NCBI RefSeq assembly: GCF_026341775.1 | Contig: NZ_JAPEOB010000001.1 | Location: 4,402,001-4,466,000 of the forward strand | Length of the DNA stretch: 64,000 bases | Direction: 5' to 3' | Origin: Streptomyces sp. NBC_00654 | GTDB taxonomy: Bacteria > Actinomycetota > Actinomycetes > Streptomycetales > Streptomycetaceae | Part shown: piece by piece, positions 1-64,000 of the stretch | Numbering within the stretch: the stretch's first letter is position 1 | Layout of the letters: each line of letters starts with the position of its first letter | The notes under the pieces: generated by a model | Database searches by the model: none | The model's input: only the letters and a program-made list of their open reading frames with translations | Told to the model about the DNA's origin: nothing | Translations under genes and position numbers: made by a program

Positions 1-305
1 AGGTCGCCGTTCGCGCTCCCGACCTTGGTCTGCACGAAGTACATGTGACCGTGGACGTGGTCAATGGCGAAGGACTGCATCGCCCAGTAGGGCTGGTGAA
101 GTGCGGCCGGCACCACGGGATTGCCGCCGGCTCCCTCGAATACGAAGCGCTGCGACGTCGGGACGGTCGCGGACGCCGATCCGGCCGCGAACAGGGAAAG
201 GCCACCGCTCGCGGCGGCGGCTGCTATCCCTGTACCGGTGCGGAGGAGCGTACGACGACTTACGGCAGATGCTCCGCCGGTCTGGGTATTTTCGCGCAAG
301 TGCAT
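1..305 (-). CDS. Tat-exported secreted protein, partial (C-terminus beyond window)
   Basis: Reading leftwards from an ATG at 305, the frame is open to the window edge, so only about 101 N-terminal residues are seen. The N-terminus carries a twin-arginine signal (SRRTLLRTGTG) followed by an Ala-rich hydrophobic stretch and an A-S-A type cleavage region, so export by the Tat system is expected. The mature start (PTSQRFVFEG, then LHQPYWAMQSFAID) resembles Streptomyces secreted proteins often annotated as teichoic-acid biosynthesis protein C, a poorly defined label. The function is not established here; the signal peptide is clear and the family is an inference. Confidence 0.7.
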   Translation of the reverse strand, partial: MHLRENTQTGGASAVSRRTLLRTGTGIAAAAASGGLSLFAAGSASATVPTSQRFVFEGAGGNPVVPAALHQPYWAMQSFAIDHVHGHMYFVQTKVGSANGD

Positions 306-425
306 CACCCTGCTGGTCGTTCGGCTGATTTGTTGGATCACGATCAACCTATCCATCGGGACGATGAGTGTCGACAGGATGAACTGCGGGTGCGGTAAGG
401 GAACTTCGGACGCCACAAGCGTCCT

Positions 426-465
426 GCGCCCACGCGCCCACGCGCCCACGCGCCCACGCGCCCAC
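426..465. repeat. five tandem copies of an 8-bp unit
   Basis: The unit GCGCCCAC is repeated five times without interruption. It lies in a 435-bp stretch (306-740) that holds no convincing gene; the only other feature there is the hairpin at 624-657. Such GC-rich short tandem arrays are prone to copy-number slippage. No function is evident. Confidence 0.9.
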
Positions 466-623
466 GGGTCGGGATCGTGAGTCGGCCTCGGTCCGGACGA
501 GGCGCCGGCGCTCCGTCCGACGGGGACCGTGTCGGACGGCGGGGCCGCTCACAGCCGGGCCGACGTCGTGATCGGGATCGAGACCGATCGCGGCCCGTGA
601 GTGCGGGCGCACCCCGGGCACCC

Positions 624-657
624 ACGCAGGCACCGGCCGGGGTGCCGGTGCCTGCGT
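624..657 (-). terminator. hairpin, probable terminator of the lipoprotein gene
   Basis: A perfect 14-bp stem (624-637 with 644-657) with a 6-nt loop lies about 85 bp downstream of the stop codon of the leftward lipoprotein gene. There is no clear T-tract, which is common for Streptomyces terminators. Confidence 0.6.
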
Positions 658-740
658 CACTACAACCACCACCGCTGCCACACCGCACTCGGAGGCAAGC
701 CCCCTATCAGCCGTGTGAACAACGCTACGGGTCAATACAC

Positions 741-1115
741 CTAGCGGGTCAGCGTCTCGAAGCCGACGTCTCCGCAGTACTGCACAACGCGCCCTTCCGC
801 CTCGGAGTCACTGTTGTTCATCGCTGCCACCGTCGCCTCCGCCAAGGTGCGGCCTCCGCCGACGGTCTCGTCCCGGAGCGGCCTCATCGCCAGGAAGGCG
901 TCCTCGGCGACGGCCCCGACCTCGTCGTATTCGGACGGCTCCGGTGTGTCCGTGCCCGCCGCGTTCCGCGCCTTCTGCCATGCTCCCAGCTGCGTACAGT
1001 AGTTCTCCCGCTGCGCGGTCAGCCGCTGTTCGTCCTTGCCGTCGGACGAGGAACACCCCGCCGCCACCGCCACCAGGGCGAGCACCGGGACCACTGTCTT
1101 GAGCACGCGCACCAT
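741..1115 (-). CDS. small lipoprotein of unknown function
   Basis: 124 residues. The ATG at 1115 is chosen because a purine-rich ribosome-binding site (GGGGGG) precedes it and a lipoprotein signal begins there: a short basic start, a hydrophobic core and a lipobox ending in Cys21 (VAVAAGCSSS). The mature part is hydrophilic and contains two further cysteines, one near residue 39 (YCTQLGAW) and one near the end (QYCGDVG). This probably makes it a membrane-anchored extracytoplasmic protein with one disulfide. No family was recognised. Upstream lies a decayed IS5 transposase, so its native promoter region may have been disturbed. Confidence 0.7.
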   Translation of the reverse strand: MVRVLKTVVPVLALVAVAAGCSSSDGKDEQRLTAQRENYCTQLGAWQKARNAAGTDTPEPSEYDEVGAVAEDAFLAMRPLRDETVGGGRTLAEATVAAMNNSDSEAEGRVVQYCGDVGFETLTR

Positions 1116-1253
1116 GTTGCCCCCCGGCTGAAACTGCGTTTCGCTTGTCCTTGACACCTGCAACTGCTGCAACTTCCGCAGCAGGATACCCGCGTGGGAG
1201 TCGTCGACCGCCGCAGCGGTCGCTGACTGAGCTCCGGCAGCGCCCGTACACCC

Positions 1254-1819
1254 GTGTCCAGTGACGACGAACCCCAACCACTTGTGATGCCTGTTTCAGT
1301 TCGCCAGGCTGAGGCGGAGTTTCGTAGTCCCGCGCCAGGGGCCGGTGCTGCATCAGCCACCCGAAGGTCCGCTCGATCACCCGCCACTTCGGAGCAGCGG
1401 CCGGTAGCCACTTGCGGTCGACCGTTCACGACCTGGACACATCGACCTCGACGTCGATGTCCAGTCCGGCACTTCACACGGGGATGTGTGACCGTCAGCT
1501 CGTCGAACAGCCGCTTCCCGCCGGTGGAGTGGTGGACCGAGGCAGCCGTGACGATGACCGCGAGGACCAGGCCGAGATCCTCACGCTTTGGGCATCCACC
1601 ACCGCCGTCGACGGTTCCGGGGTGCGACCGTGGGCGTGGCGGGTCCCGTTCCGCAGCGGATCGTGGACCCGACGGGTGGCGCCGTCGGCCTCCCCCGTCA
1701 TGCACCCGCGCTGTCACGCCGGGCCCGGTCCGCGCATCCCTCCAGGTGGTGAAAACCGGCTCGATCAATGCCCACCAGGCATCGCATACATCACTGCGAT
1801 ACGCACGACGAGTGCTCAC
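1254..1819 (-). pseudogene. decayed IS5-family transposase
   Basis: Pieces of one IS5-type transposase are found in order but in different frames. The N-terminus (STRRAYRSDVCDAWWALIEP) starts at a GTG at 1819. A middle part reads HGRTPEPSTAVVDAQSV in a second frame, then AVIVTAASVHHSTGGKRL in the first frame again. The C-terminal part reads ERTFGWLMQHRPLARDYET around 1300-1380. At least three frame changes and missing segments make it non-functional. A 10-bp inverted repeat (1810-1819 with 1843-1852) sits at its 5' end and may be part of the element terminus. Confidence 0.85.
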
Positions 1820-2007
1820 CCACTGTCCAACGACCCACCGTCGTGAGCACTCACAAGAGCATCCCGAAACATCAACTACCCGGATCGGATGCCCTCTTAC
1901 CCCACGGCTTGTCAGGCTGGAACAATATTCCCTACTCTTAGTGACTATGACACTACAGAGATCCTGGACCGTTCAGTTACGCAGGAATCACACGAGGACG
2001 TTCCGTA

Positions 2008-3615
2008 GTGACCGTTCCTGAGCAGGCTGCCCCGAATGACAGCCCCCGGTACACACACAGCGAGGCGACCCGGCTGCTGTGCGCGGGCGTCTACTTCGAC
2101 GGGGTGTTCCGGCGTCGTGTCATCGAGGAGCTGGTTGAGCACGAGGAGCGCCCGGTTGCGCCCTCGCTGGGCATCGACGCCCTTCCGGTCCTTGCGCACG
2201 CGCTGCGCGCCCGGCGCAGGGAGACCGGGACCGGACTGGCGCTGCTGCTGATCTGGGCGCTGTTCATCGGACTGGGACTGGCGGGGACCGGCTCCGAGCA
2301 GACGGTGTTCCCGATCCCCTGGTTCGTGGCGTACGGGCTGGTCTGCCTTGTGGCCTATGCCATGCAGGGTCCCACGGCCACCACCTTCACGCTGGACCGC
2401 GCGGTACTGAAGCGGGCTACGCGAGGCCGACTGAAGGCCGTACTGCCCGTCCTGCCGTTCGCCTTGATGCTCGGCTACTGGGGCACAGTCGCCTTCTCGG
2501 TCATCTCCGGCGCGGACGTCTGGGCGGCCTTGGTGCTCCCGATACTGCTGATGCTGCCCGTAGGGGAGTACCAGAGGCGCGTTCAGGAGATCATCCGCAG
2601 CGAGGTCGGCCGTGACGCCTTCCGGACAGGTCCCCGCAAGAAGCTTCCGGACGGTGAGCAGTTCGAGCGGATCGGCGCAGCCATCGACCGCGAACAGCAT
2701 GCGAGGCTGACGATCTACGACCCGTTCCGACCGTTCGTCGGTGCGGGCAAACCGTATAAGCCGTGGTCCGTGGTGATGGAGTTGAAGGGCGGCAACGTCG
2801 GAGCCCAGCCGCTCACCGGACGTGAGGTCATCGACCTCGTAAAGCCACAGCTGGAGGAACTGCGCGAGTCAGCGGCCACCAGCCGCGACCGCCTCCGCTC
2901 CCTCGAGATCGACGAGATGGTGTATCTGCCGGTCGGACTGCCCCGGGATCGGTTTGCACAGGAGCTCGACCAAACCGACAGGCACGTGGAAGCGGCTCTC
3001 GGCGAGGGCGGCGAGGGGCGTCGGCACTTCCTGCGGGTACGTATCGGGGCGTGGGACGAACAGGTCGGGATCTCTGTCCTGGTCCGAGTCCACACCCAGG
3101 GAGGCATACTCGTACTGGAGGTCATCCCGCATGTGCTCAACCCGCTGCGCCCGCAGTTCCGTTCGGCTGACGTGATCGCGCGGCATGCCACGGCCGGCGC
3201 CCTGCCGCGCAGCCTCGTCCACGTGCTGCTCACTGGTCCCGGCGCGGGCGTCGCCGCCGGGCTCTGTCTGTTCCGCACGGTCGTCTCGGCGATCCGTGTC
3301 TGGCTGACCGTGCCGCAGTACGCCCTGCCCGACGGGCCGGTGGCGTCAGTGCGGGAGCTGGGGAGCGTGGAGGAGATCTCTCTGTTCCAGGAGATGGACA
3401 TCAGTCGGTACGTGAAGACGCTCCAGGACCGGATCTCAAGCGGGGTGGGCCGGGCGCTGCACGTGAAGGGCTACGAGACGGGTGACTTCGAGCGCTACGT
3501 CATCAATGTGAGCGAGGGCGGCGTGTTCATCGGGGAGATCAGCAACAGCGCAGTCGCTGTGGGCGAGAAGTCTTCGGCGAAGCAAGTGCAGTCGAAGACG
3601 GTGACCAAGGACTGA
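2008..3615 (+). CDS. multi-pass membrane protein of unknown function
   Basis: 535 residues from a GTG preceded by CGAGGACG. Hydrophobic segments lie at about residues 76-94, 101-119, 143-166 and 170-186, giving two helical hairpins. A long hydrophilic region of about 200 residues follows, then another hydrophobic stretch around 400-425 and a C-terminal tail. The tail (INVSEGGVFIGEISNSAVAV) resembles the repeat-like part of the small protein encoded immediately downstream. It is the first gene of a tight rightward cluster with 3630, 3770 and 3985. No enzymatic motif was recognised; a cell-envelope or signalling role is only a guess from topology. Confidence 0.8.
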   Translation: MTVPEQAAPNDSPRYTHSEATRLLCAGVYFDGVFRRRVIEELVEHEERPVAPSLGIDALPVLAHALRARRRETGTGLALLLIWALFIGLGLAGTGSEQTVFPIPWFVAYGLVCLVAYAMQGPTATTFTLDRAVLKRATRGRLKAVLPVLPFALMLGYWGTVAFSVISGADVWAALVLPILLMLPVGEYQRRVQEIIRSEVGRDAFRTGPRKKLPDGEQFERIGAAIDREQHARLTIYDPFRPFVGAGKPYKPWSVVMELKGGNVGAQPLTGREVIDLVKPQLEELRESAATSRDRLRSLEIDEMVYLPVGLPRDRFAQELDQTDRHVEAALGEGGEGRRHFLRVRIGAWDEQVGISVLVRVHTQGGILVLEVIPHVLNPLRPQFRSADVIARHATAGALPRSLVHVLLTGPGAGVAAGLCLFRTVVSAIRVWLTVPQYALPDGPVASVRELGSVEEISLFQEMDISRYVKTLQDRISSGVGRALHVKGYETGDFERYVINVSEGGVFIGEISNSAVAVGEKSSAKQVQSKTVTKD

Positions 3616-3629
3616 AGAGGCGACACATC

Positions 3630-3773
3630 GTGGCAGCGGGCAACCGGAATCCGGAGCCACAGCGAGGCGGTACCAGCATCAGGGATGACAACGCTGCAGC
3701 TCAGGGCTCACATGGTCAGGCTGTCAGCTTCGCGCAGGGGTACGACCGACGAGTACGACCACGTCGGCCGTGA
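3630..3773 (+). CDS. small hypothetical protein, 47 residues (possibly the 5' part of a frameshifted gene)
   Basis: A GTG at 3630, 14 bp after the preceding stop, has a good ribosome-binding site (GAAGAGGCG). The product contains SIRDDNAAAQGSHGQAVSFA, similar in style to the C-terminal tail of the membrane protein upstream. The reading frame ends in a GTGA overlap with the next small gene. The joint length of 3630-3979 is one base short of a codon multiple, and the amino-acid style continues into the next frame. The two may therefore be one roughly 116-residue gene broken by a 1-nt deletion near 3740-3770. Confidence 0.45.
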   Translation: MAAGNRNPEPQRGGTSIRDDNAAAQGSHGQAVSFAQGYDRRVRPRRP

Positions 3774-3979
3774 CGGACTTGAGCGAGAAGCTGAACGCGC
3801 GGGGTGACCCGGTTGCCCAACCCGCTGCCGCGGCCAGGGAGATTCGGGCCGACGGAAGACCATATCCGGGTGTAGGGAATGGCTGCGTGGCCAGGCCGCT
3901 ATTGGCACGGGGCGCCGGACTCGTCACGGCCGGACAGACAGCCGAGCAGCACGCCCGACTCATTGACAGGCAGGGGTAG
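3770..3979 (+). CDS. small hypothetical protein, 69 residues
   Basis: It starts at a GTG overlapping the preceding stop by four bases and ends 5 bp before the next gene. The product (TDLSEKLNARGDPVAQPAAA, then AREIRADGRPYPG) is soluble and Ala/Arg-rich with no recognised domain. There is no independent Shine-Dalgarno sequence, so translation would depend on coupling. It may be the 3' part of one frameshifted gene with 3630-3773. Confidence 0.45.
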   Translation: MTDLSEKLNARGDPVAQPAAAAREIRADGRPYPGVGNGCVARPLLARGAGLVTAGQTAEQHARLIDRQG

Positions 3980-3984
3980 GCACC

Positions 3985-4701
3985 GTGGACCAGTGGGACG
4001 AGAAAAGGCAGGACTGGACGGAGCCAGACATCCCGGAGGGGCCGCCGCCGGGTATCAGGACCGCGCGGGTTGCGGTGGTGACGGCGGTCGCGGTCCTGCT
4101 GTGCGTCGCGGTGGGCGCCGGGATCTGGGCGTGGGCGCCGGACCGGGAGCCCGAGTCCCCGGGCTCCGCCCTCCCGGTCCAGACCGGGCCGAGTACGCCG
4201 GACAGCACTCAGACCGGGCCCGAGACAACGGACCCTTCCGATGGAGCGGAGAGCAGCCCCACTCCACCCAGTCCCGAGGACGAGGCGTTCGCCGGCATCG
4301 GCATTGACGACTGTCTGGACAACTTCAACGACCTCTACGGGGCATGGTCGCCCGAAACTCCGCAAGCGGCCAGCTGCAGCGGGTCCTACTACCGTGTGAT
4401 GTCGATCGTCAACGACTCCACGGAGTGCTCGGAGTACGACTACAAATGGTCCCACGCCAACGACGATCTCTCAGAGACTGTCTTCTGCCTGAACCGCAAC
4501 TTCCGTGCCGGCCAATGCATGTTTGCCGACGAGGAGGAACGCTTGAGTCGCAACGCGATCACTCCCTGCGATGGCGACATCCCCGACGACTACAAGTACA
4601 TCATCAAGATCACGGGCGTGACCCCCAATGGTGGCGACTGCGAAGACAGTTCCTGGACGTTCGACGAACACGGCATCGCCGTATGCGGCAAGAAGGTCTG
4701 A
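3985..4701 (+). CDS. membrane-anchored extracellular Cys-rich protein (LppU-like)
   Basis: 238 residues. A short cytoplasmic start is followed by one transmembrane segment (about residues 28-48), then a Pro/Ser/Thr-rich linker (about 50-95). The C-terminal extracellular domain has about eight cysteines (DDCLDN, ASCSGSYY, TECSEYDY, VFCLNRN, QCMFAD, TPCDGD, GDCEDSSW, AVCGKKV). The Cys spacing recalls the LppU/SCO3897 type of actinobacterial exported proteins, whose role is unknown. It is the last gene of the 2008-4701 cluster, 5 bp after the previous stop, and probably co-transcribed with it. Confidence 0.7.
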   Translation: MDQWDEKRQDWTEPDIPEGPPPGIRTARVAVVTAVAVLLCVAVGAGIWAWAPDREPESPGSALPVQTGPSTPDSTQTGPETTDPSDGAESSPTPPSPEDEAFAGIGIDDCLDNFNDLYGAWSPETPQAASCSGSYYRVMSIVNDSTECSEYDYKWSHANDDLSETVFCLNRNFRAGQCMFADEEERLSRNAITPCDGDIPDDYKYIIKITGVTPNGGDCEDSSWTFDEHGIAVCGKKV

Positions 4702-4738
4702 CAACCAAGCTGGTGTGATGCGCCTGGAGTCCTGATGG

Positions 4739-5812
4739 TTGTTCACCACCCATGTCGCCATGGTGCATCCGGGTCCTTCCGCCGTGGAGATCAAGTTGTC
4801 CGAGTCCGAGCGCGCCGAGTTGGTGCGCCGGTCGAAGCTGTCGGACCGGCGCTCGGCCGGGAAGGTCCGCATCGTCCTGGCATGCGCTGACGGCATGCCA
4901 AACGCAGGTGCCGTACGGATCTTCGGTGTCCAGGCCAAGACGGTCGGCACGTGGCGTCGGGCTTTCGTGGCAGCCCCCGCAAACTCGGCCAGCCCTTCAC
5001 TCGCTGGTCCATCCGCAAACTCGTCGCCCATCTGCGCAAGGTTCACGGCAGGGTGATCCGCATCGGCTGTGAGGCTCTGAGGATGCCATTGGCCCGCCAC
5101 GGGGTCACTTTCCAGCGCACCACGACGTGGAAGGAGTCCACCGATCCTGACCGTGACGCCAAGCTCGACCGGATCGAGCACGTCCTGGAACACTTCCCGG
5201 ACACGCACGTTCGCCTTCGACGAGTTCGGCCCGCTGGGCATCCGCCCCACCGGCGTCACCTGCTGGGCCGAACAGGGCCGGCCCGACCGGCTGCCGGCGA
5301 CCTACCAACGCGCCCACGGCGTCACCTACTTTCACGGCTGCTACTCCGTCGGTGACGACACCCTGTGGGGAGTCAACCGTCGCCACAAAAAGGTACCGCC
5401 AACACGCTCGCGGCCCCTGAAGTCGATCCGGGCAGCCCGCCCCGACGGCGCCCTGATCTCCATCAGCCTGGACAACCTCTCCGCCCACAGAGGTGCCAAG
5501 ATCCGCCGCTGGGCGAAGAGGAACAAGGTCGAGCTGTGTTTCACACCGACCAACACCTCCTGGGCCAACCCCATCGAGGCGCACTTCGGGCCGCTGCGGC
5601 AGTTCACCCTCGCCAATTCCCACCACCCCAACCACCCCGTCCAGATCCGCGAGCTGCACCGGTTCCTACGCCGGCGCAACACCAACGCCCGCCCCCCCGA
5701 CGTGCTGGCAGCCCAATGCCGCGAACGCGCCAGGATCCGCCGCGAGAAGGGCGTCCGCTGGGGAGGACGGCCCAGGCGACAGCGGCCTACCGACCCGGCG
5801 CTGCGGTCATAG
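4739..5812 (+). pseudogene. frameshifted IS630-family transposase
   Basis: Three consecutive reading frames make up one IS630/Tc1-like transposase. The N-terminal HTH part (LSESERAELVRRSKLSDRRS, IFGVQAKTVGTWRRAF) lies at about 4785-4975. A second frame (RWSIRKLVAHLRKVHG) covers about 4975-5215. A third frame carries the DDE domain: FAFDEFGPLGI (first Asp), ISLDNLSAHRG (second Asp) and WANPIEAHFGPL (Glu). The catalytic triad is intact, but at least two frameshifts and a missing block after the HTH should inactivate it. It follows the 3985 gene closely and ends just before the phosphotransferase gene. Confidence 0.85.
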
Positions 5813-5834
5813 CGGCAGACAGCCGGGCCGCTGA

Positions 5835-6368
5835 TCAGTTGACATGTGCGGCGATGGTCCGTGCGCAGTGCATCGACTCGGCATGCGTGGTGTCCACCTC
5901 CAGGTCATAGACGATGCCCCGGTGGACCACATCCGCCTGGGACGCCGCCATGCCGATGATCCGATCACCTCGTGCGACCTCACGGCCCGCGGCAACCGCA
6001 CTGTCGCATCGGACACCGACCCACAGCACCCGCAGCTCGCCCAGAGCCTTCTGCCATCGCTTCTGCGAGTCCGATCCGCCGAGAAAGACCTCATCCACGA
6101 TGACCCGGGCACCCGCACGGGCCATCGCGGCGACCCCCTCGATCCACGCCGCTTCCAGCGTCCGGAACTCCGGCCCGACGATCACCTGTCCGTCCGGAGC
6201 GAACTCGATCCCGGCATCCGATGTCTGCATAGACGCGGGCATCGCGTCAACCAGTGTGTCTGTCCCCAGGGCCAGCCATGGATCCGGCAGGACTGCCTGC
6301 AGACACCGAACGATCCCGGACTTACCCGAGCTGGAACCACCGTTGAGAACGATCACCTCAGTCATCAC
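5835..6368 (-). CDS. cpt: chloramphenicol 3-O-phosphotransferase family protein
   Basis: 177 residues, the usual length of the CPT family. It has the P-loop [10 protein letters not shown] (residues 8-17) and the following [18 protein letters not shown], almost as in the Streptomyces enzyme. Asp37 ([10 protein letters not shown]), the catalytic base position of CPT, is present, as are [12 protein letters not shown] and [11 protein letters not shown] transfers phosphate from ATP to the primary hydroxyl of chloramphenicol, giving self-resistance in producers; here the substrate is unproven. GTG at 6368 is used because it keeps the family's residue numbering; ATG at 6365 is an alternative. Transcribed alone, downstream of an MFS gene with a 316-bp gap. 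Confidence 0.88.
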
Positions 6369-6531
6369 CGCGCCACAGTAGAGGCACCACAGCTACGCTC
6401 GAAACAGTTTTCCGTGAACGCTGCACCGCCTGCCACAACCGGTGAACCTTCTGGTCAGAGCGCTAAGGGCTGTCCCGTAATCCCTGGCGGGCGCACGACG
6501 ACAGCTACGGTACCTCGCCGCGTTGTCGGAA

Positions 6532-6558
6532 CGCCCGCATACATCCGGTATGCGGGCG
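6532..6558. terminator. strong hairpin in a 316-bp gene-free stretch
   Basis: A perfect 11-bp stem with a 5-nt loop (6532-6542 and 6548-6558) lies between the MFS gene (leftward, stop at 6685) and the phosphotransferase gene. The surrounding sequence (6369-6684) has no gene. It looks like the relic end of an insertion sequence, but this is only pattern recognition. It may also act as terminator of the MFS operon. Confidence 0.55.
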
Positions 6559-6684
6559 TCCCTCCGCCTTGCGATGCACCGCAACTGACGCCGCGCGCTG
6601 ATCCGCAGACGGGAGACTCCTCCGTATGGCCTCCGGCTGAGTCACGTCTGCTCCTTGGCCGGCCATCCACCGACGAGCACGGAT

Positions 6685-7959
6685 TCAACCAACCGCGGTT
6701 CTGTCCGGTGTCAGAGAGCGGATACGAGGTATGGGTGAGGGCAGCAGCCAAAGCAGCGACAGGGCTCCGCCAACGGCGGCGATGACGAGGGTGGCCCGCA
6801 ATCCGGCCATGGTGGCCAGAAGGCCGCCCACGACGGCGCCGACGGGCCGTACCCCGTAATTGATCGTGCTGTACGCGCCGGCTACGCGACTGCGCAGGCC
6901 GTCGGGGATCACCGTGGTCTGCAGGGCGTTGAGGTTGACGTCGAACAGCATGACACCGAAGCCGGACAGGAACTGGGACGCGGCGAGGGCCCCGGCGCGG
7001 AGCCAGAGCGGACCGCCCGCCGCAGCGGCGATGGCGATCGGAGCGGGGAAGAGCACCGCCCCCACGACGATGCTGCGCCCCACACCGAACTGTCGCGAGA
7101 CTTTCGGAGCGACCAGGGCGCCCAGAACGGAACCCGTCGCGCCAATCCCGAGCGCGGTACCGATGACTCCTGCGGACAGACCGAGGTTCCGGCTGGCAAA
7201 CAGCACGGTCAGCCCACTGCCGGCGAGGAACGTGAAGAAGTTGACGGTCGCCGCGCATCCCAGACTGGCCCGCAGTACTGGATGACGGACGACGAGTGCC
7301 AGTCCCTCCCTCGCGCGCCGCAAGAGCGAGGGTGCCGTCGTGTCGGCCGCTATCGGCGGTTCGTCGACCGAGACACGGCCGATCAGGACCGCCGATGCCA
7401 GGAAGGTCAAGGCATCGACGACGAGGGTGACGGGAGCGGTGAGTATCTGGATCAGAGCGCCGCCGATGGCCGGGCCGGCGACATACGAGGCGGATCGGCT
7501 GGCGCTGAGTTTGCTGTTCGCCTCCACGTACGACGCGCGCGGCACGAGGCCCACGAAGAACGGGGGATAGGCGGTGTTGAACAGAACTCCGGCAGCGCCC
7601 GTGAACAACGCCACGGCGTACAGCTGACCGAGCGTCACTGCTCCCCACACATAGGCTGCCGGGACGCTGAGCAGTACCGCGGCGCGTACCAGGTCGGCAA
7701 TGATCATCAGACGGCGTTTGCGAGCGCGGTGGTCGACCCAGGCCCCCAGGAAGATTGCCAGTAGGTTCGGGACCCAGATGAGTGCGGTCAACCAAGCAAC
7801 CTGATTGGCCGATGCGTTCAGGGCGCTGACAGCGATCAGGGGCAGGGCCAGTTCGGTGATCCGGTCGCCGAACTGTGAAACCGCGTTTCCGGCCCAGAAG
7901 CGGCGGAACCGTAGATCACGCCACAGCGATATCGCAGTGGTCCGTCCCGCGCCGTTCAC
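6685..7959 (-). CDS. MFS transporter (MFS_3 / EntS-type exporter)
   Basis: 424 residues with about twelve hydrophobic segments. The N-terminus FRRFWAGNAVSQFGDRITEL and the loop LGAWVDHRARKRRLMIIADL are typical of the MFS_3 branch that includes enterobactin and macrolide/tetracycline-type exporters. The central loop sits between the two six-helix halves. The start ATG overlaps the stop of the upstream ArsR-type regulator (ATGA), so the two are translationally coupled and co-transcribed leftwards. The regulator and its operator probably control export of an unknown compound. The substrate cannot be read from sequence. Confidence 0.88.
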   Translation of the reverse strand: MNGAGRTTAISLWRDLRFRRFWAGNAVSQFGDRITELALPLIAVSALNASANQVAWLTALIWVPNLLAIFLGAWVDHRARKRRLMIIADLVRAAVLLSVPAAYVWGAVTLGQLYAVALFTGAAGVLFNTAYPPFFVGLVPRASYVEANSKLSASRSASYVAGPAIGGALIQILTAPVTLVVDALTFLASAVLIGRVSVDEPPIAADTTAPSLLRRAREGLALVVRHPVLRASLGCAATVNFFTFLAGSGLTVLFASRNLGLSAGVIGTALGIGATGSVLGALVAPKVSRQFGVGRSIVVGAVLFPAPIAIAAAAGGPLWLRAGALAASQFLSGFGVMLFDVNLNALQTTVIPDGLRSRVAGAYSTINYGVRPVGAVVGGLLATMAGLRATLVIAAVGGALSLLWLLPSPIPRIRSLTPDRTAVG

Positions 7960-8564
7960 GGCGTCTGCCCGGTCTGCTCCTCGGCACCTTCCGGCAGCAC
8001 GTAGCGCATCACCTGGACGCCGCGGCCGTCGGCCGGCCGCTCGGCCGGGTCGCGAGTGACATACGGCGCGAGGACGCGCTCGATCCCGTCCTCAATGGCG
8101 GCGAGTTCCTCGGCGGAGACGACGAGGCGGGTGTTCGCCAGCCCTGCCAGCCTCTGCCACGCCGGATCGAGTTCGGGCTCCACCTCTGCCGCCCACCGGC
8201 TCGGCAGGTCCGCGTAGCGCAGGAACATCTGCTGCGACAGCACCCGCACGGCCGACCGGCCCGCCTCATCAGCTGGATCCTGCGGAGTCCGGAACCGGAA
8301 ACCGCGTGCCGCCGCCTCCCACCTCCTCTGGCGGCGGTCCGAGCCAGGCTCGCTGTCGCGGACCAGCCCGAAGCCGGCCAAGTGCCGCAGATGCCAGCTG
8401 GTCACCGACGGCGTCGCTCCCACATCGGGGGCGAGCTGTGTCGCGGTGGCGGGCCCGTGCCGCGTCAAGCGGTCAAGGATCGCCAGCCGCACGGGATGCG
8501 CCAACGCCCGCATCGCTTGCGGGTCACTGATCTCGATATCGCCCAGGCGATTACTGGAGTCCAT
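7956..8564 (-). CDS. ArsR-type winged-helix transcriptional regulator
   Basis: 202 residues from the ATG at 8564. An upstream in-frame start at 8585 is rejected because it lies inside the palindromic operator. The N-terminal HTH (MRALAHPVRLAILDRLTRHG, then TSWHLRHLAGFGLV) is the ArsR/HTH_20 type. The larger C-terminal part (residues 90-200) is a putative effector-binding domain. The gene is first in an operon with the MFS exporter (4-bp ATGA overlap). The palindromes directly upstream suggest autorepression and control of the exporter. Confidence 0.85.
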   Translation of the reverse strand: MDSSNRLGDIEISDPQAMRALAHPVRLAILDRLTRHGPATATQLAPDVGATPSVTSWHLRHLAGFGLVRDSEPGSDRRQRRWEAAARGFRFRTPQDPADEAGRSAVRVLSQQMFLRYADLPSRWAAEVEPELDPAWQRLAGLANTRLVVSAEELAAIEDGIERVLAPYVTRDPAERPADGRGVQVMRYVLPEGAEEQTGQTP

Positions 8565-8578
8565 GGCGTGAGAGTTTC

Positions 8579-8610
8579 CTCTCACATTATGTGAGAGTCA
8601 ACTCTCACAT
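8579..8610. promoter_or_regulatory. palindromic operator of the ArsR-MFS operon
   Basis: A perfect 9-bp inverted repeat, CTCTCACAT and ATGTGAGAG, with a 1-bp centre (8579-8597) is followed by a third half-site CTCTCACAT at 8602-8610. Another GTGAGAG lies at 8568-8574 by the start codon. This is a clear dimer-binding arrangement, 15 bp upstream of the regulator start. Confidence 0.85.
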
Positions 8611-9053
8611 ATTTCGAGGGTCGGGTACGCCCGGATCCGCCTGCGGGCAGGGGTGGGCCCTGAGGTGGTGGGAGGCTTCCGTATGCCGGATGGCTGTCCG
8701 GTTCCGGCACACCGAAGGCCGTGGCGAGGTGCCGGGGATCACCGTCACCCGTGGCCGCTCAGGAGATGCAGGGAACGGTCGCCGGGGGAAGCGGTGCGGC
8801 CGCTGCTCGGCAACGGCGGTGAGGCGACGCTGGCGCTGACCGTGAAGCCCTGGGTGAATGCGAACGGATCACCCCGAAGCGGACGTGCGGCGTCGTCGCC
8901 TCACTCATCGGCAGCGGATGAGTCATGGTCCCGGATCTGCGTGGTGACGAACCATGCGAGTGCGGCATCGGTACGAATCGGTCACGGCGTGGGGCGGCGG
9001 CAACTGCCTTTTCGTGGTGAGGATGAGCCGAGGCCGAGGGGGTACTGGGCGGC
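8611..9053. other. 443-bp stretch without a recognisable gene
   Basis: The open frames here do not resemble coding sequence in composition or motif content. The part around 8790-8860 reads RPLLGNGGEATLALTVKPW in one forward frame, which looks protein-like but has no start or partner and may be a gene remnant. Confidence 0.4.
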
Positions 9054-9650
9054 TCAGTCGTGGAGTGTGACGTTGGGCAGTGGGTGGCCGGTAGCGTCGA
9101 ACAACGCGGTTCCACAGTGGCAGTTCTCGTCGGCCAGGGTCTGGGACGCCGGCAGTTGCCAGACCAGCATCTGCGTGCAGTCCGGGCAGTTCAGACTGAC
9201 CAGGGTCTCTTCGGGTTCCGAGCCCCAGGCCCGCACCGGGAGGTCCTCGTACGTCAACCCGGTCAGCTCGCGCTCAGCGGTCAGCGCGACCAGCACCTCG
9301 TATGTGTCGGTGCCGTTGTCCCGCACCATGAGCGTGCAGCCGAGATGCCCCAGTACACGGGACAAATGATCGAGCTGACGGACCGGGAAATCACCGCGAC
9401 GCAGAGTCGGGTCGTCCTCGGCGGCTTGGTGGACAACGTCGGTGTCGACGTCTGGCGGCTCCGCCCCGAAGGCCCTTACCCGGTCCGCCGCGAACGCCGC
9501 CAGCCGGCCCGGGTGGTCCTCACCGGACCAGTCCATGGTGAACATCACACGGTCGACTCCGACACCCTGTGCCCGCTCGCCGGGGGTCAGTACCAGCTCT
9601 TCCAGCTCTGTCACGACGATCATTTTATCAACTGCCGGGCGGTGGGCCAT
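9054..9650 (-). CDS. hypothetical protein with C-terminal CxxC and CxC motifs
   Basis: 198 residues from the ATG at 9650; an internal ATG at 9623 (MIVVTELEELVLTPG) is an alternative. The body is acidic, with several Trp/Asp-rich stretches. The C-terminal part has NCPDCTQM and ENCHCGTALF, a CxxC...CxC arrangement that could bind zinc. No known family was recognised. It lies 62 bp downstream of the gene at 9713-10159, in the same direction, and the two may be co-transcribed. Confidence 0.65.
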   Translation of the reverse strand: MAHRPAVDKMIVVTELEELVLTPGERAQGVGVDRVMFTMDWSGEDHPGRLAAFAADRVRAFGAEPPDVDTDVVHQAAEDDPTLRRGDFPVRQLDHLSRVLGHLGCTLMVRDNGTDTYEVLVALTAERELTGLTYEDLPVRAWGSEPEETLVSLNCPDCTQMLVWQLPASQTLADENCHCGTALFDATGHPLPNVTLHD

Positions 9651-9712
9651 GCTGCTGTTGTGCCGTTGCCGTGCATGGCCAACACCACTCCCGTGTCTAC
9701 TCGAACGACCTT

Positions 9713-10159
9713 TCAGGCGAAGTCGGCCGCAGGCTCGATCCGGCCGAGGAGGTCCCGCCACTCCGCGGCCGGCAGGACGCGGGCGGCTCGGCGCAGGTCG
9801 ACGGGGTGGCCCGCGCCGAGGGACGCGGCGATCTCAAGGAGGACGAGGTGAGGGTCCATGGCGCCGGGCTCCAGGTCGTCGTCCTTGAGGACCTCCGGTG
9901 TGCGAAGGAGTTCCACGACCTGATCCCAGTCCATCAGCGTCGGGTGTTCGGCCGGTTCGAGGATCCCGGCCAGGGTGGGGTCGTGGGCGAACCGGCACAG
10001 CCAGTACCCGTCCTGGCAGTAGCCGAGAAGGATGATGGCCCGGCGCATTCGGTAGTTCCCGACACCGGCCAGTAGCTGCCTGGCGATCTGGACGCCTTCG
10101 GGCTGAGTCCGGCGGCGGGACGGCAACTTTTCGACGTCGGCGTCGAGTTCGATGGTCAT
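9713..10159 (-). CDS. hypothetical protein, 148 residues
   Basis: Soluble, acidic protein beginning MTIELDADVEKLPSRRRTQP. It contains one moderately hydrophobic stretch (MRRAIILLGYCQDGYWLCRF) that looks like a protein core, not a membrane segment. There are no catalytic motifs. Codon use is strongly GC3-biased as in its neighbours, which supports it being real. It is followed by another leftward hypothetical gene. The function is unknown. Confidence 0.65.
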   Translation of the reverse strand: MTIELDADVEKLPSRRRTQPEGVQIARQLLAGVGNYRMRRAIILLGYCQDGYWLCRFAHDPTLAGILEPAEHPTLMDWDQVVELLRTPEVLKDDDLEPGAMDPHLVLLEIAASLGAGHPVDLRRAARVLPAAEWRDLLGRIEPAADFA

Positions 10160-10287
10160 GTGGTCACTGTGCTGCCCATACGGGATCGGGCCTCCCGTAC
10201 ACGCCGGTCCTTCACCCGAAGAGGCGTCCCCGCACCAGCGATGACGTGCGTCGCGAGGAGCGGGAACGCGGCACAGGCCTCGACGGT

Positions 10288-10539
10288 TCAGGCCGGCCCG
10301 GCGTACGCGATAGCCAGCACGGTGAGCATGCGGGTGTCGTGGCCGAGGAGGATGACGGCGGTGGCGTGCCCCTGGGCGACGGTGCGGATGATGCCGTCGT
10401 CCTGACCGTAGGGCTCGGAATGCTCAAGCGGCCTCTGCTGCGCGTCGACCAGGACGAGTGAGAGGTCCCGGCGGGCAAGCTCGGGAAGCTGCTTGTACAT
10501 GTCGAAGACGTCCGGGGAAATGTGGAGCCGGTAGGTCAC
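10288..10539 (-). CDS. RelE/ParE-like small protein, possible toxin
   Basis: 83 residues from a GTG at 10539 that overlaps the stop of the upstream gene (GTGA). The product starts TYRLHISPDVFDMYKQLPE, has a helical middle and ends in strand-like segments (DDGIIRTVAQGHATAVILL, MLTVLAIAYA). This beta-alpha-alpha-beta order and length match the RelE/ParE fold. RelE-family toxins cut mRNA and ParE proteins poison gyrase; no catalytic residue pattern could be assigned here. The tight coupling to the upstream small gene supports a two-gene unit, with the presumed antitoxin first. Confidence 0.5.
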   Translation of the reverse strand: MTYRLHISPDVFDMYKQLPELARRDLSLVLVDAQQRPLEHSEPYGQDDGIIRTVAQGHATAVILLGHDTRMLTVLAIAYAGPA

Positions 10540-10880
10540 GCCGCGCCCTGGCCGTGACCCTGCGGGTCGGTGTCGTTGCTGTGGCGATGAGTAGGGGCGG
10601 TCTGGTCGTGGCCGGGTCCGGCGTCGCGCAGGATGTCCGCGGTCACGTCCCGCGCCCCGAGACCCTCGGGGAGAACACCGTGGGACTTCATGCTGACCCG
10701 GGCCGCCTCGATCATCGGCCGCGCCTTCTCGAGGTCCTCGGCCGCGGCCGCCCACCCGTCGAGCACGGCGGGCAGGGCATCGATCGGGGTCAGGTTGACG
10801 TCATGGAGGAGCTGCTGCCGTGATGCGGAGTGGGGGAGCGCGACATGCAGTCGGTCCACCGTCCAGTCCTCGTGCCCCAT
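10536..10880 (-). CDS. hypothetical partner of the RelE-like protein, possible antitoxin
   Basis: 114 residues starting MGHEDWTVDRLHVALPHSAS from an ATG at 10880. The product is mostly helical by composition, with a charged, His/Asp-rich C-terminal tail (APTHRHSNDTDPQGHGQGAA). No HTH, AbrB or Phd/YefM DNA-binding motif was recognised, so the antitoxin label rests only on position, size and the 4-bp overlap with the downstream gene. Alternatively both are a conserved hypothetical pair unrelated to toxin-antitoxin systems. Confidence 0.5.
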   Translation of the reverse strand: MGHEDWTVDRLHVALPHSASRQQLLHDVNLTPIDALPAVLDGWAAAAEDLEKARPMIEAARVSMKSHGVLPEGLGARDVTADILRDAGPGHDQTAPTHRHSNDTDPQGHGQGAA

Positions 10881-11023
10881 AACATCCCCTCCGTGGAGTC
10901 AGGTCGTCCAGCGTAGCGGGGACAGGTCCCGCACAGTTCCCAACCCGTTCCTCGTCGGCAACCTGAGCAACGGCGGCCGACGAGGGAGTGCCGCGGCGGG
11001 CATCCGGCCGTACGGTACGCATC

Positions 11024-11500
11024 ATGACCGTAGAGATCACCGAGTACAGCGACACCCACCGCGATGCGCTGCACGCCCTGTTCACCGCTGAGGACTACCG
11101 TGATCAGGCGGAGAGGCTGAAGCTTGGTCAGCACCTGTACGAGAAGCGGTACGTAGCCGTAGGGCACGATGTAGTCCTCGGCTTCGTGGAGGGAACGTTT
11201 CTCGATGGGAGCGACTTCGAACCCGGACTCTTTCCGGCGCCTCGGGCAAGGGTCGTGACTCTCCTTGTTTCCTCGGCCGCACGGCGCCATCGGATAGGCA
11301 GCACACTGCTCCACCGGTTCGCCACTGACGCACTCGATGCTGGACGCGACGCGCTGGTGCTCTTCCCCGACCCGCATGACCCGGCCGGCCGGCTCTCGTT
11401 CTTCAGGCGATGCGGTTTCGAGAAGCTGCCGTCCAACGAGATGCTGGGGGCCCATCTGCGCACTGTCCTGGCGAACACCGTGCGCGCCGTCCCATGCTGA
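11024..11500 (+). CDS. GNAT-family N-acetyltransferase
   Basis: 158 residues from the ATG at 11024 (MTVEITEYSDTHRDALHALF). The acetyl-CoA binding motif A region is seen as VVTLLVSSAARRHRIGSTLL (V-x-x-x-x-R/Q-x-x-G-x-G/S type), followed by ALVLFPDPHDPAGRLSFFRR and a C-terminal GF strand (RCGFEKLPSNEML). Members acetylate amino groups of small molecules or proteins with acetyl-CoA; the substrate is unknown. It stands alone, divergent from the leftward pair at 10288-10880. A possible upstream GTG or ATG would add residues that do not fit the fold. Confidence 0.8.
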   Translation: MTVEITEYSDTHRDALHALFTAEDYRDQAERLKLGQHLYEKRYVAVGHDVVLGFVEGTFLDGSDFEPGLFPAPRARVVTLLVSSAARRHRIGSTLLHRFATDALDAGRDALVLFPDPHDPAGRLSFFRRCGFEKLPSNEMLGAHLRTVLANTVRAVPC

Positions 11501-11735
11501 CCGGCGAGCCGGCCGATCCACGCTTCGGCCCGGCTCACACTCTGTTCATGCAGCGGTCTGCGCGGCGGTCGCCGGCATCACCGAACGGGACGTCACCGTC
11601 ACCGCTCCGAAGTCGAGCCGCCCGCGCTGCGCGACGCGCTGTTCTTCCCGGAGGAGCAGCAGCCATGACCGCCCGCCCCTCGCCCGGCGCTTCCTGCGTG
11701 CTCCGCCGCGACGACGGCACGGTAGAAGAGCGAGA

Positions 11736-12365
11736 TCAGGCGGAATACGTACCGAAGTATGGGTCGGGTTCGCCTGTACAGGGGTCAATGCCGGCCTCCC
11801 ACCGGCGTCGTTCCTCGCGCCAGTGGAGGAAGTGCGGAGAGGGCTCTCCCCACAGGGAGGCATCGCTCAGTGGGCACTCGTCGAAGCCCTTGGCGAACAG
11901 GCGCCGAAGGAACTCCGCCATTCCGAAGTCGTAGATCTTCCAGTGGGGCCGGCCGTGCCGTTCCCATACGACAACGGGCCACTTGTCGGGGTCGTGGTCA
12001 ACGGTGAGCCAGCCAAGGATGTCGGCTCCGCAACTGACGCCCCAGGCGATGACGGAATCAGGACGGGAATCGACCCCAGCCGGTCCTCCTTCGGACTCCC
12101 ACATATGACGCATGGTGGCCGTCTCGGCCGCCATACCCCCGAAGTCTGGGCTGTCGGCCGGCCGCGTGCTCGCTTCAGGGGGCAGGATGCTCAGCGCGCC
12201 GTCGATGCCGCCGGCTCCGTACGTGCTCATGAACGCGATGTAGTCGGAGGGAAAGCCCGCTCCCCAAGCCCGCCGGACCGCAGCCCAGTCCGCCTGCTCA
12301 TCGGCCCCGTCATGCGGCGGCATTACCACTGTGAGTGCGGCGAGAGCTGTTCCTCGAGACGGCAT
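11736..12365 (-). CDS. SMI1/KNR4 (SUKH) family protein
   Basis: 209 residues from the ATG at 12365, which has an excellent ribosome-binding site (CGGAGGGGAC). The SUKH pattern is visible: WAAVRRAWGAGFPSDYIAFM, STYGAGGIDGALSILPP, then the beta-rich IAWGVSCGADILGWLTVD and WPVVVWERHG. SUKH proteins often act as immunity proteins against polymorphic toxins, yet no toxin gene is adjacent, so this is an orphan. An IS256 element is inserted about 120 bp upstream of the start and could have cut off an original promoter or partner. Confidence 0.8.
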   Translation of the reverse strand: MPSRGTALAALTVVMPPHDGADEQADWAAVRRAWGAGFPSDYIAFMSTYGAGGIDGALSILPPEASTRPADSPDFGGMAAETATMRHMWESEGGPAGVDSRPDSVIAWGVSCGADILGWLTVDHDPDKWPVVVWERHGRPHWKIYDFGMAEFLRRLFAKGFDECPLSDASLWGEPSPHFLHWREERRRWEAGIDPCTGEPDPYFGTYSA

Positions 12366-12475
12366 GTCCCCTCCGGTGTGATACGTCGTCCGATGCACGA
12401 TATCCGGGGCCACTGACACCGAGCCTCGTGCGCCTCGTCCGGGACGAGGCCTGCTGTCACCGGTCGTCAAGCCGG

Positions 12476-12483
12476 GCGACGAA
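12476..12483. repeat. left copy of an 8-bp target-site duplication
   Basis: GCGACGAA directly abuts the left inverted repeat of the IS256-family element and is repeated exactly at 13985-13992 on the other side. IS256-family elements produce 8-9 bp duplications, so this marks a recent insertion. Confidence 0.88.
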
Positions 12484-13984
12484 GGAAGTGTCATGAATCA
12501 GGTGGGCACTTACTCAGAAGGGACCCCTGATGGACGCGGAGAACGGTCACCTGATCGAGGACGCTGGCGGCGTGTCGGTTGCGGTGTTCGACAGGGACGT
12601 TGACGGTGCCGGTGTGACATCGAAGACGACGGCGGCGAGCCGGGAAGCGGCGGCCGCGCACGGGCTGAGCCCCGGGCTGATGGACGAGCTGGCCGAGCTC
12701 GCCGCCGGCAAGGTCCGCGACGGCGGGCTCAGGCTGATGGGCGAGGGCGGCCTGCTGGTCGAGCTCACCCGGCACCTGATGCAGGCCGCCGTCGAGGCGG
12801 AGATGGACCTGCACCTGGCCGAGGAGGCCGGCCGCACCGGCGGCCGGGGCTCGCGCTCGGGCGGCAACGCCCGCAACGGCCACCGGAGCCGGAAGGTGAT
12901 GACGGAGGTCGGCAGTGTGACGGTGCAGGTCCCCCGGGACCGGCTGGGCACCTTCACCTCCGGCCTGCTGCCGAAGTACGCGCGCCGCACCGGCGGCCTG
13001 GAGGAGATGGTCCTCTCGCTGACCGCGAAGGGGCTCACCTCCGGGGAGATCGTCGCGCATCTCGCCGAGACGTACGGCATGGAGACATCGAAGGAGACGG
13101 TCTCCACCATCACCGACAAGGCCCTGGACGCCATGGCCGACTGGCGCACGCGCCCGCTCGATCCGGTCTGTCCGGTCCTGTTCGTGGACTGCGTGAACGT
13201 GAAGATCAGAGACGGTGCGGTGGCGAACCGCCCCATCCACGTGGTCCTCGCGGTCACCTGCGACGGCCACCGCGAGATCCTCGGACTGTGGGCCGGGGAT
13301 GGCGGCGAGGGCGCCAAATACTGGCAGAACGTCCTTGCCGAGCTGCAGAACCGCGGCGTGAGGGACGTGCTCATGCTCGTCCGCGACGGCCTGAAGGGCC
13401 TGCCCGAGGCGGTCAACACCGTCTTCCCGCAGACGGTGGTCCAGCTCTGCATCGTTCACCTCATCCGCACCACGCTGAAGTACATCTCGCGCGCCGACTG
13501 GGACAAGGCCGCCCGCGACCTGCGGCCCGTCTACACCGCCGCCAACGAGGACGAGGACGAGGCCCTCGCCCGGCTCGCCGAGTTCGGCGAGAAATGGCAG
13601 GCCAAGTACCCGGCCGCGGTCCGTGCCTGGGAAAGGTCCTGGAGCGAGGTGGTGCCCTTCCTGGGCTTCCCACCGCCGATCCGGAAGATCATCTCGACCA
13701 CGAACGCGATCGAGAGTCTGAACGCGCGCTACCGGCGCTCGGTCAACGCCTGCGGGCATTTCCCGAACGAGACCGCTGCCCTCAAGCGTCTCTACCTCAC
13801 CACCCTCGCCCCCGACCCGACCGGGAAGGGCCGCAAGCGGTGGACCAGCCGCTGGAAGGAGGCCATGAACGCGTTCGACATCGCCTTCGACGGCCGCCTC
13901 TCGGCCGAACGTGTGTGAGCCAACCAGACCAACGAGAAACCTCTACGCCAACCGAGTGGTGAACACCGCTTTCGTGATACTCCC
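12484..13984 (+). mobile_element. complete IS256-family insertion sequence, about 1501 bp
   Basis: The element is bounded by imperfect terminal inverted repeats: the left end starts GGAAGTGTCATGAA and the complement of the right end starts GGGAGTATCACGAA. They match at 18 of the first 26 positions. Identical 8-bp duplications (GCGACGAA) flank it at 12476-12483 and 13985-13992. It carries one intact transposase gene. The clean ends and duplication imply a recent and probably mobile copy, unlike the other IS remnants in the window. Confidence 0.9.
12530..13918 (+). CDS. IS256-family transposase (Transposase_mut)
   Basis: 462 residues. The Mutator-type domain runs through most of the protein. 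N-terminal landmarks are DGGLRLMGEGGLLVELTRHL and RNGHRSRKVMTEVGSVTVQV. The DDE residues are assignable to PVLFVDCVNVKIRD, DVLMLVRDGLKGLPEAV and the Glu of TTNAIESLNARYRRS, the family signature. A zinc-ribbon-like cysteine set is absent, as usual. The frame is intact with inverted repeats on both sides. The open frame on the opposite strand is a GC-frame shadow. Confidence 0.95.
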   Translation: MDAENGHLIEDAGGVSVAVFDRDVDGAGVTSKTTAASREAAAAHGLSPGLMDELAELAAGKVRDGGLRLMGEGGLLVELTRHLMQAAVEAEMDLHLAEEAGRTGGRGSRSGGNARNGHRSRKVMTEVGSVTVQVPRDRLGTFTSGLLPKYARRTGGLEEMVLSLTAKGLTSGEIVAHLAETYGMETSKETVSTITDKALDAMADWRTRPLDPVCPVLFVDCVNVKIRDGAVANRPIHVVLAVTCDGHREILGLWAGDGGEGAKYWQNVLAELQNRGVRDVLMLVRDGLKGLPEAVNTVFPQTVVQLCIVHLIRTTLKYISRADWDKAARDLRPVYTAANEDEDEALARLAEFGEKWQAKYPAAVRAWERSWSEVVPFLGFPPPIRKIISTTNAIESLNARYRRSVNACGHFPNETAALKRLYLTTLAPDPTGKGRKRWTSRWKEAMNAFDIAFDGRLSAERV

Positions 13985-14211
13985 GCGACGAAGGAACGCG
14001 TGGGGCGGTCAGGTCTGGTTCTGAGCAGGCTGACCTTGCAGGTTTCGGGACACTGGCGGGTGGTTGCCTCCGGTGCGGTTGATCGAAGCAGTCCATGCGA
14101 CCCGGTTCGGCGGGTGCCGGCGTGAGGTCGGCCGAGGGCGCGGCGAGGGCAGTGCCGCCGTTCCGTCTTCCCGACTCGATCCGCCCCTGTGGAGACCGGA
14201 CTCCGCTGCCT

Positions 14212-15600
14212 CTACCGAGGAGTTGCCTGCATCCGAAGCCTTCCCGGTCCGAACGACGCTCCCAGGACAGGGCGGGTCCGGTGATGGCCGGGCAGGTGTT
14301 TCAGGCTCCAGCGGGCGGTGATGTCGGCGAGGGCGAGGGTGGCCTCGGCCATCGCGAAGGTGTCACCGATGCACTTGCGGGCGCCGGTGGCGAAGGGGAT
14401 GAAGGCGTGTCGGGGTGGCTGGGGGCGCTCGGGGTCCCAGCGGTCGGGGTCGAAGGTTTCGGGATCGGTGTGGAGATCGGGGCGGTGGTGGATGAGGTAG
14501 GGGCTGTAGGCGAGGTTGGTGCCGGTGGGGAGTGGGTGCCCGCCGAGGTGAGTGTCATGGGTGACCGTGCGGGTGAGGAACCAGGCCGAGGGGTACAGAC
14601 GGAGAGTTTCGGTGATGATGCGTCCGGTCAGCTCCAGGCGGGGCAGATCCGCATGGGAGGCCGGGGCTCCGCGCAGGACGGTGTCGAGCTCGCTGTGCAG
14701 CCGCTGTTCGATCGCGGGGTGGCGGGCCAGCAGGTCCAATGCCCAGGCGAGGGTGCTGGCCGTCGTCTCCGTCCCGGCCAGGAAGACGGTGAGGATCGTG
14801 TCGCTGATCTCCGCATCCGTCATGCCGCGGCCGCCGTCCTCAAGATCGCGGGCTGTGACCAGGGCCGAGAGCAGGTCGCCGTGGTCGGTGCCGTCGGCAC
14901 GCCGATCGGCGATGATCCGGTCGCAGGTGTGACGCAGGCGGGTATGTGCGCGCTGATGGGCACGGTTGTCCGGAGTGGGGAGCCGGTCCAGTGGCGGCGC
15001 CAGGAGCATGCGCCGGAAGAGCCCGCCCGCGATCGTCCTGACGTCGTCGATGAGCTGTCCGAACTCGGCTGCGGGCAGGGAGTTGGAGAACAGAGTGGCG
15101 GCCGTGACTCGGGAGCTGATCGACATCATCTCGGTGGGCACGGCCAGGGTTCGTCCCGGCGTCCAGGAGCCGGTCACCTCCTCGACGCAGGCGGTCATGG
15201 TTCGTGCGTAGCCGGGAAGACGGTCAGGATGGAAGGCGGGCTGGGTCAGTCGGCGCAGCCGACGGTGGGCATGGTGCGGGCAACTGCTGAGACCGTCACC
15301 GAGAACGTCACGGAAGCGGTCGAACACCGGTCCGCCCTTGTCGAAGAGACGGTCGTCCACCAGGGCCTGACGGGTCAGCTCCGGATCACAGATCACGACC
15401 AGTGGGACTGGACCCATGTGGACGCGGACCAATGGTCCGTGGGCGGGCAGCGATTTCAGGAAGGCCAACGGGTCCCGTGCCAAGGACACCAGGTGGCCTA
15501 TCAGAGGCCACGCGTGGGGGGCCGGGGGGATCAGCCGTAGATCTCTCACCCGTACTCCCGATGTCCTCCTGGCCCCGCCCTTCGGGGTGATCTCGTTCAC
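14212..15600 (-). CDS. cytochrome P450 of the terpene-oxidising type
   Basis: 462 residues from a GTG whose GTGA overlaps the stop of the upstream gene, so the pair is translationally coupled. The I-helix oxygen-binding motif (FLAGTETTAS), the ExxR motif (ETLRLYP) and the heme-ligand loop (FATGARKCIG) are all intact. The N-terminus (PHAWPLIGHLVSLARDPLAF) and RLFDKGGPVFDRFRDVLG closely follow the P450s linked to pentalenene and similar sesquiterpenes (CYP183 type). It would hydroxylate or oxidise a hydrophobic scaffold using ferredoxin-delivered electrons. The partner gene may make that scaffold. No ferredoxin gene is adjacent. Confidence 0.88.
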   Translation of the reverse strand: MNEITPKGGARRTSGVRVRDLRLIPPAPHAWPLIGHLVSLARDPLAFLKSLPAHGPLVRVHMGPVPLVVICDPELTRQALVDDRLFDKGGPVFDRFRDVLGDGLSSCPHHAHRRLRRLTQPAFHPDRLPGYARTMTACVEEVTGSWTPGRTLAVPTEMMSISSRVTAATLFSNSLPAAEFGQLIDDVRTIAGGLFRRMLLAPPLDRLPTPDNRAHQRAHTRLRHTCDRIIADRRADGTDHGDLLSALVTARDLEDGGRGMTDAEISDTILTVFLAGTETTASTLAWALDLLARHPAIEQRLHSELDTVLRGAPASHADLPRLELTGRIITETLRLYPSAWFLTRTVTHDTHLGGHPLPTGTNLAYSPYLIHHRPDLHTDPETFDPDRWDPERPQPPRHAFIPFATGARKCIGDTFAMAEATLALADITARWSLKHLPGHHRTRPVLGASFGPGRLRMQATPR

Positions 15601-17594
15601 AGCACTTGTCCTCCGTGGGCCGGACGGCATCCTTCTTGGTCAGGGTCGGCCGTCCCGGCCGGGGCGTAGGCCTGGTCCTGCGGGGTCAGGGCGGTGACGA
15701 TTCCGTCGATGAGCCGGCCGCACGGGCCGATTCCGCTGAGTTCCGCGCTGCTTGTCAGCGTGCCGATGAAGGCTCGGCGGATGGGGATTCCCTGCAGGGG
15801 AGGCAGGGAGTAGCTGTCCCAGACAGCGTGGTAGGTGTCGATCGACAGGACGGTGTCGGCGTTGCCGGGCGGGGTGGGGGCGGTTCCGGGGCCGGCGATG
15901 ATGTGCGACCAGATGCGGGCTGTCAGGCCGGCGAGTCGGGTGACGACGCCGTGAAGGGCGGAGGTGCCGACGGCGGTGGTGTCGATGGTGGGGGCGGCGG
16001 CGGTGAGGAACAGCTCACGCCAATGGGGCGCCAGGTGCGGCAGTTCGTCGGGCGTGGCCGTGGCACAGGCGCTGATGGCCTTGTGTGCCGCGGCGGCACA
16101 GGCGCTGGTGATGGCGGTACTGGTGCCGGCGGTGACGACGCGTCGTGCGGCACGTTCGGCGAGCTGACCGGCCCAGTGCGTTTCGGGTGTGTCGTCCTCG
16201 TACCACAGCGGTTCCCATCCGAGGCCGTGGAGCATGTCGCCGTCGGTCAGTCTCGTCCGCGCGACCGATCCGAGCCGTGGCCTCTCCCTGCTCAGGGAGA
16301 ACTCCCGCTGAAACTCGTCTCCCGTGGTGGACAGCGCGTGCAGCTGGGCGCGGACATCGTAGCGGGGGGTCACCAGGTACCAGGCGAGGGCGCCCATGGC
16401 CGTCTCGCCCACCTCCTCGTGCCCGGCCTCTCCGCAGTCGCACGCCAGGACGTCATCGACCACGCGGGCGCACGCGGTGGCGTATCCGGTGAGTGCCCGC
16501 ACCCCTCCTGCGGCGACGGCCAGCAGCGCCTCGTTACAGGTTTCCGCGTGGGCATAGTCGGTGAGGATGCCGATGATTTCGTTGTAGCGGTAGGAGCTGT
16601 CGATCGCCCGGCGGATCCGGTGGCAGCGGAACGAGGCGTCGAAGGTTCCGGCGCCGTCGTCGTCGAGCATCCGGTACGGCGGTGAGCCGAAGCCCAGACG
16701 GAAATAGGGCAGCATTGCCGCGTCCCACCACCGGGCCCACCTGTACTCGTGCGGGGTCGGTGCACCACCCGCGTCGGCCAGGAACCGATGCGGGTCGGGG
16801 AGCGGGGCGGAAGCACCCCGTAGGGCGTCCTTGGCGAGCATCACCCCACACGTCAGGACGGTCTCCTGGAGTGCGAGGTCGGCGGCACGCCCGGCCACGG
16901 CAACGGTCCCCTCGGCAGCGGCCTTGACGTGCAGGTCCCGGCCACCGACCCCGGAGTCGTCCGAGGCACCGGCGTAGTCGATGGCGCTGGCGAGGATGAA
17001 CACGGAGCCGAACAGGTCCAGGAACTCGCCGGTTCCCCGAGGGAGCCAGAACGTGTTGATGCTGCCCCAGTAGTCACGAACCGCCATCAACGCGGCCTGG
17101 GTGCCGTCCATGGCGTGCCGCGCGACGTACTCGGCGATGATCGGCCCGGCCTCACCACCCTTGGCGGGAATGGCGGCGGCGAGCGCGGCCAGCCGGTCCC
17201 CCTCGGGATTGCCGGGGCCGGCCAGGATCTGCCGGACGGCCTCCGTGGCGGCCAGGATCGCCATCGGACCGCTCTCCTGGACGCTCCTGGTGACCTCGTC
17301 GCTGAACAGCGCGTCCATGAACTCTGCGCAGAGACGGTCGCCGTCCGGTGAGCCGGGGATGCCCGGTGACTCGTACGGCCGGTAATCGGTGGCGGTCACG
17401 ACCTGTGCCCCATCCAGCGCGGGGTGTCCGGGCGGTCCCATGGTCAGCCGCGCCAGCCTCTGCCGGCACGCCTCGTCGGAGAGGCCGTCGGCCAGCCGTG
17501 CGAGGCCGGCCGGCACCGGACCACGACGCTGCCGGACCACAAACGGGTCGGGGAACCGATCCAGCCACCCCCGCGCCCCTTCCTGACCACCCAT
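15597..17594 (-). CDS. 665-residue protein with terpene-cyclase-like motifs, function unproven
   Basis: The ATG at 17594 follows GGAGGGTG. The product is soluble and mostly helical. Around residues 330-415 it has the order expected near the C-terminus of class I terpene synthases: RRAID (possible diphosphate-sensing Arg, 328-329), N338EIIGILTD346 (N-x3-G-x3-D, compare the NSE triad N-x3-S-x3-E), a helix CARVVDDVLAC, and 73 residues after Asn338 an RY pair (AWYLVTPRYD, 411-412). About 135 residues upstream, an Asp (SAIDYAGASDD, D206) sits where DDxxD would be, but the motif is degenerate. A 170-residue N-terminal and a 230-residue C-terminal extension are unusual. Coupling to a terpene-type P450 supports the idea; it remains inference. 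Confidence 0.55.
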   Translation of the reverse strand: MGGQEGARGWLDRFPDPFVVRQRRGPVPAGLARLADGLSDEACRQRLARLTMGPPGHPALDGAQVVTATDYRPYESPGIPGSPDGDRLCAEFMDALFSDEVTRSVQESGPMAILAATEAVRQILAGPGNPEGDRLAALAAAIPAKGGEAGPIIAEYVARHAMDGTQAALMAVRDYWGSINTFWLPRGTGEFLDLFGSVFILASAIDYAGASDDSGVGGRDLHVKAAAEGTVAVAGRAADLALQETVLTCGVMLAKDALRGASAPLPDPHRFLADAGGAPTPHEYRWARWWDAAMLPYFRLGFGSPPYRMLDDDGAGTFDASFRCHRIRRAIDSSYRYNEIIGILTDYAHAETCNEALLAVAAGGVRALTGYATACARVVDDVLACDCGEAGHEEVGETAMGALAWYLVTPRYDVRAQLHALSTTGDEFQREFSLSRERPRLGSVARTRLTDGDMLHGLGWEPLWYEDDTPETHWAGQLAERAARRVVTAGTSTAITSACAAAAHKAISACATATPDELPHLAPHWRELFLTAAAPTIDTTAVGTSALHGVVTRLAGLTARIWSHIIAGPGTAPTPPGNADTVLSIDTYHAVWDSYSLPPLQGIPIRRAFIGTLTSSAELSGIGPCGRLIDGIVTALTPQDQAYAPAGTADPDQEGCRPAHGGQVL

Positions 17595-18725
17595 GATCAC
17601 CCTCCAGGAGTTACGTGCCGTTCCTTCCGGCGTGCGGTGCCGTACCACCGTATTCAGGTGTGCGGGGAGTTCTCGTATGCGGCGCGCGCACCGCAGGACC
17701 TGGAGTCGGGCGAGCCGGTCCTCTCCGGCGACAGCCCATATCAAGAGCGGGTACTGGCAGGTCGCGAGGTGCTCCAGCGTGGCGGTGACATGTCCGCCGG
17801 CGAACGGGCGGACAGGTCGTGGACCGAGACCTCCGGTACGGCAACCGCGCAGCACGGAAAGCCAGTTCGTCTCGTAGAAGATCTGGCAGGATCCGGAGTC
17901 CAGCTCCCGGTACGCAGATTCGCCTGCTCTCAGTAGTCGGCGCGGCCAGAGAGGGACGAGACCCTCGTCGCCTGGAGGGGGCCGGTATCCGTGAGCGTCT
18001 CTTCACCACGATGTCAGGCGATGCCGACGAGGAGTGCTGACGGTGTCCGAGACCTACATGTCCTGGTATCGCGAGGGCCGGATGGACGAGTGCCGAGGTG
18101 ACGGATCTCGGCAACGGGCTGAGTGCCGTCCGCTGGCAGGCGGGGCCCGTGGTGAGGAACCACCCGGTAGATGATCAGCCACGTTGCGGTCGCGTGGACG
18201 ACCTCGTCGTACGCTGCCGGCCACCGTGAGCGCTGAACCGGAGCGGCGACCTGCCAATACCGTGGCACTTCTCGCATCCTGCACCGGATGGAGGGGTCGC
18301 TACCTGGCCTACAACGAGGCCAGTTCTTCGGGGTGCGGCCGGACGCTTCCTGTGCCGGCATCCGCTTCCGTCACTCCGCAGGCCCGGTCCTTGCCGACCA
18401 TCACGTCCCGCCCCCCGCGTAGCCTCGTAGGCTCCGCCCACTGCAGCCAACTGGCCGCAGTGGTCACGCTGTTCGCCCACATAGTGTGGTCAGAACTCCG
18501 GAACGCCGAGATGGTCGTGGTCCGCTTCGGCCACGTTCACTGCCTCCCACCTCGTGGTCGAGCAGATCTCCAAGGTCCAGCGCAACCGCGCTCAGCTCGT
18601 CATGGTCGACGTATCCCTGCGGCCGGCAAGCACGAAATACGTCTCCGCACCCTCGGGGCGATCGGGCAGCCCGGCGCCATCCTGTGCCGTACCAACGTCA
18701 CCCGCCGCAGCCTTAGGATCACGGC
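17595..18725. other. 1.1-kb stretch without a convincing gene
   Basis: It lies upstream of the terpene-cyclase-like gene. The leftward frame of that gene stays open to 17855 (TLEHLATCQYPLLIWAV) and could be an N-terminal remnant, but the internal start has the only good ribosome-binding site. A forward frame around 18550-18625 reads VVEQISKVQRNRAQLVMVDV, a protein-like fragment without a start or recognisable family. The rest gives no coherent frame and looks like scrambled, decayed sequence. Confidence 0.5.
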
Positions 18726-19145
18726 ATGCCCTTCCAACCCGCGCTGCTGGACCGTTTGGAGCGCGCCGTCCGGCGTTACGGCGCCGGCACGCCGACGGAC
18801 CGAGTGGAACTCGCGTCCGCGATTTCCCCTCTTGGGGTCGGCCTCGACCCGGATTACGCCGAGTTCGTCGAGCGTTTCGGGGGTTGCTATGTCGGCGTCC
18901 CCGTGTACGGGCTGCGGAACTCGGACCTGCTGGAGCACATGAGCGTCGTAGACCTCACCCTGCGCTTCCGCCGCGACGGATGGCCCGGCACCGACCGGGG
19001 ACTCGTCGTGTCCTTCGACCCCGCAGGCAACCCCCTCGTGCTCACTCCCGGTGGCCCCGTGACGAGCTACGACCACGACGCGGGGCGTGCGTACGAGCTC
19101 GCCCAGGGGTTCGCGGCGCTGCTCGACCAGCACACCGAGGACTGA
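18726..19145 (+). CDS. SMI1/KNR4 (SUKH) family protein, 139 residues
   Basis: The product starts MPFQPALLDRLERAVRRYGA. Its core is the SUKH pattern GVGLDPDYAEFVERFGGCYV followed by VPVYGLRNSDLLEHMSVVDL and the C-terminal strand-helix part (GLVVSFDPAGNPLVL, YELAQGFAALLDQH). SUKH members commonly neutralise bacterial toxins, but neither neighbour looks like a toxin. It is monocistronic and about 5 kb from the other SUKH gene (11736-12365); the two are not close in sequence. Confidence 0.8.
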   Translation: MPFQPALLDRLERAVRRYGAGTPTDRVELASAISPLGVGLDPDYAEFVERFGGCYVGVPVYGLRNSDLLEHMSVVDLTLRFRRDGWPGTDRGLVVSFDPAGNPLVLTPGGPVTSYDHDAGRAYELAQGFAALLDQHTED

Positions 19146-19502
19146 TACGGGCCTCCGCCTGCGGGCCCGGGTCCGCGCCGGACGACACGGGCCGGGGGAG
19201 TGGGGAGACAGCCTTCAGGGCACTCCGGAACATCCCCCAGTTCGGCTAATCTAATGATCTACCGATCATCTTCCGTGTGGTGACCGGCTTTCCGCCCGGT
19301 GACGTTCCTACGCTCCCACCGACCCCGCATGGGAGGGCAAGGACCCGTGGCGGTTGGGGACGACTGTCACGCGCTGTCCGACATCTCCCACCTGCTGCGG
19401 CATGGGCCCGTGTTCCCGCAGCGGTTGCTGGTGTCCGACGAGCAGCAGTTCCAGGGACAGGTGCCCCTGGTGGCTTCTCCTTCTCCCGCAAGGAGGAGCG
19501 GT

Positions 19503-20073
19503 ATGCGTTCCATCATCGGTAAGAGAGTTCTGACCGCCACCGCGGTGTCGGGGATCCTGTCGCTGACCGGCGGGTTCGCGGTTGCGGCGAAATTTGAGGG
19601 CAACAGCGGTGGCACGCCCGATCCTCCCGGCGGCCACCACCAGGAGATCGACGGGCTCCCCGAAGATCTCTGCGGGAAGCTCAACCTCGGTGGGATCGCC
19701 GCCCAGGCAGTCGGCGACCTGTGCGCCCCTCCACACGAAGCTTCCGACGAATCAGGATCCGGCGGTGACGACGACGGGCACCCGGCCATCTCGCACCGAT
19801 GCCCCCGCTGCGCCGCCCGCAATTCCGGACGAGCCGGAGGAGCCGAGTCAGGTGACTCCGGGGTATGGGGAGCCGGAGGAGCCGACGCCGACGCCGCCGG
19901 GGTACGGCGGGCCGGAGGAGCCGACGCCGACGCCGTCCCATCCCGGTCGGCCTCAACTCCCCGGCACCGGAAGTGAGCCCGCCCTCATGGGTGCCGCCGC
20001 ACTGAGTGTGGCGCTCATTCTCGGGGGGACCGTCCTGTACGTGCGGAAGGGGCGCGCATTGCGGCGCAACTGA
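19503..20073 (+). pseudogene. frameshifted LPXTG-type surface protein
   Basis: The ATG at 19503 has a strong ribosome-binding site (AAGGAGGAGC). The first frame encodes a signal peptide (SIIGKRVLTATAVSGILSL, ending GFAVAAK) and a mature start with two cysteines (PEDLCGKLNLGG, VGDLCAPP). From about 19760-19810 the sensible product continues in another frame: PDEPEEPSQVTPGYG, two EEPTPTP repeats, then the sorting signal LPGTGSEP, a hydrophobic helix and a basic tail (VRKGRALRRN). One indel therefore separates signal peptide and cell-wall anchor. If the sequence is correct, the protein is no longer anchored. A sequencing error or programmed frameshift cannot be excluded. Confidence 0.75.
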
Positions 20074-20178
20074 CGCAGGGACAGACGTCATCACGTAGTG
20101 CGTCACAGGCGCCGATTCGGGTGACTCGCGCGACCGGGGTCGTCGACGCGACTTGCCGCCCGACCCGCGCTGCGAGGG

Positions 20179-20763
20179 TCAGGCCGTGGAGGCGGGACCG
20201 GGCGGCAGGTGGACGGTCATGATCAGGTGGCAGGTGTCGGCGCCGGCGCCGCGGTAGGCGTGGGGGGCGTCGCCGTCGAAGCCTGCGGTCTGCCCGGCTT
20301 CGACGGGGTGCTCGGTGCCGTCGACGACCAGGATCATCCGGCCGGAGGTGACGCTGACGGTTTCCACGACCCCGGCCTGGTGGGGGTGACTGGGGTATTC
20401 CTCGCCCGGCTGGAGTTGCCAGCGCCAGACTTCGGTGGGGGCCGGACCTGAGGTTGTCAGTATGAGCCGGGCTTCACTGCCCCGCTCGCCGGTCCACAGC
20501 GGCATCACTGTGTCGGCGGAGACGACGCGGACACGGCCCTCTGCCCGCCCCTCCATGAGGGCGGACACGGAAACGCCGAGCGTGTCGGCCAGCCGGACCA
20601 GGGTCGCGAAGTTCGGGTTCCCCTGTGCCTTCTCCAAGGCGACCAGGGCGCCCTTGCTGACCTTGGCGCGCCGGCCGAGTTCATCCAGGGAGAGCCCGGC
20701 CCGGGTTCGTGCCGCCCTGACGTTGTGTGCGAGCGTCCGCAGTGCTACGTCCGTCTCGGCCAT
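20179..20763 (-). CDS. XRE-family regulator with C-terminal cupin domain
   Basis: 194 residues from the ATG at 20763 (ribosome-binding site GAGGATGGTGATCGG). The N-terminal XRE helix-turn-helix reads TRAGLSLDELGRRAKVSKGA followed by NPNFATLVRLADTLGVSV. The C-terminal cupin_2 domain (about residues 115-190) has PGEEYPSHPHQAGVVETVSV and PHAYRGAGADTCHLIM. This HTH-cupin layout is common for regulators of amino-acid or small-molecule genes. It diverges from the EamA transporter gene, which it most likely controls together with the genes behind it. Confidence 0.88.
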   Translation of the reverse strand: MAETDVALRTLAHNVRAARTRAGLSLDELGRRAKVSKGALVALEKAQGNPNFATLVRLADTLGVSVSALMEGRAEGRVRVVSADTVMPLWTGERGSEARLILTTSGPAPTEVWRWQLQPGEEYPSHPHQAGVVETVSVTSGRMILVVDGTEHPVEAGQTAGFDGDAPHAYRGAGADTCHLIMTVHLPPGPASTA

Positions 20764-20818
20764 CCGATCACCATCCTCACAAAAGGGGACCGCGCGAATG
20801 CACCGTGCGATCTTTTGG

Positions 20819-20847
20819 TTGACACGGGGCGGTCGGTTCGTTGTACG
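20819..20847 (+). promoter_or_regulatory. putative promoter of the EamA operon
   Basis: TTGACA at 20819-20824 is followed, after a 17-bp spacer, by TGTACG at 20842-20847. The start codon at 20883 lies 35 bp further on. The -35 element is a consensus match while the -10 is poor. It sits in the 119-bp region shared with the divergent XRE gene. Confidence 0.4.
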
Positions 20848-20882
20848 GTCTGGTCGTTCCATTACATCGTAAGGGATGTGCC

Positions 20883-21719
20883 GTGATCGCTCTGCTGCTG
20901 GCCCTGGGCAGCTCCCTCGCCTACGGGTGCGCCGACTTCCTCGGCGGCCTCGGCGCGCGCAAGGCCCATGTACTGCGCACCGTGATGATCGCGGCCCCGG
21001 CTTCTCTCGCGCTGGAGATCATGCTGTGGCCGGTGCTCGGTGCCTCGTTCAGTGCCGGCACCCTCGGGTGGGGTGCCGCGTCCGGGGTGGCTTCGGCCGC
21101 CGCGTTCACCCTGCTCTACAAGACTCTGGCGATCGGCCCGATGAACGTGCTCTCGCCCGTGACCGCGTTGGTGTCCGCCATGCTTCCCGTCGGTGTGGGT
21201 CTGCTGCAGGGCGAGCATCTTGGTGCCGCCGGACTTGTGGGTCTGCCGCTCGCGCTGGCCGCGGTGGTGATGGTCAGTGCCGGTCACGGCGCCGGGTCGG
21301 CGCGCCCCTCCCGTACGGCTCTGCTGCTGGCCCTCGGCGCCGGTGCGGCGATTGCCCTCCAGCTGGTCTTCTTGCACCAGGCGCCCTCCGACAGCGGGGT
21401 AGCCCCGCTGATCGTGGGCCGGGCGGTCTCCTCGGCAGTCACCCTGGCCGCGGCCGGGCTGATGTTCCGCAGGCTGGGGTCCGAGAAGCCCGCCTATGCG
21501 GTGTCGGCGGCGGCGGGCCTGCTGGACTCGGTGGCGAATCTGCTGTTCCTCATGGCTGCCCGCAGCGGGGACCTCGCCGTCGTCGCCGTGATCACCGCCC
21601 TCTATCCGGCGGGCACTGTTCTGCTCGCCCGCAGCGTGCTGGCCGAACGGATCCACCGCAGCCAGCTGGTCGGGCTCGGCACCGCGGCCATCGCCGTCGG
21701 CCTCCTCGCCCTGACCTGA
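20883..21719 (+). CDS. EamA/DMT-family transporter
   Basis: 278 residues from a GTG preceded by TAAGGGA. Ten hydrophobic segments are visible, in two similar halves of five, the EamA repeat layout. Landmarks are SSLAYGCADFLGGLGARKAH, LLYKTLAIGPMNVLSPVTAL and LLFLMAARSGDLAVVAVITA. DMT transporters export amino acids, nucleobases or drugs across the cytoplasmic membrane; the substrate here is unknown. It is the first gene of a rightward cluster with the PaiB-like and B3/B4 genes and diverges from its likely XRE-cupin regulator. Confidence 0.88.
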   Translation: MIALLLALGSSLAYGCADFLGGLGARKAHVLRTVMIAAPASLALEIMLWPVLGASFSAGTLGWGAASGVASAAAFTLLYKTLAIGPMNVLSPVTALVSAMLPVGVGLLQGEHLGAAGLVGLPLALAAVVMVSAGHGAGSARPSRTALLLALGAGAAIALQLVFLHQAPSDSGVAPLIVGRAVSSAVTLAAAGLMFRRLGSEKPAYAVSAAAGLLDSVANLLFLMAARSGDLAVVAVITALYPAGTVLLARSVLAERIHRSQLVGLGTAAIAVGLLALT

Positions 21720-21759
21720 GCGGCCGCCCACCGTCATCGATCGCGCGCAAGGAGAGATG

Positions 21760-22409
21760 GATGTTCATCCAGCCCTGGGATGCGGCCCCGGGCGAGGCGG
21801 AATGGCAGGCCTGGATCGCCCCAGGCCACGACTTCGGACAGCTGAGTGTCAACGGCACGCCCGGCGGGCCGCCCGCTGTCGTCCCCACTCACTTCACCTC
21901 TTATGACGGGGACCTGCCGATCCACCTCACCCGGCCCAACCCGGTCTGGGACGGCGATGGAGCACGACCCGAACGTCACTTTCACCGTGGTCGGCGACTA
22001 CGCGTTCGTCCCCGGCCCCTGGCGCGCCAAGCCCGGCATCCCGCCCATCGACGGCGTACCCACCAGCTACTGCGCCACCGCGCAGTTCACCTGCCGTGCC
22101 CACCCGGTCGACGCTCCCGAGGCCAAGGCCGAACTGCTGCGCCGCCGGCTCGCGCACTTCCAGCCCGACAGCGACCACGTCCCGGTGACCGTCGACCAGC
22201 CCCCGTACGGCCGGATGCTGTCCGGCGTCCGCGGCCTGCGCCTTGAGGTCACCGACGTACGGGCGAGGTTCACGTACGACGACCACAAGCCCGTCGAACA
22301 GCGTGCCGGTGTCGCCGACCGCCTCATCGAACGCGGACAGGATCTCGACGTTCGCGCCGCACGGCAGCAGCGCCGCCACCTGGACCACCTCGGCCCCTGG
22401 AAGCCCTGA
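21760..22409 (+). pseudogene. PaiB-like FMN-binding protein with a single-base frameshift
   Basis: The ATG at 21760 has the ribosome-binding site AAGGAGAG. The product begins MFIQPWDAAPGEAEWQAWIA and runs to HLTRPNPVWDG, then loses the family pattern. The correct continuation is in the next frame: AMEHDPNVTFTVVGDYAFVP, then GVPTSYCATAQFTCRAHPVD and the C-terminal RMLSGVRGLRLEVTDVRARF. Removing one base from the GG at 21953-21954 joins the two frames as PNPVWD-AMEHDPN, as in intact PaiB/YutD-type FMN-binding regulators. It is the second gene of the EamA cluster. Either a real recent mutation or a base-calling error. Confidence 0.82.
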
Positions 22410-22452
22410 CCCCACCCCGTACGCACACACGCACCGAGGAACGGAGCCATTC

Positions 22453-23160
22453 ATGACCGCCTTCCGTATCGCCCCCGCAGTGGCCGACGCCTTCCCCGAC
22501 ACCCTCATCGCCGTGATCACCGCCACCGGCCTCCACGGCCACGAGCCCTGGCCCTCCACCACCGCCGCGCTTCAGGACCTGGAGCAACAACTCGCCGACG
22601 GTACCTGGCAGCCCGCCGACGAGACCGACCCGAGGATCGAGGCGTGGCACACCGCCTACCGGTCCTTCGGTACCAACCCCCGCCGTATCCGCCCCAGCGT
22701 CGACGCGCTCGGCCGCCGCTTCACGAAGAAGGGGTCTCTGCCGCGCATCAACCCGGCCGTCGACTCCTACAACGCCGTCTCCGTCCAGCACGGCCTGCCC
22801 GCCGGCGCCTTCGACCTGGACCAGGTCACCGGTGACGTGGACATCCGGTACGCCGACGGCACCGAGGAGTTCACCCCACTCGGCGAGCCCGGAACCGTCG
22901 AGAACCCCAAGCCCGGCGAGATCATCTACACGGACACCACCGGCGTCCTGACCCGCCACTGGAACCACCGAGATGCCCACCGCACCCGCGTCACCGAAGA
23001 CTCCACCCGCGTCGCCTTCATCCTCGAAACCCTCCACGCCACCCGCGACGGCCACCTGCTGACGGCTGCGGCACCGGAACTGCGGGGGCTGCTCGCCCCG
23101 CACACCGAACAGACCGCCGTGTACTACCTCAGCCCGGACCAGCCCCGGATCACCGTCTGA
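22453..23160 (+). CDS. B3/B4 tRNA-synthetase-like domain protein
   Basis: 235 residues from an ATG at 22453 with the ribosome-binding site GAGGAACGGAG. The sequence GTNPRRIRPSVDALGRRFTK, LPRINPAVDSYNAVSVQHGL and FDLDQVTGDVDIRYADGTEE matches free-standing B3/B4 proteins, which resemble the editing domain of phenylalanyl-tRNA synthetase beta chains. Some may deacylate mischarged tRNA, but the role of most is unknown. It is the third gene of the EamA cluster. The grouping of an exporter, a PaiB-like protein and this domain suggests handling of an amino acid or amino-acid analogue (inference). Confidence 0.8.
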   Translation: MTAFRIAPAVADAFPDTLIAVITATGLHGHEPWPSTTAALQDLEQQLADGTWQPADETDPRIEAWHTAYRSFGTNPRRIRPSVDALGRRFTKKGSLPRINPAVDSYNAVSVQHGLPAGAFDLDQVTGDVDIRYADGTEEFTPLGEPGTVENPKPGEIIYTDTTGVLTRHWNHRDAHRTRVTEDSTRVAFILETLHATRDGHLLTAAAPELRGLLAPHTEQTAVYYLSPDQPRITV

Positions 23161-23633
23161 GGACCGGCCCCCTGCCCACGTCCCATCAACCGCAAGCGGA
23201 TCGAAGAGACACCGGGCTGAGCCACTGCCCCGGTCCTTGCCCGAACGGCCGACCGGTCGGCACAACCCGTCCACACTCCGGTCGTTGATACGCAGGCTGC
23301 ATTTGCCACGTGCTGCGGAGTCGCCCGGGCAGGCGTCCCCGGGACAGCCGGGAGCAGACGGCAGCCCGCCTCTTGGTGGTCGCCGCCACCGTCGGGGTGC
23401 CGGCCCCGACGAGTGATCACGGCAGGAGGTCCGCCGTAGTGGACGGCATTCCAGCACACGTCGCATTCCACCGTGCGAACCAGGGGATGACGCCAACGCA
23501 CCATGCGGCAGTGGGCTGTTGCGGCCGCCGCCCGCTGTTGATACCGGTGAACGGTCCGTCCACCACCGTGTTGAGGGTGGTTCCGTCGGAGGTAGGGATG
23601 TCCAGTTGGCCGGTATCCCGCATCCGGGGCCGG
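23161..23633. other. 473-bp stretch without a recognisable gene
   Basis: It lies between the B3/B4 gene and the leftward TetR gene. Open frames on the minus strand (for example one containing CDVCWNAVHYGGPP around 23440) lack a start signal and any recognisable family, so they are left uncalled. Confidence 0.4.
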
Positions 23634-24239
23634 TCAGGCCCGGGGCGCTGCCCTGACGAGTTGTGCGAGATGGACGGCGGCATCCCGGAGGGGAGTGTCG
23701 TCGGCGGTTACGCGGCTCAGCAGTTCGGCGCCCTCCAGAATGCTGATCACCGTCCCGGCGAGGGAGTGGGCCGCGGCCGGCGCGATACCGCTCTCTGTCA
23801 GCTTGGCCGTGACAAGGTCCCGCCAGCCGGTGAGAGCCTGGGTCGCGGCCTCCTGGAGCCCCGGGACGCGGCCGATGGTCTCCAGGGCGGTGACCGCGAC
23901 GGGGCATCCGTCGCTCCAGTCCGACCGCATCAGGTCGTCGGCGAGCAGCAGGGCACAGGCGGCCGTGGCCTCGGCGGGATCGGAGGCGGAAGCGAGGCCT
24001 TCGACGAGCATCTCGCCGAACTCCCGGGCGCCGTGATGCATCGCCTCGATGGCGAGCTCCTGCTTGCCCCCGGGAAAGAAGTGGTAGACGGAGCTGGGTG
24101 AGGCCTGCGCGGCGCCGGCGATGCGTTTGACCGAGGTGCTCTCGTACCCCTGCTGCTGCAGCAGGGCGGCAGTGGCCCGGATGATCCGGCGGCGGGTGTC
24201 GGCGTCGGACGAGCGGTCGAACGGTGCGGTGGTTGCCAT
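23634..24239 (-). CDS. TetR-family regulator (LmrA/YxaF type)
   Basis: 201 residues from the ATG at 24239 (MATTAPFDRSSDADTRRRII). The HTH is the TetR pattern RIIRATAALLQQQGYESTSV followed by IAGAAQASPSSVYHFFPGGK. The C-terminal helical domain (CPVAVTALETIGRVPGLQEA) is of the LmrA/YxaF type that senses small ligands. The gene diverges from a luciferase-like monooxygenase gene. The intergenic space is filled by a long perfect inverted repeat, so the protein probably represses both itself and the monooxygenase operon. Confidence 0.9.
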   Translation of the reverse strand: MATTAPFDRSSDADTRRRIIRATAALLQQQGYESTSVKRIAGAAQASPSSVYHFFPGGKQELAIEAMHHGAREFGEMLVEGLASASDPAEATAACALLLADDLMRSDWSDGCPVAVTALETIGRVPGLQEAATQALTGWRDLVTAKLTESGIAPAAAHSLAGTVISILEGAELLSRVTADDTPLRDAAVHLAQLVRAAPRA

Positions 24240-24252
24240 GACAGCGATTCTA

Positions 24253-24310
24253 CTGATTGGAACGTTCGATCCAGAACTGTCGTATGCTCTGGATCGAACG
24301 TTCCAATCAG
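24253..24310. promoter_or_regulatory. long perfect inverted repeat, TetR operator
   Basis: Two 23-bp arms (24253-24275 and 24288-24310) are exact reverse complements, separated by 12 bp. Each arm contains the short palindrome GAACGTTC. The site lies between the divergent starts of the TetR gene and the monooxygenase gene. Two half-palindromes per arm would allow two TetR dimers to bind. Confidence 0.9.
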
Positions 24311-24328
24311 AGTGATGGATGGGTATCG

Positions 24329-25315
24329 ATGCAAGCAGCAGCACCGGCTTCCTCATGGGCGAGCCACTCCGGATACACCCGCATGTTCGCGCCGGGGGAG
24401 CTGACCGTGGGGTTGTTCCTTCCCCTGTGGCCCTACACAGGGAACATGGCGGCAATGCGCGGTCAGACGAAGGTCGTCCAGCAGGCCGAGCAGGGAGGCA
24501 TCGCCGCCGTCTGGGTGCGGGACGTGCCCCTGGCCGACCCCGCCTTCGGCGACGTGGGGCAGGTGTACGACCCGTGGACCGCACTGACCTGGCTCGCGGC
24601 ACACACCTCCCGGATCACTCTGGCTTCCGGCAGCGTGATCCTTCCGCTGCGGCACCCCATCGACCTGGCGAAACAGGCGGCTTCCGTGGACCATCTCAGC
24701 GGGGGCCGACTGGTCCTCGGAGTGGCGTCAGGCGACCGCCCGGTGGAGTTCCCCGCGTACGGTCTGGATCACGGGGCGCGGGGTACCCGCTACCGGGAAG
24801 TGGTCGATTCCTTCCGTGGGCTGCTGGCGGAGGAGCGTCCCGGCGGTGCGAGCCTCTTGCCGAAGCCGGTGCATGACGGGATCCCTCTCCTGGTCACCGG
24901 CTCCTCCCAGCAGTCACCGCTATGGATCGCCGAGCACGCGGACGGCTGGCTGGTCTACTCCGGGACCACCGCGACCCCTGACGGCCCCCGGACCCTCGGG
25001 GACCGGATCGGGGCATGGCGTGAGCTGATCCCCGGCGGAGAGTTCCGCCCGGTCGCGACCAATGAATGGATCGATCTGGTCGAGGATCCGGGTTATCCGC
25101 CCACTGCGCTGCGCGGCGGCTTCGTCCTGCGCACCGGTACAGAAGGGCTGCTCGAACTGCTTGGCCGCTGGAGGACCGCCGGGGTCAATCACGCCGCACT
25201 CGGAGTCCAGCACGGAAGGCGCCCCGCGGCGGAGGTGGTGGCGCAGCTCACCGAAGAGGTCGTACCGCACTTCCCCGCACTGGCGTCCCCCACACCCCTG
25301 GCAGCCGCGTGGTGA
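24329..25315 (+). CDS. luciferase-like flavin-dependent oxidoreductase (BA3436-type)
   Basis: 328 residues from the ATG at 24329; an alternative ATG at 24383 would start at MFAPGELTVGLFLPLW. The bacterial-luciferase fold is indicated by VYDPWTALTWLAAHTSRITL, ASGSVILPLRHPIDLAKQAA and VDHLSGGRLVLGVASGDRPV. The C-terminal part includes LLVTGSSQQSPLWIAEHADG. Such enzymes use reduced FMN or F420; the flavin-reductase gene overlapping its stop (GTGA) indicates that it is an FMNH2-dependent two-component monooxygenase. The substrate is unknown. It is probably repressed by the divergent TetR protein. Confidence 0.9.
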   Translation: MQAAAPASSWASHSGYTRMFAPGELTVGLFLPLWPYTGNMAAMRGQTKVVQQAEQGGIAAVWVRDVPLADPAFGDVGQVYDPWTALTWLAAHTSRITLASGSVILPLRHPIDLAKQAASVDHLSGGRLVLGVASGDRPVEFPAYGLDHGARGTRYREVVDSFRGLLAEERPGGASLLPKPVHDGIPLLVTGSSQQSPLWIAEHADGWLVYSGTTATPDGPRTLGDRIGAWRELIPGGEFRPVATNEWIDLVEDPGYPPTALRGGFVLRTGTEGLLELLGRWRTAGVNHAALGVQHGRRPAAEVVAQLTEEVVPHFPALASPTPLAAAW

Positions 25316-25902
25316 CTTCGCTGCCGTCCTCGCGAGTCGGTGCTCCCGGTGACGCGGCGGAGCCCGACGCGTTCCGTGAGGCCATGCGCCTCTGGGCGAC
25401 GGGCGTGGCGGTCGTCACCACGCAGAGCGACCAAGGGCCGCATGGCGTGACGGTCAACTCCCTGCTGTCGGTGTCGCTCGATCCACCCACTCTGCTGATC
25501 TCCCTCAAGCGGGGCAGCCGCACCGAAGGCGTCATCGAGCGGTCCGGCCGCTTCACCGTGAACGTCCTCACCGCCGGGCAGCACGTTCTTGCCGACCGTT
25601 TCACCCGGCGTCGTGCCTTCGGTGCCGAGGAGTTCGCTGGGGTGGGTCACCGGCCGTCCCCGGATGGTGGAGGGCCGGAGTTGGAAGGGAGCGCCGTCGT
25701 TCTGACCTGCCGAATGACCCGACGTATCGAGGTCGCCGACCACGTCCTGATCATCGCCAGGACGACCGGCGTCCGTCTGGTTCCGGCCGACGGCCCCCAT
25801 GTGCCGCTCGTCTACCTGGACCGGCACTACCGTCGGCTCAGCGAGAGGGCGCCGGGCGCGGAGGACGGTCCTGACCGCGCCGGTCAGTCGGGCAGGAGCT
25901 GA
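25312..25902 (+). CDS. flavin reductase domain protein
   Basis: 196 residues from a GTG overlapping the stop of the monooxygenase gene. The flavin_reduct domain is clear: FREAMRLWATGVAVVTTQSD, VTVNSLLSVSLDPPTLLISL, then RFTVNVLTAGQHVLADRFTR and, near the C-terminus, VPLVYLDRHYRRL. Members reduce FMN with NAD(P)H and pass it to a partner monooxygenase, which here would be the upstream luciferase-like protein. Translational coupling supports a 1:1 partnership. Confidence 0.9.
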   Translation: MTSLPSSRVGAPGDAAEPDAFREAMRLWATGVAVVTTQSDQGPHGVTVNSLLSVSLDPPTLLISLKRGSRTEGVIERSGRFTVNVLTAGQHVLADRFTRRRAFGAEEFAGVGHRPSPDGGGPELEGSAVVLTCRMTRRIEVADHVLIIARTTGVRLVPADGPHVPLVYLDRHYRRLSERAPGAEDGPDRAGQSGRS

Positions 25903-26265
25903 CCGGGGCCGTTTCGACGCCACCCATGCCCCCCACTGCCACCGCCACCGGAGCCTGTCGTCCGCCGTCTGTAGAGGGCAGCGACAGGCCGGTCCGGTGT
26001 TCGCGACGGCAGCGGAGTGGCCGGAGCCAGGCGGGCGTCGGAAGCCCTGCCGCACTTGCCGCCGTCGGGGACACCGGACCGGCGAGCCTGATGCCTGCCT
26101 TCTGCTACAGACGATCGGCGCACGGACGCGGTGAACCATTTGCGCCCGTCGAGCTCGCGGGCGCCGAACGCCCACTCCCTGCGGGCGCGGCCTTGCCCGC
26201 GGAGGACCTGGACGGCCGCGCCGGAGAGGTGCCGCGGCCTGGCCAGACGCCGGGGCGCAGCGGTT
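25903..26265. other. 363-bp stretch without a recognisable gene
   Basis: It separates the stops of two convergent genes (flavin reductase and methyltransferase). No coherent frame or strong hairpin was found. Confidence 0.4.
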
Positions 26266-27081
26266 TCATGGTTTGCGGGCGACGAGTCCCCACTGGTCGA
26301 CGGGTACCGGCTCCTCGTCGGCCGTCGGCCGCCACTGCGAGATCGATACGAAGCCCGGCTCGACCATTTCCAGACCCTCGGCGCATCCGGTGATCTCTTC
26401 CGGTTCCCGCACCAGGTAGGGCGGGTTGTCGCCCGATGCGTACGCCTTCTCGGCCGCGAGCGTGGCGGGTGTCTTCACCGTGTCGCACAGGACGAGACAG
26501 CTCCCGGACGGCATACGGGACATGTATCTCTGGACCACTTCGATTCCCTCGGCCGGGGCCAGGTGTCCCAGGGTCGACAGCAGCATCACGGCGACCGGCT
26601 CGGACAGGTCCAGCGTCTTGGAGGCCGCGTCCACCACCGCGTCCGTGTCGGACAGGTCCGCCTCCACGTAGTCCGTCCGGCCCTCAGGAGCGCTGGTCAG
26701 CAATGCCGCCGCGTGGACCAGCACGATGGGGTCGTTGTCCACGTAGACGATACGGGCCTGGGGCACGATGCTCTGCGCCACCTCATGGGTGCTGTTCTCC
26801 ACCGGCAGGCCTGTTCCCACATCCAGGAACTGACGCACGCCCAGCCCTGCAAGGTACCGGACAGCACGGGCCTGGAACGCACGCGAGGCGCGGGCGATGT
26901 CGACCGTCTGCGGGTAGGCCGCGCTCACCACGTCGGCCAGCTCCCGGTCGACCGGGTAGTTGTCCTTCCCGCCCAGCCACGCGTTCCACACCCGAGCGGA
27001 ATGCGGCACGTCCGATCGGATCAGCCTACGGAAGTCAGCGTCGCTGCTGCTCAAAGCGCACTCCATGCTTGTCATATTCAT
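26266..27081 (-). CDS. SAM-dependent methyltransferase, DUF574 type
   Basis: 271 residues. The family is recognised by VPHSARVWNAWLGGKDNYPV, the SAM-binding loop RQFLDVGTGLPVENSTHEVA, then RIVYVDNDPIVLVHAAALL and EADLSDTDAVVDAA. These proteins are numerous in Streptomyces and often lie near regulatory or secondary-metabolism genes, but their substrates are largely unknown. Three close ATG codons (27081, 27075, 27066) could each be the start; the first is given. It is monocistronic. Confidence 0.85.
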   Translation of the reverse strand: MNMTSMECALSSSDADFRRLIRSDVPHSARVWNAWLGGKDNYPVDRELADVVSAAYPQTVDIARASRAFQARAVRYLAGLGVRQFLDVGTGLPVENSTHEVAQSIVPQARIVYVDNDPIVLVHAAALLTSAPEGRTDYVEADLSDTDAVVDAASKTLDLSEPVAVMLLSTLGHLAPAEGIEVVQRYMSRMPSGSCLVLCDTVKTPATLAAEKAYASGDNPPYLVREPEEITGCAEGLEMVEPGFVSISQWRPTADEEPVPVDQWGLVARKP

Positions 27082-27491
27082 ACGTCAGTTGTCTATGCGT
27101 ATCGTTGCACGCCGGTCGTGCCACTGGGACTTGACCTCATCGCTTCTCGAACCTCGTCTCGGATCACTGCTCAAGTCCCGTGGATCGGTCCCGGGTTGGA
27201 CACGGAGGGTGCACCCTTCCGGGTGATCGACTGCCGGCCATCGCGCGGGAGTCCGAAGTGCGGCCCGCTGGGCAGACGAAGCCGGGGGTGCCGGGCGATG
27301 GTCTTCTGTCTGCTCAGCCCTTGGTGTCCGTGGGGCGCAGTCGGTGAGGACGTCGAGGCTGGTGCTGCGGCATGCGGCATGCGGCGTACGGCATGCGGCG
27401 TGGGTAGGCGGTCCGGGGCCGGGCTCTCATGCACTGGAGGGCTCGGCTGCGGCGGTCCTGGGACATTTTCCGTGCGGGAAGGCGGGCAGGA
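27082..27491. other. 410-bp stretch without a gene
   Basis: This is the upstream region of the methyltransferase gene. A short run around 27366-27405 repeats GCGGCATGCGGC-like units imperfectly. No coding frame was supported. Confidence 0.35.
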
Positions 27492-27703
27492 ATGGCGTCG
27501 ACCATGGTTCCGGCGGACAACACCCGGGCCATCCGGTGCACTTCGACATCCAGGTTCCCAACAGCGTCCGAGGGATTCCCGCGGATGAGACATCGTTCAC
27601 GCCCCAGGCCCCGGACGGGCAGATCCCCGGCACGTCTGTCGTCGAGGGCACGCGCAAGGTGTCCGCCGGCACCCTCATCGGCCCGGTCCAGCACGGCGCC
27701 TGA
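27492..27703 (+). pseudogene. small hypothetical gene with an apparent frameshift
   Basis: From the ATG at 27492 (preceded by GGGCAGGA) the frame reads MASTMVPADNTRAI. From about 27533 a different frame with strong GC3 bias continues to a stop at 27701-27703: HFDIQVPNSVRGIPADETSF followed by KVSAGTLIGPVQHGA. Joined, they would give about 70 residues. The family is unknown. The protein-like composition of the second part is the main support. Confidence 0.35.
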
Positions 27704-27820
27704 CCCTGCGGCAACACCCCGGTGGAGTTCCGGACAGTGCCCCTGTCGCGGAACGCCACGGCCGTTCCCACCAGCGGCGTCCGAGGCCGCGCGGAAGCGT
27801 GGCGGACGGGTCCGCACACG

Positions 27821-27873
27821 CGAGAGCCCCCACGGGTCCACGATATGCGCGGTCCCGGGTGCGGGGGCTCTCG
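27821..27873 (-). terminator. terminator of the P450-ferredoxin operon
   Basis: An 11-bp perfect stem (27821-27831 with 27863-27873) encloses a 31-nt partly self-complementary loop, starting about 20 bp beyond the ferredoxin stop codon. Confidence 0.65.
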
Positions 27874-27894
27874 GTCAGGGAAGTGCCACGGCCG

Positions 27895-28119
27895 CTACGA
27901 GTCCGGGGAGCCGAGGGCGATGGCCCCGGCGGGACAGAGGCCGACGGCCATCCGGGCGGCGGCGCGGTGCTCGGGTGCCGGTGCGGGGTGCAGGAGTACC
28001 ACCAGGCCTTCCTCCTCGTCCTGGTCGAAGACCGCGGGAGCCGTCAGGGCGCACATGCCGGCGCCGGCGCAGCGCTCACGGTCGGCGCCGAGACGCAGCG
28101 GCGCTTGCGGGTCGCTCAT
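27895..28119 (-). CDS. [3Fe-4S] ferredoxin
   Basis: 74 residues with the three-cysteine pattern ERCAGAGMCALTAP (Cys17, Cys23) and GLCPAGAIAL (Cys62), typical of the small ferredoxins that serve Streptomyces P450s. It begins 4 bp after the stop of the P450 gene upstream, in the same direction, so both are one transcription unit. It probably shuttles electrons from a ferredoxin reductase to that P450. A hairpin terminator follows. Confidence 0.92.
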   Translation of the reverse strand: MSDPQAPLRLGADRERCAGAGMCALTAPAVFDQDEEEGLVVLLHPAPAPEHRAAARMAVGLCPAGAIALGSPDS

Positions 28120-28123
28120 CGCG

Positions 28124-29377
28124 CTACTCCTTGTCCCAGGTGACGGGCAGGCTGATCACGCCGTAGATGTTGGAGCGGTTGCGCAGCGGTACCTCCTGCG
28201 GCGGCACCGCGAGGCGCAAGGTGGGAAAACGGGAGAGCAGCGCCGGGAAGGCGACAGCCATCTCGACGCGGGCGAGCTGCTGGCCCAGGCACTGGTGGGC
28301 GCCGTGGCCGAAGGCCAGGTGCCCGGTGGCCTTGCGGTGGATGTCGAGCCGGTTGGGGTCGGGGAACCTGCGTGGGTCCCGGTTGACGGCCTGCACGGAA
28401 ACGGTCACCGTCTCGCCCGCCCTGATGAGCGCGCCCTCCACCTCGACGTCCTCGAGCGCCGACCGAAGCAGAGGGTCGGCCACGCTGAGGTAGCGCAGCA
28501 GCTCCTCCACGGTCTGTCCGGCCAGGCCCGGGTCGGCGCGCAGAGCGTCCAGCTGGTCGGGATTGCTGAGCAGGGCGAAGGTGCCGAGGCCGAGCATGTT
28601 CGCCGTGGTGTCGAGTCCGGCGGCGAGCAGCAGCCCGCCTACCCCGGCCAGCTCCTCGTCGGTGAGGTCGGAGGTGGTCAGATCGCTGAGCAGGTCGTCG
28701 GTGGGCTCGGCGCGCTTGGCGAGGACGAGTTCGGCCAGGTACTGGAGCAGCGCCGTATAGGCCTCGCCCGTCGCCTCCGCATCCGCTGTCTGATCGAAGA
28801 TGGTCGCCACGTGGCCCTGGAATCGCTTCCGGTCGGTGTACGGCACGCCGAGCAGCTCACAGATCATGAGCGCGGGCACGGGTTGCGCGAACGCCTCCAC
28901 CAGGTCGGCCGTGGGCCCGGCCTGTTCCATGGCATCCAGACATTCCTCGGTGAACTGCTCCACACGTTCGGTGAGTTGCCGCATCCTGCGGACGGTGAAC
29001 TTTCCGGTGAGCAGACGCCGATAGCGGGTGTGCTCGGGGGCGTCGAGGCCGATGATGTCGCCGGCCGGCGCCGGCGGTATCTCCCCTGACACGCCCCCCA
29101 TCGGCACCGGCAGATGCAGGAGTTCGTAGCGCGAGCTGAAGCGGGGGTCGGCCAGGATCGCGCGGGCCGTGGCGTGGCCGGTGACCAGCCGGCCCACATG
29201 TCCGTCGGCGTAGCGCATACGGCGTATCGGTTCATCGCTCAGGGCGGTGAGCCCTTCGGGCGGGTCGAAGGGGCAGCCGGTGTGCCGGTCGGTGGGCAGG
29301 GTGGGGAGATCATCGGCGGTGATGTCGTCGGTTGTGGCACCGGTGGTGGTGCCGACGGCCGTCGGGTCGTGCGACAT
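28124..29377 (-). CDS. cytochrome P450
   Basis: 417 residues from an ATG with the ribosome-binding site GGGAGGAC. The I-helix motif LLLAAGLDTTANM, the ExxR motif (EELLRYLS), the QAVNRDPRRFPDPNRLDIHR segment and the heme-binding loop FGHGAHQCLG are all present, so it should be active. The sequence style is that of Streptomyces CYP105/CYP107-like soluble P450s, broad in substrate range. The ferredoxin gene immediately downstream is the likely redox partner. No biosynthetic gene is adjacent, so it may act in xenobiotic oxidation or with a remote pathway. Confidence 0.93.
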   Translation of the reverse strand: MSHDPTAVGTTTGATTDDITADDLPTLPTDRHTGCPFDPPEGLTALSDEPIRRMRYADGHVGRLVTGHATARAILADPRFSSRYELLHLPVPMGGVSGEIPPAPAGDIIGLDAPEHTRYRRLLTGKFTVRRMRQLTERVEQFTEECLDAMEQAGPTADLVEAFAQPVPALMICELLGVPYTDRKRFQGHVATIFDQTADAEATGEAYTALLQYLAELVLAKRAEPTDDLLSDLTTSDLTDEELAGVGGLLLAAGLDTTANMLGLGTFALLSNPDQLDALRADPGLAGQTVEELLRYLSVADPLLRSALEDVEVEGALIRAGETVTVSVQAVNRDPRRFPDPNRLDIHRKATGHLAFGHGAHQCLGQQLARVEMAVAFPALLSRFPTLRLAVPPQEVPLRNRSNIYGVISLPVTWDKE

Positions 29378-29486
29378 GGGGTCCTCCCGGGATCGTGGAG
29401 CTGGGCAGGGTTGGTGCGAATCGGTGAAGTGGTCTGTGGGAAGCGGCGGTTACCGCCTGAGGGCCGGTTCGGAAGGTGCGGTGCGG

Positions 29487-29933
29487 TCATACGTAACGAA
29501 CCGGGAGAGTGACTCGTGCCGGGCGCTCCACGGCAGGGCCCTCGGCGCGGGCCTTGAGTCGGGCGGGGAGGCGGAAGGTGATCCGCGACGGGGCGATCTC
29601 ATCGGTATCCGCAGGCGACGGGGGCGGTACGGGTACGGGTACGGCGGGGGCCGTGACTGGCACCGGCTTCTCCCGGAACGGTGCGGGTGCGGGCGCGATG
29701 TCACCGTGAACTCGGGGGCGAGTCACGCAGCCGTGCATCGACGGATATCGGCGTCGGCGTCCGCGTGAGCCTGCCCAGGGCGGCGGACAGTGCGGTTGGG
29801 TAGAGGGCGACCGGGTGGCGGAGCTCAGAGGGATGCTGAGTCGCTCAGGCGGCGCAGAGGCTTCGTCAGCGTCGGCGTCCGCCGCGACGGCCAACTCGCG
29901 TCGGCGTCCGCTGCCGTCGAGTAAGAGGTCCAT
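29487..29933 (-). CDS. Pro-rich hypothetical protein, doubtful
   Basis: From the ATG at 29933 (MDLLLDGSGRRRELAVAADA) the frame runs 148 residues. The first 40 and the last 70 residues look protein-like: the C-terminal part reads FREKPVPVTAPAVPVPVPPP and ITFRLPARLKARAEGPAVER, with good GC3 bias. The middle is Arg/Pro/Ser-rich and could be out of frame. No family is recognised and there is no clear ribosome-binding site. It may be a decayed gene. Confidence 0.35.
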   Translation of the reverse strand: MDLLLDGSGRRRELAVAADADADEASAPPERLSIPLSSATRSPSTQPHCPPPWAGSRGRRRRYPSMHGCVTRPRVHGDIAPAPAPFREKPVPVTAPAVPVPVPPPSPADTDEIAPSRITFRLPARLKARAEGPAVERPARVTLPVRYV

Positions 29934-30363
29934 GGCGTCATGGTGGCACACCTGAGATGCCATTTGCGAGCCAATCTGGCTCTTGATTGTGGATGGGGCT
30001 CTGAACTGCACACTCTTGCTGAATATTGTGTGATGTCGTGCCGCTATGGAAGAGGAAGGGCTTGCGGCAGTGTGATGGTGAAGTCATGGTGACGCCATGG
30101 GAGCAGCGGACTTGATGCCGCCTGGGCGTTCCCGCTGACTGGCGAGGCCCGGTCTGATCGTTGGTGAGGTCTGCGTTCAGCGTGCGGGGGCGGGCGCCCT
30201 GCCGGGTGCGCGGTATCAACTGCATGCCCTGATGGTGGTGGTTCGAGGCGGCACCGGGCGGCCGGCCGAGCTGTTGCGGCGGCTTCGCGGGGCCGGATGA
30301 CCTCCGCGTGCTGTGCGGTGAGCCGGGTCAGGTCAGGGGTGGAAGTCTGTGAGCTGATCGGCC
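29934..30363. other. 430-bp stretch with a locally AT-richer segment
   Basis: It lies between a doubtful gene and an IS701 remnant. The part around 29950-30050 is clearly less GC-rich than its surroundings, which could be a promoter region or foreign sequence. No gene is supported. Confidence 0.35.
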
Positions 30364-30369
30364 TCTTGC

Positions 30370-30960
30370 ACGCCTGCCCCGTCAGTCGCTGACCTTGCCC
30401 GTGGTGCCGGTGTACGGCCTGGATACGCATGGCGACGCATCCCTGCCCTTGAGGAAGCCGGTGTCGTCGACAGTCAACGTCTCCGGCCGGATCTTGTCCT
30501 GGATTGTCCAGGCCGGGCGGGTCCGCGCATGCGCTGAATTCGACGGGATGGCCGTCACGAAGGCGCCAATGCCGGCCAGCCGCCGTCCTCGCCCAGCCTC
30601 GCCGCCATCGGTTTTACCGGCTCGCGCCGTCCGGCCGGCAGCCCGCGCGTACATCTGTCCCCACTGCCGCTGAACTGGTGCCGAACCACCACGAACGACA
30701 CCCTGCAGCCCCGCAGCATGCCAACTCGAGTGAAGCTGACCAATCCCTGCCAGGCCACGCGGCCGCGATCGCGGGCTGACCGGCGCGGCAGCAGGCGTCG
30801 TCCGACTCCCGCCACTCGCACCGGGCACAACCGTGAACAGATCGCCCTGCGGCAATCCAGTCACGTCGGCCTCCCGGCCGGGCCCGCGCTGTCGCCGACG
30901 TCAGCGAGCGGCTGTGTGGCTCAGGTCGTGGGCGGTCAGAGGTGGGGGAGTCGGCCGCAG
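30370..30960 (-). pseudogene. decayed IS701-family transposase, N-terminal part
   Basis: Fragments of an IS701-type transposase lie in different minus-strand frames. REPVKPMAARLGEDGG lies around 30590-30640, and VDDTGFLKGRDASPCVSRPY followed by TGTTGKVSD lies around 30384-30480. The second segment includes the DDTGFLK signature containing the first catalytic Asp. It stops shortly after, so the rest of the catalytic domain is missing. At least two frame changes are visible. Confidence 0.8.
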
Positions 30961-31221
30961 CCACATCGTTCCGCGCTGATAGGGATCCCTCGTGCGAGTA
31001 GCGGAGAGGTGTGAATCCCAGTGGGGCTCATCCGCGTCCAGGTAACGGACGAGCTTGGGGTGCCCAGGGGGGCGTCGAAGGGTACGTGTTCGGGCACGGC
31101 CACGGGCGACGATCTGGAGGGCAAGCCCCGGTAGCAGGCCTCGGCAGGCCTCGGCAGGCCTCCGTGAGGCCGTTCCCGGCGGCTCAGGACCTTCGGCCCT
31201 CGAAACACCCAGGGCCTGAAG

Positions 31222-31237
31222 ATACCCTGGGGGGTAT
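31222..31237. promoter_or_regulatory. CsoR/CstR-like operator
   Basis: ATACCC-TGGG-GGGTAT is a perfect 6-bp inverted repeat with a 4-bp GC-rich centre, as bound by CsoR-family regulators, including the persulfide sensor CstR. It lies 30 bp upstream of the CoA-disulfide reductase-rhodanese gene, a typical sulfide/persulfide-response target. No csoR-type gene lies in the window, so the regulator would act from elsewhere. Confidence 0.65.
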
Positions 31238-31267
31238 AGCGTCGGCAGTGCATCCCAGGAGGTATCC

Positions 31268-32890
31268 GTGAAGGTCGTCATCATCGGAGGCGTGGCGGGC
31301 GGCATGTCCGCGGCCACCCGGCTGCGTCGCCTGGACGAGCAGGCGGAGATCGTCGTGCTGGAGCGCGGCGCTCACGTCAGCTACGCCAACTGCGGCCTGC
31401 CGTACTTCCTCGGCGGGGTCATCGAGGAACGCGACAAGCTGCTGGTGCAGACGCCCGAGGCGCTGCGCGCCCGGTTCAGGATCGATGTACGGGTCCGCAG
31501 CGAGGCGATCACCGTGGACCCGGTGTCGCGTACCGTGCGGGTGCGGGATCTGGCGAACGGGGAGGAATACGCGGAGTCGTACGACCGGCTGGTGCTCTCT
31601 CCCGGTGCCCGGCCATTCGTGCCCCAGCTGCCAGGAATCGAACGAGCATTCACGCTGCGCGACGTGTCGGACGCCGATCGGATCGCCGCTGAGCTGGACG
31701 GGGGTGCGCGTACCGCCGTTGTGGTCGGTGCCGGGTTCATCGGCGTGGAGGCGGCGGAGAATCTGCGCCGCCGTGGCCTGCGGGTGACGCTCGTCGAGCT
31801 CTCCGACCAGGTGATGCCGCCGCTCGACCCCGAGATGGCCGCGCCGCTCGCCGCTGAGCTGCGTTCCGGCGGGGTCGAGCTCGCGCTCGGCGCTCAGCTG
31901 AAGGAGGTCGGTGAGGACCGCGTACACCTGGACGACGGGCGTACCGTGCCGGCCGATGTGGTCCTGATGGCGATCGGCGTCCGCCCCGAGACGGGCCTGG
32001 CGCGCGGGGCAGGGCTGACCATCGGGCCGCGCGGCGGGATCGCCGTTGACGAGACGGGCCTCACCAGCGATCCGGCCATTTACGCGGTGGGCGACGCCGC
32101 CGAGAAGCGTGACGGGCTCACCGGCGAGAGCGCCCTGGTGCCGCTGGCCAACCTCGCCAACCGGCACGGCCGCCTCGTCGCCGACGCCATCGCGGGACGC
32201 CCGGTCGTGGCCCGGCCCGCCACCGGCACCGCGGTCGTTCAGGTCTTCGGCCTGACCGCGGCGGCCACCGGCTGGAACGAGAAGCGGCTGCGCGCCGCCG
32301 GCCGCGCCTACCGAACGGTCCACCTGCACCCCGGTTCGCACGCGGGCTACTACCCGGGCGCGTCCCCGATCGCCCTCAAAGTCCTCTTCGCCCCTTCCGA
32401 CCTGCGGATCCTCGGAGCCCAGGCGGTCGGCGCGGACGGCGTGGACAAGCGCATCGACGTGATCGCCACGGCCATGGCCGGCGGACTGACCGCGCCTGAC
32501 CTCGCCGATCTGGAGCTCGCCTACGCGCCGCCGTACGGCTCGGCGAAGGACCCGGTCAACATGGCCGGGATGATCGCCGAGAACCTGGCCACCGGCACGG
32601 TCCGCACCATCCAGTGGCACGAACTGGACGCGGCCCGCGAAGCCGGCGCCACCGTCGTCGATGTGCGTACGGCCGCCGAATACGTCCGGGGCGCGATCCC
32701 CGGCGCGCTCAACATCCCGCTGGACGAGCTGCGCGAGCGCGTCGACGAACTGCCCGCGGGTGACCTCGTCGTCCACTGTCAGGTGGGTTTGCGCGGTCAC
32801 AACGCGCAGCGGCTCCTCGCGGGCCTCGGCAGGGACAGCGCCAATCTCGACGGCGGCTACGCCACCTGGTCCGCGGGCAGGGCCGCCTGA
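31268..32890 (+). CDS. CoA-disulfide reductase / persulfide reductase with C-terminal rhodanese domain
   Basis: 540 residues from a GTG with the ribosome-binding site CAGGAGGTATCC. An N-terminal FAD-binding loop (KVVIIGGVAGGMSAATRLRR) is followed by Cys42 in SYANCGLPYFLGG, the redox-active cysteine of CoA-disulfide reductases. The NAD(P)H-binding loop is VVVGAGFIGVEAAENLRRRG. After a dimerisation domain, the rhodanese domain (about residues 450-540) has the active Cys in VHCQVGLRGH (near 504). Such fusions reduce CoA-disulfide, CoA-persulfide or polysulfide with NAD(P)H in the cytoplasm. The upstream CsoR/CstR-like operator fits induction by reactive sulfur. A strong terminator follows; it is monocistronic. 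Confidence 0.92.
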   Translation: MKVVIIGGVAGGMSAATRLRRLDEQAEIVVLERGAHVSYANCGLPYFLGGVIEERDKLLVQTPEALRARFRIDVRVRSEAITVDPVSRTVRVRDLANGEEYAESYDRLVLSPGARPFVPQLPGIERAFTLRDVSDADRIAAELDGGARTAVVVGAGFIGVEAAENLRRRGLRVTLVELSDQVMPPLDPEMAAPLAAELRSGGVELALGAQLKEVGEDRVHLDDGRTVPADVVLMAIGVRPETGLARGAGLTIGPRGGIAVDETGLTSDPAIYAVGDAAEKRDGLTGESALVPLANLANRHGRLVADAIAGRPVVARPATGTAVVQVFGLTAAATGWNEKRLRAAGRAYRTVHLHPGSHAGYYPGASPIALKVLFAPSDLRILGAQAVGADGVDKRIDVIATAMAGGLTAPDLADLELAYAPPYGSAKDPVNMAGMIAENLATGTVRTIQWHELDAAREAGATVVDVRTAAEYVRGAIPGALNIPLDELRERVDELPAGDLVVHCQVGLRGHNAQRLLAGLGRDSANLDGGYATWSAGRAA

Positions 32891-32926
32891 GATTCCCCGT
32901 ACCTTCGGCCGACGCGGTCGTGAGAC

Positions 32927-32954
32927 GGAAGGCTGTCCTGCGGGACAGCCTTCC
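32927..32954 (+). terminator. terminator of the CoA-disulfide reductase gene
   Basis: A perfect 12-bp stem (32927-32938 with 32943-32954) with a 4-nt loop starts 36 bp after the stop codon. Confidence 0.85.
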
Positions 32955-33084
32955 GGCGTGAGCGCATCAGAACTGATAGGCCATCAAGTGAAGTGTGCCG
33001 GAGTATTGACTCTGCTGACGGTGGTCGCGATTCTCAACTCGCCAGTAACTTGAATGGACATGCCAATCAAGGTGAGTGATGAAC

Positions 33085-35145
33085 ATGGTTCGACATCCGC
33101 GCCGCAGGCTCCGATCGCTGACGGTGGTGTCACTGCTCGTTTCCGTGATGGCCCTGCTGCTCGGTCCGATGCCCAGCTCCGCGGCGGAGCCCGGCTGGTG
33201 GACCCCGGGCGCTCGGCCCACGCCCGATTCGCAGATCAACGTGACGGGCGAGCCTTTCAAAGGCACCGATGACCAGGGGCGCGTGAGGGGCTTCGTCGAC
33301 GCCCACGACCACATCATGTCCAACGAGGGCTTCGGCGGCCGGCTGATCTGCGGCAAGCCGTTCTCGGAGCAAGGCGTTGCCGACGCGCTCAAGGACTGCC
33401 CCGAGCACTACCCCGACGGCACCCTCGCCATTTTCGACTTCATCACCAAGGGTGGCGACGGGAAGCACGACCCCAACGGGTGGCCGGCTTTCAAGGACTG
33501 GCCCGCCCACGACTCGCTCACCCACCAGCAGAACTACTACGCCTGGATCGAGAGGGCCTGGCGCGGTGGCCAGCGAGTGCTGGTCAACGACCTGGTCACC
33601 AACGGCGTGATCTGTTCGGTCTACTTCTTCAAGGACCGCGGCTGCGACGAGATGACCGCCATCCGTCTCGAGGCGCAGAAGACGTACGACATGCAGGCCT
33701 ACATCGACAAGATGTACGGCGGTCCGGGCAAGGGCTGGTTCCGCATCGTCACCGACAGCGCCCAGGCCCGCGAGGTCATCGAGCAGGGCAAGCTGGCCGT
33801 CGTCCTGGGCGTCGAGACCTCCGAGCCGTTCGGCTGCAAGCAGATCCTGGACGTCGCGCAGTGCTCCAAGGCGGATATCGACCGGGGCCTGGACGAGCTG
33901 CACAAGCTGGGCGTACGCAGCATGTTCCTGTGCCACAAGTTCGACAACGCCCTGTGCGGGGTGCGCTTCGACTCCGGCGCCCTCGGAACGGCCATCAACG
34001 TGGGTCAGTTCCTGTCGACCGGAACCTTCTGGAAGACGGAGACCTGCCGCGGCGCGCAGCACGACAATCCCATCGGCAACGCGGTGGCTGCGTCAGCGGA
34101 GAAGCAGCTGCCGGCGGGGGTGGCCGTCCCTTCGTACGCCTCGGGCGCGCAGTGCAACACCCGGGGGCTGACCGACCTGGGTGAGTACGCGGTGCGCGGC
34201 ATGATGGACCGCAAGATGATGCTGGAGATCGACCATATGAGCGTCAAGGCCGCGGGCCAGGCCTTCGACATCCTCGAATCCGAGTCGTACCCGGGCATCG
34301 TCTCCTCGCACAGCTGGATGGACCTGGGCTGGACCGAGCGGCTCTACAAGCTCGGCGGGTTCATCGGTCAGTACATGAGCGGCTCCGAGGCGTTCAGCGC
34401 GGAGGCCGAGCGCACGGACGCGCTGCGGGAGAAGTACGGGGTCGGCTACGGCTACGGCACCGACATGAACGGTGTCGGCGGCTGGCCGGGCCCGCGGGGC
34501 GGCGACACGCCGAATCCGGTGAAATACCCCTTCCGCAGCACGGACGGCGGATCGGTGATCGACAAGCAGACCACCGGCGAGCGCACTTGGGATTTCAACA
34601 CCACTGGCGCCGCGCACTACGGCATGGTCCCGGACTGGATCGAGGACATCCGGATCGTCGGCGGTCAGGGCGTCGTGGACGACCTCTTCGCGGGCGCCGA
34701 GTCGTATCTCCGCACCTGGGGGAGTTCCGAGCGGCACAAGTCCGGGGTGAACCTGGCCTCGGGCGCGGCCGCCTCGGCGTCCACGTCGCAATGGTGGAAT
34801 CCGTTGGTCAGCTTCGCGCCCGACCGGGCCGTGGACGGCGACAAGGGCACTCGCTGGGCCAGCGAGTGGAACAACAACCAGTGGCTGCGTATCGACCTCG
34901 GATCCGCGAACCTGGTCAAGCGCGTCACCCTCGACTGGGAGGCGGCGTACGGGAAGTCATACCGGATCGAGCTGTCGGCGGACGGCACGAACTGGCGGAC
35001 GGCCTCGTCCACGACGGCTGGTGACGGCGGACTGGACACGGTGCGGTTCGACGGAACTCCGGCGCGCTACGTACGGATCCAGGGGCTGGAGCGCGGCACC
35101 CAGTGGGGCTACTCGCTCCACGAGGTCGGCGTCTACAGCGACTGA
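33085..35145 (+). CDS. secreted dipeptidase-like (M19-type) protein with F5/8 type C domain
   Basis: 686 residues from the ATG at 33085; in-frame starts at 33076 and 33079 overlap or crowd the ribosome-binding site AAGGTGAG. A Sec signal peptide (basic start RHPRRRLRSL, hydrophobic core, SSAAEP cleavage) is clear. The catalytic part begins FVDAHDHIMSNEGFGG, with an HxH pair typical of the amidohydrolase-like M19 fold, and later has IDHMSVKAAGQAFDIL and GIVSSHSWMD. The C-terminal 125 residues (SASTSQWWNPLVSFAPDRAV, then WLRIDLGSANLVKRVTLDWE) form a discoidin-type carbohydrate-binding module. The protein probably acts outside the cell on peptides or the wall surface; the exact substrate is unknown. 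Confidence 0.82.
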   Translation: MVRHPRRRLRSLTVVSLLVSVMALLLGPMPSSAAEPGWWTPGARPTPDSQINVTGEPFKGTDDQGRVRGFVDAHDHIMSNEGFGGRLICGKPFSEQGVADALKDCPEHYPDGTLAIFDFITKGGDGKHDPNGWPAFKDWPAHDSLTHQQNYYAWIERAWRGGQRVLVNDLVTNGVICSVYFFKDRGCDEMTAIRLEAQKTYDMQAYIDKMYGGPGKGWFRIVTDSAQAREVIEQGKLAVVLGVETSEPFGCKQILDVAQCSKADIDRGLDELHKLGVRSMFLCHKFDNALCGVRFDSGALGTAINVGQFLSTGTFWKTETCRGAQHDNPIGNAVAASAEKQLPAGVAVPSYASGAQCNTRGLTDLGEYAVRGMMDRKMMLEIDHMSVKAAGQAFDILESESYPGIVSSHSWMDLGWTERLYKLGGFIGQYMSGSEAFSAEAERTDALREKYGVGYGYGTDMNGVGGWPGPRGGDTPNPVKYPFRSTDGGSVIDKQTTGERTWDFNTTGAAHYGMVPDWIEDIRIVGGQGVVDDLFAGAESYLRTWGSSERHKSGVNLASGAAASASTSQWWNPLVSFAPDRAVDGDKGTRWASEWNNNQWLRIDLGSANLVKRVTLDWEAAYGKSYRIELSADGTNWRTASSTTAGDGGLDTVRFDGTPARYVRIQGLERGTQWGYSLHEVGVYSD

Positions 35146-35171
35146 CGGCACCGGTGGAGCGGTACCCCAAG

Positions 35172-35216
35172 GCCGGGGCCGGCCGGATCAGCTCTCGTGA
35201 TCCGGCCGGCCCCGGC
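35172..35216 (+). terminator. strong terminator hairpin
   Basis: A perfect 19-bp stem (35172-35190 with 35198-35216) with a 7-nt loop lies 26 bp after the stop of the dipeptidase-like gene. It is one of the longest perfect stems in the window. Confidence 0.9.
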
Positions 35217-35977
35217 TGAATTCCCGGTCCTTCTCCTTGGGCGATCACCGGCGGGGCTCCCTGTTGTCGGGGGAGGTCTTCGGCTGGGACGAGGACCTCC
35301 CGGCGACCCCGGCTCGCATCGCACCGCGATGTCGTTCACGGCGCAGTGCAGCGGCGCCTCGGGCGTGGGCAGCCCGCGAACACCCCACGCCCAGAGCCCG
35401 CGTGGCCGCCGTCTGCATTGTTCAGGTGGGCGAACTCCTCCCGCGAACCGTCACCAAGCCCTACGACCTCCCGGCCGGGGCCGACGAAGCGCGTCGCGTC
35501 GTACACGCACTCGTGCCACGTGTGCCCGTAGGTGACTTCACGACCGTTGGGGCAGCACCGGGTTGTCAGCGGGTGCCCACCGCACGCGCGAGGCGATCTG
35601 GGCGCTGTTCTGTGCGGTCACTTCGCGGAAGCTGTATGCCGGTTCCCCCGGGCCGTCCGTCCGGTAGGGCGTCGCCCGTGTACTCGTCCGGGTGAATGCG
35701 AGCTGGCCCAGCAACAGCCGCCGGCGCGGAATTTTGCGATCTTTCGGGTGCTTTGCTGTATCGCGAGGACGGCTCCGGGCGTGGCCGGGGGAGCGGACGG
35801 TCCGCATGTTCCCGCCTGCGGCGGTGCAGGCCACCGCGGCAGCGTCGCTACGATCGGCGCCGCTGCGGCCGATGCAACGACGAATCCCGTTATGCACAGA
35901 TCTGACCTGCTGCTATGCAAACCTGCGGGTGTCGCGGAGGCCTGGCGGTTTCGCACGACAACAGGGAGTGGCACTAG
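35217..35977. other. 761-bp stretch with gene remnants only
   Basis: It contains a short deformylase-like fragment (annotated separately at 35402-35512). On the minus strand around 35545-35650 a frame reads YSFREVTAQNSAQIASRVRW, which looks protein-like but has no start or recognised family. Nothing intact is present. Confidence 0.45.
35402..35512 (+). pseudogene. fragment resembling the N-terminus of peptide deformylase
   Basis: The forward frame reads VGELLPRTVTKPYDLPAGAD followed by EARRVVHAL, similar to the start of some actinobacterial peptide deformylases. The catalytic motifs GxGLAAPQ, EGCLS and HExxH are all absent. It is therefore at most a short relic, and the assignment is tentative. 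Confidence 0.35.
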
Positions 35978-37036
35978 ATGGCGCAGGAGCCGGGCGGCCA
36001 GGGGCGGGAGCATGGCGCAGGGGAACAGCTGGCGATGCTGTTGCGCCGCTGGTGGGAGGAGAGCGGGAAGCCGCCCGGAGGTACCCGGCCGACGCAGCAG
36101 GCGCTGGCCTTGAGGCTGGGGGTCGACCAGACGACGCTCTCCCGCTACCTGAACCCGAGGCACGTCTCGGTCGCTCCCTTGAACGTGGTGGAGACGCTGC
36201 ATGCCCTGCTGTGTGCCCCGGCGGTGGAACGTGAACAGGCGAGGGCGTTGTGGCGGGAAGCGGCGCGCGAGAGCGGCCGTCAAAAGGCAGCGGGCGGAAC
36301 TGTCCCAACTCCCGCGCCCGTCGGTGCCCGGGAGGGTGAGGCAACCGCCGCCGCCCCTGACCCGGCCGCCGAGCAAGGCACGGACGGCAGCGGTGCTCGG
36401 GTCCGGCGCAGGGGGCTGTGGTTACGGCCCTTCCTGGGGGTGGCGGCCCTGGCCGTGGCGTTCACGGCGGGAGGGGTCGTCCATGAACAGTTCTTCGCCC
36501 AGCACCTCGCGCCCACGGCCAACGGTGCGGCCGGTGCTGCTGCCACGCGTGAGGAGCCGCGGGAGTGGCCGATCATGAGCATGGGCGTGGAGGACCAGTT
36601 CACGCGTGCGCGCGCCTTGCAGTACCTGCTGAACGGGCAGGGCTACGAGATCCGCGCCGACGGCTTCATCGGGGAGGAGACCCGTGACGCGGTCATGGAC
36701 TTCCAGCTGAAGAAGAACCTGCCGGTCGACGGCAAGGTGGGCAGGCTCACCTGGCCGGAGCTGGTCCCGGACGTAGGACCCGGGGCCGAGACCTTCGAAG
36801 TCCGCGCCGTGCAGGAACTCCTGAACAACGCCGGTCTTGGCGGTACGACGGTGTCCGGGAAGTACACCGCGGCGACCGCTGCGGACGTGGGGTTCTTCCA
36901 GGCCAGGCATCACCTGCCCGCGACCGGCCGGGTGGACATGGACACCTGGCTGGCCCTGCTGGTGGAACAGGACCCTCCACTCAAAAGGCCGGAATACCAG
37001 AGGGACACCGGCCCGCTGCCCTCCGACTCCGTGTGA
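35978..37036 (+). CDS. membrane-spanning HTH protein with peptidoglycan-binding domains
   Basis: 352 residues with ribosome-binding site GGGAGTG. Domain order: N-terminal helix-turn-helix (TQQALALRLGVDQTTLSRYL, residues about 38-57), a charged linker, one transmembrane helix (LRPFLGVAALAVAFTAGGVV, about 149-168), then two peptidoglycan_binding_1-like repeats (ARALQYLLNGQGYEIRADGF with AVMDFQLKKNLPVDGKVGRL, and VRAVQELLNNAGLGGTTVSG with VGFFQARHHLPATGRVDMDT). DNA binding inside and wall binding outside in one chain suggests a one-component sensor of cell-wall state. This is inference from topology. Confidence 0.85.
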   Translation: MAQEPGGQGREHGAGEQLAMLLRRWWEESGKPPGGTRPTQQALALRLGVDQTTLSRYLNPRHVSVAPLNVVETLHALLCAPAVEREQARALWREAARESGRQKAAGGTVPTPAPVGAREGEATAAAPDPAAEQGTDGSGARVRRRGLWLRPFLGVAALAVAFTAGGVVHEQFFAQHLAPTANGAAGAAATREEPREWPIMSMGVEDQFTRARALQYLLNGQGYEIRADGFIGEETRDAVMDFQLKKNLPVDGKVGRLTWPELVPDVGPGAETFEVRAVQELLNNAGLGGTTVSGKYTAATAADVGFFQARHHLPATGRVDMDTWLALLVEQDPPLKRPEYQRDTGPLPSDSV

Positions 37037-37328
37037 GACCGCCCATCACATCGCCCGTCCGGGCGCGCCGCACCCGTCCCGGGCACCGGCCCCGCACCCC
37101 GCAGCCCTTCTGCATCACGGCATATCCGGTGGTCAGAGCCCCGTCATGCAGGGCGCATCGATGCGCCTGAGCATGGAGCCGGTAGCCCCTTCCCCCTCCC
37201 CACCTCTGCGGTGATGCTGGGTCCGCGACCGGCGCTCCCGGACAGTCCGCCCCATCGGCGGACGCAGAGATCCAGGTCTCATGCCGGTCCGCTCCCTGCC
37301 AGCACACCGCCCGAGAGGGGCCACGTCC

Positions 37329-37679
37329 ATGTTCGCTGCCCGCAAGATCCTCACCTCCGCTGTGACCACCTTCCTCCTCGCCGCAGGGCTTGCCCTCGGC
37401 ACAGTCGGGCCGGCGAACGCGGCCGCCTGCCCGTCCTCCGCATCCCCCGTCATCGACGGAGCATCGGCCCACTGGAGCCTGCGCTGCTCCGGCGGTGATG
37501 TGACGGTGGCCGGCTGGCTCCAGGACACCCGCACGGACGGCAGGTGCGCAAAGGTCCGCATCAACGCCGGCAACGGTGAGTACAAGGCAAAGGCGGCGTG
37601 CAACTCCGGCGTCCGCAACTCCTTCACCTACACCTTCAAGCGGACGAGTTCGGCCCAGGTACGCCTGGCCACCGTCTGA
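37329..37679 (+). CDS. small secreted protein
   Basis: 116 residues from the ATG at 37329 (ribosome-binding site GAGAGGGG). A Sec signal peptide (FAARKILTSAVTTFLLAAGL, cleavage near ANAAACP) precedes a mature domain of about 84 residues with four cysteines (ACPSSAS, LRCSGGD, GRCAKVR, AACNSGV). It is beta-rich by composition. No family is recognised. It lies 176 bp upstream of the L,D-transpeptidase-like gene in the same direction; the two may respond to the same conditions but a shared transcript is not shown. Confidence 0.78.
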   Translation: MFAARKILTSAVTTFLLAAGLALGTVGPANAAACPSSASPVIDGASAHWSLRCSGGDVTVAGWLQDTRTDGRCAKVRINAGNGEYKAKAACNSGVRNSFTYTFKRTSSAQVRLATV

Positions 37680-37854
37680 CCCGGCATTCCCCCGGGGGCG
37701 GGCGCGCTCCGCCCGCCCCCGGCCGCACCACCGGCGGGGCGAGTCCCGTCCGGACCGCAGCGATCGCGGACTTCCGCCCCGACCACCTGCCGCACCACAC
37801 CACGCACGTGCGGCCCGGTACGCCCGGCCGCACCGGATGAACGAGGCGAAACGC

Positions 37855-38427
37855 ATGAATCGCACCTCACGCCACCTGCGCGGCACAGCGATCGCAGGAG
37901 CCATGGCGACCACGCTGACCCTGGCACCGGACGCCGCCGCACGGACACCCACCCTCGCGGTGGCCGCGCCCACAGCCACGGTCACCCTGGTCTTCGACAA
38001 GAACCAGGGTGACCCCACCGACTCACGCCTCTCCGTTCACCAGGGGACGAAGCTCTGGGCCGCCTACCGGGCCGGATCCGGTACCGGCACCACCGACGAC
38101 TGCGCACGTGCCCGGGGCTGGCTGCCGAACGGCAACTGGAGGATCAAGGTCAAGACCCCCACCTACAACGGCAGTCTGATCAAGGGCTACGCCGTCCACC
38201 TCCAGGACATGAAGTGCTCCAAGGGCACTCGCACCCGCACGGAAATGTTCATCCACTCCGAGATGAACCGCGACGGCAGCCAGGGCAGCAGTGAAGCCCG
38301 CCGCTGGGACGGCACCAGCGACTACAGGTCCAACGGCTGCGTGAAGCTGGACCCCACCGACATCAAGAAGGTGTTCCGGCTCCTGAACCGCATCGGATGG
38401 CCCACCCACCTGCGTGTAGTGGCCTGA
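37855..38427 (+). CDS. secreted L,D-transpeptidase-like (YkuD) protein
   Basis: 190 residues. The ATG at 37855 is preferred over 37837 because GAGGCG lies 8 bp upstream. An N-terminal export signal (ASRT-type basic start, TAIAGAMATTLTLAPDAAAR) precedes a domain with TLVFDKNQGDPTDSRLSVHQ, then IHSEMNRDG and SNGCVKLDPTDIKKVFRLL. The H-S and S-x-G-C pairs correspond to the catalytic His and Cys of YkuD-type L,D-transpeptidases. Such enzymes form 3-3 crosslinks in peptidoglycan, though some members have other roles. A hairpin terminator follows. Confidence 0.75.
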   Translation: MNRTSRHLRGTAIAGAMATTLTLAPDAAARTPTLAVAAPTATVTLVFDKNQGDPTDSRLSVHQGTKLWAAYRAGSGTGTTDDCARARGWLPNGNWRIKVKTPTYNGSLIKGYAVHLQDMKCSKGTRTRTEMFIHSEMNRDGSQGSSEARRWDGTSDYRSNGCVKLDPTDIKKVFRLLNRIGWPTHLRVVA

Positions 38428-38434
38428 CACCTGC

Positions 38435-38465
38435 GGCGGCGGAGAGGGAGGACCGCTCCGCCGCC
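38435..38465 (+). terminator. hairpin terminator
   Basis: A 10-bp GC-only-plus-one-AT stem (38435-38444 with 38456-38465) follows the stop of the L,D-transpeptidase-like gene by 8 bp. Confidence 0.65.
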
Positions 38466-38587
38466 CCAGTACGACGGCAGGCGCGCCCGGCAACGGCGCC
38501 CGCCGGGTCGCTGACCGTCGCATGGCTACCGGACCTTCCGGGAGGTGGGCGAGCGTGCAGCAGCCGCGGCAAGTACGGCCCGGATCG

Positions 38588-38641
38588 GTACGGCACTCTC
38601 GCTCGGGACGGCACTCCCGCCCGGGACGGCACTCCCGCCCG
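38588..38641. repeat. three tandem copies of an 18-bp unit
   Basis: GGACGGCACTCCCGCCCG occurs perfectly at 38606-38623 and 38624-38641, with a degenerate copy at 38588-38605. It lies downstream of the NACHT gene (leftward) and is not inside a recognised gene. Confidence 0.85.
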
Positions 38642-38745
38642 GGACGATCCGCAGGCGGATCCGGGCGCACTGGCCGAGCCGGGTGACGTAGCCGAGGGGC
38701 CGACGAGCAGGACGTCCCGCAAGGTCCGCCGGTCCGTGGGCAGGC

Positions 38746-40953
38746 TCAGGGGCGTGTACTGCGTGCGGAGGCGGGTCGGTTCGGCGGGTCGTGGTGGATG
38801 TGGCCGCGGACGAGGAAGTCTTGGAGTTCGCGGTGGCGGAACTGATAGGCGATCCCGGCGGTGCGCATCAGACCCGCGTCGCAGCACCAGTCGAGGAAAC
38901 GGCCGAGACGCCAGGGCAGTGGTTGGTTGGACCACCAGCGGCGGGTGCAGAGCAGGAAGGCAATGTAGCGGACACCTGCAGCGCCGAGGGCGGGGCCGGC
39001 GCCGGCACTGAACAGGGGACCGAACACCCGCCAGGGCCGGAACAGCGAGTCGAGCGCGCCGCGGTAACCACATCTGAACAGGCGGTTGTAGAGGAGAGCG
39101 AGCGCACGCCCGCCGCCGAGACCGAACAGGAGCATGTAGATGACCACTGCCCCGAGCGCGACCACGGGGCCCCCGGCGAACCAGTAGTAGGGGGCGAACC
39201 CGAGCCCGACCACGAGGCCGGTCGCGAACCCGGTCACGAGGTCGTCCCGAACCACGCCGCGCGGCGACGCGCTTCCGCGCGATCTGGGAGCTTCGGGTGT
39301 GTCCGAGAGCACGCCCGCCAGCCCGGCCCCGACCATCGCTCCACCGGCGAGCCCTACCACCGACCCGTATACGAGCCCGGCCACCGGCCCGACGACATTC
39401 CCCATGTCGACCACGACGATGAGTCCACCCCAGAAGAGCCCGCCCACAAGCCCGTTCACGAGCTGGTGTCGTGCGGCCGGGGTTCCGGCGGCTACTCGTT
39501 CCAGCCGGGACGGTACGGGCCAGGGTGGGATTCCCAGGAGAAGACCGGCCAGCACCATGAGCGTCACGTTCGTTGCGTACACGTGCCAGGCGTCGAGCAG
39601 GGCGGCAGGCACGTCGATGGTGGCCCACACCGCGATCGTCAGCAGGACGTGGACGGTGCGTGCGCGGTGGTGGCCGGTGAGCGGCCACAGTTCATGGAGT
39701 ACGAGGTCGGTGCCCGACAGGTGCCGTCCGGCCACTTCGCGGGGGCTGACGGTGTTGGTGTGCAGATAGCGGGCGAGGACGGTCAGCCAGTTGTGCACCT
39801 GCAGCCGGGTGTAGGGCGCTGCCGTGCCGCCTGTCGAGGAAGCGGCGAGGATGAACAGATTCAGCAGATGGTCTCGGATCTGTTCGGGGGTTTGCGAGGT
39901 GAGTTCGAGGAGTTCCACGGGATCACGGACCCAGCTGCCGTCGGGATGACGTTCGTCGTAGACGGCGAGGGCTACGGTCAGTCGCCAGGGTGTGGACAGG
40001 CCTTGAACCAGTGGACTGGACCGGCCGGCGTGGAGTGCGTTCAGGACGGGTTCCCAGCGGGCCGGTCTGCGGGCGCGGGCGGTGACGAACGCCTCGGTCG
40101 CGGCCGGGCTGACGGGAGCGATGTCGATCCGGGAGGCGTCCTCCGCCCACAGGTTCGCACGTTCGAGAGCGAGGTAGGCGGTGCTGCGGCAGGTGAGGAC
40201 GAGCTGGCCCTTGGTGGTGCCATGGAGGTAGCTGTTCATGGCCTCCAGAGCGGCTGCGGAACGGGAGTCGCCCTCGGGAGCCTCACTGGCGTCCATTTCG
40301 TCGAGCCCGTCGAGCACGGGGAGGATCAGCCGGGCGGTGACAAGGGCGGCTGCCGCGGCGGGGCGCAACTGGTAGGTGCGGGTGAGCTGGTCGGCGATCC
40401 AGCCGTCGAGCCTGTGCCGGTTGGGGTCGAAGGTGGACAACGACAGGCGTACGGGAACGGGGGCGCCCAGTGCTCGGTCGGCGAGGAGGAGCAGCATGAG
40501 GTGGAGGGCGAGCACGGTCTTGCCGGCTCCGGGTGCGCCGGTGATGACGAGGCGGCCGAGCCGGAGATCACGGTAGTAGGTGGCGATGTCTTTCAACGTG
40601 CCTTCGGGTGCCGCGCCTGTGGCGTGGTGGGCGGGGGAGGGGAGGAAGGTGAACTTGACGTCGATGGTGCGGTCGCTGCCGCCGAGGAGCCTCTGGCGGG
40701 CTTCCTCTTCGCGTTTCCTGATGTGGCCTGCGAGGCGGTCGGCGATTCCGGCGGTGTCGGTATCCTGCGAGGCCTGGGAGAGCGTCGCCTGGTACAGGCC
40801 CGCTATCGCCAGCATCAGGCTGACCAGCCCCAACGCCAACCCGCCGGGGTCGACATCCCCGGTTCCCGCCCGGATGGCGATGGCGACCGCCACCCCCACG
40901 GCCACCACAGTGAGCGCCAGCCAACCCCACAGCGTGTGACGTGCCGTCCGCAT
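38746..40953 (-). CDS. membrane-embedded NACHT-type NTPase
   Basis: 735 residues. Two N-terminal hydrophobic helices (about 9-30 and 38-55) precede the NTPase domain. The Walker A motif is GAPGAGKT (139-146) and the extended Walker B motif is LPVLDGLDEM (211-220), the NACHT form. Sensor-like LVLTCRSTAYLAL follows. The C-terminal half (about 440-640) is strongly hydrophobic with many Gly-rich membrane segments (GLVYGSVVGLAGGAMVGAGL), and the chain ends in a short soluble tail (QFRHRELQDFLVRGHIHHD), typical of NACHT proteins. NACHT NTPases act in signalling and antiphage defence. No obvious effector domain or partner gene is present, so the role is open. Confidence 0.85.
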   Translation of the reverse strand: MRTARHTLWGWLALTVVAVGVAVAIAIRAGTGDVDPGGLALGLVSLMLAIAGLYQATLSQASQDTDTAGIADRLAGHIRKREEEARQRLLGGSDRTIDVKFTFLPSPAHHATGAAPEGTLKDIATYYRDLRLGRLVITGAPGAGKTVLALHLMLLLLADRALGAPVPVRLSLSTFDPNRHRLDGWIADQLTRTYQLRPAAAAALVTARLILPVLDGLDEMDASEAPEGDSRSAAALEAMNSYLHGTTKGQLVLTCRSTAYLALERANLWAEDASRIDIAPVSPAATEAFVTARARRPARWEPVLNALHAGRSSPLVQGLSTPWRLTVALAVYDERHPDGSWVRDPVELLELTSQTPEQIRDHLLNLFILAASSTGGTAAPYTRLQVHNWLTVLARYLHTNTVSPREVAGRHLSGTDLVLHELWPLTGHHRARTVHVLLTIAVWATIDVPAALLDAWHVYATNVTLMVLAGLLLGIPPWPVPSRLERVAAGTPAARHQLVNGLVGGLFWGGLIVVVDMGNVVGPVAGLVYGSVVGLAGGAMVGAGLAGVLSDTPEAPRSRGSASPRGVVRDDLVTGFATGLVVGLGFAPYYWFAGGPVVALGAVVIYMLLFGLGGGRALALLYNRLFRCGYRGALDSLFRPWRVFGPLFSAGAGPALGAAGVRYIAFLLCTRRWWSNQPLPWRLGRFLDWCCDAGLMRTAGIAYQFRHRELQDFLVRGHIHHDPPNRPASARSTRP

Positions 40954-41174
40954 GTGCCTGTCCTCATACTTGGCTTCGTCGTTCAGGGAACCGAACGCCG
41001 CAACAGGTGTCCACCGGGTCCGTCGCTACCGGCATTCCGACCGGCATCGATCGGCCCGGCTCGGCGGACTGCCGAGGTGAGCTTCCCGGCAGGCCACCGC
41101 AGCACCCCCTCATCGTCTGGATCAGACTCCGGGGTTTCTCTCATCCCCGTTCGGGGATGCCAGGGTTCGCCCGG

Positions 41175-42080
41175 TCACCTGCTGTGTGAGCGGAAGCGGA
41201 AGCGGAAGGCGGCGGCCACGACAAGGCTGCCCAGGACAACAGTTCCCGCGACCAGCGGAATCAGACTCATGCCGCCTTGGCTGCCGGTCGTAGCCAGGCT
41301 GCCGGAGGGTCCGGCCGAGCCTTCCGCGGTCGCACCCGCCCTCGCACCTTGGCTCGGGCTCTGTGACCCGGTGGTGCCGGAGGTGGCCGTATCAGGCACC
41401 TTGGACGGGGTCGGTCCGGTCGTCGTCCTCGGCCCGGTGATGTCGAGCGATGCCACGGTGTTGTTCTGTCCCTTGTTCAGCCTGCACGGCACGTCGAGTT
41501 CGATGGTCATGCCGCCACTCGCGGTGACGCGCATGATGAGGTCACCTACGGTGATCTTCGCCCTGCCCGGTCGGGTGAAGGTGAACCTCGGCGCGACGCC
41601 GGTCGCCTTGACCGAGAACGGTCCGGACTCCGGGACGTTGGTCCTGGCCACATGGAACGGCACTTTGAGGTTGGTGTCGCCCTCAGGCGCCGTCACGCGG
41701 ACCTTCGTTTCCGCTGTGCCCTCGATGATCTTGATACCTGCCCTGCGCAGCGCCTTCGCGTCGGCCGCGTTCACCGGCACCGCCGCATGGATGACGAATT
41801 TCGAGGTGGGCTTGCCGACCGCAGCCGAATTCGGTACATCCGAGTCGATCCTTACCGTGCCTGCCCGGTCGTCGAGCACCGGAACCGAGCATACGTACCG
41901 CAGTTTGAGCGATACCGGGTCCGCGACCGCGGTTCCGGCTCCGAGCACTCCCACGCTCGCGCAGGCAACCCCTGCGGCCATCGCCAGCCCCAAGGCCCTA
42001 CGGGCCACTGGACCGCTCGGGACGGCACGGGAAGTCCTGCGCCGCTCACGCAGGTTCCGGATCGGCTTGTCACTTGCCAT
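41175..42080 (-). CDS. sortase-anchored surface protein (LATTG motif)
   Basis: 301 residues. A long basic start and a signal peptide (ALGLAMAAGVACASVGVLGA, cleavage near AVADP) precede a beta-rich domain with two cysteines (RYVCSVPVLDD, LDVPCRLNKG), similar to the DUF6801-type exported proteins. A Ser/Thr/Gly-rich wall-spanning stretch follows, then SLATTGSQGG, a hydrophobic helix (SLIPLVAGTVVLGSLVVAAA) and a basic tail (FRFRFRSHSR). LAxTG is the motif used by sortase E in Streptomyces. The ligand or function of the surface domain is unknown. It diverges from the AraC-type regulator. Confidence 0.82.
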   Translation of the reverse strand: MASDKPIRNLRERRRTSRAVPSGPVARRALGLAMAAGVACASVGVLGAGTAVADPVSLKLRYVCSVPVLDDRAGTVRIDSDVPNSAAVGKPTSKFVIHAAVPVNAADAKALRRAGIKIIEGTAETKVRVTAPEGDTNLKVPFHVARTNVPESGPFSVKATGVAPRFTFTRPGRAKITVGDLIMRVTASGGMTIELDVPCRLNKGQNNTVASLDITGPRTTTGPTPSKVPDTATSGTTGSQSPSQGARAGATAEGSAGPSGSLATTGSQGGMSLIPLVAGTVVLGSLVVAAAFRFRFRSHSR

Positions 42081-42355
42081 CTTGATCCTCAGCCAGGTGC
42101 AAGGGCCTCTGGATAAGGCTCATGGGTTCTTCCACGGAGGGGACTGCTGCGGCGCCGTCCCACCTCAGTCGGGTGGGGCCCGCCCTGCCCTGGCGCACAG
42201 CGGATCCTGTGACCGACCGTAGGACTGGACGGCGCGCCGGGAATTGTGCCTGTGCGTAAGAAAGTTGTCGCTGTACGCAACGCTTGATGCGATGGGCGCG
42301 AGGACCGACTCTGGATATGCACACTTCGAGAAGGCTGCGGTGAAGGGTGTCTTCG

Positions 42356-43342
42356 ATGGCCTTGGAAACTTACGTTGTGGATTCGTCGACAACCCGCGAC
42401 GTGACGTTGCGTGAGCGCACCGATTTCTGGAGCGAGCACGTGACGTCGTATCAAGGCCGGATGGGCTACGGGTACCCGCGCGCCGACGACTTTCATGCGG
42501 GGACGATCCGCCAGTGCACGGACACCTATCAGCTCGTCATGTTCTGGTCGGACACGATCAAGTACACCAGGACCACGGGCCAGACGCGGCACGACCCGGA
42601 CGAGGACTACCGCCTGCTGCTACCGGTCGCCGGGGAGATGGTGCTGCGGCAGGACGGCCAGGAGGTACGGCTGGCGCCGGGGGCCGGGTGCCTGGTCACG
42701 TTCGCCAAACCGTTCGAGATCCTTCAGGACGCCTCCATGCGGGCGCTCATCATGTCGATCGCCGCTCAGGAGGTGAACGGGCGATTGAACCGGTCGTCGC
42801 CACTCACCGCGGGCCTCGACCTGACCTCCGGTCTGGGCCGGGTGGTGCGCGACATACTGATCGGTCTGCATGAGGAGCGCGCCACCCTCACCAGCGGCCA
42901 GTTCGACGCGGTGTCGGACCGGCTGGTCGAGCTGCTGTGCATGCTCGCCGCGGGCGAAGACCGACCCACAGCCCCGGGCCACCTGGCCGATGTGGAGACG
43001 GTGGTCCGCCGGTACATCCGCGAGCACGCGGCCGATCCCGATCTGACCGGCGTCACCGCGGCACAGGCGCTGGGTTGGTCGCTGCGCCAGGTGCAGCTGG
43101 CCCTGCAGCATGCCGGGACGACCCCCCGCGAGCTGATCCGCGAGGAACGGCTGCGGTTGGTACGGGACCGGCTGCGGGCACCCGCGTACCGGCACATGAC
43201 GATCACCGAGCTGGCGTACGCGTCGGGATTCTCCTCCTCGAGCGCGCTCAGCGCGGCATTCCGGCAGCGCTTCGGGGTATGCCCCCGCGAGATGCGGCGC
43301 GCGAGCCCCGGTCCGTCGGCGATTCGCGCCGGAGCTGATTGA
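42356..43342 (+). CDS. AraC-family regulator with AraC-binding-like N-terminal domain
   Basis: 328 residues from the ATG at 42356, which has GAAGG nine bases upstream; a GTG at 42347 is a weaker alternative. The N-terminal part (LRERTDFWSEHVTSYQGRMG, then AGAGCLVTFAKPFEIL) matches the NphR/AraC-binding-like ligand domain. The C-terminal double HTH reads ALGWSLRQVQLALQHAGTTP and MTITELAYASGFSSSSALSA followed by AFRQRFGVCPREMRR. It is divergent from the LATTG surface protein, which it may regulate together with itself. The inducer is unknown. Confidence 0.88.
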   Translation: MALETYVVDSSTTRDVTLRERTDFWSEHVTSYQGRMGYGYPRADDFHAGTIRQCTDTYQLVMFWSDTIKYTRTTGQTRHDPDEDYRLLLPVAGEMVLRQDGQEVRLAPGAGCLVTFAKPFEILQDASMRALIMSIAAQEVNGRLNRSSPLTAGLDLTSGLGRVVRDILIGLHEERATLTSGQFDAVSDRLVELLCMLAAGEDRPTAPGHLADVETVVRRYIREHAADPDLTGVTAAQALGWSLRQVQLALQHAGTTPRELIREERLRLVRDRLRAPAYRHMTITELAYASGFSSSSALSAAFRQRFGVCPREMRRASPGPSAIRAGAD

Positions 43343-43344
43343 CA

Positions 43345-43487
43345 GCCTCAGCCGTCAGCCCCTCTATCGCGGATCTCCCAGCGGATCCGCAGGCGTCGGC
43401 CCCGTGCAGGTGGGCAAAGGCGCGCTCGACGACCGGGCGTTGACGTGCCGAAACGTGACGGGTGCGGCCGTGTCGGGGAATCACCTG
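43345..43487 (-). pseudogene. C-terminal fragment of an IS5-family transposase
   Basis: HGRTRHVSARQRPVVERAFA followed by HLHGA in one frame and RRLRIRWEIRD in the next correspond to the C-terminal end of an IS5-type transposase, with the final catalytic Glu in PVVERAFAHL. Only about 45 residues remain, with a frameshift inside. Confidence 0.75.
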
Positions 43488-43544
43488 GGCCCATCCTCGG
43501 CGTGATCGGTCGGGTGAGGCGGGGGCGAGGGAGCGGGGTGGCTG

Positions 43545-44174
43545 TCACAGACCGAGCTCTTTCGGATGCCAGACCCCTTCGGGCCAGTTGTACTCGTCGA
43601 AGGTGTCGGGAACCCGCCCACAGGGGGCGTAGACGCTGATGAACAGAGTCGTGGTCGAGTCGTTCCACTGCACGTCGACCTGGTCGCCACCTTCCGGACT
43701 CTCGAAACGGAAGCCCAGCTCGCGGAAGGTGGATCCGGTGCGGTCGCGTTCGTGGGTGAGTTTCCAACCCTGCCGCGCCAGCCGCTGGCGCACGCGCCGC
43801 TGCGCCTCCAGTGCGGTGGCTTCGGGGACATCGGCCACGCTCCAATCGATTCCGAAGCTGCGGACGTCGCTTCGTGCCTCGTCGATGTGGGCGATGCTCC
43901 TCAGCCCGCGGTAGTAGCAGGCGCCGGTATCTACCCTGCTCGGCTCGACGGCGTACGTTTCGGGCAGCGCGAAGCCGTCGTACACCCCGTCGGACCTGCT
44001 CTTGAGCCGTTGCGCGACCGCGTCGGGGTCGGCCGAAGGATACGGAGTGCCGTTCCATACGGCCTTCCCCGCCACCGCGGCGGCGACAAGCAGCCCGGTC
44101 ACTACGAGCCCGGTGACGGCATACAGGGCGGGCCGCCCGGAGACCACGGCTCTGCGTACAGGGATCTTGAACAT
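43545..44174 (-). CDS. membrane-anchored protein of unknown function
   Basis: 209 residues from the ATG at 44174 (MFKIPVRRAVVSGRPALYAV). One transmembrane segment (about residues 18-40) is followed by an extracytoplasmic domain that contains two cysteines (TGACYYRGL, APCGRVPDTF) and segments SFGIDWSVADVPEATALEAQ and DQVDVQWNDSTTTLFISVYA. This looks like a compact secreted domain of the type often found as DUF-only proteins in Streptomyces. No family name can be given. It is monocistronic, between an IS fragment and a divergent acetyltransferase gene. Confidence 0.72.
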   Translation of the reverse strand: MFKIPVRRAVVSGRPALYAVTGLVVTGLLVAAAVAGKAVWNGTPYPSADPDAVAQRLKSRSDGVYDGFALPETYAVEPSRVDTGACYYRGLRSIAHIDEARSDVRSFGIDWSVADVPEATALEAQRRVRQRLARQGWKLTHERDRTGSTFRELGFRFESPEGGDQVDVQWNDSTTTLFISVYAPCGRVPDTFDEYNWPEGVWHPKELGL

Positions 44175-44446
44175 GCAGGTGACGGTAGACGTCAGCATTG
44201 GTGCGACGCATGAGTAGCCGTACCCAGCACCCAACGATGCCAGCACGTCGAACCACGGCGGCGAGTCCGGTGTCGCCCACCGTGCGGCCGCGCGGTGTCG
44301 GATCACCGGGGCGTGCGGTCGGAGAGGCCGTCACTGCCGGACAGCCTGGACGATCAATCCAGTCCAGAACTGTGTGACCAGGCCCGCCGCACGCTGTGGT
44401 GGGAAAGGCTGTTGGCTGCGGGCAGCGTCTGGGCAAGGATGGCTGG

Positions 44447-44914
44447 ATGTTCGAACCTGTCACCCTCCGCGCGATCACCGACCTCAACCGGCCTGCGGTG
44501 CTGGACCTGCGAGTGGCTGCCGGGCAGGAAAGCTTCGTCGACGGTGTGGTCCGCTCGTTGCGCGACGCCGCCGAGCACCCGGAACTCGCGCCCTGGCCGC
44601 GGGCGGTCTACGCCGGGGAGCGGCCGGTGGGGTTCATGATGCTTGCTGACGGCGTGGCCGAGGGCAACCCGGACGTTCCCTGGCCGTTCTACCTGTGGCG
44701 GATGTTGATCGACGGTCGGTTCCAGGGCCGCGGGTACGGGCGGGCGGCGTTGGACGCGGCGGTCGCGCACCTGAGGTCCGGACCGGACGCCCGGGAGCTG
44801 GTGACCAGCGTCGTCCCGGGGGAGGGTTCGCCGTTGGGCTTCTACCTGCGGTACGGCTTCGCCGAGACGGGAGAGATGTTCGACCACGAGCGGGTGCTAC
44901 GCCTGGCCCTGTAG
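44447..44914 (+). CDS. GNAT-family N-acetyltransferase (spermidine-acetyltransferase-like)
   Basis: 155 residues from the ATG at 44447 (ribosome-binding site AAGGATGG). VTLRAITDLNRPAVLDLRVA opens the fold. The acetyl-CoA loop is LWRMLIDGRFQGRGYGRAAL (R/Q-x-x-G-x-G/A), and the C-terminal part LGFYLRYGFAETGEMFDHER has the Tyr used as general acid in many GNATs. The overall style is like BltD/SpeG-type polyamine acetyltransferases. It is monocistronic; the substrate is unknown. Confidence 0.87.
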   Translation: MFEPVTLRAITDLNRPAVLDLRVAAGQESFVDGVVRSLRDAAEHPELAPWPRAVYAGERPVGFMMLADGVAEGNPDVPWPFYLWRMLIDGRFQGRGYGRAALDAAVAHLRSGPDARELVTSVVPGEGSPLGFYLRYGFAETGEMFDHERVLRLAL

Positions 44915-45133
44915 CGGCGCCGTGCGTCGGTACGGAGCCGCCTTCCGGCGATGGCCGCCCGGGGGGTCGGCGGGACGTGGCCCCGTGACCCGGCGGCGGG
45001 CTGATCGAGCACCCTGTGGGCGGTTGTGGCAGCCCGTTGCCAGGGGTCTGACCGGGCTTCGGTTCTGGGCGCCGCACGGGTTACGCATCCCTATGGAAGA
45101 GCCCTGTACGGGCCCGGGGGCTGGGTGTGCAGG

Positions 45134-46291
45134 TCACCGGTGCGGTGCCGTGTCCGGCGGGGACGGGTGCTGTCGGCGGTGCCAGAAGGGGCGGGTTGCC
45201 CAGCGTTCCTCCCAGGAGTGGACGGTTCGGTGACCGAGGAGATAGCCGTCGAAGGTCTCGTGCAGCCGTGCCGCGTAGGTGCCGGTCGCGCTGTACCGGC
45301 CCGCGAGGTGGGCGTCCACGGCCTCGCCGGCGCATTTGCCGGTGTAGAGGGCGGTGAGGATGCCCTGGGAGGAGACCGGGTCGTAGGCGGCCGCCGCGTC
45401 GCCTGCGGCGATCCACCCCTCTCCCGCCGCCGGTTCCAGCCGGGCGGTATGGGCGGCGCAGCGGCGAGGCACGTCTCCGGGGCGGGGCGGGCGGCCCTGG
45501 GCGCGGGCGGCGACGTGTGGGGTGGTGGCGAGCAGGTCGAGGAAGACCTTTGGGGTGGTGAGGGCGGGTGGGGTGAGGTCGGTGTCGGTGAAGTAGGCGA
45601 CGAGGCGGCCGGTGGGGTGGCAGGGGGCGGTGTACCACCATCCGTCGGGCGCGGATTCGACCACGGAACGGCTCTCGCTGTCGTGCGGGTCGTGGGCGAG
45701 CCGGAGGTGGACGGCGACGAGCCGGTCGTAGCGGTGGCGTACGGCTCCGCAGTGCGGGGCGATGCGGGCGCGCCGGCCTGTGGCGTCGATCAGCCAGCGG
45801 CAGCGTACGGTGCGGCGCGTGTCGTGGGTGGTCAGCGCGATCTGCCAGCCACCGTCGGACAGGCGCGTCGGTCGTCCCGCGGTGGTGTGCTCGGCGACCC
45901 GCGCGCCGTGGGCGAGGGCGTGGGAGCGCAGCATGCTGTCGAAGGCGGGCCGGTCGAGATGCCAGCCGTGGCCGTGGGGGTCGTTGATGAAGTCGGCCTG
46001 TTGCGGCTGGGACGATCCCCAGACGGAGAGGGTGCCGTGGCACGGGCGGTGGTCGCTGTCGAGTGCGCGGGGGTCGATCCCGAGGTCGTGCAGCAGCATT
46101 CGGGCGGCCGGTACGAGGGATTCGCTGGTTTTCGGCGGCCCGGTGTGTGCGTCGGCGAGCAGGACGCTGCGTCCGGCCCGGGCCAGTGCGATGGCCGCGG
46201 CGGCGCCGGCCGGGCCGCCGCCCGCGACCACGGCATCGTAGTGACCCCGGTGGTCCGGGCGGCGCCCGGCGGCGGCCGCCGAGGTGGTCAT
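45134..46291 (-). CDS. lodB: LodB-like FAD-dependent oxidoreductase, CTQ maturation factor
   Basis: 385 residues whose ATG overlaps the stop of the lodA-like gene (ATGA). The N-terminal FAD-binding loop YDAVVAGGGPAGAAAAIALA and the second flavin motif GWIAAGDAAAAYDPVSSQGI identify the tryptophan-halogenase/geranylgeranyl-reductase-like flavoprotein group to which LodB belongs. In characterised lod systems, LodB is needed to form the cysteine tryptophylquinone cofactor of LodA and is not itself the oxidase. Position and coupling to lodA make that role the best inference. The gene lies at the end of the operon. Confidence 0.82.
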   Translation of the reverse strand: MTTSAAAAGRRPDHRGHYDAVVAGGGPAGAAAAIALARAGRSVLLADAHTGPPKTSESLVPAARMLLHDLGIDPRALDSDHRPCHGTLSVWGSSQPQQADFINDPHGHGWHLDRPAFDSMLRSHALAHGARVAEHTTAGRPTRLSDGGWQIALTTHDTRRTVRCRWLIDATGRRARIAPHCGAVRHRYDRLVAVHLRLAHDPHDSESRSVVESAPDGWWYTAPCHPTGRLVAYFTDTDLTPPALTTPKVFLDLLATTPHVAARAQGRPPRPGDVPRRCAAHTARLEPAAGEGWIAAGDAAAAYDPVSSQGILTALYTGKCAGEAVDAHLAGRYSATGTYAARLHETFDGYLLGHRTVHSWEERWATRPFWHRRQHPSPPDTAPHR

Positions 46292-48246
46292 CCGCTGTCC
46301 CGGAAGGGGTCGACGTTGGCGATGTAGCCGGCCGAGATCTCCTCGGGATCGAATTCCGTGTTCCGGGTGACCTCATCGACAGCCTGCTGGTTCACGTCGG
46401 TGCGCCATGCCGCGTCGGGCGCGGCGGGGCCGGCCTCGGGGACATGGACGTTGACCAGGTTCCGGCGGTCGTTGACGTGGGGGAGGCCGGGTGTGGACTC
46501 CGCCAGGATCTGGTCGGGGAACTTCTTGTCCCCGGCTGTGTACGGGTGGGTCTCGACGATGCCGAACCTGGCCCACCAGTCGACCATGTTCTGCAGACCC
46601 TTCAGTTTGTCCCGGTCCAGGAAGCGGTGCCAGACCGCGCGCCGGGCGAAGGCCTGCTCCCGCTGGTCGTCGGTGCCGTTCATGTCGTTGACGACGTTGA
46701 AGTCCTCTTCCTTCAGTACCTGGTTGGGTACCCGGGCGGGCCAGAAGGACGGGAGGTAGGGGCTGTAGCGGGGGCCGATGTTGGCCGCGAGTTCGTAGCC
46801 GGAACGACAGCTCGCGGTGTCGGTCTGCCAGGGGAGTCCCATCCAGCGGGTGAGGTCGCCCGGGCCCTGGGCGTGCAGCGGACCGTCGTCGGCGAGCGCC
46901 TTGTCGGGCGTGAGGTAGGGCCCGTAGTCCGGGTCCTGGCCGTCGGTACGGTGCAGGATGCGGAAGGGCTCCTGGTAGAGGGTGAGGTGGCGGATGGGCC
47001 AGGTGACCTCGCAGCCCGGATGGAAGGCGTCGGCGAGGCAGTAGTCCAGCGCCGCCCGGTCGAGCAGCCCGGGTTGCAGGGCGAGGGGTGCCTTGTCGAG
47101 TTCCGGCCGGGGGGTGTGGAGCGTGATGTCGTCGAACTTTCCCTCCACCCACAGTTCGAGCAGTCTCTCCTGCGTCTGCGTGAGCACGCCGTGCTGCAGG
47201 GGGGACTTCGGGCGGCTGGACATGGCGTCCCCGTACAGCCAGGGCCAGGGCAGCGGCGAGATGCCGTCGCGCTCGTAGTTGCGCATGGAGTAATAGACGC
47301 GCTGCCGCAGGTCCCGGTACTGGGGTTTGCTGCTGCCGAGGGTGGCGAGGACCTGTGGCGAGGTGAAGTCGTTCGGGGCACGCCATCCGAACTCGGCCGC
47401 GAAGCCCTCGTTGACCCACTGGTGTCCGGTGAACCGCAGCAGCAGCGGCTTGATGTGTTCGTCGAACGTCACTTTCGCGGGGAAGGAGAGGTCACCCTTC
47501 CGTACGAAGAGGTCGTACAGAAGGTCGTGGAGCGTCACGATGCCCTTGACGTCCGGTGCGTAGTTCGGCGGCCCGACCACCACCCAGGCCGGCTTCGCCT
47601 CGAAGGGCTTGTCGCCGATGGTGACCTTGGCGGTTACCGGGCCGTCGGAGATGTCGTCGTACCATCCCTCGTTGTTGCCGAACGTCGTGAGCGCGGTCTT
47701 GGGATCGGTGAAGGAGTCGGAGTGCCCCTTGCCTCCCAGAACCACGAGCCGCCCCGCCTCGTCGGTCCGCAGTTCGCCCAGGTACACCGCGATTCCGTTG
47801 ATCGTCCCTTTGTCGAAGACCTTGCCGCTCTGGCTCTTTCCGGAGATCGACTGTGCGGAGGGGGTGTTCTTGAGTGTGCTCCTGTCAGCGATGTCCGCGT
47901 TGCGTCGCGCGAATTGTTCGTCCGAGAAGTCCTTGACATCCGGGATGTCCAGCGCGAGGGAGAACTTGTACCAGGCTGCCTTCTTGTTCGCCAGGCCGGC
48001 AGTCCAGGTGACCGTGGCACCGTGCTGGCCATGTGCGACCTCTCCCAGAACGTTGTCGTTCTTGTCGTAGCTGTAGACGCGGAACCGCGCTGCCTGCCTC
48101 TTGACCGCGGCGGAGCCGTCCTTCGAGAAGCCGGGTGCCTTGGGCGGTTCGTCCGGGCTCTCGGGCCCGTAGAAGAACTTGCTGCTGTTCCCGACCCGCG
48201 CGATACCGATCGCGGGGTGAATCTTCACGTACGCGATGTCCGTCAT
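46288..48246 (-). CDS. lodA: LodA/GoxA-family cysteine tryptophylquinone oxidase
   Basis: 652 residues from the ATG at 48246 (TGGAGAACGCC upstream). Family landmarks are MTDIAYVKIHPAIGIARVGN at the N-terminus, GWYDDISDGPVTAKV and HEF-type TFDEHIKPLLLRFTGHQWVN. The two cofactor residues are visible: Cys412 (FHPGCEVTWP) and Trp473 (MGLPWQTDTASC), 61 residues apart, close to the Cys516/Trp581 pair of Marinomonas LodA. LodA oxidises lysine and GoxA glycine, releasing hydrogen peroxide and ammonia; the substrate here is unknown. No signal peptide is seen. It is co-transcribed with lodB, and a broken aminotransferase gene diverges upstream. Confidence 0.9.
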   Translation of the reverse strand: MTDIAYVKIHPAIGIARVGNSSKFFYGPESPDEPPKAPGFSKDGSAAVKRQAARFRVYSYDKNDNVLGEVAHGQHGATVTWTAGLANKKAAWYKFSLALDIPDVKDFSDEQFARRNADIADRSTLKNTPSAQSISGKSQSGKVFDKGTINGIAVYLGELRTDEAGRLVVLGGKGHSDSFTDPKTALTTFGNNEGWYDDISDGPVTAKVTIGDKPFEAKPAWVVVGPPNYAPDVKGIVTLHDLLYDLFVRKGDLSFPAKVTFDEHIKPLLLRFTGHQWVNEGFAAEFGWRAPNDFTSPQVLATLGSSKPQYRDLRQRVYYSMRNYERDGISPLPWPWLYGDAMSSRPKSPLQHGVLTQTQERLLELWVEGKFDDITLHTPRPELDKAPLALQPGLLDRAALDYCLADAFHPGCEVTWPIRHLTLYQEPFRILHRTDGQDPDYGPYLTPDKALADDGPLHAQGPGDLTRWMGLPWQTDTASCRSGYELAANIGPRYSPYLPSFWPARVPNQVLKEEDFNVVNDMNGTDDQREQAFARRAVWHRFLDRDKLKGLQNMVDWWARFGIVETHPYTAGDKKFPDQILAESTPGLPHVNDRRNLVNVHVPEAGPAAPDAAWRTDVNQQAVDEVTRNTEFDPEEISAGYIANVDPFRDSG

Positions 48247-48807
48247 GGCGTTCTCCAGAGTGCTCACGGAAACCGCCGGAAGAGCGTCGGCACGAGGTCC
48301 CGGCCCGCATGCCACCACGAGGGCCGCGTCACGGTCAGCGGCACGAGGCGGCCGCGCTCCTCCGGCGGCTGACATCTCAGGGTTCATCCCGGGCACAGTG
48401 TGTGAAGCCTCGTGTGCGAACGGGCTGAGAGAAGGGGCCCAAGCACCCTGCGGCGGTCCCCGAACACGCCGAAGGGGTACGCACAACCCCTCACCACGAT
48501 AGGCATGTTCCGCTCCGACCGCACATGGAGGGCCGGTCGATGACGGGGACGCACCGAGGCACCTGCTGAGCGTGCACGCCCATCACCCGACGCGTCCCGT
48601 TGCGAGCACGGCCCTGCCTGTCGGCGCCGCTGCGGGACCCGAGGGCCGTCCTCGGCAGTGCTCGCGCGCAGTCGGCTTTCCGCCCGTCCTTCTCCACCTG
48701 GTGCACTGCCGTTCGTCACTTGTACGGGGTATCAGGTTCGGGGAGTGCGCATGCCGAAGGAAACCAAGGGGACGGAGAGGCCGTCCGGCAGCATGTGAGG
48801 CGGGAAG
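48247..48807. other. 561-bp divergent region between lodA and the aminotransferase gene
   Basis: It presumably holds both promoters. The lodA frame stays open upstream of the chosen start (for example an ATG at 48387), but no ribosome-binding site supports it. No separate gene or strong palindrome was found. Confidence 0.45.
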
Positions 48808-50182
48808 ATGACGCAGACGATCACGGGAACCGGCGACCGCCAGGAAACGGATGGCACCATCGGCTCGATCGCCGGACCTGCGGTGATCATGGAGCGGCTG
48901 CGGCGGATCGCCGATCCCGAGGAGCGTGTGGTCGCCTACGCTGCCGCCGCCGGGGAGAAGGTGATCAACCTCGGCATCGCGAACAACGTACTGCTGTTCC
49001 AGCTGCTGCACGACAACGTCTTCTCGAAGGTGTCACTGACGGAAGAGGACGCCAAGTACGTGTCGCCGCCCTACGGCGCACAGGAACTGCTCGACCCGAT
49101 CACCACGTTCCTGCGGCAGAGGTTCTCGGCCGGCATCGACCCCGCCTACGACGTCTACGCGACCGCCGGCGGGTCGGGGGCACTGGAGTCACTGGCGTTC
49201 GCCCTGATCCACAGCGGCGTACTGGCACCGGGGGACCGGGTACTGCTGCCGGCGCCGTTCTGGCCAGGATTCCTGTGGTGCTTCGAGCAGCGTCCCGGTC
49301 TGAGGTGCGTGCCCGCGCGCCTGGACGGGGCGGATCAGCTCACCCTGACCGTGGACGCGCTCAAGCGCGCCTACGACAACTCGCCCGACCCCAAGCCTGC
49401 TCGTGCTGACCAACCCCCACAACCCACTCGGCGTCAACTACGACAAGAAGCTGCTGGAAGACATCTGCCGCTGGGCGCTCGACAAGCAGATGCACATCGT
49501 CTCCGACGAGATCTACGCCCACTCCCAGAGCACCGGGGCGGATGGCTTCAGGAGTGTGCTGTCCCTGGACGCCTACGCCACCGACCCCGACCGTTTCCAT
49601 CTGGTGTACGGGCTGACCAAGGACTTCGGGCTGTCCGGGTTCCGCATCGGCTTCCTCATCTCCAAATCGAATGCTGTCCGCAAGGTCATGCAGGGCGACG
49701 AGACGTGGAAGTCGTTGGCGTGGTTCGGGCCTCTCGACTCCCTCAAGAGTGCCTACGTACGCCAGCTCTTCGGCACCACAGGACAACCGAGCGACTTCCC
49801 CTCCACGCTGATGAAGGACTACCGCAAGAGCCTCAAGGACGCGTACGACCGGGCAGCGGCCGCGTTCAGGAGCAACAAGATCCACTACGTCGGCCAGGAC
49901 GAGCCATCCCGCAACGCGGCCCAGTTTTTCCTCCTCGACCTGAGCGCGTACCTGGACAGCAAGAAGTTCCCCAAGGGCCTGGAACCGCTCTACCACGAGA
50001 TCGACCCGCGCGAAGCCCTCCTTGAGGCGTACCTGCGCACCGACGCCAAGGTCCTGCTCCTGCCCGGCGGAGAGATGCACTGCCCGCATCCGGGCTTCTT
50101 CCGGCTGTGCTACACCGCTGACACACCCGGCAACGTCCATACGGCGATCACCGACATCGCAGCATCACTCGCGAAACTCTGA
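48808..50182 (+). pseudogene. class I aminotransferase / ACC-synthase-like gene with a 1-nt frameshift
   Basis: The ATG at 48808 has GAGGCGGGA upstream. The first frame gives the N-terminal half (VINLGIANNVLLFQLLHDNV, VSPPYGAQELLDPITTFLRQ, YATAGGSGALESLAFALIHS) up to DNSPDPK near 49393. The rest is in the +1 frame: LLVLTNPHNPLGVNYDKKLL, IVSDEIYAHSQ, YGLTKDFGLSGFRIGFLISK (PLP-binding Lys) and LLPGGEMHCPHPGFFRL. Total length is one base more than a codon multiple, consistent with a single insertion near 49393-49397. All catalytic residues survive. A frameshift error or a recent mutation would both explain it. It diverges from lodA. Confidence 0.85.
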
Positions 50183-50225
50183 GCCGCGCGATAGGACGTC
50201 GGCGGACACGACGACCACACGCTCC

Positions 50226-50560
50226 TCAGCTCGGGCCGGTGGAAGAAGACCGGAAGGTGTGACCTCTTGCTCGGGAGCACCCTGCGGACCTCACGTCCGG
50301 CGGGCCGGATCCGCAGGGCCACGAAGCAAGTACATGCGCGCGCGCCCGCCGCGGCCGTCGCCGGGCCGCGATCCTTCCCTCCACGGTCCCGGCCGGGGTG
50401 CACGGCCGTGCGCCCTCGGGTTGCTCGGTGGTCGTGGTCGAGATACCCACCACGTAGCCGAGACCGCGTTCTTCCAGGCCGAGCCGGAAGGCGGCGGTGT
50501 TGAACGACACCTCGGAGGTCGACGCCATGGTCATGCCCTGCGCGAACAGCAGCACCGTCT
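50226..50560 (-). pseudogene. C-terminal fragment of an IS701-family transposase
   Basis: AAFRLGLEERGLGYVVGIST followed by TTTEQPEGARP in one frame, and CFVALRIRPAGREV with a downstream HLPVFF in another, correspond to the central and later part of an IS701-type transposase. It is a different portion from the remnant at 30370-30960. It includes two or more frame changes. Confidence 0.75.
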
Positions 50561-50769
50561 GAGCGTGCCGCGAGGTCACCACCGACGCGGAGCGCCCCTG
50601 CGGATGGTCCGCGGCGGCCGTTCTTCCTCAGCCTCATCGATCTCACACAAACGCACCGGTGCGGCCATGTCCGCATACTCGCTGGTTTCCCGGGCGGCGA
50701 TAGAGCAGTATGCCCACAAGATACTGAACAGAGCACTCTTATCTGTTTGAAGCATCACCGAAGGAACGT

Positions 50770-51546
50770 ATGGACACCGGCTTCGACAACACCGCCTGGC
50801 GCTACGGACCGCTGGCAACCCTGTTCTACGAACTCGACAAGCCGATCGGCACCTCGTTCGGAGACGTCGAGTTCTACGCCGACCGCCTGCGGAACGTGTC
50901 CGGCGCCATTCTGGAACCCGCCGTGGGCACCGGCCGACTCCTGATCCCCCTGCTCGAACAGGGACTGACCGTGCGCGGCTACGACACCTCGGTATCCATG
51001 CTGGAACAGTGCCGTGTCAACTGTGCTCAGCGAGGTGTGAAGGCCGACGTCTTCGAGGGTGACATGACCACGCACCACGACCCCGGCGCCTTCGAAGCGA
51101 TCGTGATCCCCACCGGGTCCTTCGCCCTGCTTCCCGACCGTGAAAGCGCGCAGACCGCGCTCACCGTCATGCACGAAAATCTGGCTCCCGCAGGCCGGCT
51201 GATCGTCGACATCGAACCGCCGTCCGCGGGCACAGGCCCTGACAACGGACCGGTCCCCCACCAGTGGAGTGGCAGCGATCTCGTCACCCTCACCACGTGG
51301 CGCACGCACGTGGATCCGGTGGCCCAGCGCACCACCCGCTGGCTTCGCTATGAGGCTTGGAGGGACGGCACCCTGACACGCACCGAGCTTCAGATCTTCT
51401 CCTTGCTGTGGTTCGGGCTGGCCGAGTTCACCACCATGCTGCACCAGGCGGGTTTCGCACATGTCAGCGTCCACGGCGGCTACCGAGCAGGTACCGCACC
51501 GACAGCCGCGGACGACGTGTGGACATTCGAGGCCACCCGCGCATAG
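50770..51546 (+). CDS. class I SAM-dependent methyltransferase
   Basis: 258 residues with the ribosome-binding site GAAGGAACG. The SAM-binding motif I is GAILEPAVGTGRLLIPLLEQ, motif II is VRGYDTSVSMLEQC, and motif III/IV is FEAIVIPTGSFALLPDRESA. The start WRYGPLATLFYELDKPIGTS is typical of the Methyltransf_25 group acting on small molecules. The C-terminal part (ELQIFSLLWFGLAEFTTMLH) forms the substrate cap. It is monocistronic; the acceptor is unknown. Confidence 0.88.
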   Translation: MDTGFDNTAWRYGPLATLFYELDKPIGTSFGDVEFYADRLRNVSGAILEPAVGTGRLLIPLLEQGLTVRGYDTSVSMLEQCRVNCAQRGVKADVFEGDMTTHHDPGAFEAIVIPTGSFALLPDRESAQTALTVMHENLAPAGRLIVDIEPPSAGTGPDNGPVPHQWSGSDLVTLTTWRTHVDPVAQRTTRWLRYEAWRDGTLTRTELQIFSLLWFGLAEFTTMLHQAGFAHVSVHGGYRAGTAPTAADDVWTFEATRA

Positions 51547-52014
51547 CGCGCCTACCCTCACAATTCGGGGGCCTGATCCATCCTGGCTCGCGCCGTACCG
51601 CCGTCCGAGGACGCGTACACACTCGGTCCTACCCCGGTGACCGCCGCGTGCTACGGGGCCCACCCGACAGCAGTTGTGCTGGACGGCCGCTGGAAGCAGG
51701 AGATGTCCGAAGCGGCCTGGGACCGCGCATCCGCTGCCCAAGCGGCGGAAGTCCCGACAGACCCACACCAGGTCGCCCGCGGCAGGAGGGTGAACACCCC
51801 ATCGCCGTTCCGGGCCGCGGAGCGAAGCGCGAAAGAGCCAGGGCCGGACACCTGCCCGCGTTCCCTCGTCCTGGCGCCGCCTGTGCCCCGGCCTCGCCCC
51901 CGACGACAGCACCTGAGCCGGAGCAGAGGCGTCCTTTTCGCTCCCTGGGGCTCGTCGGCACCTGCTACGGCGCGCCGGCGAGCCTGCCCATCACTTCGTA
52001 CGTCTGCTGTGGGG
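51547..52014. other. 468-bp stretch without a recognisable gene
   Basis: Open frames on both strands are Arg/Pro/Ser-rich, as expected for non-coding GC-rich sequence. A GTG-started forward frame from 51637 (TAACYGAHPTAVVLDGRWKQ) looks partly protein-like but runs on through the truncated TetR gene on the other strand and is not supported. Confidence 0.4.
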
Positions 52015-52164
52015 TCAGCGGGAAAAGAGGTTGTAGACGGTGCCGTGACTGACACCGGCCCGGCGGGCGATTTCTTTCAGGGGCACGTTGAGGCCGCGCT
52101 CCAGGAAGAGTTCGGCGGCGGATGCCCGCAGTTTCTCCACGTTCCGTTGCGCGTCGGCCCGCAT
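52015..52164 (-). pseudogene. truncated TetR-family regulator (HTH only)
   Basis: The ATG at 52164 gives MRADAQRNVEKLRASAAELF followed by LERGLNVPLKEIARRAGVSH and GTVYNLFSR, an intact TetR helix-turn-helix, and then stops after 49 residues. The whole ligand-binding domain of about 150 residues is missing. It diverges from a decayed SDR gene across a perfect palindrome, the usual arrangement for a TetR repressor and its target. Confidence 0.75.
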
Positions 52165-52225
52165 CAGGTCGTTGCTCCGGGCTCTGGCATTGCGGCCTCC
52201 ATGGCCGCGTTCTCCGCCAGACTGA

Positions 52226-52243
52226 CTTGACCCATGGGTCAAG
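52226..52243. promoter_or_regulatory. 18-bp perfect palindrome, former TetR operator
   Basis: CTTGACCCATGGGTCAAG is a perfect 18-bp palindrome midway between the divergent TetR and SDR remnants. It is the size and type of site bound by TetR dimers that control neighbouring SDR genes. Confidence 0.75.
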
Positions 52244-52270
52244 AACGCTGCCGTGGCGAGGAGCGGTCCT

Positions 52271-52557
52271 GTGTCCAAAGTGATCGCCGTTTTCGGTGCC
52301 GGTACCGGTCTGGGTGTGTCCGTGGCCCGCCGCTTCGGGCGCGAAGGTTTCCGGGTTGCGCTGGTGGCCCGCCGCAAGGACCGGCTGGACGCCCTCGTCG
52401 AGGTGCTCGCTCTCGTCGAGGCGATCCGTGAGCGCTTCGGCCGGATCGACGTGGTCGAGTACGGGCCGATCAGCGGCGACCAGGGCTTCACCCCGGCTGC
52501 CGAGCTGGACGCGGCCACCCTGGAGGGCCTGACCCCGCTGCTGCTGGACCCTCGACT
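52271..52557 (+). pseudogene. truncated short-chain dehydrogenase (SDR)
   Basis: From a GTG at 52271 the product reads SKVIAVFGAGTGLGVSVARR, then FGREGFRVALVARRKDRLDA, the Rossmann start of an SDR. After LVEVLA it jumps directly to LVEAIRERFGRIDVVEYGPI, so about 30-40 residues are deleted. It ends near 52557 without the YxxxK catalytic region, where it is joined to an unrelated fragment. Divergent from the truncated TetR gene. Confidence 0.8.
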
Positions 52558-52773
52558 CTGTCCGACGCCACCCTCACCCTCACCATCACCCTCACCGCCA
52601 AGGCCGGCTCCGGGGGTACCAGCGGACTGCTGCGCACCTCCGCCGTTCTCACCGTCGCGGGGCCGTCCGGCGGCGATCCGGCCATCGACATCGATGTGCT
52701 GGTCTTCGGCGGCAGCACATCGTCGCAACTGGTCCTCGACCACTTCTCCGTCAAGTTCAGCGTGTTGCGGTAG
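52558..52773 (+). pseudogene. orphan C-terminal fragment of an unknown protein
   Basis: The frame reads LSDATLTLTITLTAKAGSGG, then SGLLRTSAVLTVAGPSGGDP and LVLDHFSVKFSVLR before a stop at 52771-52773. It is beta-strand-like and strongly GC3-biased, so it was probably coding. It has no start of its own and is fused to the SDR remnant, apparently by a deletion joining two genes. No family is recognised. Confidence 0.5.
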
Positions 52774-52822
52774 GGGAAGCCCCGAGCCTGCAGAAGCGGA
52801 CTGCACGGTGACATCCTCCGCT

Positions 52823-52866
52823 ACTCGGTGATACCGTGTAGTGGTACTCGGTACTACGCAGTACCG
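52823..52866 (+). promoter_or_regulatory. repeat-rich promoter region of the padR operon
   Basis: Several GTACT/AGTAC half-sites lie in inverted order: GGTACT around 52842 pairs with AGTACC near 52860, and CGGT-GAT-ACCG lies at 52826-52836. They sit 23-66 bp upstream of the padR start. PadR proteins usually repress their own operon by binding such dyads. Confidence 0.45.
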
Positions 52867-52888
52867 CTAGGACCGAGGAGGACTCGCA

Positions 52889-53215
52889 ATGGACGACCTG
52901 ACGGAGATGCTGAAGGGCACGCTCGAAGGATGCGTGCTCGAAATCATCGGCAGGGAGGAAACGTACGGGTACGCCGTCACTCGTCAGCTGAACGAGCTCG
53001 GCTTCGCCGACGTCGTTGAGGGGACGGTGTACACGATCTTGCTGCGGCTGGAGCGGAACAAACTCGTCCAGGTGACGAAGCGACCCTCAGGAGTCGGTCC
53101 GCCGCGCAAGTTCTACGCACTCAACGACGCCGGACGCGAGGAACTCGCGAAGTTCTGGGCGAAATGGCTGTACGTCTCATCACGCATCGACAGGCTCAAG
53201 GAGGGCGGCAAGTGA
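52889..53215 (+). CDS. PadR-family transcriptional regulator
   Basis: 108 residues with a near-consensus ribosome-binding site (GGAGGAC). The winged helix reads LEGCVLEIIGREETYGYAVT, LNELGFADVVEGTVYTILLR and LERNKLVQVTKRPSGVGPPR, followed by KFYALNDAGREELAKFWAKW. It is the short PadR class. The stop overlaps the next gene (GTGA), and two DUF1048 genes follow, a common arrangement. Autoregulation through the upstream dyads is likely. Confidence 0.93.
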   Translation: MDDLTEMLKGTLEGCVLEIIGREETYGYAVTRQLNELGFADVVEGTVYTILLRLERNKLVQVTKRPSGVGPPRKFYALNDAGREELAKFWAKWLYVSSRIDRLKEGGK

Positions 53216-53568
53216 ACTTCTGGGAGACCATCACAGGCAGCGATCTCACCAGGGACTGGAAGGCGTTTGAAGCCAGGGCCGAGGCTCTGCCGGACGACTA
53301 CCGGGCTGCGTGGGAACAGATCAAGGGCCACCTCTTGCCCCACGGGGACTTCACCGGCCGCAACCTGATGCCGATCCTCGACGCCGCACTGGGGCTGCTC
53401 GAAGAAACAGCAGCTGACGGGCAGAGCGTCCACGAGGTGCTCGGCGACGACATCCAGGGCTTCTGCGCGGCGCTTGCCGGTGGTGAAGGGGCTCGAACCT
53501 ACCGCGACCGGTGGCGCGAGCAGTTGAACAGTAACGTCGCGAGGAAACTGAACCGGCTGGGAGGCTGA
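53212..53568 (+). CDS. DUF1048 family protein
   Basis: 118 residues from a GTG that overlaps the padR stop. The product begins NFWETITGSDLTRDWKAFEA and continues RAEALPDDYRAAWEQIKGHL, ending DIQGFCAALAGGEGARTYRD. It is an all-helical DUF1048 protein of unknown function, typically encoded next to padR. It is paralogous to the next gene: both share the pattern ALPxDYxxxxxxxxxY/L...GDDxxxFCxxL. Confidence 0.88.
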   Translation: MNFWETITGSDLTRDWKAFEARAEALPDDYRAAWEQIKGHLLPHGDFTGRNLMPILDAALGLLEETAADGQSVHEVLGDDIQGFCAALAGGEGARTYRDRWREQLNSNVARKLNRLGG

Positions 53569-53569
53569 C

Positions 53570-53896
53570 GTGAGCATCCAGGACATCATCGAGGGCAAGA
53601 AGCAGTGGCGGGCGCACACGGCTCGGGTCAAGGCGCTCCCGCCGGACTACCAGATCGTCTACAAGGAGATGCAGAAGTACTTCTTCAAGGTCGGACCGGT
53701 CGACCTGCCCGACGGGCCCCTGCTCCCCGGGATCGTCGATTTCTTCGAGGAGGGCGCCGCCGCGGGCAAGGGGGTCGTGGAACTGATCGGCACGGACGTC
53801 GCCGCGTTCTGCGACGATCTGGTCAAGGATTCGCCCACCTATGCGGACGCCTATCAGGAGTCCATCGGCGGGGACTCCGGTACGGCCGCGAAGTAG
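53570..53896 (+). CDS. DUF1048 family protein (second copy)
   Basis: 108 residues from a GTG 1 bp after the preceding stop. It begins SIQDIIEGKKQWRAHTARVK, with ALPPDYQIVYKEMQKYFFKV and VELIGTDVAAFCDDLVKDSP, and so is another DUF1048 helical protein. Together with the preceding paralog it may form a hetero-oligomer controlled by the PadR protein (inference). It is the last gene of the operon. Confidence 0.88.
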   Translation: MSIQDIIEGKKQWRAHTARVKALPPDYQIVYKEMQKYFFKVGPVDLPDGPLLPGIVDFFEEGAAAGKGVVELIGTDVAAFCDDLVKDSPTYADAYQESIGGDSGTAAK

Positions 53897-54099
53897 CACC
53901 CGTCGCCCCATGCCAGTGGGCGTAGTTGCCCGCACACCCGGTTCGTTACCCCGGCAACACGCCAATCGTGTTCAGCAATTCACCCCAGGCCGCTCCCGGG
54001 CGGCCGCGGAGAAGCCTCTGCGATGCCTGCCGTCCCTGCCTCCGCAACCACGCGTCCCACACCTCGCCGCAGTCCCGTCACACGCCTGTCCCGATGGGC

Positions 54100-54572
54100 C
54101 CTGCGCCAGGATCATCACACCCAACGCGACATACAACTTCACCGACAACTGGCATGGGGTCACCCTCGGCGGCACGGGCTGGGACGGCGGACACCTGGGT
54201 CGCCGCAACCCTGGGAGGAGGAGCCACCCGCTGTTACCACCTCGTGCCCATGCTCCACACCGTCAACGCCCAAGGCAGGGCCTACTGCGCCTTCGAGGAA
54301 GCAGCTCGTAACTGCGAACAGCTGACCATGAACGTTCGTATCTCCGCCTTCCAGGTCGATGCGACCTGCCTGGACACCGTCATCGTCTCTCCCGCCGCCT
54401 GCCGCAGATGTCCCTGGAAAACGAGACGACAGGCGTGAGGGCGGACATCGGCGAGGACATGCCCTGGAATCCCACACCAACCCAGACCGCAACGCTCATC
54501 CAGGCCTTCGGCGACTTACGAAACGCTCTCAACTGCCCCTATCAGAAAGTAGACTTGGGCTCACAGCTATAG
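54100..54572 (+). pseudogene. unknown gene broken by two frameshifts
   Basis: Three forward frames in succession look protein-like: CARIITPNATYNFTDNWHGV (about 54100-54195), then TWVAATLGGGATRCYHLVPM with AYCAFEEAARNCEQLTMNVR (about 54190-54400), then MSLENETTGVRADIGEDMPW and ALNCPYQKVDLGSQL (54408-54572). Joined, they would be about 150 residues with several cysteines. No family is recognised. The order, composition and lack of stop codons within each piece suggest one decayed gene. Confidence 0.4.
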
Positions 54573-54835
54573 GCCGCCGGTGAGCGGCACGTGCCGCTGC
54601 CTCCGCTCGCCCCGTGCGTCTGCAGAACTGGAACGTGCGGCGCGCCTGGAGACCAGCCTCCCTTGGCGCCCACCGGCTGAAGGGATGGCGCACAGCCCGC
54701 CTTCGCGTACCGGCGGGAGCGACGGCGCGGAGGAGGCATCCCGCTGGTTCATCCGTCCGGGCGGACGTGGGCTCTTCGGCCCCGGACCGGTGCTCCGGTA
54801 GGCGATGGTGCAGCGGTCCTATGGAGGAGTTCATG

Positions 54836-56116
54836 ATGGAGCGTTTTCTGGCGCCGCACGAGGCAGCCATCGACGCGGCCGGTGTCCGGGTCATCCTGTC
54901 CTGCGATGTGGAGGGTGATCTGGACGATGCGACCCTCGGCCGGGCCCTGGACCATCTGTGGGCGTGCAGTCCGCTGCTCGCCGGGAAAATCAGTCAGGGC
55001 CGAGAAGGAAGGCCGCTGGTCCGTATCGAGGACACGGCCCCGGGGCTGGTACTGGGCCACGGCGAGGATTTCGACGAGGAGATCAACACGCCTCTCGCTT
55101 GGGACCGGGGGCCGTTGCTGCGGCTGACCGTGCTCCGCGAAGCCGGGTGCAGCCGGGTGGTGATGACCCTGCCGCGGGCATTCGTCGACGGGATGAGCTA
55201 CCTGTCCCTCCACCAACGCCTGTGGGACACCTACACAGCCCTGACCATGGGCGGCCCCCTCCCTGGCAGCCTTGTCCAGCCGGTGCTGGGCCCCGCGCTG
55301 GACGACCTGCTCGCCGCCCGATTCACCCCGGAAGAGCTGCGGGACTTCGTTGCCGAACGAGCACAGCTGGATAGTGAGGCGCCGCCCGCGCTCGTGCCCG
55401 CTCTCGCCTCCCGGGACGGCCGACCCGGCACGGACACGCGTTTCCGCATCATCGGAATCGACACCGACGCGGAACAGACCAAGCGGCTTGTCCAGCTCGC
55501 CCGGGGTGCCTCGCTGAGCCTGAATGCTCTGGTCTCAGGCATCCTGCTGACCAGCCTGCGCTTCCTGCTCCCCGCCACTGGTGGCCCGGCGAGGCTGCTG
55601 TGCACCACGGCTGTGGACATGCGCCGCCGGCTCACCCCGCCACTGTCGGCCGAGGTCCTGCAGTCCGCGGCAACCACCACTTCCATCCGGCTGGAGGTCA
55701 GTACCGGAACTCACCCCGTGGCAGCCGGTCAGGCCCTGGCCGCCCGCCTGCGGGCCGACCTGGACAGCGGCGCCGCAGCGATGGAACTGGCCGCCTTCCC
55801 CTACATGCTCGACCAGCACCCACCCAGCCTCGTCATCACCAACGTAGGCACCATCACCGAACCGGACCTGCCCCCAGGCCTGCGCATCAGCAACATCCGC
55901 CTGGCGCCCCTCGGCCACGTCCCCATGGTCTTCGTCGTCGTCAGTCGCTACCAAGGCCGCCTGGCCATCGACCTGACCTACAGCCACGCCTGGTACACCG
56001 ACGACCAGATGCAGGACCTGGCCCACACGGTGACCGCCACCATCGACACCCTGACCGCCGGAGAGCCGCAGCCGACAGCAGAATCCCGGCACGCACCCGG
56101 GCAGGCAGTCGCCTGA
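54836..56116 (+). CDS. PapA-like / condensation-type acyltransferase with altered active site
   Basis: 426 residues from the ATG at 54836, six bases after GGAGGAG. The N-terminus MERFLAPHEAAIDAAGVRVI and DLDDATLGRALDHLWACSPL follows the PapA5/condensation fold. The expected HHxxxDG motif appears as LPRAFVDGMS: the Asp-Gly (118-119) is present but the catalytic His position (114) is Arg. Later landmarks SLNALVSGILLTSLRFLLPA and TTAVDMRRRLTPPLSAEVL are normal. PapA enzymes esterify hydroxylated lipids with acyl groups; without the His the protein may be inactive or have another role. It stands alone, with no polyketide genes nearby. Confidence 0.82.
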   Translation: MERFLAPHEAAIDAAGVRVILSCDVEGDLDDATLGRALDHLWACSPLLAGKISQGREGRPLVRIEDTAPGLVLGHGEDFDEEINTPLAWDRGPLLRLTVLREAGCSRVVMTLPRAFVDGMSYLSLHQRLWDTYTALTMGGPLPGSLVQPVLGPALDDLLAARFTPEELRDFVAERAQLDSEAPPALVPALASRDGRPGTDTRFRIIGIDTDAEQTKRLVQLARGASLSLNALVSGILLTSLRFLLPATGGPARLLCTTAVDMRRRLTPPLSAEVLQSAATTTSIRLEVSTGTHPVAAGQALAARLRADLDSGAAAMELAAFPYMLDQHPPSLVITNVGTITEPDLPPGLRISNIRLAPLGHVPMVFVVVSRYQGRLAIDLTYSHAWYTDDQMQDLAHTVTATIDTLTAGEPQPTAESRHAPGQAVA

Positions 56117-56306
56117 CTCCCACGCACCGGGCGCGCCACTGGTCGCCGGGCAGCAGTCGGCCTCGTCGCGACGAGGCACTCGTATGGTCCCCGGCCGGGC
56201 GGCAGTCCTGTGGGGACCGTCGGCTCGTGGGTCGAAGCCGCCCTCGCCCGGGGCCTGCCGCCTTCTACGGGTTCCTCCGTTCCTGCGCTCCTGCCGGGAG
56301 GCCGCT

Positions 56307-56803
56307 GTGTTGCCAGACCACCCTGACTATCCGCCGAAGAATCCGCCGCCCCCCAAGAGGCTCGTCGAGGATCCCTGACCCGGAGCGGCAAGCCGCCCCG
56401 CGGTACGTCACGGCCACGGTCCGCGGCCGCAACTGCTCGCGCGGGACGGGAGGTCGCGGAGGCGCTGCACCGGTGGGGCTACCGTCCGAAGGGGGACCAC
56501 TCCCGCCGGGTGGTCGAGCTCCTGTTCCGCTCGGCGGCGCGGGACTGCGGCCGGCGGATCTCGCTGCACCTGGCGGACGACGAGGCGCGGAACCAGGTGA
56601 TGGTCCTGGCGATCAGCCACCGGCAGGACATGCCGCCGGGCGACGACCAAGTGCTCCGGGACGCCGAGCGCATGCGTACCTTCGCGCCCTCGGCCCCCAT
56701 GACTGTCGGTGTCGAGACACGAAGTTCCTGGTGGGGCGCGGTGGAACTTGGTCGTGAGACCTCCTGCCAGGAGCTTCATCACGTTGCAGAACCGCCCAAC
56801 TGA
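56307..56803 (+). pseudogene. frameshifted conserved Streptomyces regulator-like protein
   Basis: A GTG at 56307 (ribosome-binding site GGGAGG) starts LPDHPDYPPKNPPPPKRLVE, which hits a stop at 56376-56378. The next frame continues GKPPRGTSRPRSAAATARAG, then REVAEALHRWGYRPKGDHSR and RRISLHLADDEARNQVMVLA. From about 56690 the sequence seems unrelated (VGVETRSSWWGAVELGRE). The middle segment recalls the small ATP-binding regulators common in Streptomyces, but lacks clear N/G1 boxes. At least one frameshift and a changed C-terminus mark it as decayed. Confidence 0.45.
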
Positions 56804-56899
56804 CGGACATCGCCGACTGATCGGAATCGGCGCACTGTCAACTCCCCTTCGTGTCGAGGACACAATCACGGGTGAACAGGCGGCCGCCCGGCGGGGGAT

Positions 56900-57214
56900 C
56901 TCGCGTTTCAGCCGCCACTCCTGCTCGGCTTCGGGCAGTCTGGCGTTCTCCGGCCCGCAGCCGGGTCGGTTTCCTCCGTCGCACTGACGCTGCCGTCACG
57001 GGCTTCGGAACGGGCACGGGACTCGTCCTTGCCTACCCGCGTCCGCAGCGACCCCGCGGTGATACCGAGAGCCGCGCCCCACCACTGCGTACGTCCGCGC
57101 CTCGGCCTCGGCCCGGTGAGGCGCGACAGCATCCTTCCTGAACTCCTCCGGATACAGAGACTTGCGTCCCGCCTGGACACCCCGCCATGGACCATCAAGG
57201 TCCATTGTCAGGGT
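56900..57214 (-). pseudogene. IS3-family orfA remnant
   Basis: Minus-strand frames give DGPWRGVQAGRKSLYPEEFR, then KDAVAPHRAEAEARTYAVV, then LGITAGSLRTRVGKDESRAR with SEARDGSVSATEETD. These are consecutive parts of an IS3-type OrfA with its HTH, but in different frames. The first 95 bp (57119-57214) are closely related to the right edge of the window (63908-64000). Confidence 0.75.
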
Positions 57215-57380
57215 GTCCACTCCAACGGGTCTGACTCAGGTACGGCGGTGGCCCTGTCCAGGGACAGGCAGAGCGGGCGTACTGCCGGCCCGGCCGGTGT
57301 CGGTGGGCTGGGCCGGGCGACTGCTGTACCGACGACTGGTGAGGCATGTCTCGGAATGAGATCGCGAGTCGACACGCGTC

Positions 57381-57707
57381 CTAGTCGATGCGGTCTACCC
57401 AGGCGCTCACGACGTACCCCGCACCCCAAGGGTTGGAGGCGACCGAAGCCTGGCCGACCGGGGCCCAGTTACCGAGGATGATGCGCTGCGGCAGTCTGGG
57501 GTCGAGCGGGTTGAGCACCGCGTGGATCCGGTGCTGACCGGTACCGCTGGTGCAGAGGCTGGAGAGGCTGGTCCCGGACGAGACGGTGCAGTCGCCGGGA
57601 GCTGCCTGGGCGGCGGGCGCCGTGGCCAGCATCATGCCCGCCGTGGCCGCCGCGACGGCCACGGCACCGGCGAGACCGCGCTTCCTGAACAGGGGCTTCG
57701 TGAACAT
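57381..57707 (-). CDS. small secreted protein
   Basis: 108 residues from the ATG at 57707 with ribosome-binding site AGAAGGAG. The signal peptide (FTKPLFRKRGLAGAVAVAAA, ending PAAQAAPG) is clear. The mature part of about 73 residues has two cysteines (GDCTVSSGTSLSSLCTSG) and is otherwise strand-rich: HRIHAVLNPLDPRLPQRIIL, VASNPWGAGYVVSAWVDRID. It may be an exported effector or inhibitor-like protein, but no family is recognised. It is monocistronic. Confidence 0.75.
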   Translation of the reverse strand: MFTKPLFRKRGLAGAVAVAAATAGMMLATAPAAQAAPGDCTVSSGTSLSSLCTSGTGQHRIHAVLNPLDPRLPQRIILGNWAPVGQASVASNPWGAGYVVSAWVDRID

Positions 57708-58574
57708 GGGGACTCCTTCTTCTGATGACGATGCGTGCTGGGAAGGGGGCGCATGTGCGGGGAGAGTGTGGAACGGAACGATCCGGTTTCGGCAGGCGGT
57801 CCTGTGGGGTGGCACGGGCGCCGCGCATACCAAAGCGCAACAATGGATGAGAAAGCGAGTGATTCCCCGCTTGATCGCGAGCAGAATCCTTCCCAGGTAC
57901 GCGGGTCCTGGCAAGAGCTTGGCCAGATTTGGTACAGACCAATTGCCGGCCCTGGTGGGGGTGTGGGACGTCGGAAGCCGTTGTGGAAGCCTTCTCAGGC
58001 TGAGCTGGGGGAGGCGGAGGCCGCGTGGGACCGGTTCGTGATCGCCCGGGAGGCGGTTCGGCGAGGTACTGGCGGAACCGCGCGGTACCGAGGCGGCGTC
58101 GCCGGTCGCGATGGGCGCTGATCAGCCCGCGCGGGCAGCACGCCGCCCCGCTGGGTCTGGAGCCGGTCGTCACGGCCGGCAGCAGGCTGCGGGCGTCCAC
58201 CACGATGTGCCTTTCGGCCGTTGACCTAATGGGCGGCAGTTGGCACGACTGGAGCCCGCTCGTCGTCGGCCGCCGGCGTCAGCACAACGTCCTCCGTTGA
58301 TCCGGGCCCGTGAGCCCTCAAAGAAGACTGACGTGTGCTGACGCTCGCCGCCGACGACGAGCACCACCCCCTTGATGACCGATGATCATCATGGTTCAAG
58401 CCTCCTGCGGGGACCACCTCTTACGTGATCGGGAGCCACCAGCTCCGTTCGAGACTGAGGGCCCCGCAGGTCGCTGGGGTCATGAACGGCTAATCGGATG
58501 TCGGGCCAACGAGCCCTTCCATTAGAGAGACGCATGCCCTGCACGGCTTTGACCAGCTAAAACGCAGGAAGCAG
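57708..58574. other. 867-bp stretch without an intact gene
   Basis: It lies between the small secreted protein and the IS110 transposase. It contains a long inverted repeat (58259-58361) and a short minus-strand run resembling an IS5 transposase motif near 58185-58215 (a VNGRK-like segment, one base out of frame). The last part is probably the non-coding left end of the IS110 element. Confidence 0.45.
58259..58361. repeat. 28-bp inverted repeat with 47-nt centre
   Basis: The arms 58259-58286 and 58334-58361 are reverse complements at 25 of 28 positions and remain alignable for a few bases inwards with one bulge. They could form a long stem, or be ends of a small element. No protein frame spans it convincingly. 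Confidence 0.8.
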
Positions 58575-59834
58575 ATGAGAGAGCTGGAGCAAGTGAGAGT
58601 GTTCTGCGGCATCGACTGGGCCAGCGACCACCACGACATAGCCATCGTGGACGAATCGGGCGCGCTGAAGGCCCGGGCCCGCATCGACGACAGCGTCGAA
58701 GGCCTGAACGAGCTCCTCCAGATGCTCGCCGAACACGGCGACACTGCGGAGAGCCCGATCCCGGTGGCCATCGAGACCTCGCACGGCCTCCTGGTCGCTG
58801 CGTTGCGCGCGACCGGCCGCCCTGTGTACGCGATCAACCCCATGGCCGCTGCGCGCTACCGCGAGCGCCGGACCGTCGCGCGCAAGAAGTCGGATCACCT
58901 GGACGCCCTGGTGCTGGCGAACATTCTCCGCACCGACGCCGACGCCCACCGGCAGCTGCCCGCCGACACCGAGCTCGTCCAGGCCGTCGCCGTGCTCGCC
59001 CGTGCTCAGCAGAACGCGGTCTGGGACCGCACCCAGGCCGGCAACAAGCTGACATCGCACCTGCGCGAGTACTTCCCCGGCTACCTGGCGGCCGTCGGCC
59101 ACCGACGTGAAGGGATCTTCCACCCGATCGCCCGCGTCCTCCTTGCCGCGGCACCGACCCCGCAACAAGCCGCCAAGCTCACCCGCGCCCAGCTGCGGGC
59201 CCTGCTGAAGAAGGCTGGCCGCAAGAACACGATCGACGCTGAGGCCGAGCGCCTCCATACCGCTCTCCGATCGCCGCAGATGCGCCAACTCCCCTTGGTG
59301 GAAAAGGCCATGGGTAGGCAGGCCCTCGCGCTCCTGCGTCAGCTGGACGCCGCCTGCACCAGCGCCGACGACCTTGCCGAAGCCACCACCGAGGCCTTCG
59401 AGGAGCACCCTGACGCCGGGATCATCACCAGCTTCCCCGGGCTCGGCCCCCTCAGCGGCGCCCGCGTCCTGGCCGAGATCGGCGACGACCGCTCCCGCTT
59501 CGCAGACCCCCGGGGCATGAAGGCCTACGCGGGTGCGGCCCCCATCACCAGGGCCTCCGGCAGGAGCACGGTGGTCATGGCCCGCAGGGTCAAGAACCAG
59601 CGGCTGGCCGGGGTCGGCTACATGTGGGCCTTCTCGGCGATGGCCCATTCAACCGGAGCCCGGGCCCACTACGACCGCCGCCGCAACGCCGGCGACCGGC
59701 ACACCGCCGCCCAGCGCAACCTCTTCAGCCGCATGATCGGCTGCCTCCACCACTGCCTCACCCAGCGCACGCACTTCAGCGAGGACATCGCCTTCCCCGC
59801 GCCACGAGAAGTCCAGCTGTCCCTGGCGGCTTGA
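58575..59834 (+). CDS. IS110-family transposase
   Basis: 419 residues from an ATG with ribosome-binding site CAGGAAGCAG. The N-terminal DEDD domain reads VFCGIDWASDHHDIAIVDES, AIETSHGLLVAALRATGRPV and RKKSDHLDALVLANIL. The C-terminal transposase_20 domain has ITSFPGLGPLSGARVLAEIG, MKAYAGAAPITRASGRSTVV (catalytic Ser) and the conserved end. All catalytic residues and the frame are intact, so it may be active. IS110 elements use a structured bridge RNA from a non-coding end to choose targets; the gene-free 58300-58574 region could be that end. It interrupts or abuts an IS5 fragment on its right. Confidence 0.93.
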   Translation: MRELEQVRVFCGIDWASDHHDIAIVDESGALKARARIDDSVEGLNELLQMLAEHGDTAESPIPVAIETSHGLLVAALRATGRPVYAINPMAAARYRERRTVARKKSDHLDALVLANILRTDADAHRQLPADTELVQAVAVLARAQQNAVWDRTQAGNKLTSHLREYFPGYLAAVGHRREGIFHPIARVLLAAAPTPQQAAKLTRAQLRALLKKAGRKNTIDAEAERLHTALRSPQMRQLPLVEKAMGRQALALLRQLDAACTSADDLAEATTEAFEEHPDAGIITSFPGLGPLSGARVLAEIGDDRSRFADPRGMKAYAGAAPITRASGRSTVVMARRVKNQRLAGVGYMWAFSAMAHSTGARAHYDRRRNAGDRHTAAQRNLFSRMIGCLHHCLTQRTHFSEDIAFPAPREVQLSLAA

Positions 59835-59849
59835 CGACTTTCCGCATCG

Positions 59850-60276
59850 GATGTCTTCTTGCCTCCGTCGAAGCTCCGTGACACGGCCGGAACGGACGAG
59901 GCGACTTTGACGGACCGGGCGTCGATGATCCCTGCGGTCGGTTCCCGGTCCCGGCCGGCCGCCTCGCGCACCCGGTCGTGCGGCCGGTCGTGGAACTCAG
60001 CCACCAGGCCCTTGTACCGCCGGCGTCGGAAGAAGGAGTTGGCGGGACAAGGCGGGGGAGGTCTGCCAGCATCGCCCGCCGCGTGATGCCGCCGGCGACC
60101 ACATAGCGCACCGCATCGATCATCTGCCGGTGGCGGTACGCCTCAGGCTGCCCGTCCTCGACGTTCATCCATGCCGGCACCAGAAGCAGGTTCCGGACCA
60201 CCGCCCACTCCGCATCGGTCATGTCGGACGGGTGGCGTCGTACGTGATCCTCGTTGTCGGCCGCGTTCCCGTACAT
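59850..60276 (-). pseudogene. N-terminal part of an IS5-family transposase
   Basis: From the ATG at 60276: YGNAADNEDHVRRHPSDMTD, AEWAVVRNLLLVPAWMNVED, IDAVRYVVAGGITRRAMLAD. Then, in another frame, MAEFHDRPHDRVREAAGRDR, EPTAGIIDARSVKVASSVPA and SFDGGKK. The first catalytic Asp (IIDARSV) is present. The sequence breaks off at the right edge of the IS110 element, so the C-terminal half is lost, probably through that insertion. Confidence 0.82.
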
Positions 60277-60343
60277 GTGCGCGAGGCAGTCACACTGTGG
60301 GAAAGCTGAGCTGGACGCGCTTGTCACCTGCACGGAAGGCTGC

Positions 60344-60411
60344 GGCACAGGGGCCTCCTGCTGCTCTCGGACTCGACACCCAGGGGCTGTGCAGGAGGCC
60401 CTGCTTCCATG
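60344..60411. repeat. ~70-bp repeat, copy A
   Basis: It begins GGCACAGGGGCCTC and ends CAGGAGGCCCTGCTTCC, with TIR-like GGGCCTC/GAGGCCC at its ends. It is clearly related, in the same orientation, to 61846-61916 on the other side of the metalloprotease gene. It is probably an insertion-sequence end. Confidence 0.7.
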
Positions 60412-60441
60412 CCCGACGTCAGGGTCGGAGTTCGGCCGGTG

Positions 60442-61680
60442 TCAGGAGATGGAGTAGACCGACGCCCACTTCTGGCCGGCCGAGCCGGCGGAAGCGGTGT
60501 TGGCGATGACCGCCTGGCCCGCAGTCGCGTTGCCGTCCAGGACGAAGCCGGTGGCCGGATTGGTCAGGGTGTACGTGCCGACGGCGTTCTGTGTCACCTG
60601 CCAGCGCTGGTTGGCGGCACCGAGGCTGACGGCCTGCAGGGAGACCTGGCCGCCGGCGGTGGTCGGTGCGGTCAGGTAGAGCGGGATCGGGCAGCTGTCA
60701 CAGATCCGCACGGTGCCGTCGCTGTTGGAGGTGAACTTCCAGCGCTGTGAGGCCCGGGAGGTATCCAGCGTGGCGAACCGGGCCACCGATGAGATGGTGA
60801 CGCTGCAGGTCCCGCCGCGTTGGAGGGCGACGCCACCGCCGTTGCTGAGCGCGTGGTAGGCGTTGTCACCAACGACCGTGGGGCCGTAGTTGATGGCGTG
60901 CGTGTCCAGCGCGGTCAGCGCTGCGCCGGTGGTGGACAGCGGCGGCACGGCCGTCGGGCGGACGTTCCTGAACCAGTCGGCGAAGGTCGCGGGCGTATGC
61001 GAGGCCAGGGTGGTGATGGTGCGGTCCCAGCTGCCGTCCACCTGGTTCCACAGCTGGAGCAGCGCGCCGTCGACGTTGCCTTGCACCTGGTCGCCGGTCT
61101 GCCAGCCCGCGGCGGCGGTGAACGGGTAGGACGAGCCGTCCGGCCACACGTAGCGTTGGTCGCCCAGGAGGTAGGCGGCCGCCGAGTCGGCGAAGCCTAC
61201 GGTCCAGGCACAGGTGGCGGACGACACCGCCTGGATGTAGTGCGGGTTGCAGTTGGTGACGGACGGGAACGTGCCGTTGTACAGCCGGTGCTGGAAGAAG
61301 TGGCCCGATTCGTGCAGCACGGTGTGCTCGGAGTCCGGGTCGGCATCGGCCAGGTGGACGGTGTTCGACAGGTCGTACCACGGGCCGTCGGTGGACCCGG
61401 TCTGCCGGCGCACCGTCAGCGTGGTGCAGCTCGCGGCGTTCGTCTCGGCGGCCGTCCAGCACGGAGTGGTCGAGTTGACCCGGCGCGACCAGAGCAGGTT
61501 GACGGTGTCGAAAGCGTGCCAGGCACGGGCCTCGGTGGTCGGTTTGACGGTGCCGAGAGCGACGCTCGCCGATATGTTCGACTGTGTCGGCGTGTTGTAG
61601 GTGTAGACCGTGCCGGTGGAGTCGGCGACCCGCCACACCTGGTTGTTGCGGGTGGCGAAGCGCACGAACAGGTGGTCCAT
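60442..61680 (-). CDS. zinc-metallopeptidase-like protein with ricin-type lectin domain, N-terminally truncated
   Basis: 412 residues from the ATG at 61680. There is no signal peptide although the composition (many Cys, Trp, Thr, Asn) is that of a secreted protein. The peptidase part has the zinc motif HTVLHESGHFFQHRLYNG (HExGH) and DSAAAYLLGDQRYVWPDGSS. The C-terminal 130 residues are a ricin B-like lectin repeat (ASQRWKFTSNSDGTVRICDS, NQRWQVTQNAVGTYTLTNPA). The parent protein would have an N-terminal signal and pro-region; these seem to have been lost upstream of 61680. Related ~70-bp repeats on both sides suggest mobilisation. Activity without export is doubtful. Confidence 0.7.
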   Translation of the reverse strand: MDHLFVRFATRNNQVWRVADSTGTVYTYNTPTQSNISASVALGTVKPTTEARAWHAFDTVNLLWSRRVNSTTPCWTAAETNAASCTTLTVRRQTGSTDGPWYDLSNTVHLADADPDSEHTVLHESGHFFQHRLYNGTFPSVTNCNPHYIQAVSSATCAWTVGFADSAAAYLLGDQRYVWPDGSSYPFTAAAGWQTGDQVQGNVDGALLQLWNQVDGSWDRTITTLASHTPATFADWFRNVRPTAVPPLSTTGAALTALDTHAINYGPTVVGDNAYHALSNGGGVALQRGGTCSVTISSVARFATLDTSRASQRWKFTSNSDGTVRICDSCPIPLYLTAPTTAGGQVSLQAVSLGAANQRWQVTQNAVGTYTLTNPATGFVLDGNATAGQAVIANTASAGSAGQKWASVYSIS

Positions 61681-61845
61681 CGCTGTGGTGCATGCTCGGA
61701 CCGGCCGTGCGCCCTCGAATCTGTCGGTTATCCATACGGGCGGGACCCGTCGGCGGCGGCGTTTCCGAACCGGTGTTCCAGACAGTCACCATCCAGCGTG
61801 ACGGAACTCGACTGTCAGCCCATCGACACGGATTACTGTCACTAC

Positions 61846-61916
61846 GGCACCAGGGCCTCGTGATGTTGCTCGATGATTCGACGCCAACGAGCTGTTCAGG
61901 AGGCCCTGCTCGTATG
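61846..61916. repeat. ~70-bp repeat, copy B
   Basis: It begins GGCACCAGGGCCTCGTGATG and ends CAGGAGGCCCTGCTCGTATG, matching copy A at 60344-60411 in about three quarters of positions, in the same orientation. It sits in the otherwise gene-free stretch 61681-62119. Confidence 0.7.
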
Positions 61917-62119
61917 CGCCGAGCACCCGCAACCACCCGATCGGGACTCTCGTTCTATCGACAACCCCCAAGTTTCGGTACGACAACAGCCACTCGGCCT
62001 GTTGTTCAACGTCCGCCGATCCGTCTCAGCGAAGGCGTTGCGATTCTCACCAAGCGTGGGGGAGTGCTCTGGTCCGATTCGCTCGTCGGCTCGCGTTCAC
62101 AGCGAGCGGTGGAAAAGCG

Positions 62120-63052
62120 GTGGACAAAGATCGCGCGAGCGGCACACTGACCCATGTGAAACAACTGCTGGTGGATGTGGAAAGCGTCACTACGCGCTTG
62201 GTACGTCGATTCGGACCCCAGGTCGCCGAATGGTGCGCTGACACGCCGGATCTCATCGCGCGGCTGACGTCCCAGTGGGGACTTTCGCTCGGTGAGTCCC
62301 TCCCGGACGGTGCTTCGTCGGTCGCGTTGCGGTGCCGTTGGCCCGACGGCACGCCCGCGGTGTTGAAGATCAGTCCGGAGCGGGCCCTTATGGCCGAACA
62401 GGTCGAAATGCTGGGGTGGTTCGCCGCCTCGGGCCGGGTGCCCTCGGTGCTGGCCGTCGACGAGGAAGCAGGCGCGATGGTGCTGGAGGAGATCGTGCCC
62501 GGAACGACTGCGGGGGACATGCCCGCTGCTCCGCTTCCGGGGCAGTGGTCGGAGCTGCTCGCCGCTCTGCACGGGGTCGCTCCGCCTCCGTTGCCGACGC
62601 GTGTGCTGCGGGGGCGGTGCGAGGAGGCCTTCGCCCGGGTCGGCAGGCGGCTGTCCGAGCCTGCGATCAGTGCACAGATGGACGCTACCGCGTGGGACAG
62701 GGCCATCCAGCGGTGCGAGCGGCTGCTGGACACGGAAGCGACAACCGTGTTGCTCCACGGTGACCTGCACCTGGGCAATGTGCTCGACGGCGGCGCGGAG
62801 CGCGGTCTCATGGCCATCGACCCGAAAGCCTGTGTCGGTGATCCGTGCTTCGACGCTGTGGACTACGTCGTAGCCGGTGCCGGGCTGGAGGGCGTCGAGA
62901 CCCGCTGCGCGCGTGTGGCGGTGGCGTGCGGGCTCGATGGCGACCGGCTCCATGCCTGGAGCCAGGTGATCGCACCGTTCGTGGCCATCGCCCACCTCGG
63001 TAGCGGTGGTGAGAAACCGGTGATCGATGAACTGCTCGCGTTGACCCAGTGA
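62120..63052 (+). CDS. APH(6)-type aminoglycoside/hydroxyurea phosphotransferase
   Basis: 310 residues from a GTG at 62120; a GTG at 62156 (KQLLVDVESVTTRLVRRFGP) is an alternative. The APH(6) layout is visible: VAEWCADTPDLIARLTSQWG, nucleotide-binding TPAVLKISPERALMAEQVEM, the Brenner motif LLHGDLHLGNVLDG (catalytic Asp) and the Mg-binding GLMAIDPKACVGDPCFDAVD. Relatives phosphorylate streptomycin or hydroxyurea. In Streptomyces this usually provides self-protection or intrinsic resistance. Here it stands alone between IS remnants, so it could be an acquired resistance gene. The substrate is not determined. Confidence 0.88.
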   Translation: MDKDRASGTLTHVKQLLVDVESVTTRLVRRFGPQVAEWCADTPDLIARLTSQWGLSLGESLPDGASSVALRCRWPDGTPAVLKISPERALMAEQVEMLGWFAASGRVPSVLAVDEEAGAMVLEEIVPGTTAGDMPAAPLPGQWSELLAALHGVAPPPLPTRVLRGRCEEAFARVGRRLSEPAISAQMDATAWDRAIQRCERLLDTEATTVLLHGDLHLGNVLDGGAERGLMAIDPKACVGDPCFDAVDYVVAGAGLEGVETRCARVAVACGLDGDRLHAWSQVIAPFVAIAHLGSGGEKPVIDELLALTQ

Positions 63053-63262
63053 GCACACCCGGTATTCCCGATCGTCTCGTGCTCCCGCGCTCCGCTGGAG
63101 GCGGCGGACGGTCGAGCGCGATGGTCGGTCGGGTGTCCGTCAGCCGGCCGGGGGTGGCTGGTGCGGCCCTGGTGTGATCATGTGCGTTGTCGATGCTGTT
63201 GATCATGCCAAGGCCGCGAGGGTGAGTCTGCTGCGCGACGCTGCCCGCGTTGATCTCTGACT

Positions 63263-63640
63263 GTGTTGTCACGGTTCCGGACCGACTTCTCCGACTGCCT
63301 GACCGTCCGCCCCGATGCGCTGTTCGAGCTGACGGACGCGGTGCTGTGCACGGACGGGCCTGTGCGGTCGCTCATCGAGCCGGCCCTCGTGCCGGAACGC
63401 CGCCGTAGCCACGGATCTCTCTACGGTGGGCTCGACCAGGGTCGGATCGGCATCGGCCGACTGCGGCGGACCCTGGCCGGGGTGCCGCGGCCGAAGGCGG
63501 CGGACGGCAGGCTGGTCCTGGCGGCGGACGTTTCGCCGTGGCTTCGGCCGGACGCTGCCACAGTCCCGGACCGCCACCCGCCACGACGTGGGCAGAATCC
63601 TCGCCACCGGCCAGGCATACACTCGATCCGCCCACCACAA
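63263..63640 (+). pseudogene. N-terminal fragment of a DDE transposase (IS701-like group)
   Basis: SRFRTDFSDCLTVRPDALFE, LTDAVLCTDGPVRSLIEPAL, GSLYGGLDQGRIGIGRLRRT and AADGRLVLAADVSPWLRPDA match the first 100 residues of a common actinobacterial transposase, including the first catalytic Asp region (VLAADVSPWLRPD). After about 63560 the frame shifts and the catalytic remainder is missing. Confidence 0.75.
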
Positions 63641-63678
63641 GGTCGGTACCAAACTCTGGCGAACCAGGTAGAGACAAG

Positions 63679-63895
63679 CTAGGCGGAGGCCCCGGCAGGC
63701 GAGCCAACGCCCCGCGTTCCGGGCGCGTTGGCCACGGGACGCGCGGGGATACAGGAGGTCTTGGGAGATACCCAGGAACCGCCTGGGCCCGTCAGGGCGG
63801 CCAAGAGGTCGACGGCCTCGTGTATGCGGCGGTAGACCGTGGCGATCCCGACGTGGAGTCCCGCCGTGAGGCGGGCGTAGGTGTCACCTCGGCCG
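63679..63895 (-). pseudogene. fragment of an IS5-like transposase HTH region
   Basis: TYARLTAGLHVGIATVYRRI followed by HEAVDLLAALT is the helix-turn-helix region of an IS5/DDE_4-type transposase. It is truncated downstream and fused upstream to an IS3-type sequence. Confidence 0.7.
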
Positions 63896-63907
63896 CGGCC
63901 CGGTGGA

Positions 63908-64000
63908 GCGCGACAGCGTGCTTCCTGAACTTCTTCGGATACGGAGACCCGCGTCCACCTGGACATCCCTCCCTGGACCATCCAGATCCATCGTCAGGGT
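63908..64000 (-). pseudogene. 5' end of an IS3-family orfA, cut by the window edge and fused to another IS
   Basis: The sequence is closely related to 57119-57214, the 5' part of the other IS3 orfA remnant, in the same orientation. It encodes MDLDG at its start but passes into an unrelated IS5-type segment after about 90 bp, so it is a chimeric remnant. Confidence 0.65.

Follow-up and report, generated by a model that had tools for sequence, protein, structure and literature searches.

What does a 665-residue protein do beside a cytochrome P450 when no family model recognises it? The question is raised by a coupled gene pair in a 64,000-nucleotide stretch of the Streptomyces sp. NBC_00654 genome (hereafter the window). 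The original prediction, made from the letters of the DNA, held that the larger protein, here called X, could represent a divergent class of terpene synthases. The predicted fold and the conservation described below support this proposal; a search of X against the Pfam and NCBIfam models gave no match, and no second copy of X was found in its own genome. We conclude that X very probably belongs to a class I terpene synthase family absent from Pfam and NCBIfam, and that in the window's clade the P450 would oxidise its product. Its strict metal motifs are modified, and membership of the class I superfamily is the best explanation of the fold, the motif positions and the gene context taken together.

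Terpene synthases are found through family profiles, and in the X family fold and motif positions have been retained while profile similarity is undetectable. This implies that terpenoid clusters, some of them with isoprenoid-supply operons, lie unseen in well-studied genera, and the products of X and of its bacterial and fungal relatives may go unnoticed.

The X gene overlaps a P450 gene

X starts at ATG 17594, with a GGAGG at 17605-17601, 6 nt upstream, and stops at TGA 15599-15597 (Table 1). The GTG at 15600-15598 that starts the P450 shares the sequence GTGA with this stop, as originally described, and is preceded by a GGAGG nine nt upstream; an alternative, longer P450 start is ATG 15630. 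The residues to which attention had been drawn, namely N338, G342, D346, the R411-Y412 pair 73 residues after N338, the R328-R329 pair and D206, 132 residues before N338, all lie where they had been placed.

Table 1. Features of X and of the adjacent P450 gene in the window
Feature	Positions	Strand	Basis
X, candidate class I terpene synthase, 665 aa	15597..17594	-	without Pfam/NCBIfam match
X residues 71-421, stretch spanned by most bacterial class I terpene synthase rows	16332..17384	-	VIA-align 2
Asp-rich segment D206-Y-x4-D212-D213, C-terminal end of predicted helix 189-206	16956..16979	-	conservation and predicted fold
R288-W-W-D291-A292, candidate diphosphate sensor and effector position	16719..16733	-	36-row conservation
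N338-E339-I-x-G342-x3-D346 (NSE equivalent) with E351 and N354	16533..16583	-	36-row conservation
R411-Y412, RY pair; W/F405 six before	16359..16364	-	36-row conservation
C385-x-C387-x4-H392, candidate CCCH metal site with C324 (16623-16625)	16419..16442	-	36-row conservation; grouping inferred from helix order
Residues 470-636, additional helices with conservation across the X family	15687..16187	-	conservation, predicted fold and VIA-align 2
Cytochrome P450, 462 aa from GTG 15600 or 472 aa from ATG 15630	14212..15630	-	NCBIfam match

X belongs to a rare and patchy family

Besides five close relatives, a protein search with X returned one at 38%; the near relatives are from Streptomyces. Six loci came from a scan of GTDB contigs, among them L005 and L006, both Streptomyces at 41%, and L007 from Actinosynnema pretiosum at 36%. 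A profile of distant members matched 26 proteins, 25 of them new, with Nocardia neocaledoniensis, Spirillospora, a Pseudonocardiaceae MAG and Chitinophaga solisilvae among the sources. Three of the 26 are fungal (Hirsutella rhossiliensis and Aspergillus nanangensis) and their contigs measure 0.86 to 14 Mb, lengths that speak against simple contamination. Where the sources name these relatives at all, the names are "hypothetical" or "uncharacterized". The family is rare and patchy: within Streptomyces, 9 of 392 genomes had a match (5 full-length, 4 fragments), and with an earlier profile the taxonomic family Streptomycetaceae gave 5 of 394 genomes, one match being spurious and one a fragment, while the class (1/394) and phylum (1/396) samples each yielded the window's own genome only. 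The candidate L012/G230 (E 4e-4) was rejected as a misread frame lacking the motifs.

In a tree of the family, a long branch of 1.35 changes per column leads to the window clade. The X loci form five distinct groups there, of which two are wholly or partly P450-linked, with poor support for the deep forks. Damaged copies of X were also seen among relatives of the window clade: L004/L082 has an internal deletion (L004), L083 keeps the N-terminal 177 residues of X followed by a P450 tail, L011 holds a short N-terminal remnant, and in P0007 an X fragment is fused to a P450. Searches of open-licence papers brought up no recognisable account of the family, and X-like proteins go unmentioned in the portions consulted of PMC9543850, PMC10509563, PMC11109268, PMC7093587 and PMC6604706.

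Class I motif positions are conserved in modified form

In the excerpts consulted of PMC8450962 and PMC5082573, class I enzymes are characterised by DDXX(X)D, an NSE motif of the form ND(L,I,V)XSXX(K,R)E, an Arg sensor that usually precedes the NSE by 46 residues, an Asn 8 or 9 residues after the NSE, and an RY pair with a Trp six residues before; sensor and effector residues of selinadiene synthase are R178 and G182 in the same part of PMC8450962. Conservation in the X family was counted over 36 rows. X is one of them and several near copies are present as well, so neither the 36-row counts nor the 31-member counts given below are numbers of independent events. Alignment A7 and the 36 rows both omit P0005, which is truncated, P0029, a mis-predicted protein of 834 aa, and P0031, whose end is frame-shifted; L006, a near copy of P0008, was excluded from A7 and kept in the rows; and P0007, which carries the name cytochrome P450, stands outside all alignments.

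Both D206 and D212 are present in all 36 rows, in the spacing D-x5-D. R288, 50 residues before N338, occurs in 35 of 36, and hhalign pairs it with the sensor Arg of canonical synthases, which makes it a likelier diphosphate sensor than the R328-R329 pair that had been counted among the motifs; that pair was rejected for this role. The effector-like position 292 is Ala or Gly throughout (36/36). In selinadiene synthase a linker residue lies between sensor and effector. Within the NSE equivalent, position 338 is Asn in 28 rows and Asp in 8, position 339 is Glu in 29 and Asp in 7, and position 342, that of the NSE Ser, is Asp in 29 and Gly in 7, Gly being confined to the window's own clade. D346, at the last NSE position, is invariant, and N354, eight residues after the NSE equivalent, occurs in 35/36. 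The RY pair is likewise retained (R411 in 36/36; Y412 in 33, with Trp in the other 3), and six residues before it position 405 is Trp in 20 rows, Phe in 14 and another residue in 2. The conservation on which the original prediction depended was thus found, in that 338 is Asn or Asp and D346 and R411 are present in every row. Three other published anchors are kept in part or lacking: a Pro 21 residues before the Asp motif occurs in 13/36 rows, X among them; the Leu/Val/Ile anchor 14 residues before the motif is Leu or Ile in 25/36; and where an Arg/Glu pair would be expected, 34 residues upstream and 14 downstream of the sensor, the 36 rows have no Arg at 254 and no Glu or Asp at 302.

A pattern built from the motif set of the original prediction matched 15 of 20,000 shuffles of X and was found in 9 of 693 open frames of at least 300 aa (loci examined, duplicates included), eight being X or close relatives and the ninth lying in L067, which had been retrieved through a PF19086 match. 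It occurs in only 7/36 family rows because G342 is restricted to the window clade. A second pattern, combining family and published anchors and including R-x-x-D/E-A/G, matched 29/36 rows and none of 20,000 shuffles; among the 693 open frames it recovered X copies only, and among canonical synthases none (0/23). As canonical synthases do not share the acidic residue that follows R288, this pattern was not used as a class I signature.

Structure prediction gives X a class I terpene synthase fold

Structure prediction of X gave the alpha-bundle of class I terpene synthases that had been proposed. A first fold computed from 11 sequences was poor (pLDDT 47.5), its Foldseek rows being meaningless, and the good model came after addition of the 25 further relatives found with the profile of distant members. 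Foldseek with this good model returned mostly transporters, with none of 167 matches at E <= 0.001; among the structure searches of the good model, terpene synthases surfaced with VIA-align 2 only. The fold match in that search begins at residue 71, which leaves about 70 residues of the long N-terminal extension once proposed, and most rows end near residue 421, some ending earlier and some reaching 458-634. In the predicted model D206 ends helix 189-206, N338-D346 lie inside helix 325-348 and R411 follows helix 392-408.

The DabA N-prenyltransferase (6vkz), a prenyltransferase by its title, also appears among the VIA-align 2 rows, and X might, like DabA, be a class I fold prenyltransferase that ionises a prenyl diphosphate and hands the prenyl group to another molecule. 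We regard this as improbable: the 30 rows ranked above DabA are terpene synthases, and the effector-like Ala or Gly after the sensor is kept in every family row. That no acceptor gene was recognised among those neighbours at the X loci that were annotated is a weak point against it.

Sequence profiles gave little or no signal. A profile search of solved structures returned seven rows up to E 10, the best at E 0.051, and none was an isoprenoid enzyme. Neither the PF19086 nor the PF00348 (polyprenyl synthetase) profile matched any of 31 X family members at E <= 5, and hhalign of the family against five PF00348-type proteins scored 17.2, near the shuffle mean; X was rejected both as a PF19086 member and as a polyprenyl synthetase. 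For comparison with canonical enzymes, 25 synthases were tried and 23 kept for having an NSE and an upstream Asp motif (L062 and L067 were dropped). Against these 23, the X stretch gave a weak hhalign match (P 0.015, rising to 0.036 for full-length X, and 0.07 when first run; probability at most 2.9%), for which hhalign received no motif input, but the synthases had been chosen for their motifs and the X stretch picked by hand. Two of 300 block shuffles reached the real score and none covered 200 columns with a score of at least 20; in an earlier shuffle run 1 of 60 reached the real score, and the reversed stretch scored 15.8. Canonical terpene synthases and prenyl synthases are fold relatives, and hhalign between them scored 16.3, the five prenyl synthase sequences making a thin profile.

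A C-terminal region and four invariant Cys/His residues distinguish the family

Residues from about 470 to 636 form a helical region that follows the bundle, carries conserved residues and lies outside most of the terpene synthase matches; a search for an internal repeat between this C-terminal region and the bundle gave no signal. C324, C385, C387 and H392 are present in 36/36 rows, and no other Cys or His column is invariant. In the predicted model C324 is at the start of helix 325-348, C385 and C387 are just past helix 371-384, and H392 starts helix 392-408; from these helix ends, the four residues are expected on one side of the up-down bundle, opposite the metal motifs. They are a candidate structural zinc site.

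With the canonical PF19086 synthases (epi-isozizaene, selinadiene, pentalenene), X shares the predicted alpha-bundle and the same order and approximate spacing of the positions that correspond to the Asp-rich motif, sensor Arg, NSE, Asn at +8, Trp/Phe and RY pair. In contrast to them, it has no family-level sequence match, carries D-x5-D instead of DDXX(X)D, and has Asp (Gly in the window clade) for the NSE Ser and Asp for the NSE Glu. It is also longer (665 aa against about 350-490 aa for the single-domain open frames fetched), with the extra C-terminal region and the invariant C324/C385/C387/H392. Active enzymes with altered motifs are described in the excerpts consulted of PMC8450962: in SmTS1, NDLTV replaces DDXX(X)D, the sensor Arg is missing and Phe replaces Trp, and in spiroalbatene synthase Gly replaces the NSE Ser, as it does in the window clade. 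As described there, these are type I synthases that deviate at single positions, whereas X lacks detectable family-level similarity. A further comparison, by description only, is offered by gromomycin GroF/GroH, which the parts consulted of PMC12105684 and PMC13010261 present as hypothetical proteins in terpenoid clusters overlooked by cluster-finding tools, with their likeness to terpene synthases coming from homology modelling. The gromomycin cluster has a prenyl synthase and a P450, kinds of gene that also occur at X loci; unlike those loci, it serves a guanidine-containing triterpene pathway with Rieske genes.

In the most likely reading, a prenyl diphosphate would bind in the X bundle by way of Mg2+, which D206 and D212/D213 would hold together with N338, position 342 and D346; R288 and R411-Y412 would contact the diphosphate. 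Ionisation and cyclisation of a substrate that may be C15 or C20 would yield a terpene, which in the window clade the coupled P450 would oxidise. Elsewhere in the family, the substrate would come from a prenyl-diphosphate synthase together with dedicated genes of the MEP or mevalonate pathway. More tentatively, and at slightly under even chances, the family may constitute a separate class I branch spanning actinomycetes, Bacteroidota and fungi, with Asp standing where canonical enzymes have the Ser and Glu of the NSE motif, a built-in CCCH zinc site under the active-site bundle, a conserved C-terminal helical domain of its own and terpenes made by pathways that family libraries miss. The family also provides a natural experiment on how much drift the class I metal motifs tolerate, and may show whether their fold can bear a structural metal and an extra domain.

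X genes neighbour P450 or isoprenoid-supply genes

Gene context was compared across 11 intact loci (window, L002, L003, L047, L005, L006, L007, L010 with L013/L014, L015, L046 and L080). An adjacent P450 is present in five (window, L002, L003, L047, L007), and a prenyl-diphosphate synthase lies within two genes of X in five others (L005, L006, L010, L015, L046), so that homologs do not always pair with P450s, a point that the original prediction had raised as a check; at the eleventh, L080 (a 12.3-kb contig), tblastn with these queries found neither. The proposed two-gene terpenoid pathway, read from gene order, fits the window clade and not the other clades.

Isoprenoid-supply genes occur at several loci. 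L005 and L006 share the order DXS, GcpE (IspG), prenyl synthase, LytB (IspH), X, while in L013 a diphosphomevalonate decarboxylase-like gene, a GHMP kinase, HMG-CoA reductase and HMG-CoA synthase precede the prenyl synthase and X. At L005, L010 and L046 the prenyl synthase has as best model a mycobacterial farnesyl/geranyl diphosphate synthase (266-272 of a 600-bit cut-off), and the best solved relatives of that of L010 are geranylgeranyl and farnesyl diphosphate synthase. At L046, where the X gene is free of internal stops, SQHop-type and squalene/phytoene synthase genes lie 3-6 kb away on the other strand. A related GcpE-prenyl synthase-LytB operon in L084 is followed by a SQHop-type protein and two canonical PF19086 synthases, and a short fragment resembling X lies close by; a cyclase-type gene thus occupies the position held by X in L005. 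This terpenoid cluster (L084 6546-16001, G853) also contains a frame with a partial LytB match, then an FAD oxidoreductase.

These arrangements bear on whether X might have the fold by descent with catalysis lost, for instance working with the P450 or the prenyl synthase as partner or scaffold. Degenerate metal motifs by strict consensus, the long branch of the window clade and the several relatives with a broken X speak for such a loss, and we nonetheless consider it very unlikely, given that D206, D212, D346 and R411 are invariant and R288 nearly so, and that no other cyclase is present among the neighbours of X that were scanned, namely the four upstream genes in L005 and the four mevalonate genes and prenyl synthase in L013/L010.

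The P450 coupled to X in the window has as its best NCBIfam model pentalenene oxygenase (NF045812), in line with the original description as pentalenene-type, at 426.8 bits against a cut-off of 800; second is albaflavenone monooxygenase (NF051859, 374 bits; cut-off 700). The L007 P450 has the same two best models (348 of 700 bits). Since both P450s fall below the curated cut-offs, they are left unassigned to those named enzymes.

Several further features of the surroundings were noted. A Mutator-family transposase (12530-13918, + strand; PF00872, 365 bits) lies directly downstream of the X-P450 pair, and L046 and L047 are on linear plasmids, L046 amid transposases; the pair may be mobile. Small unknown ORFs at 9715-10880 (- strand) resemble, at about 86%, the genes that immediately precede X in L003 (8288-9473) and L047 (12671-13823); in the window they sit beyond the transposase, and the two ORFs tested had no Pfam match. 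A second P450 (28124-29377, - strand), about 10.5 kb from X, has pentalenolactone synthase as best NCBIfam model (252 bits; cut-off 700), and a PF04672 methyltransferase is encoded at 26266-27081. Finally, two SUKH/SMI1-KNR4-type proteins with weak Pfam matches flank the X-P450 pair (11736-12494, - strand; 18726-19145, + strand).
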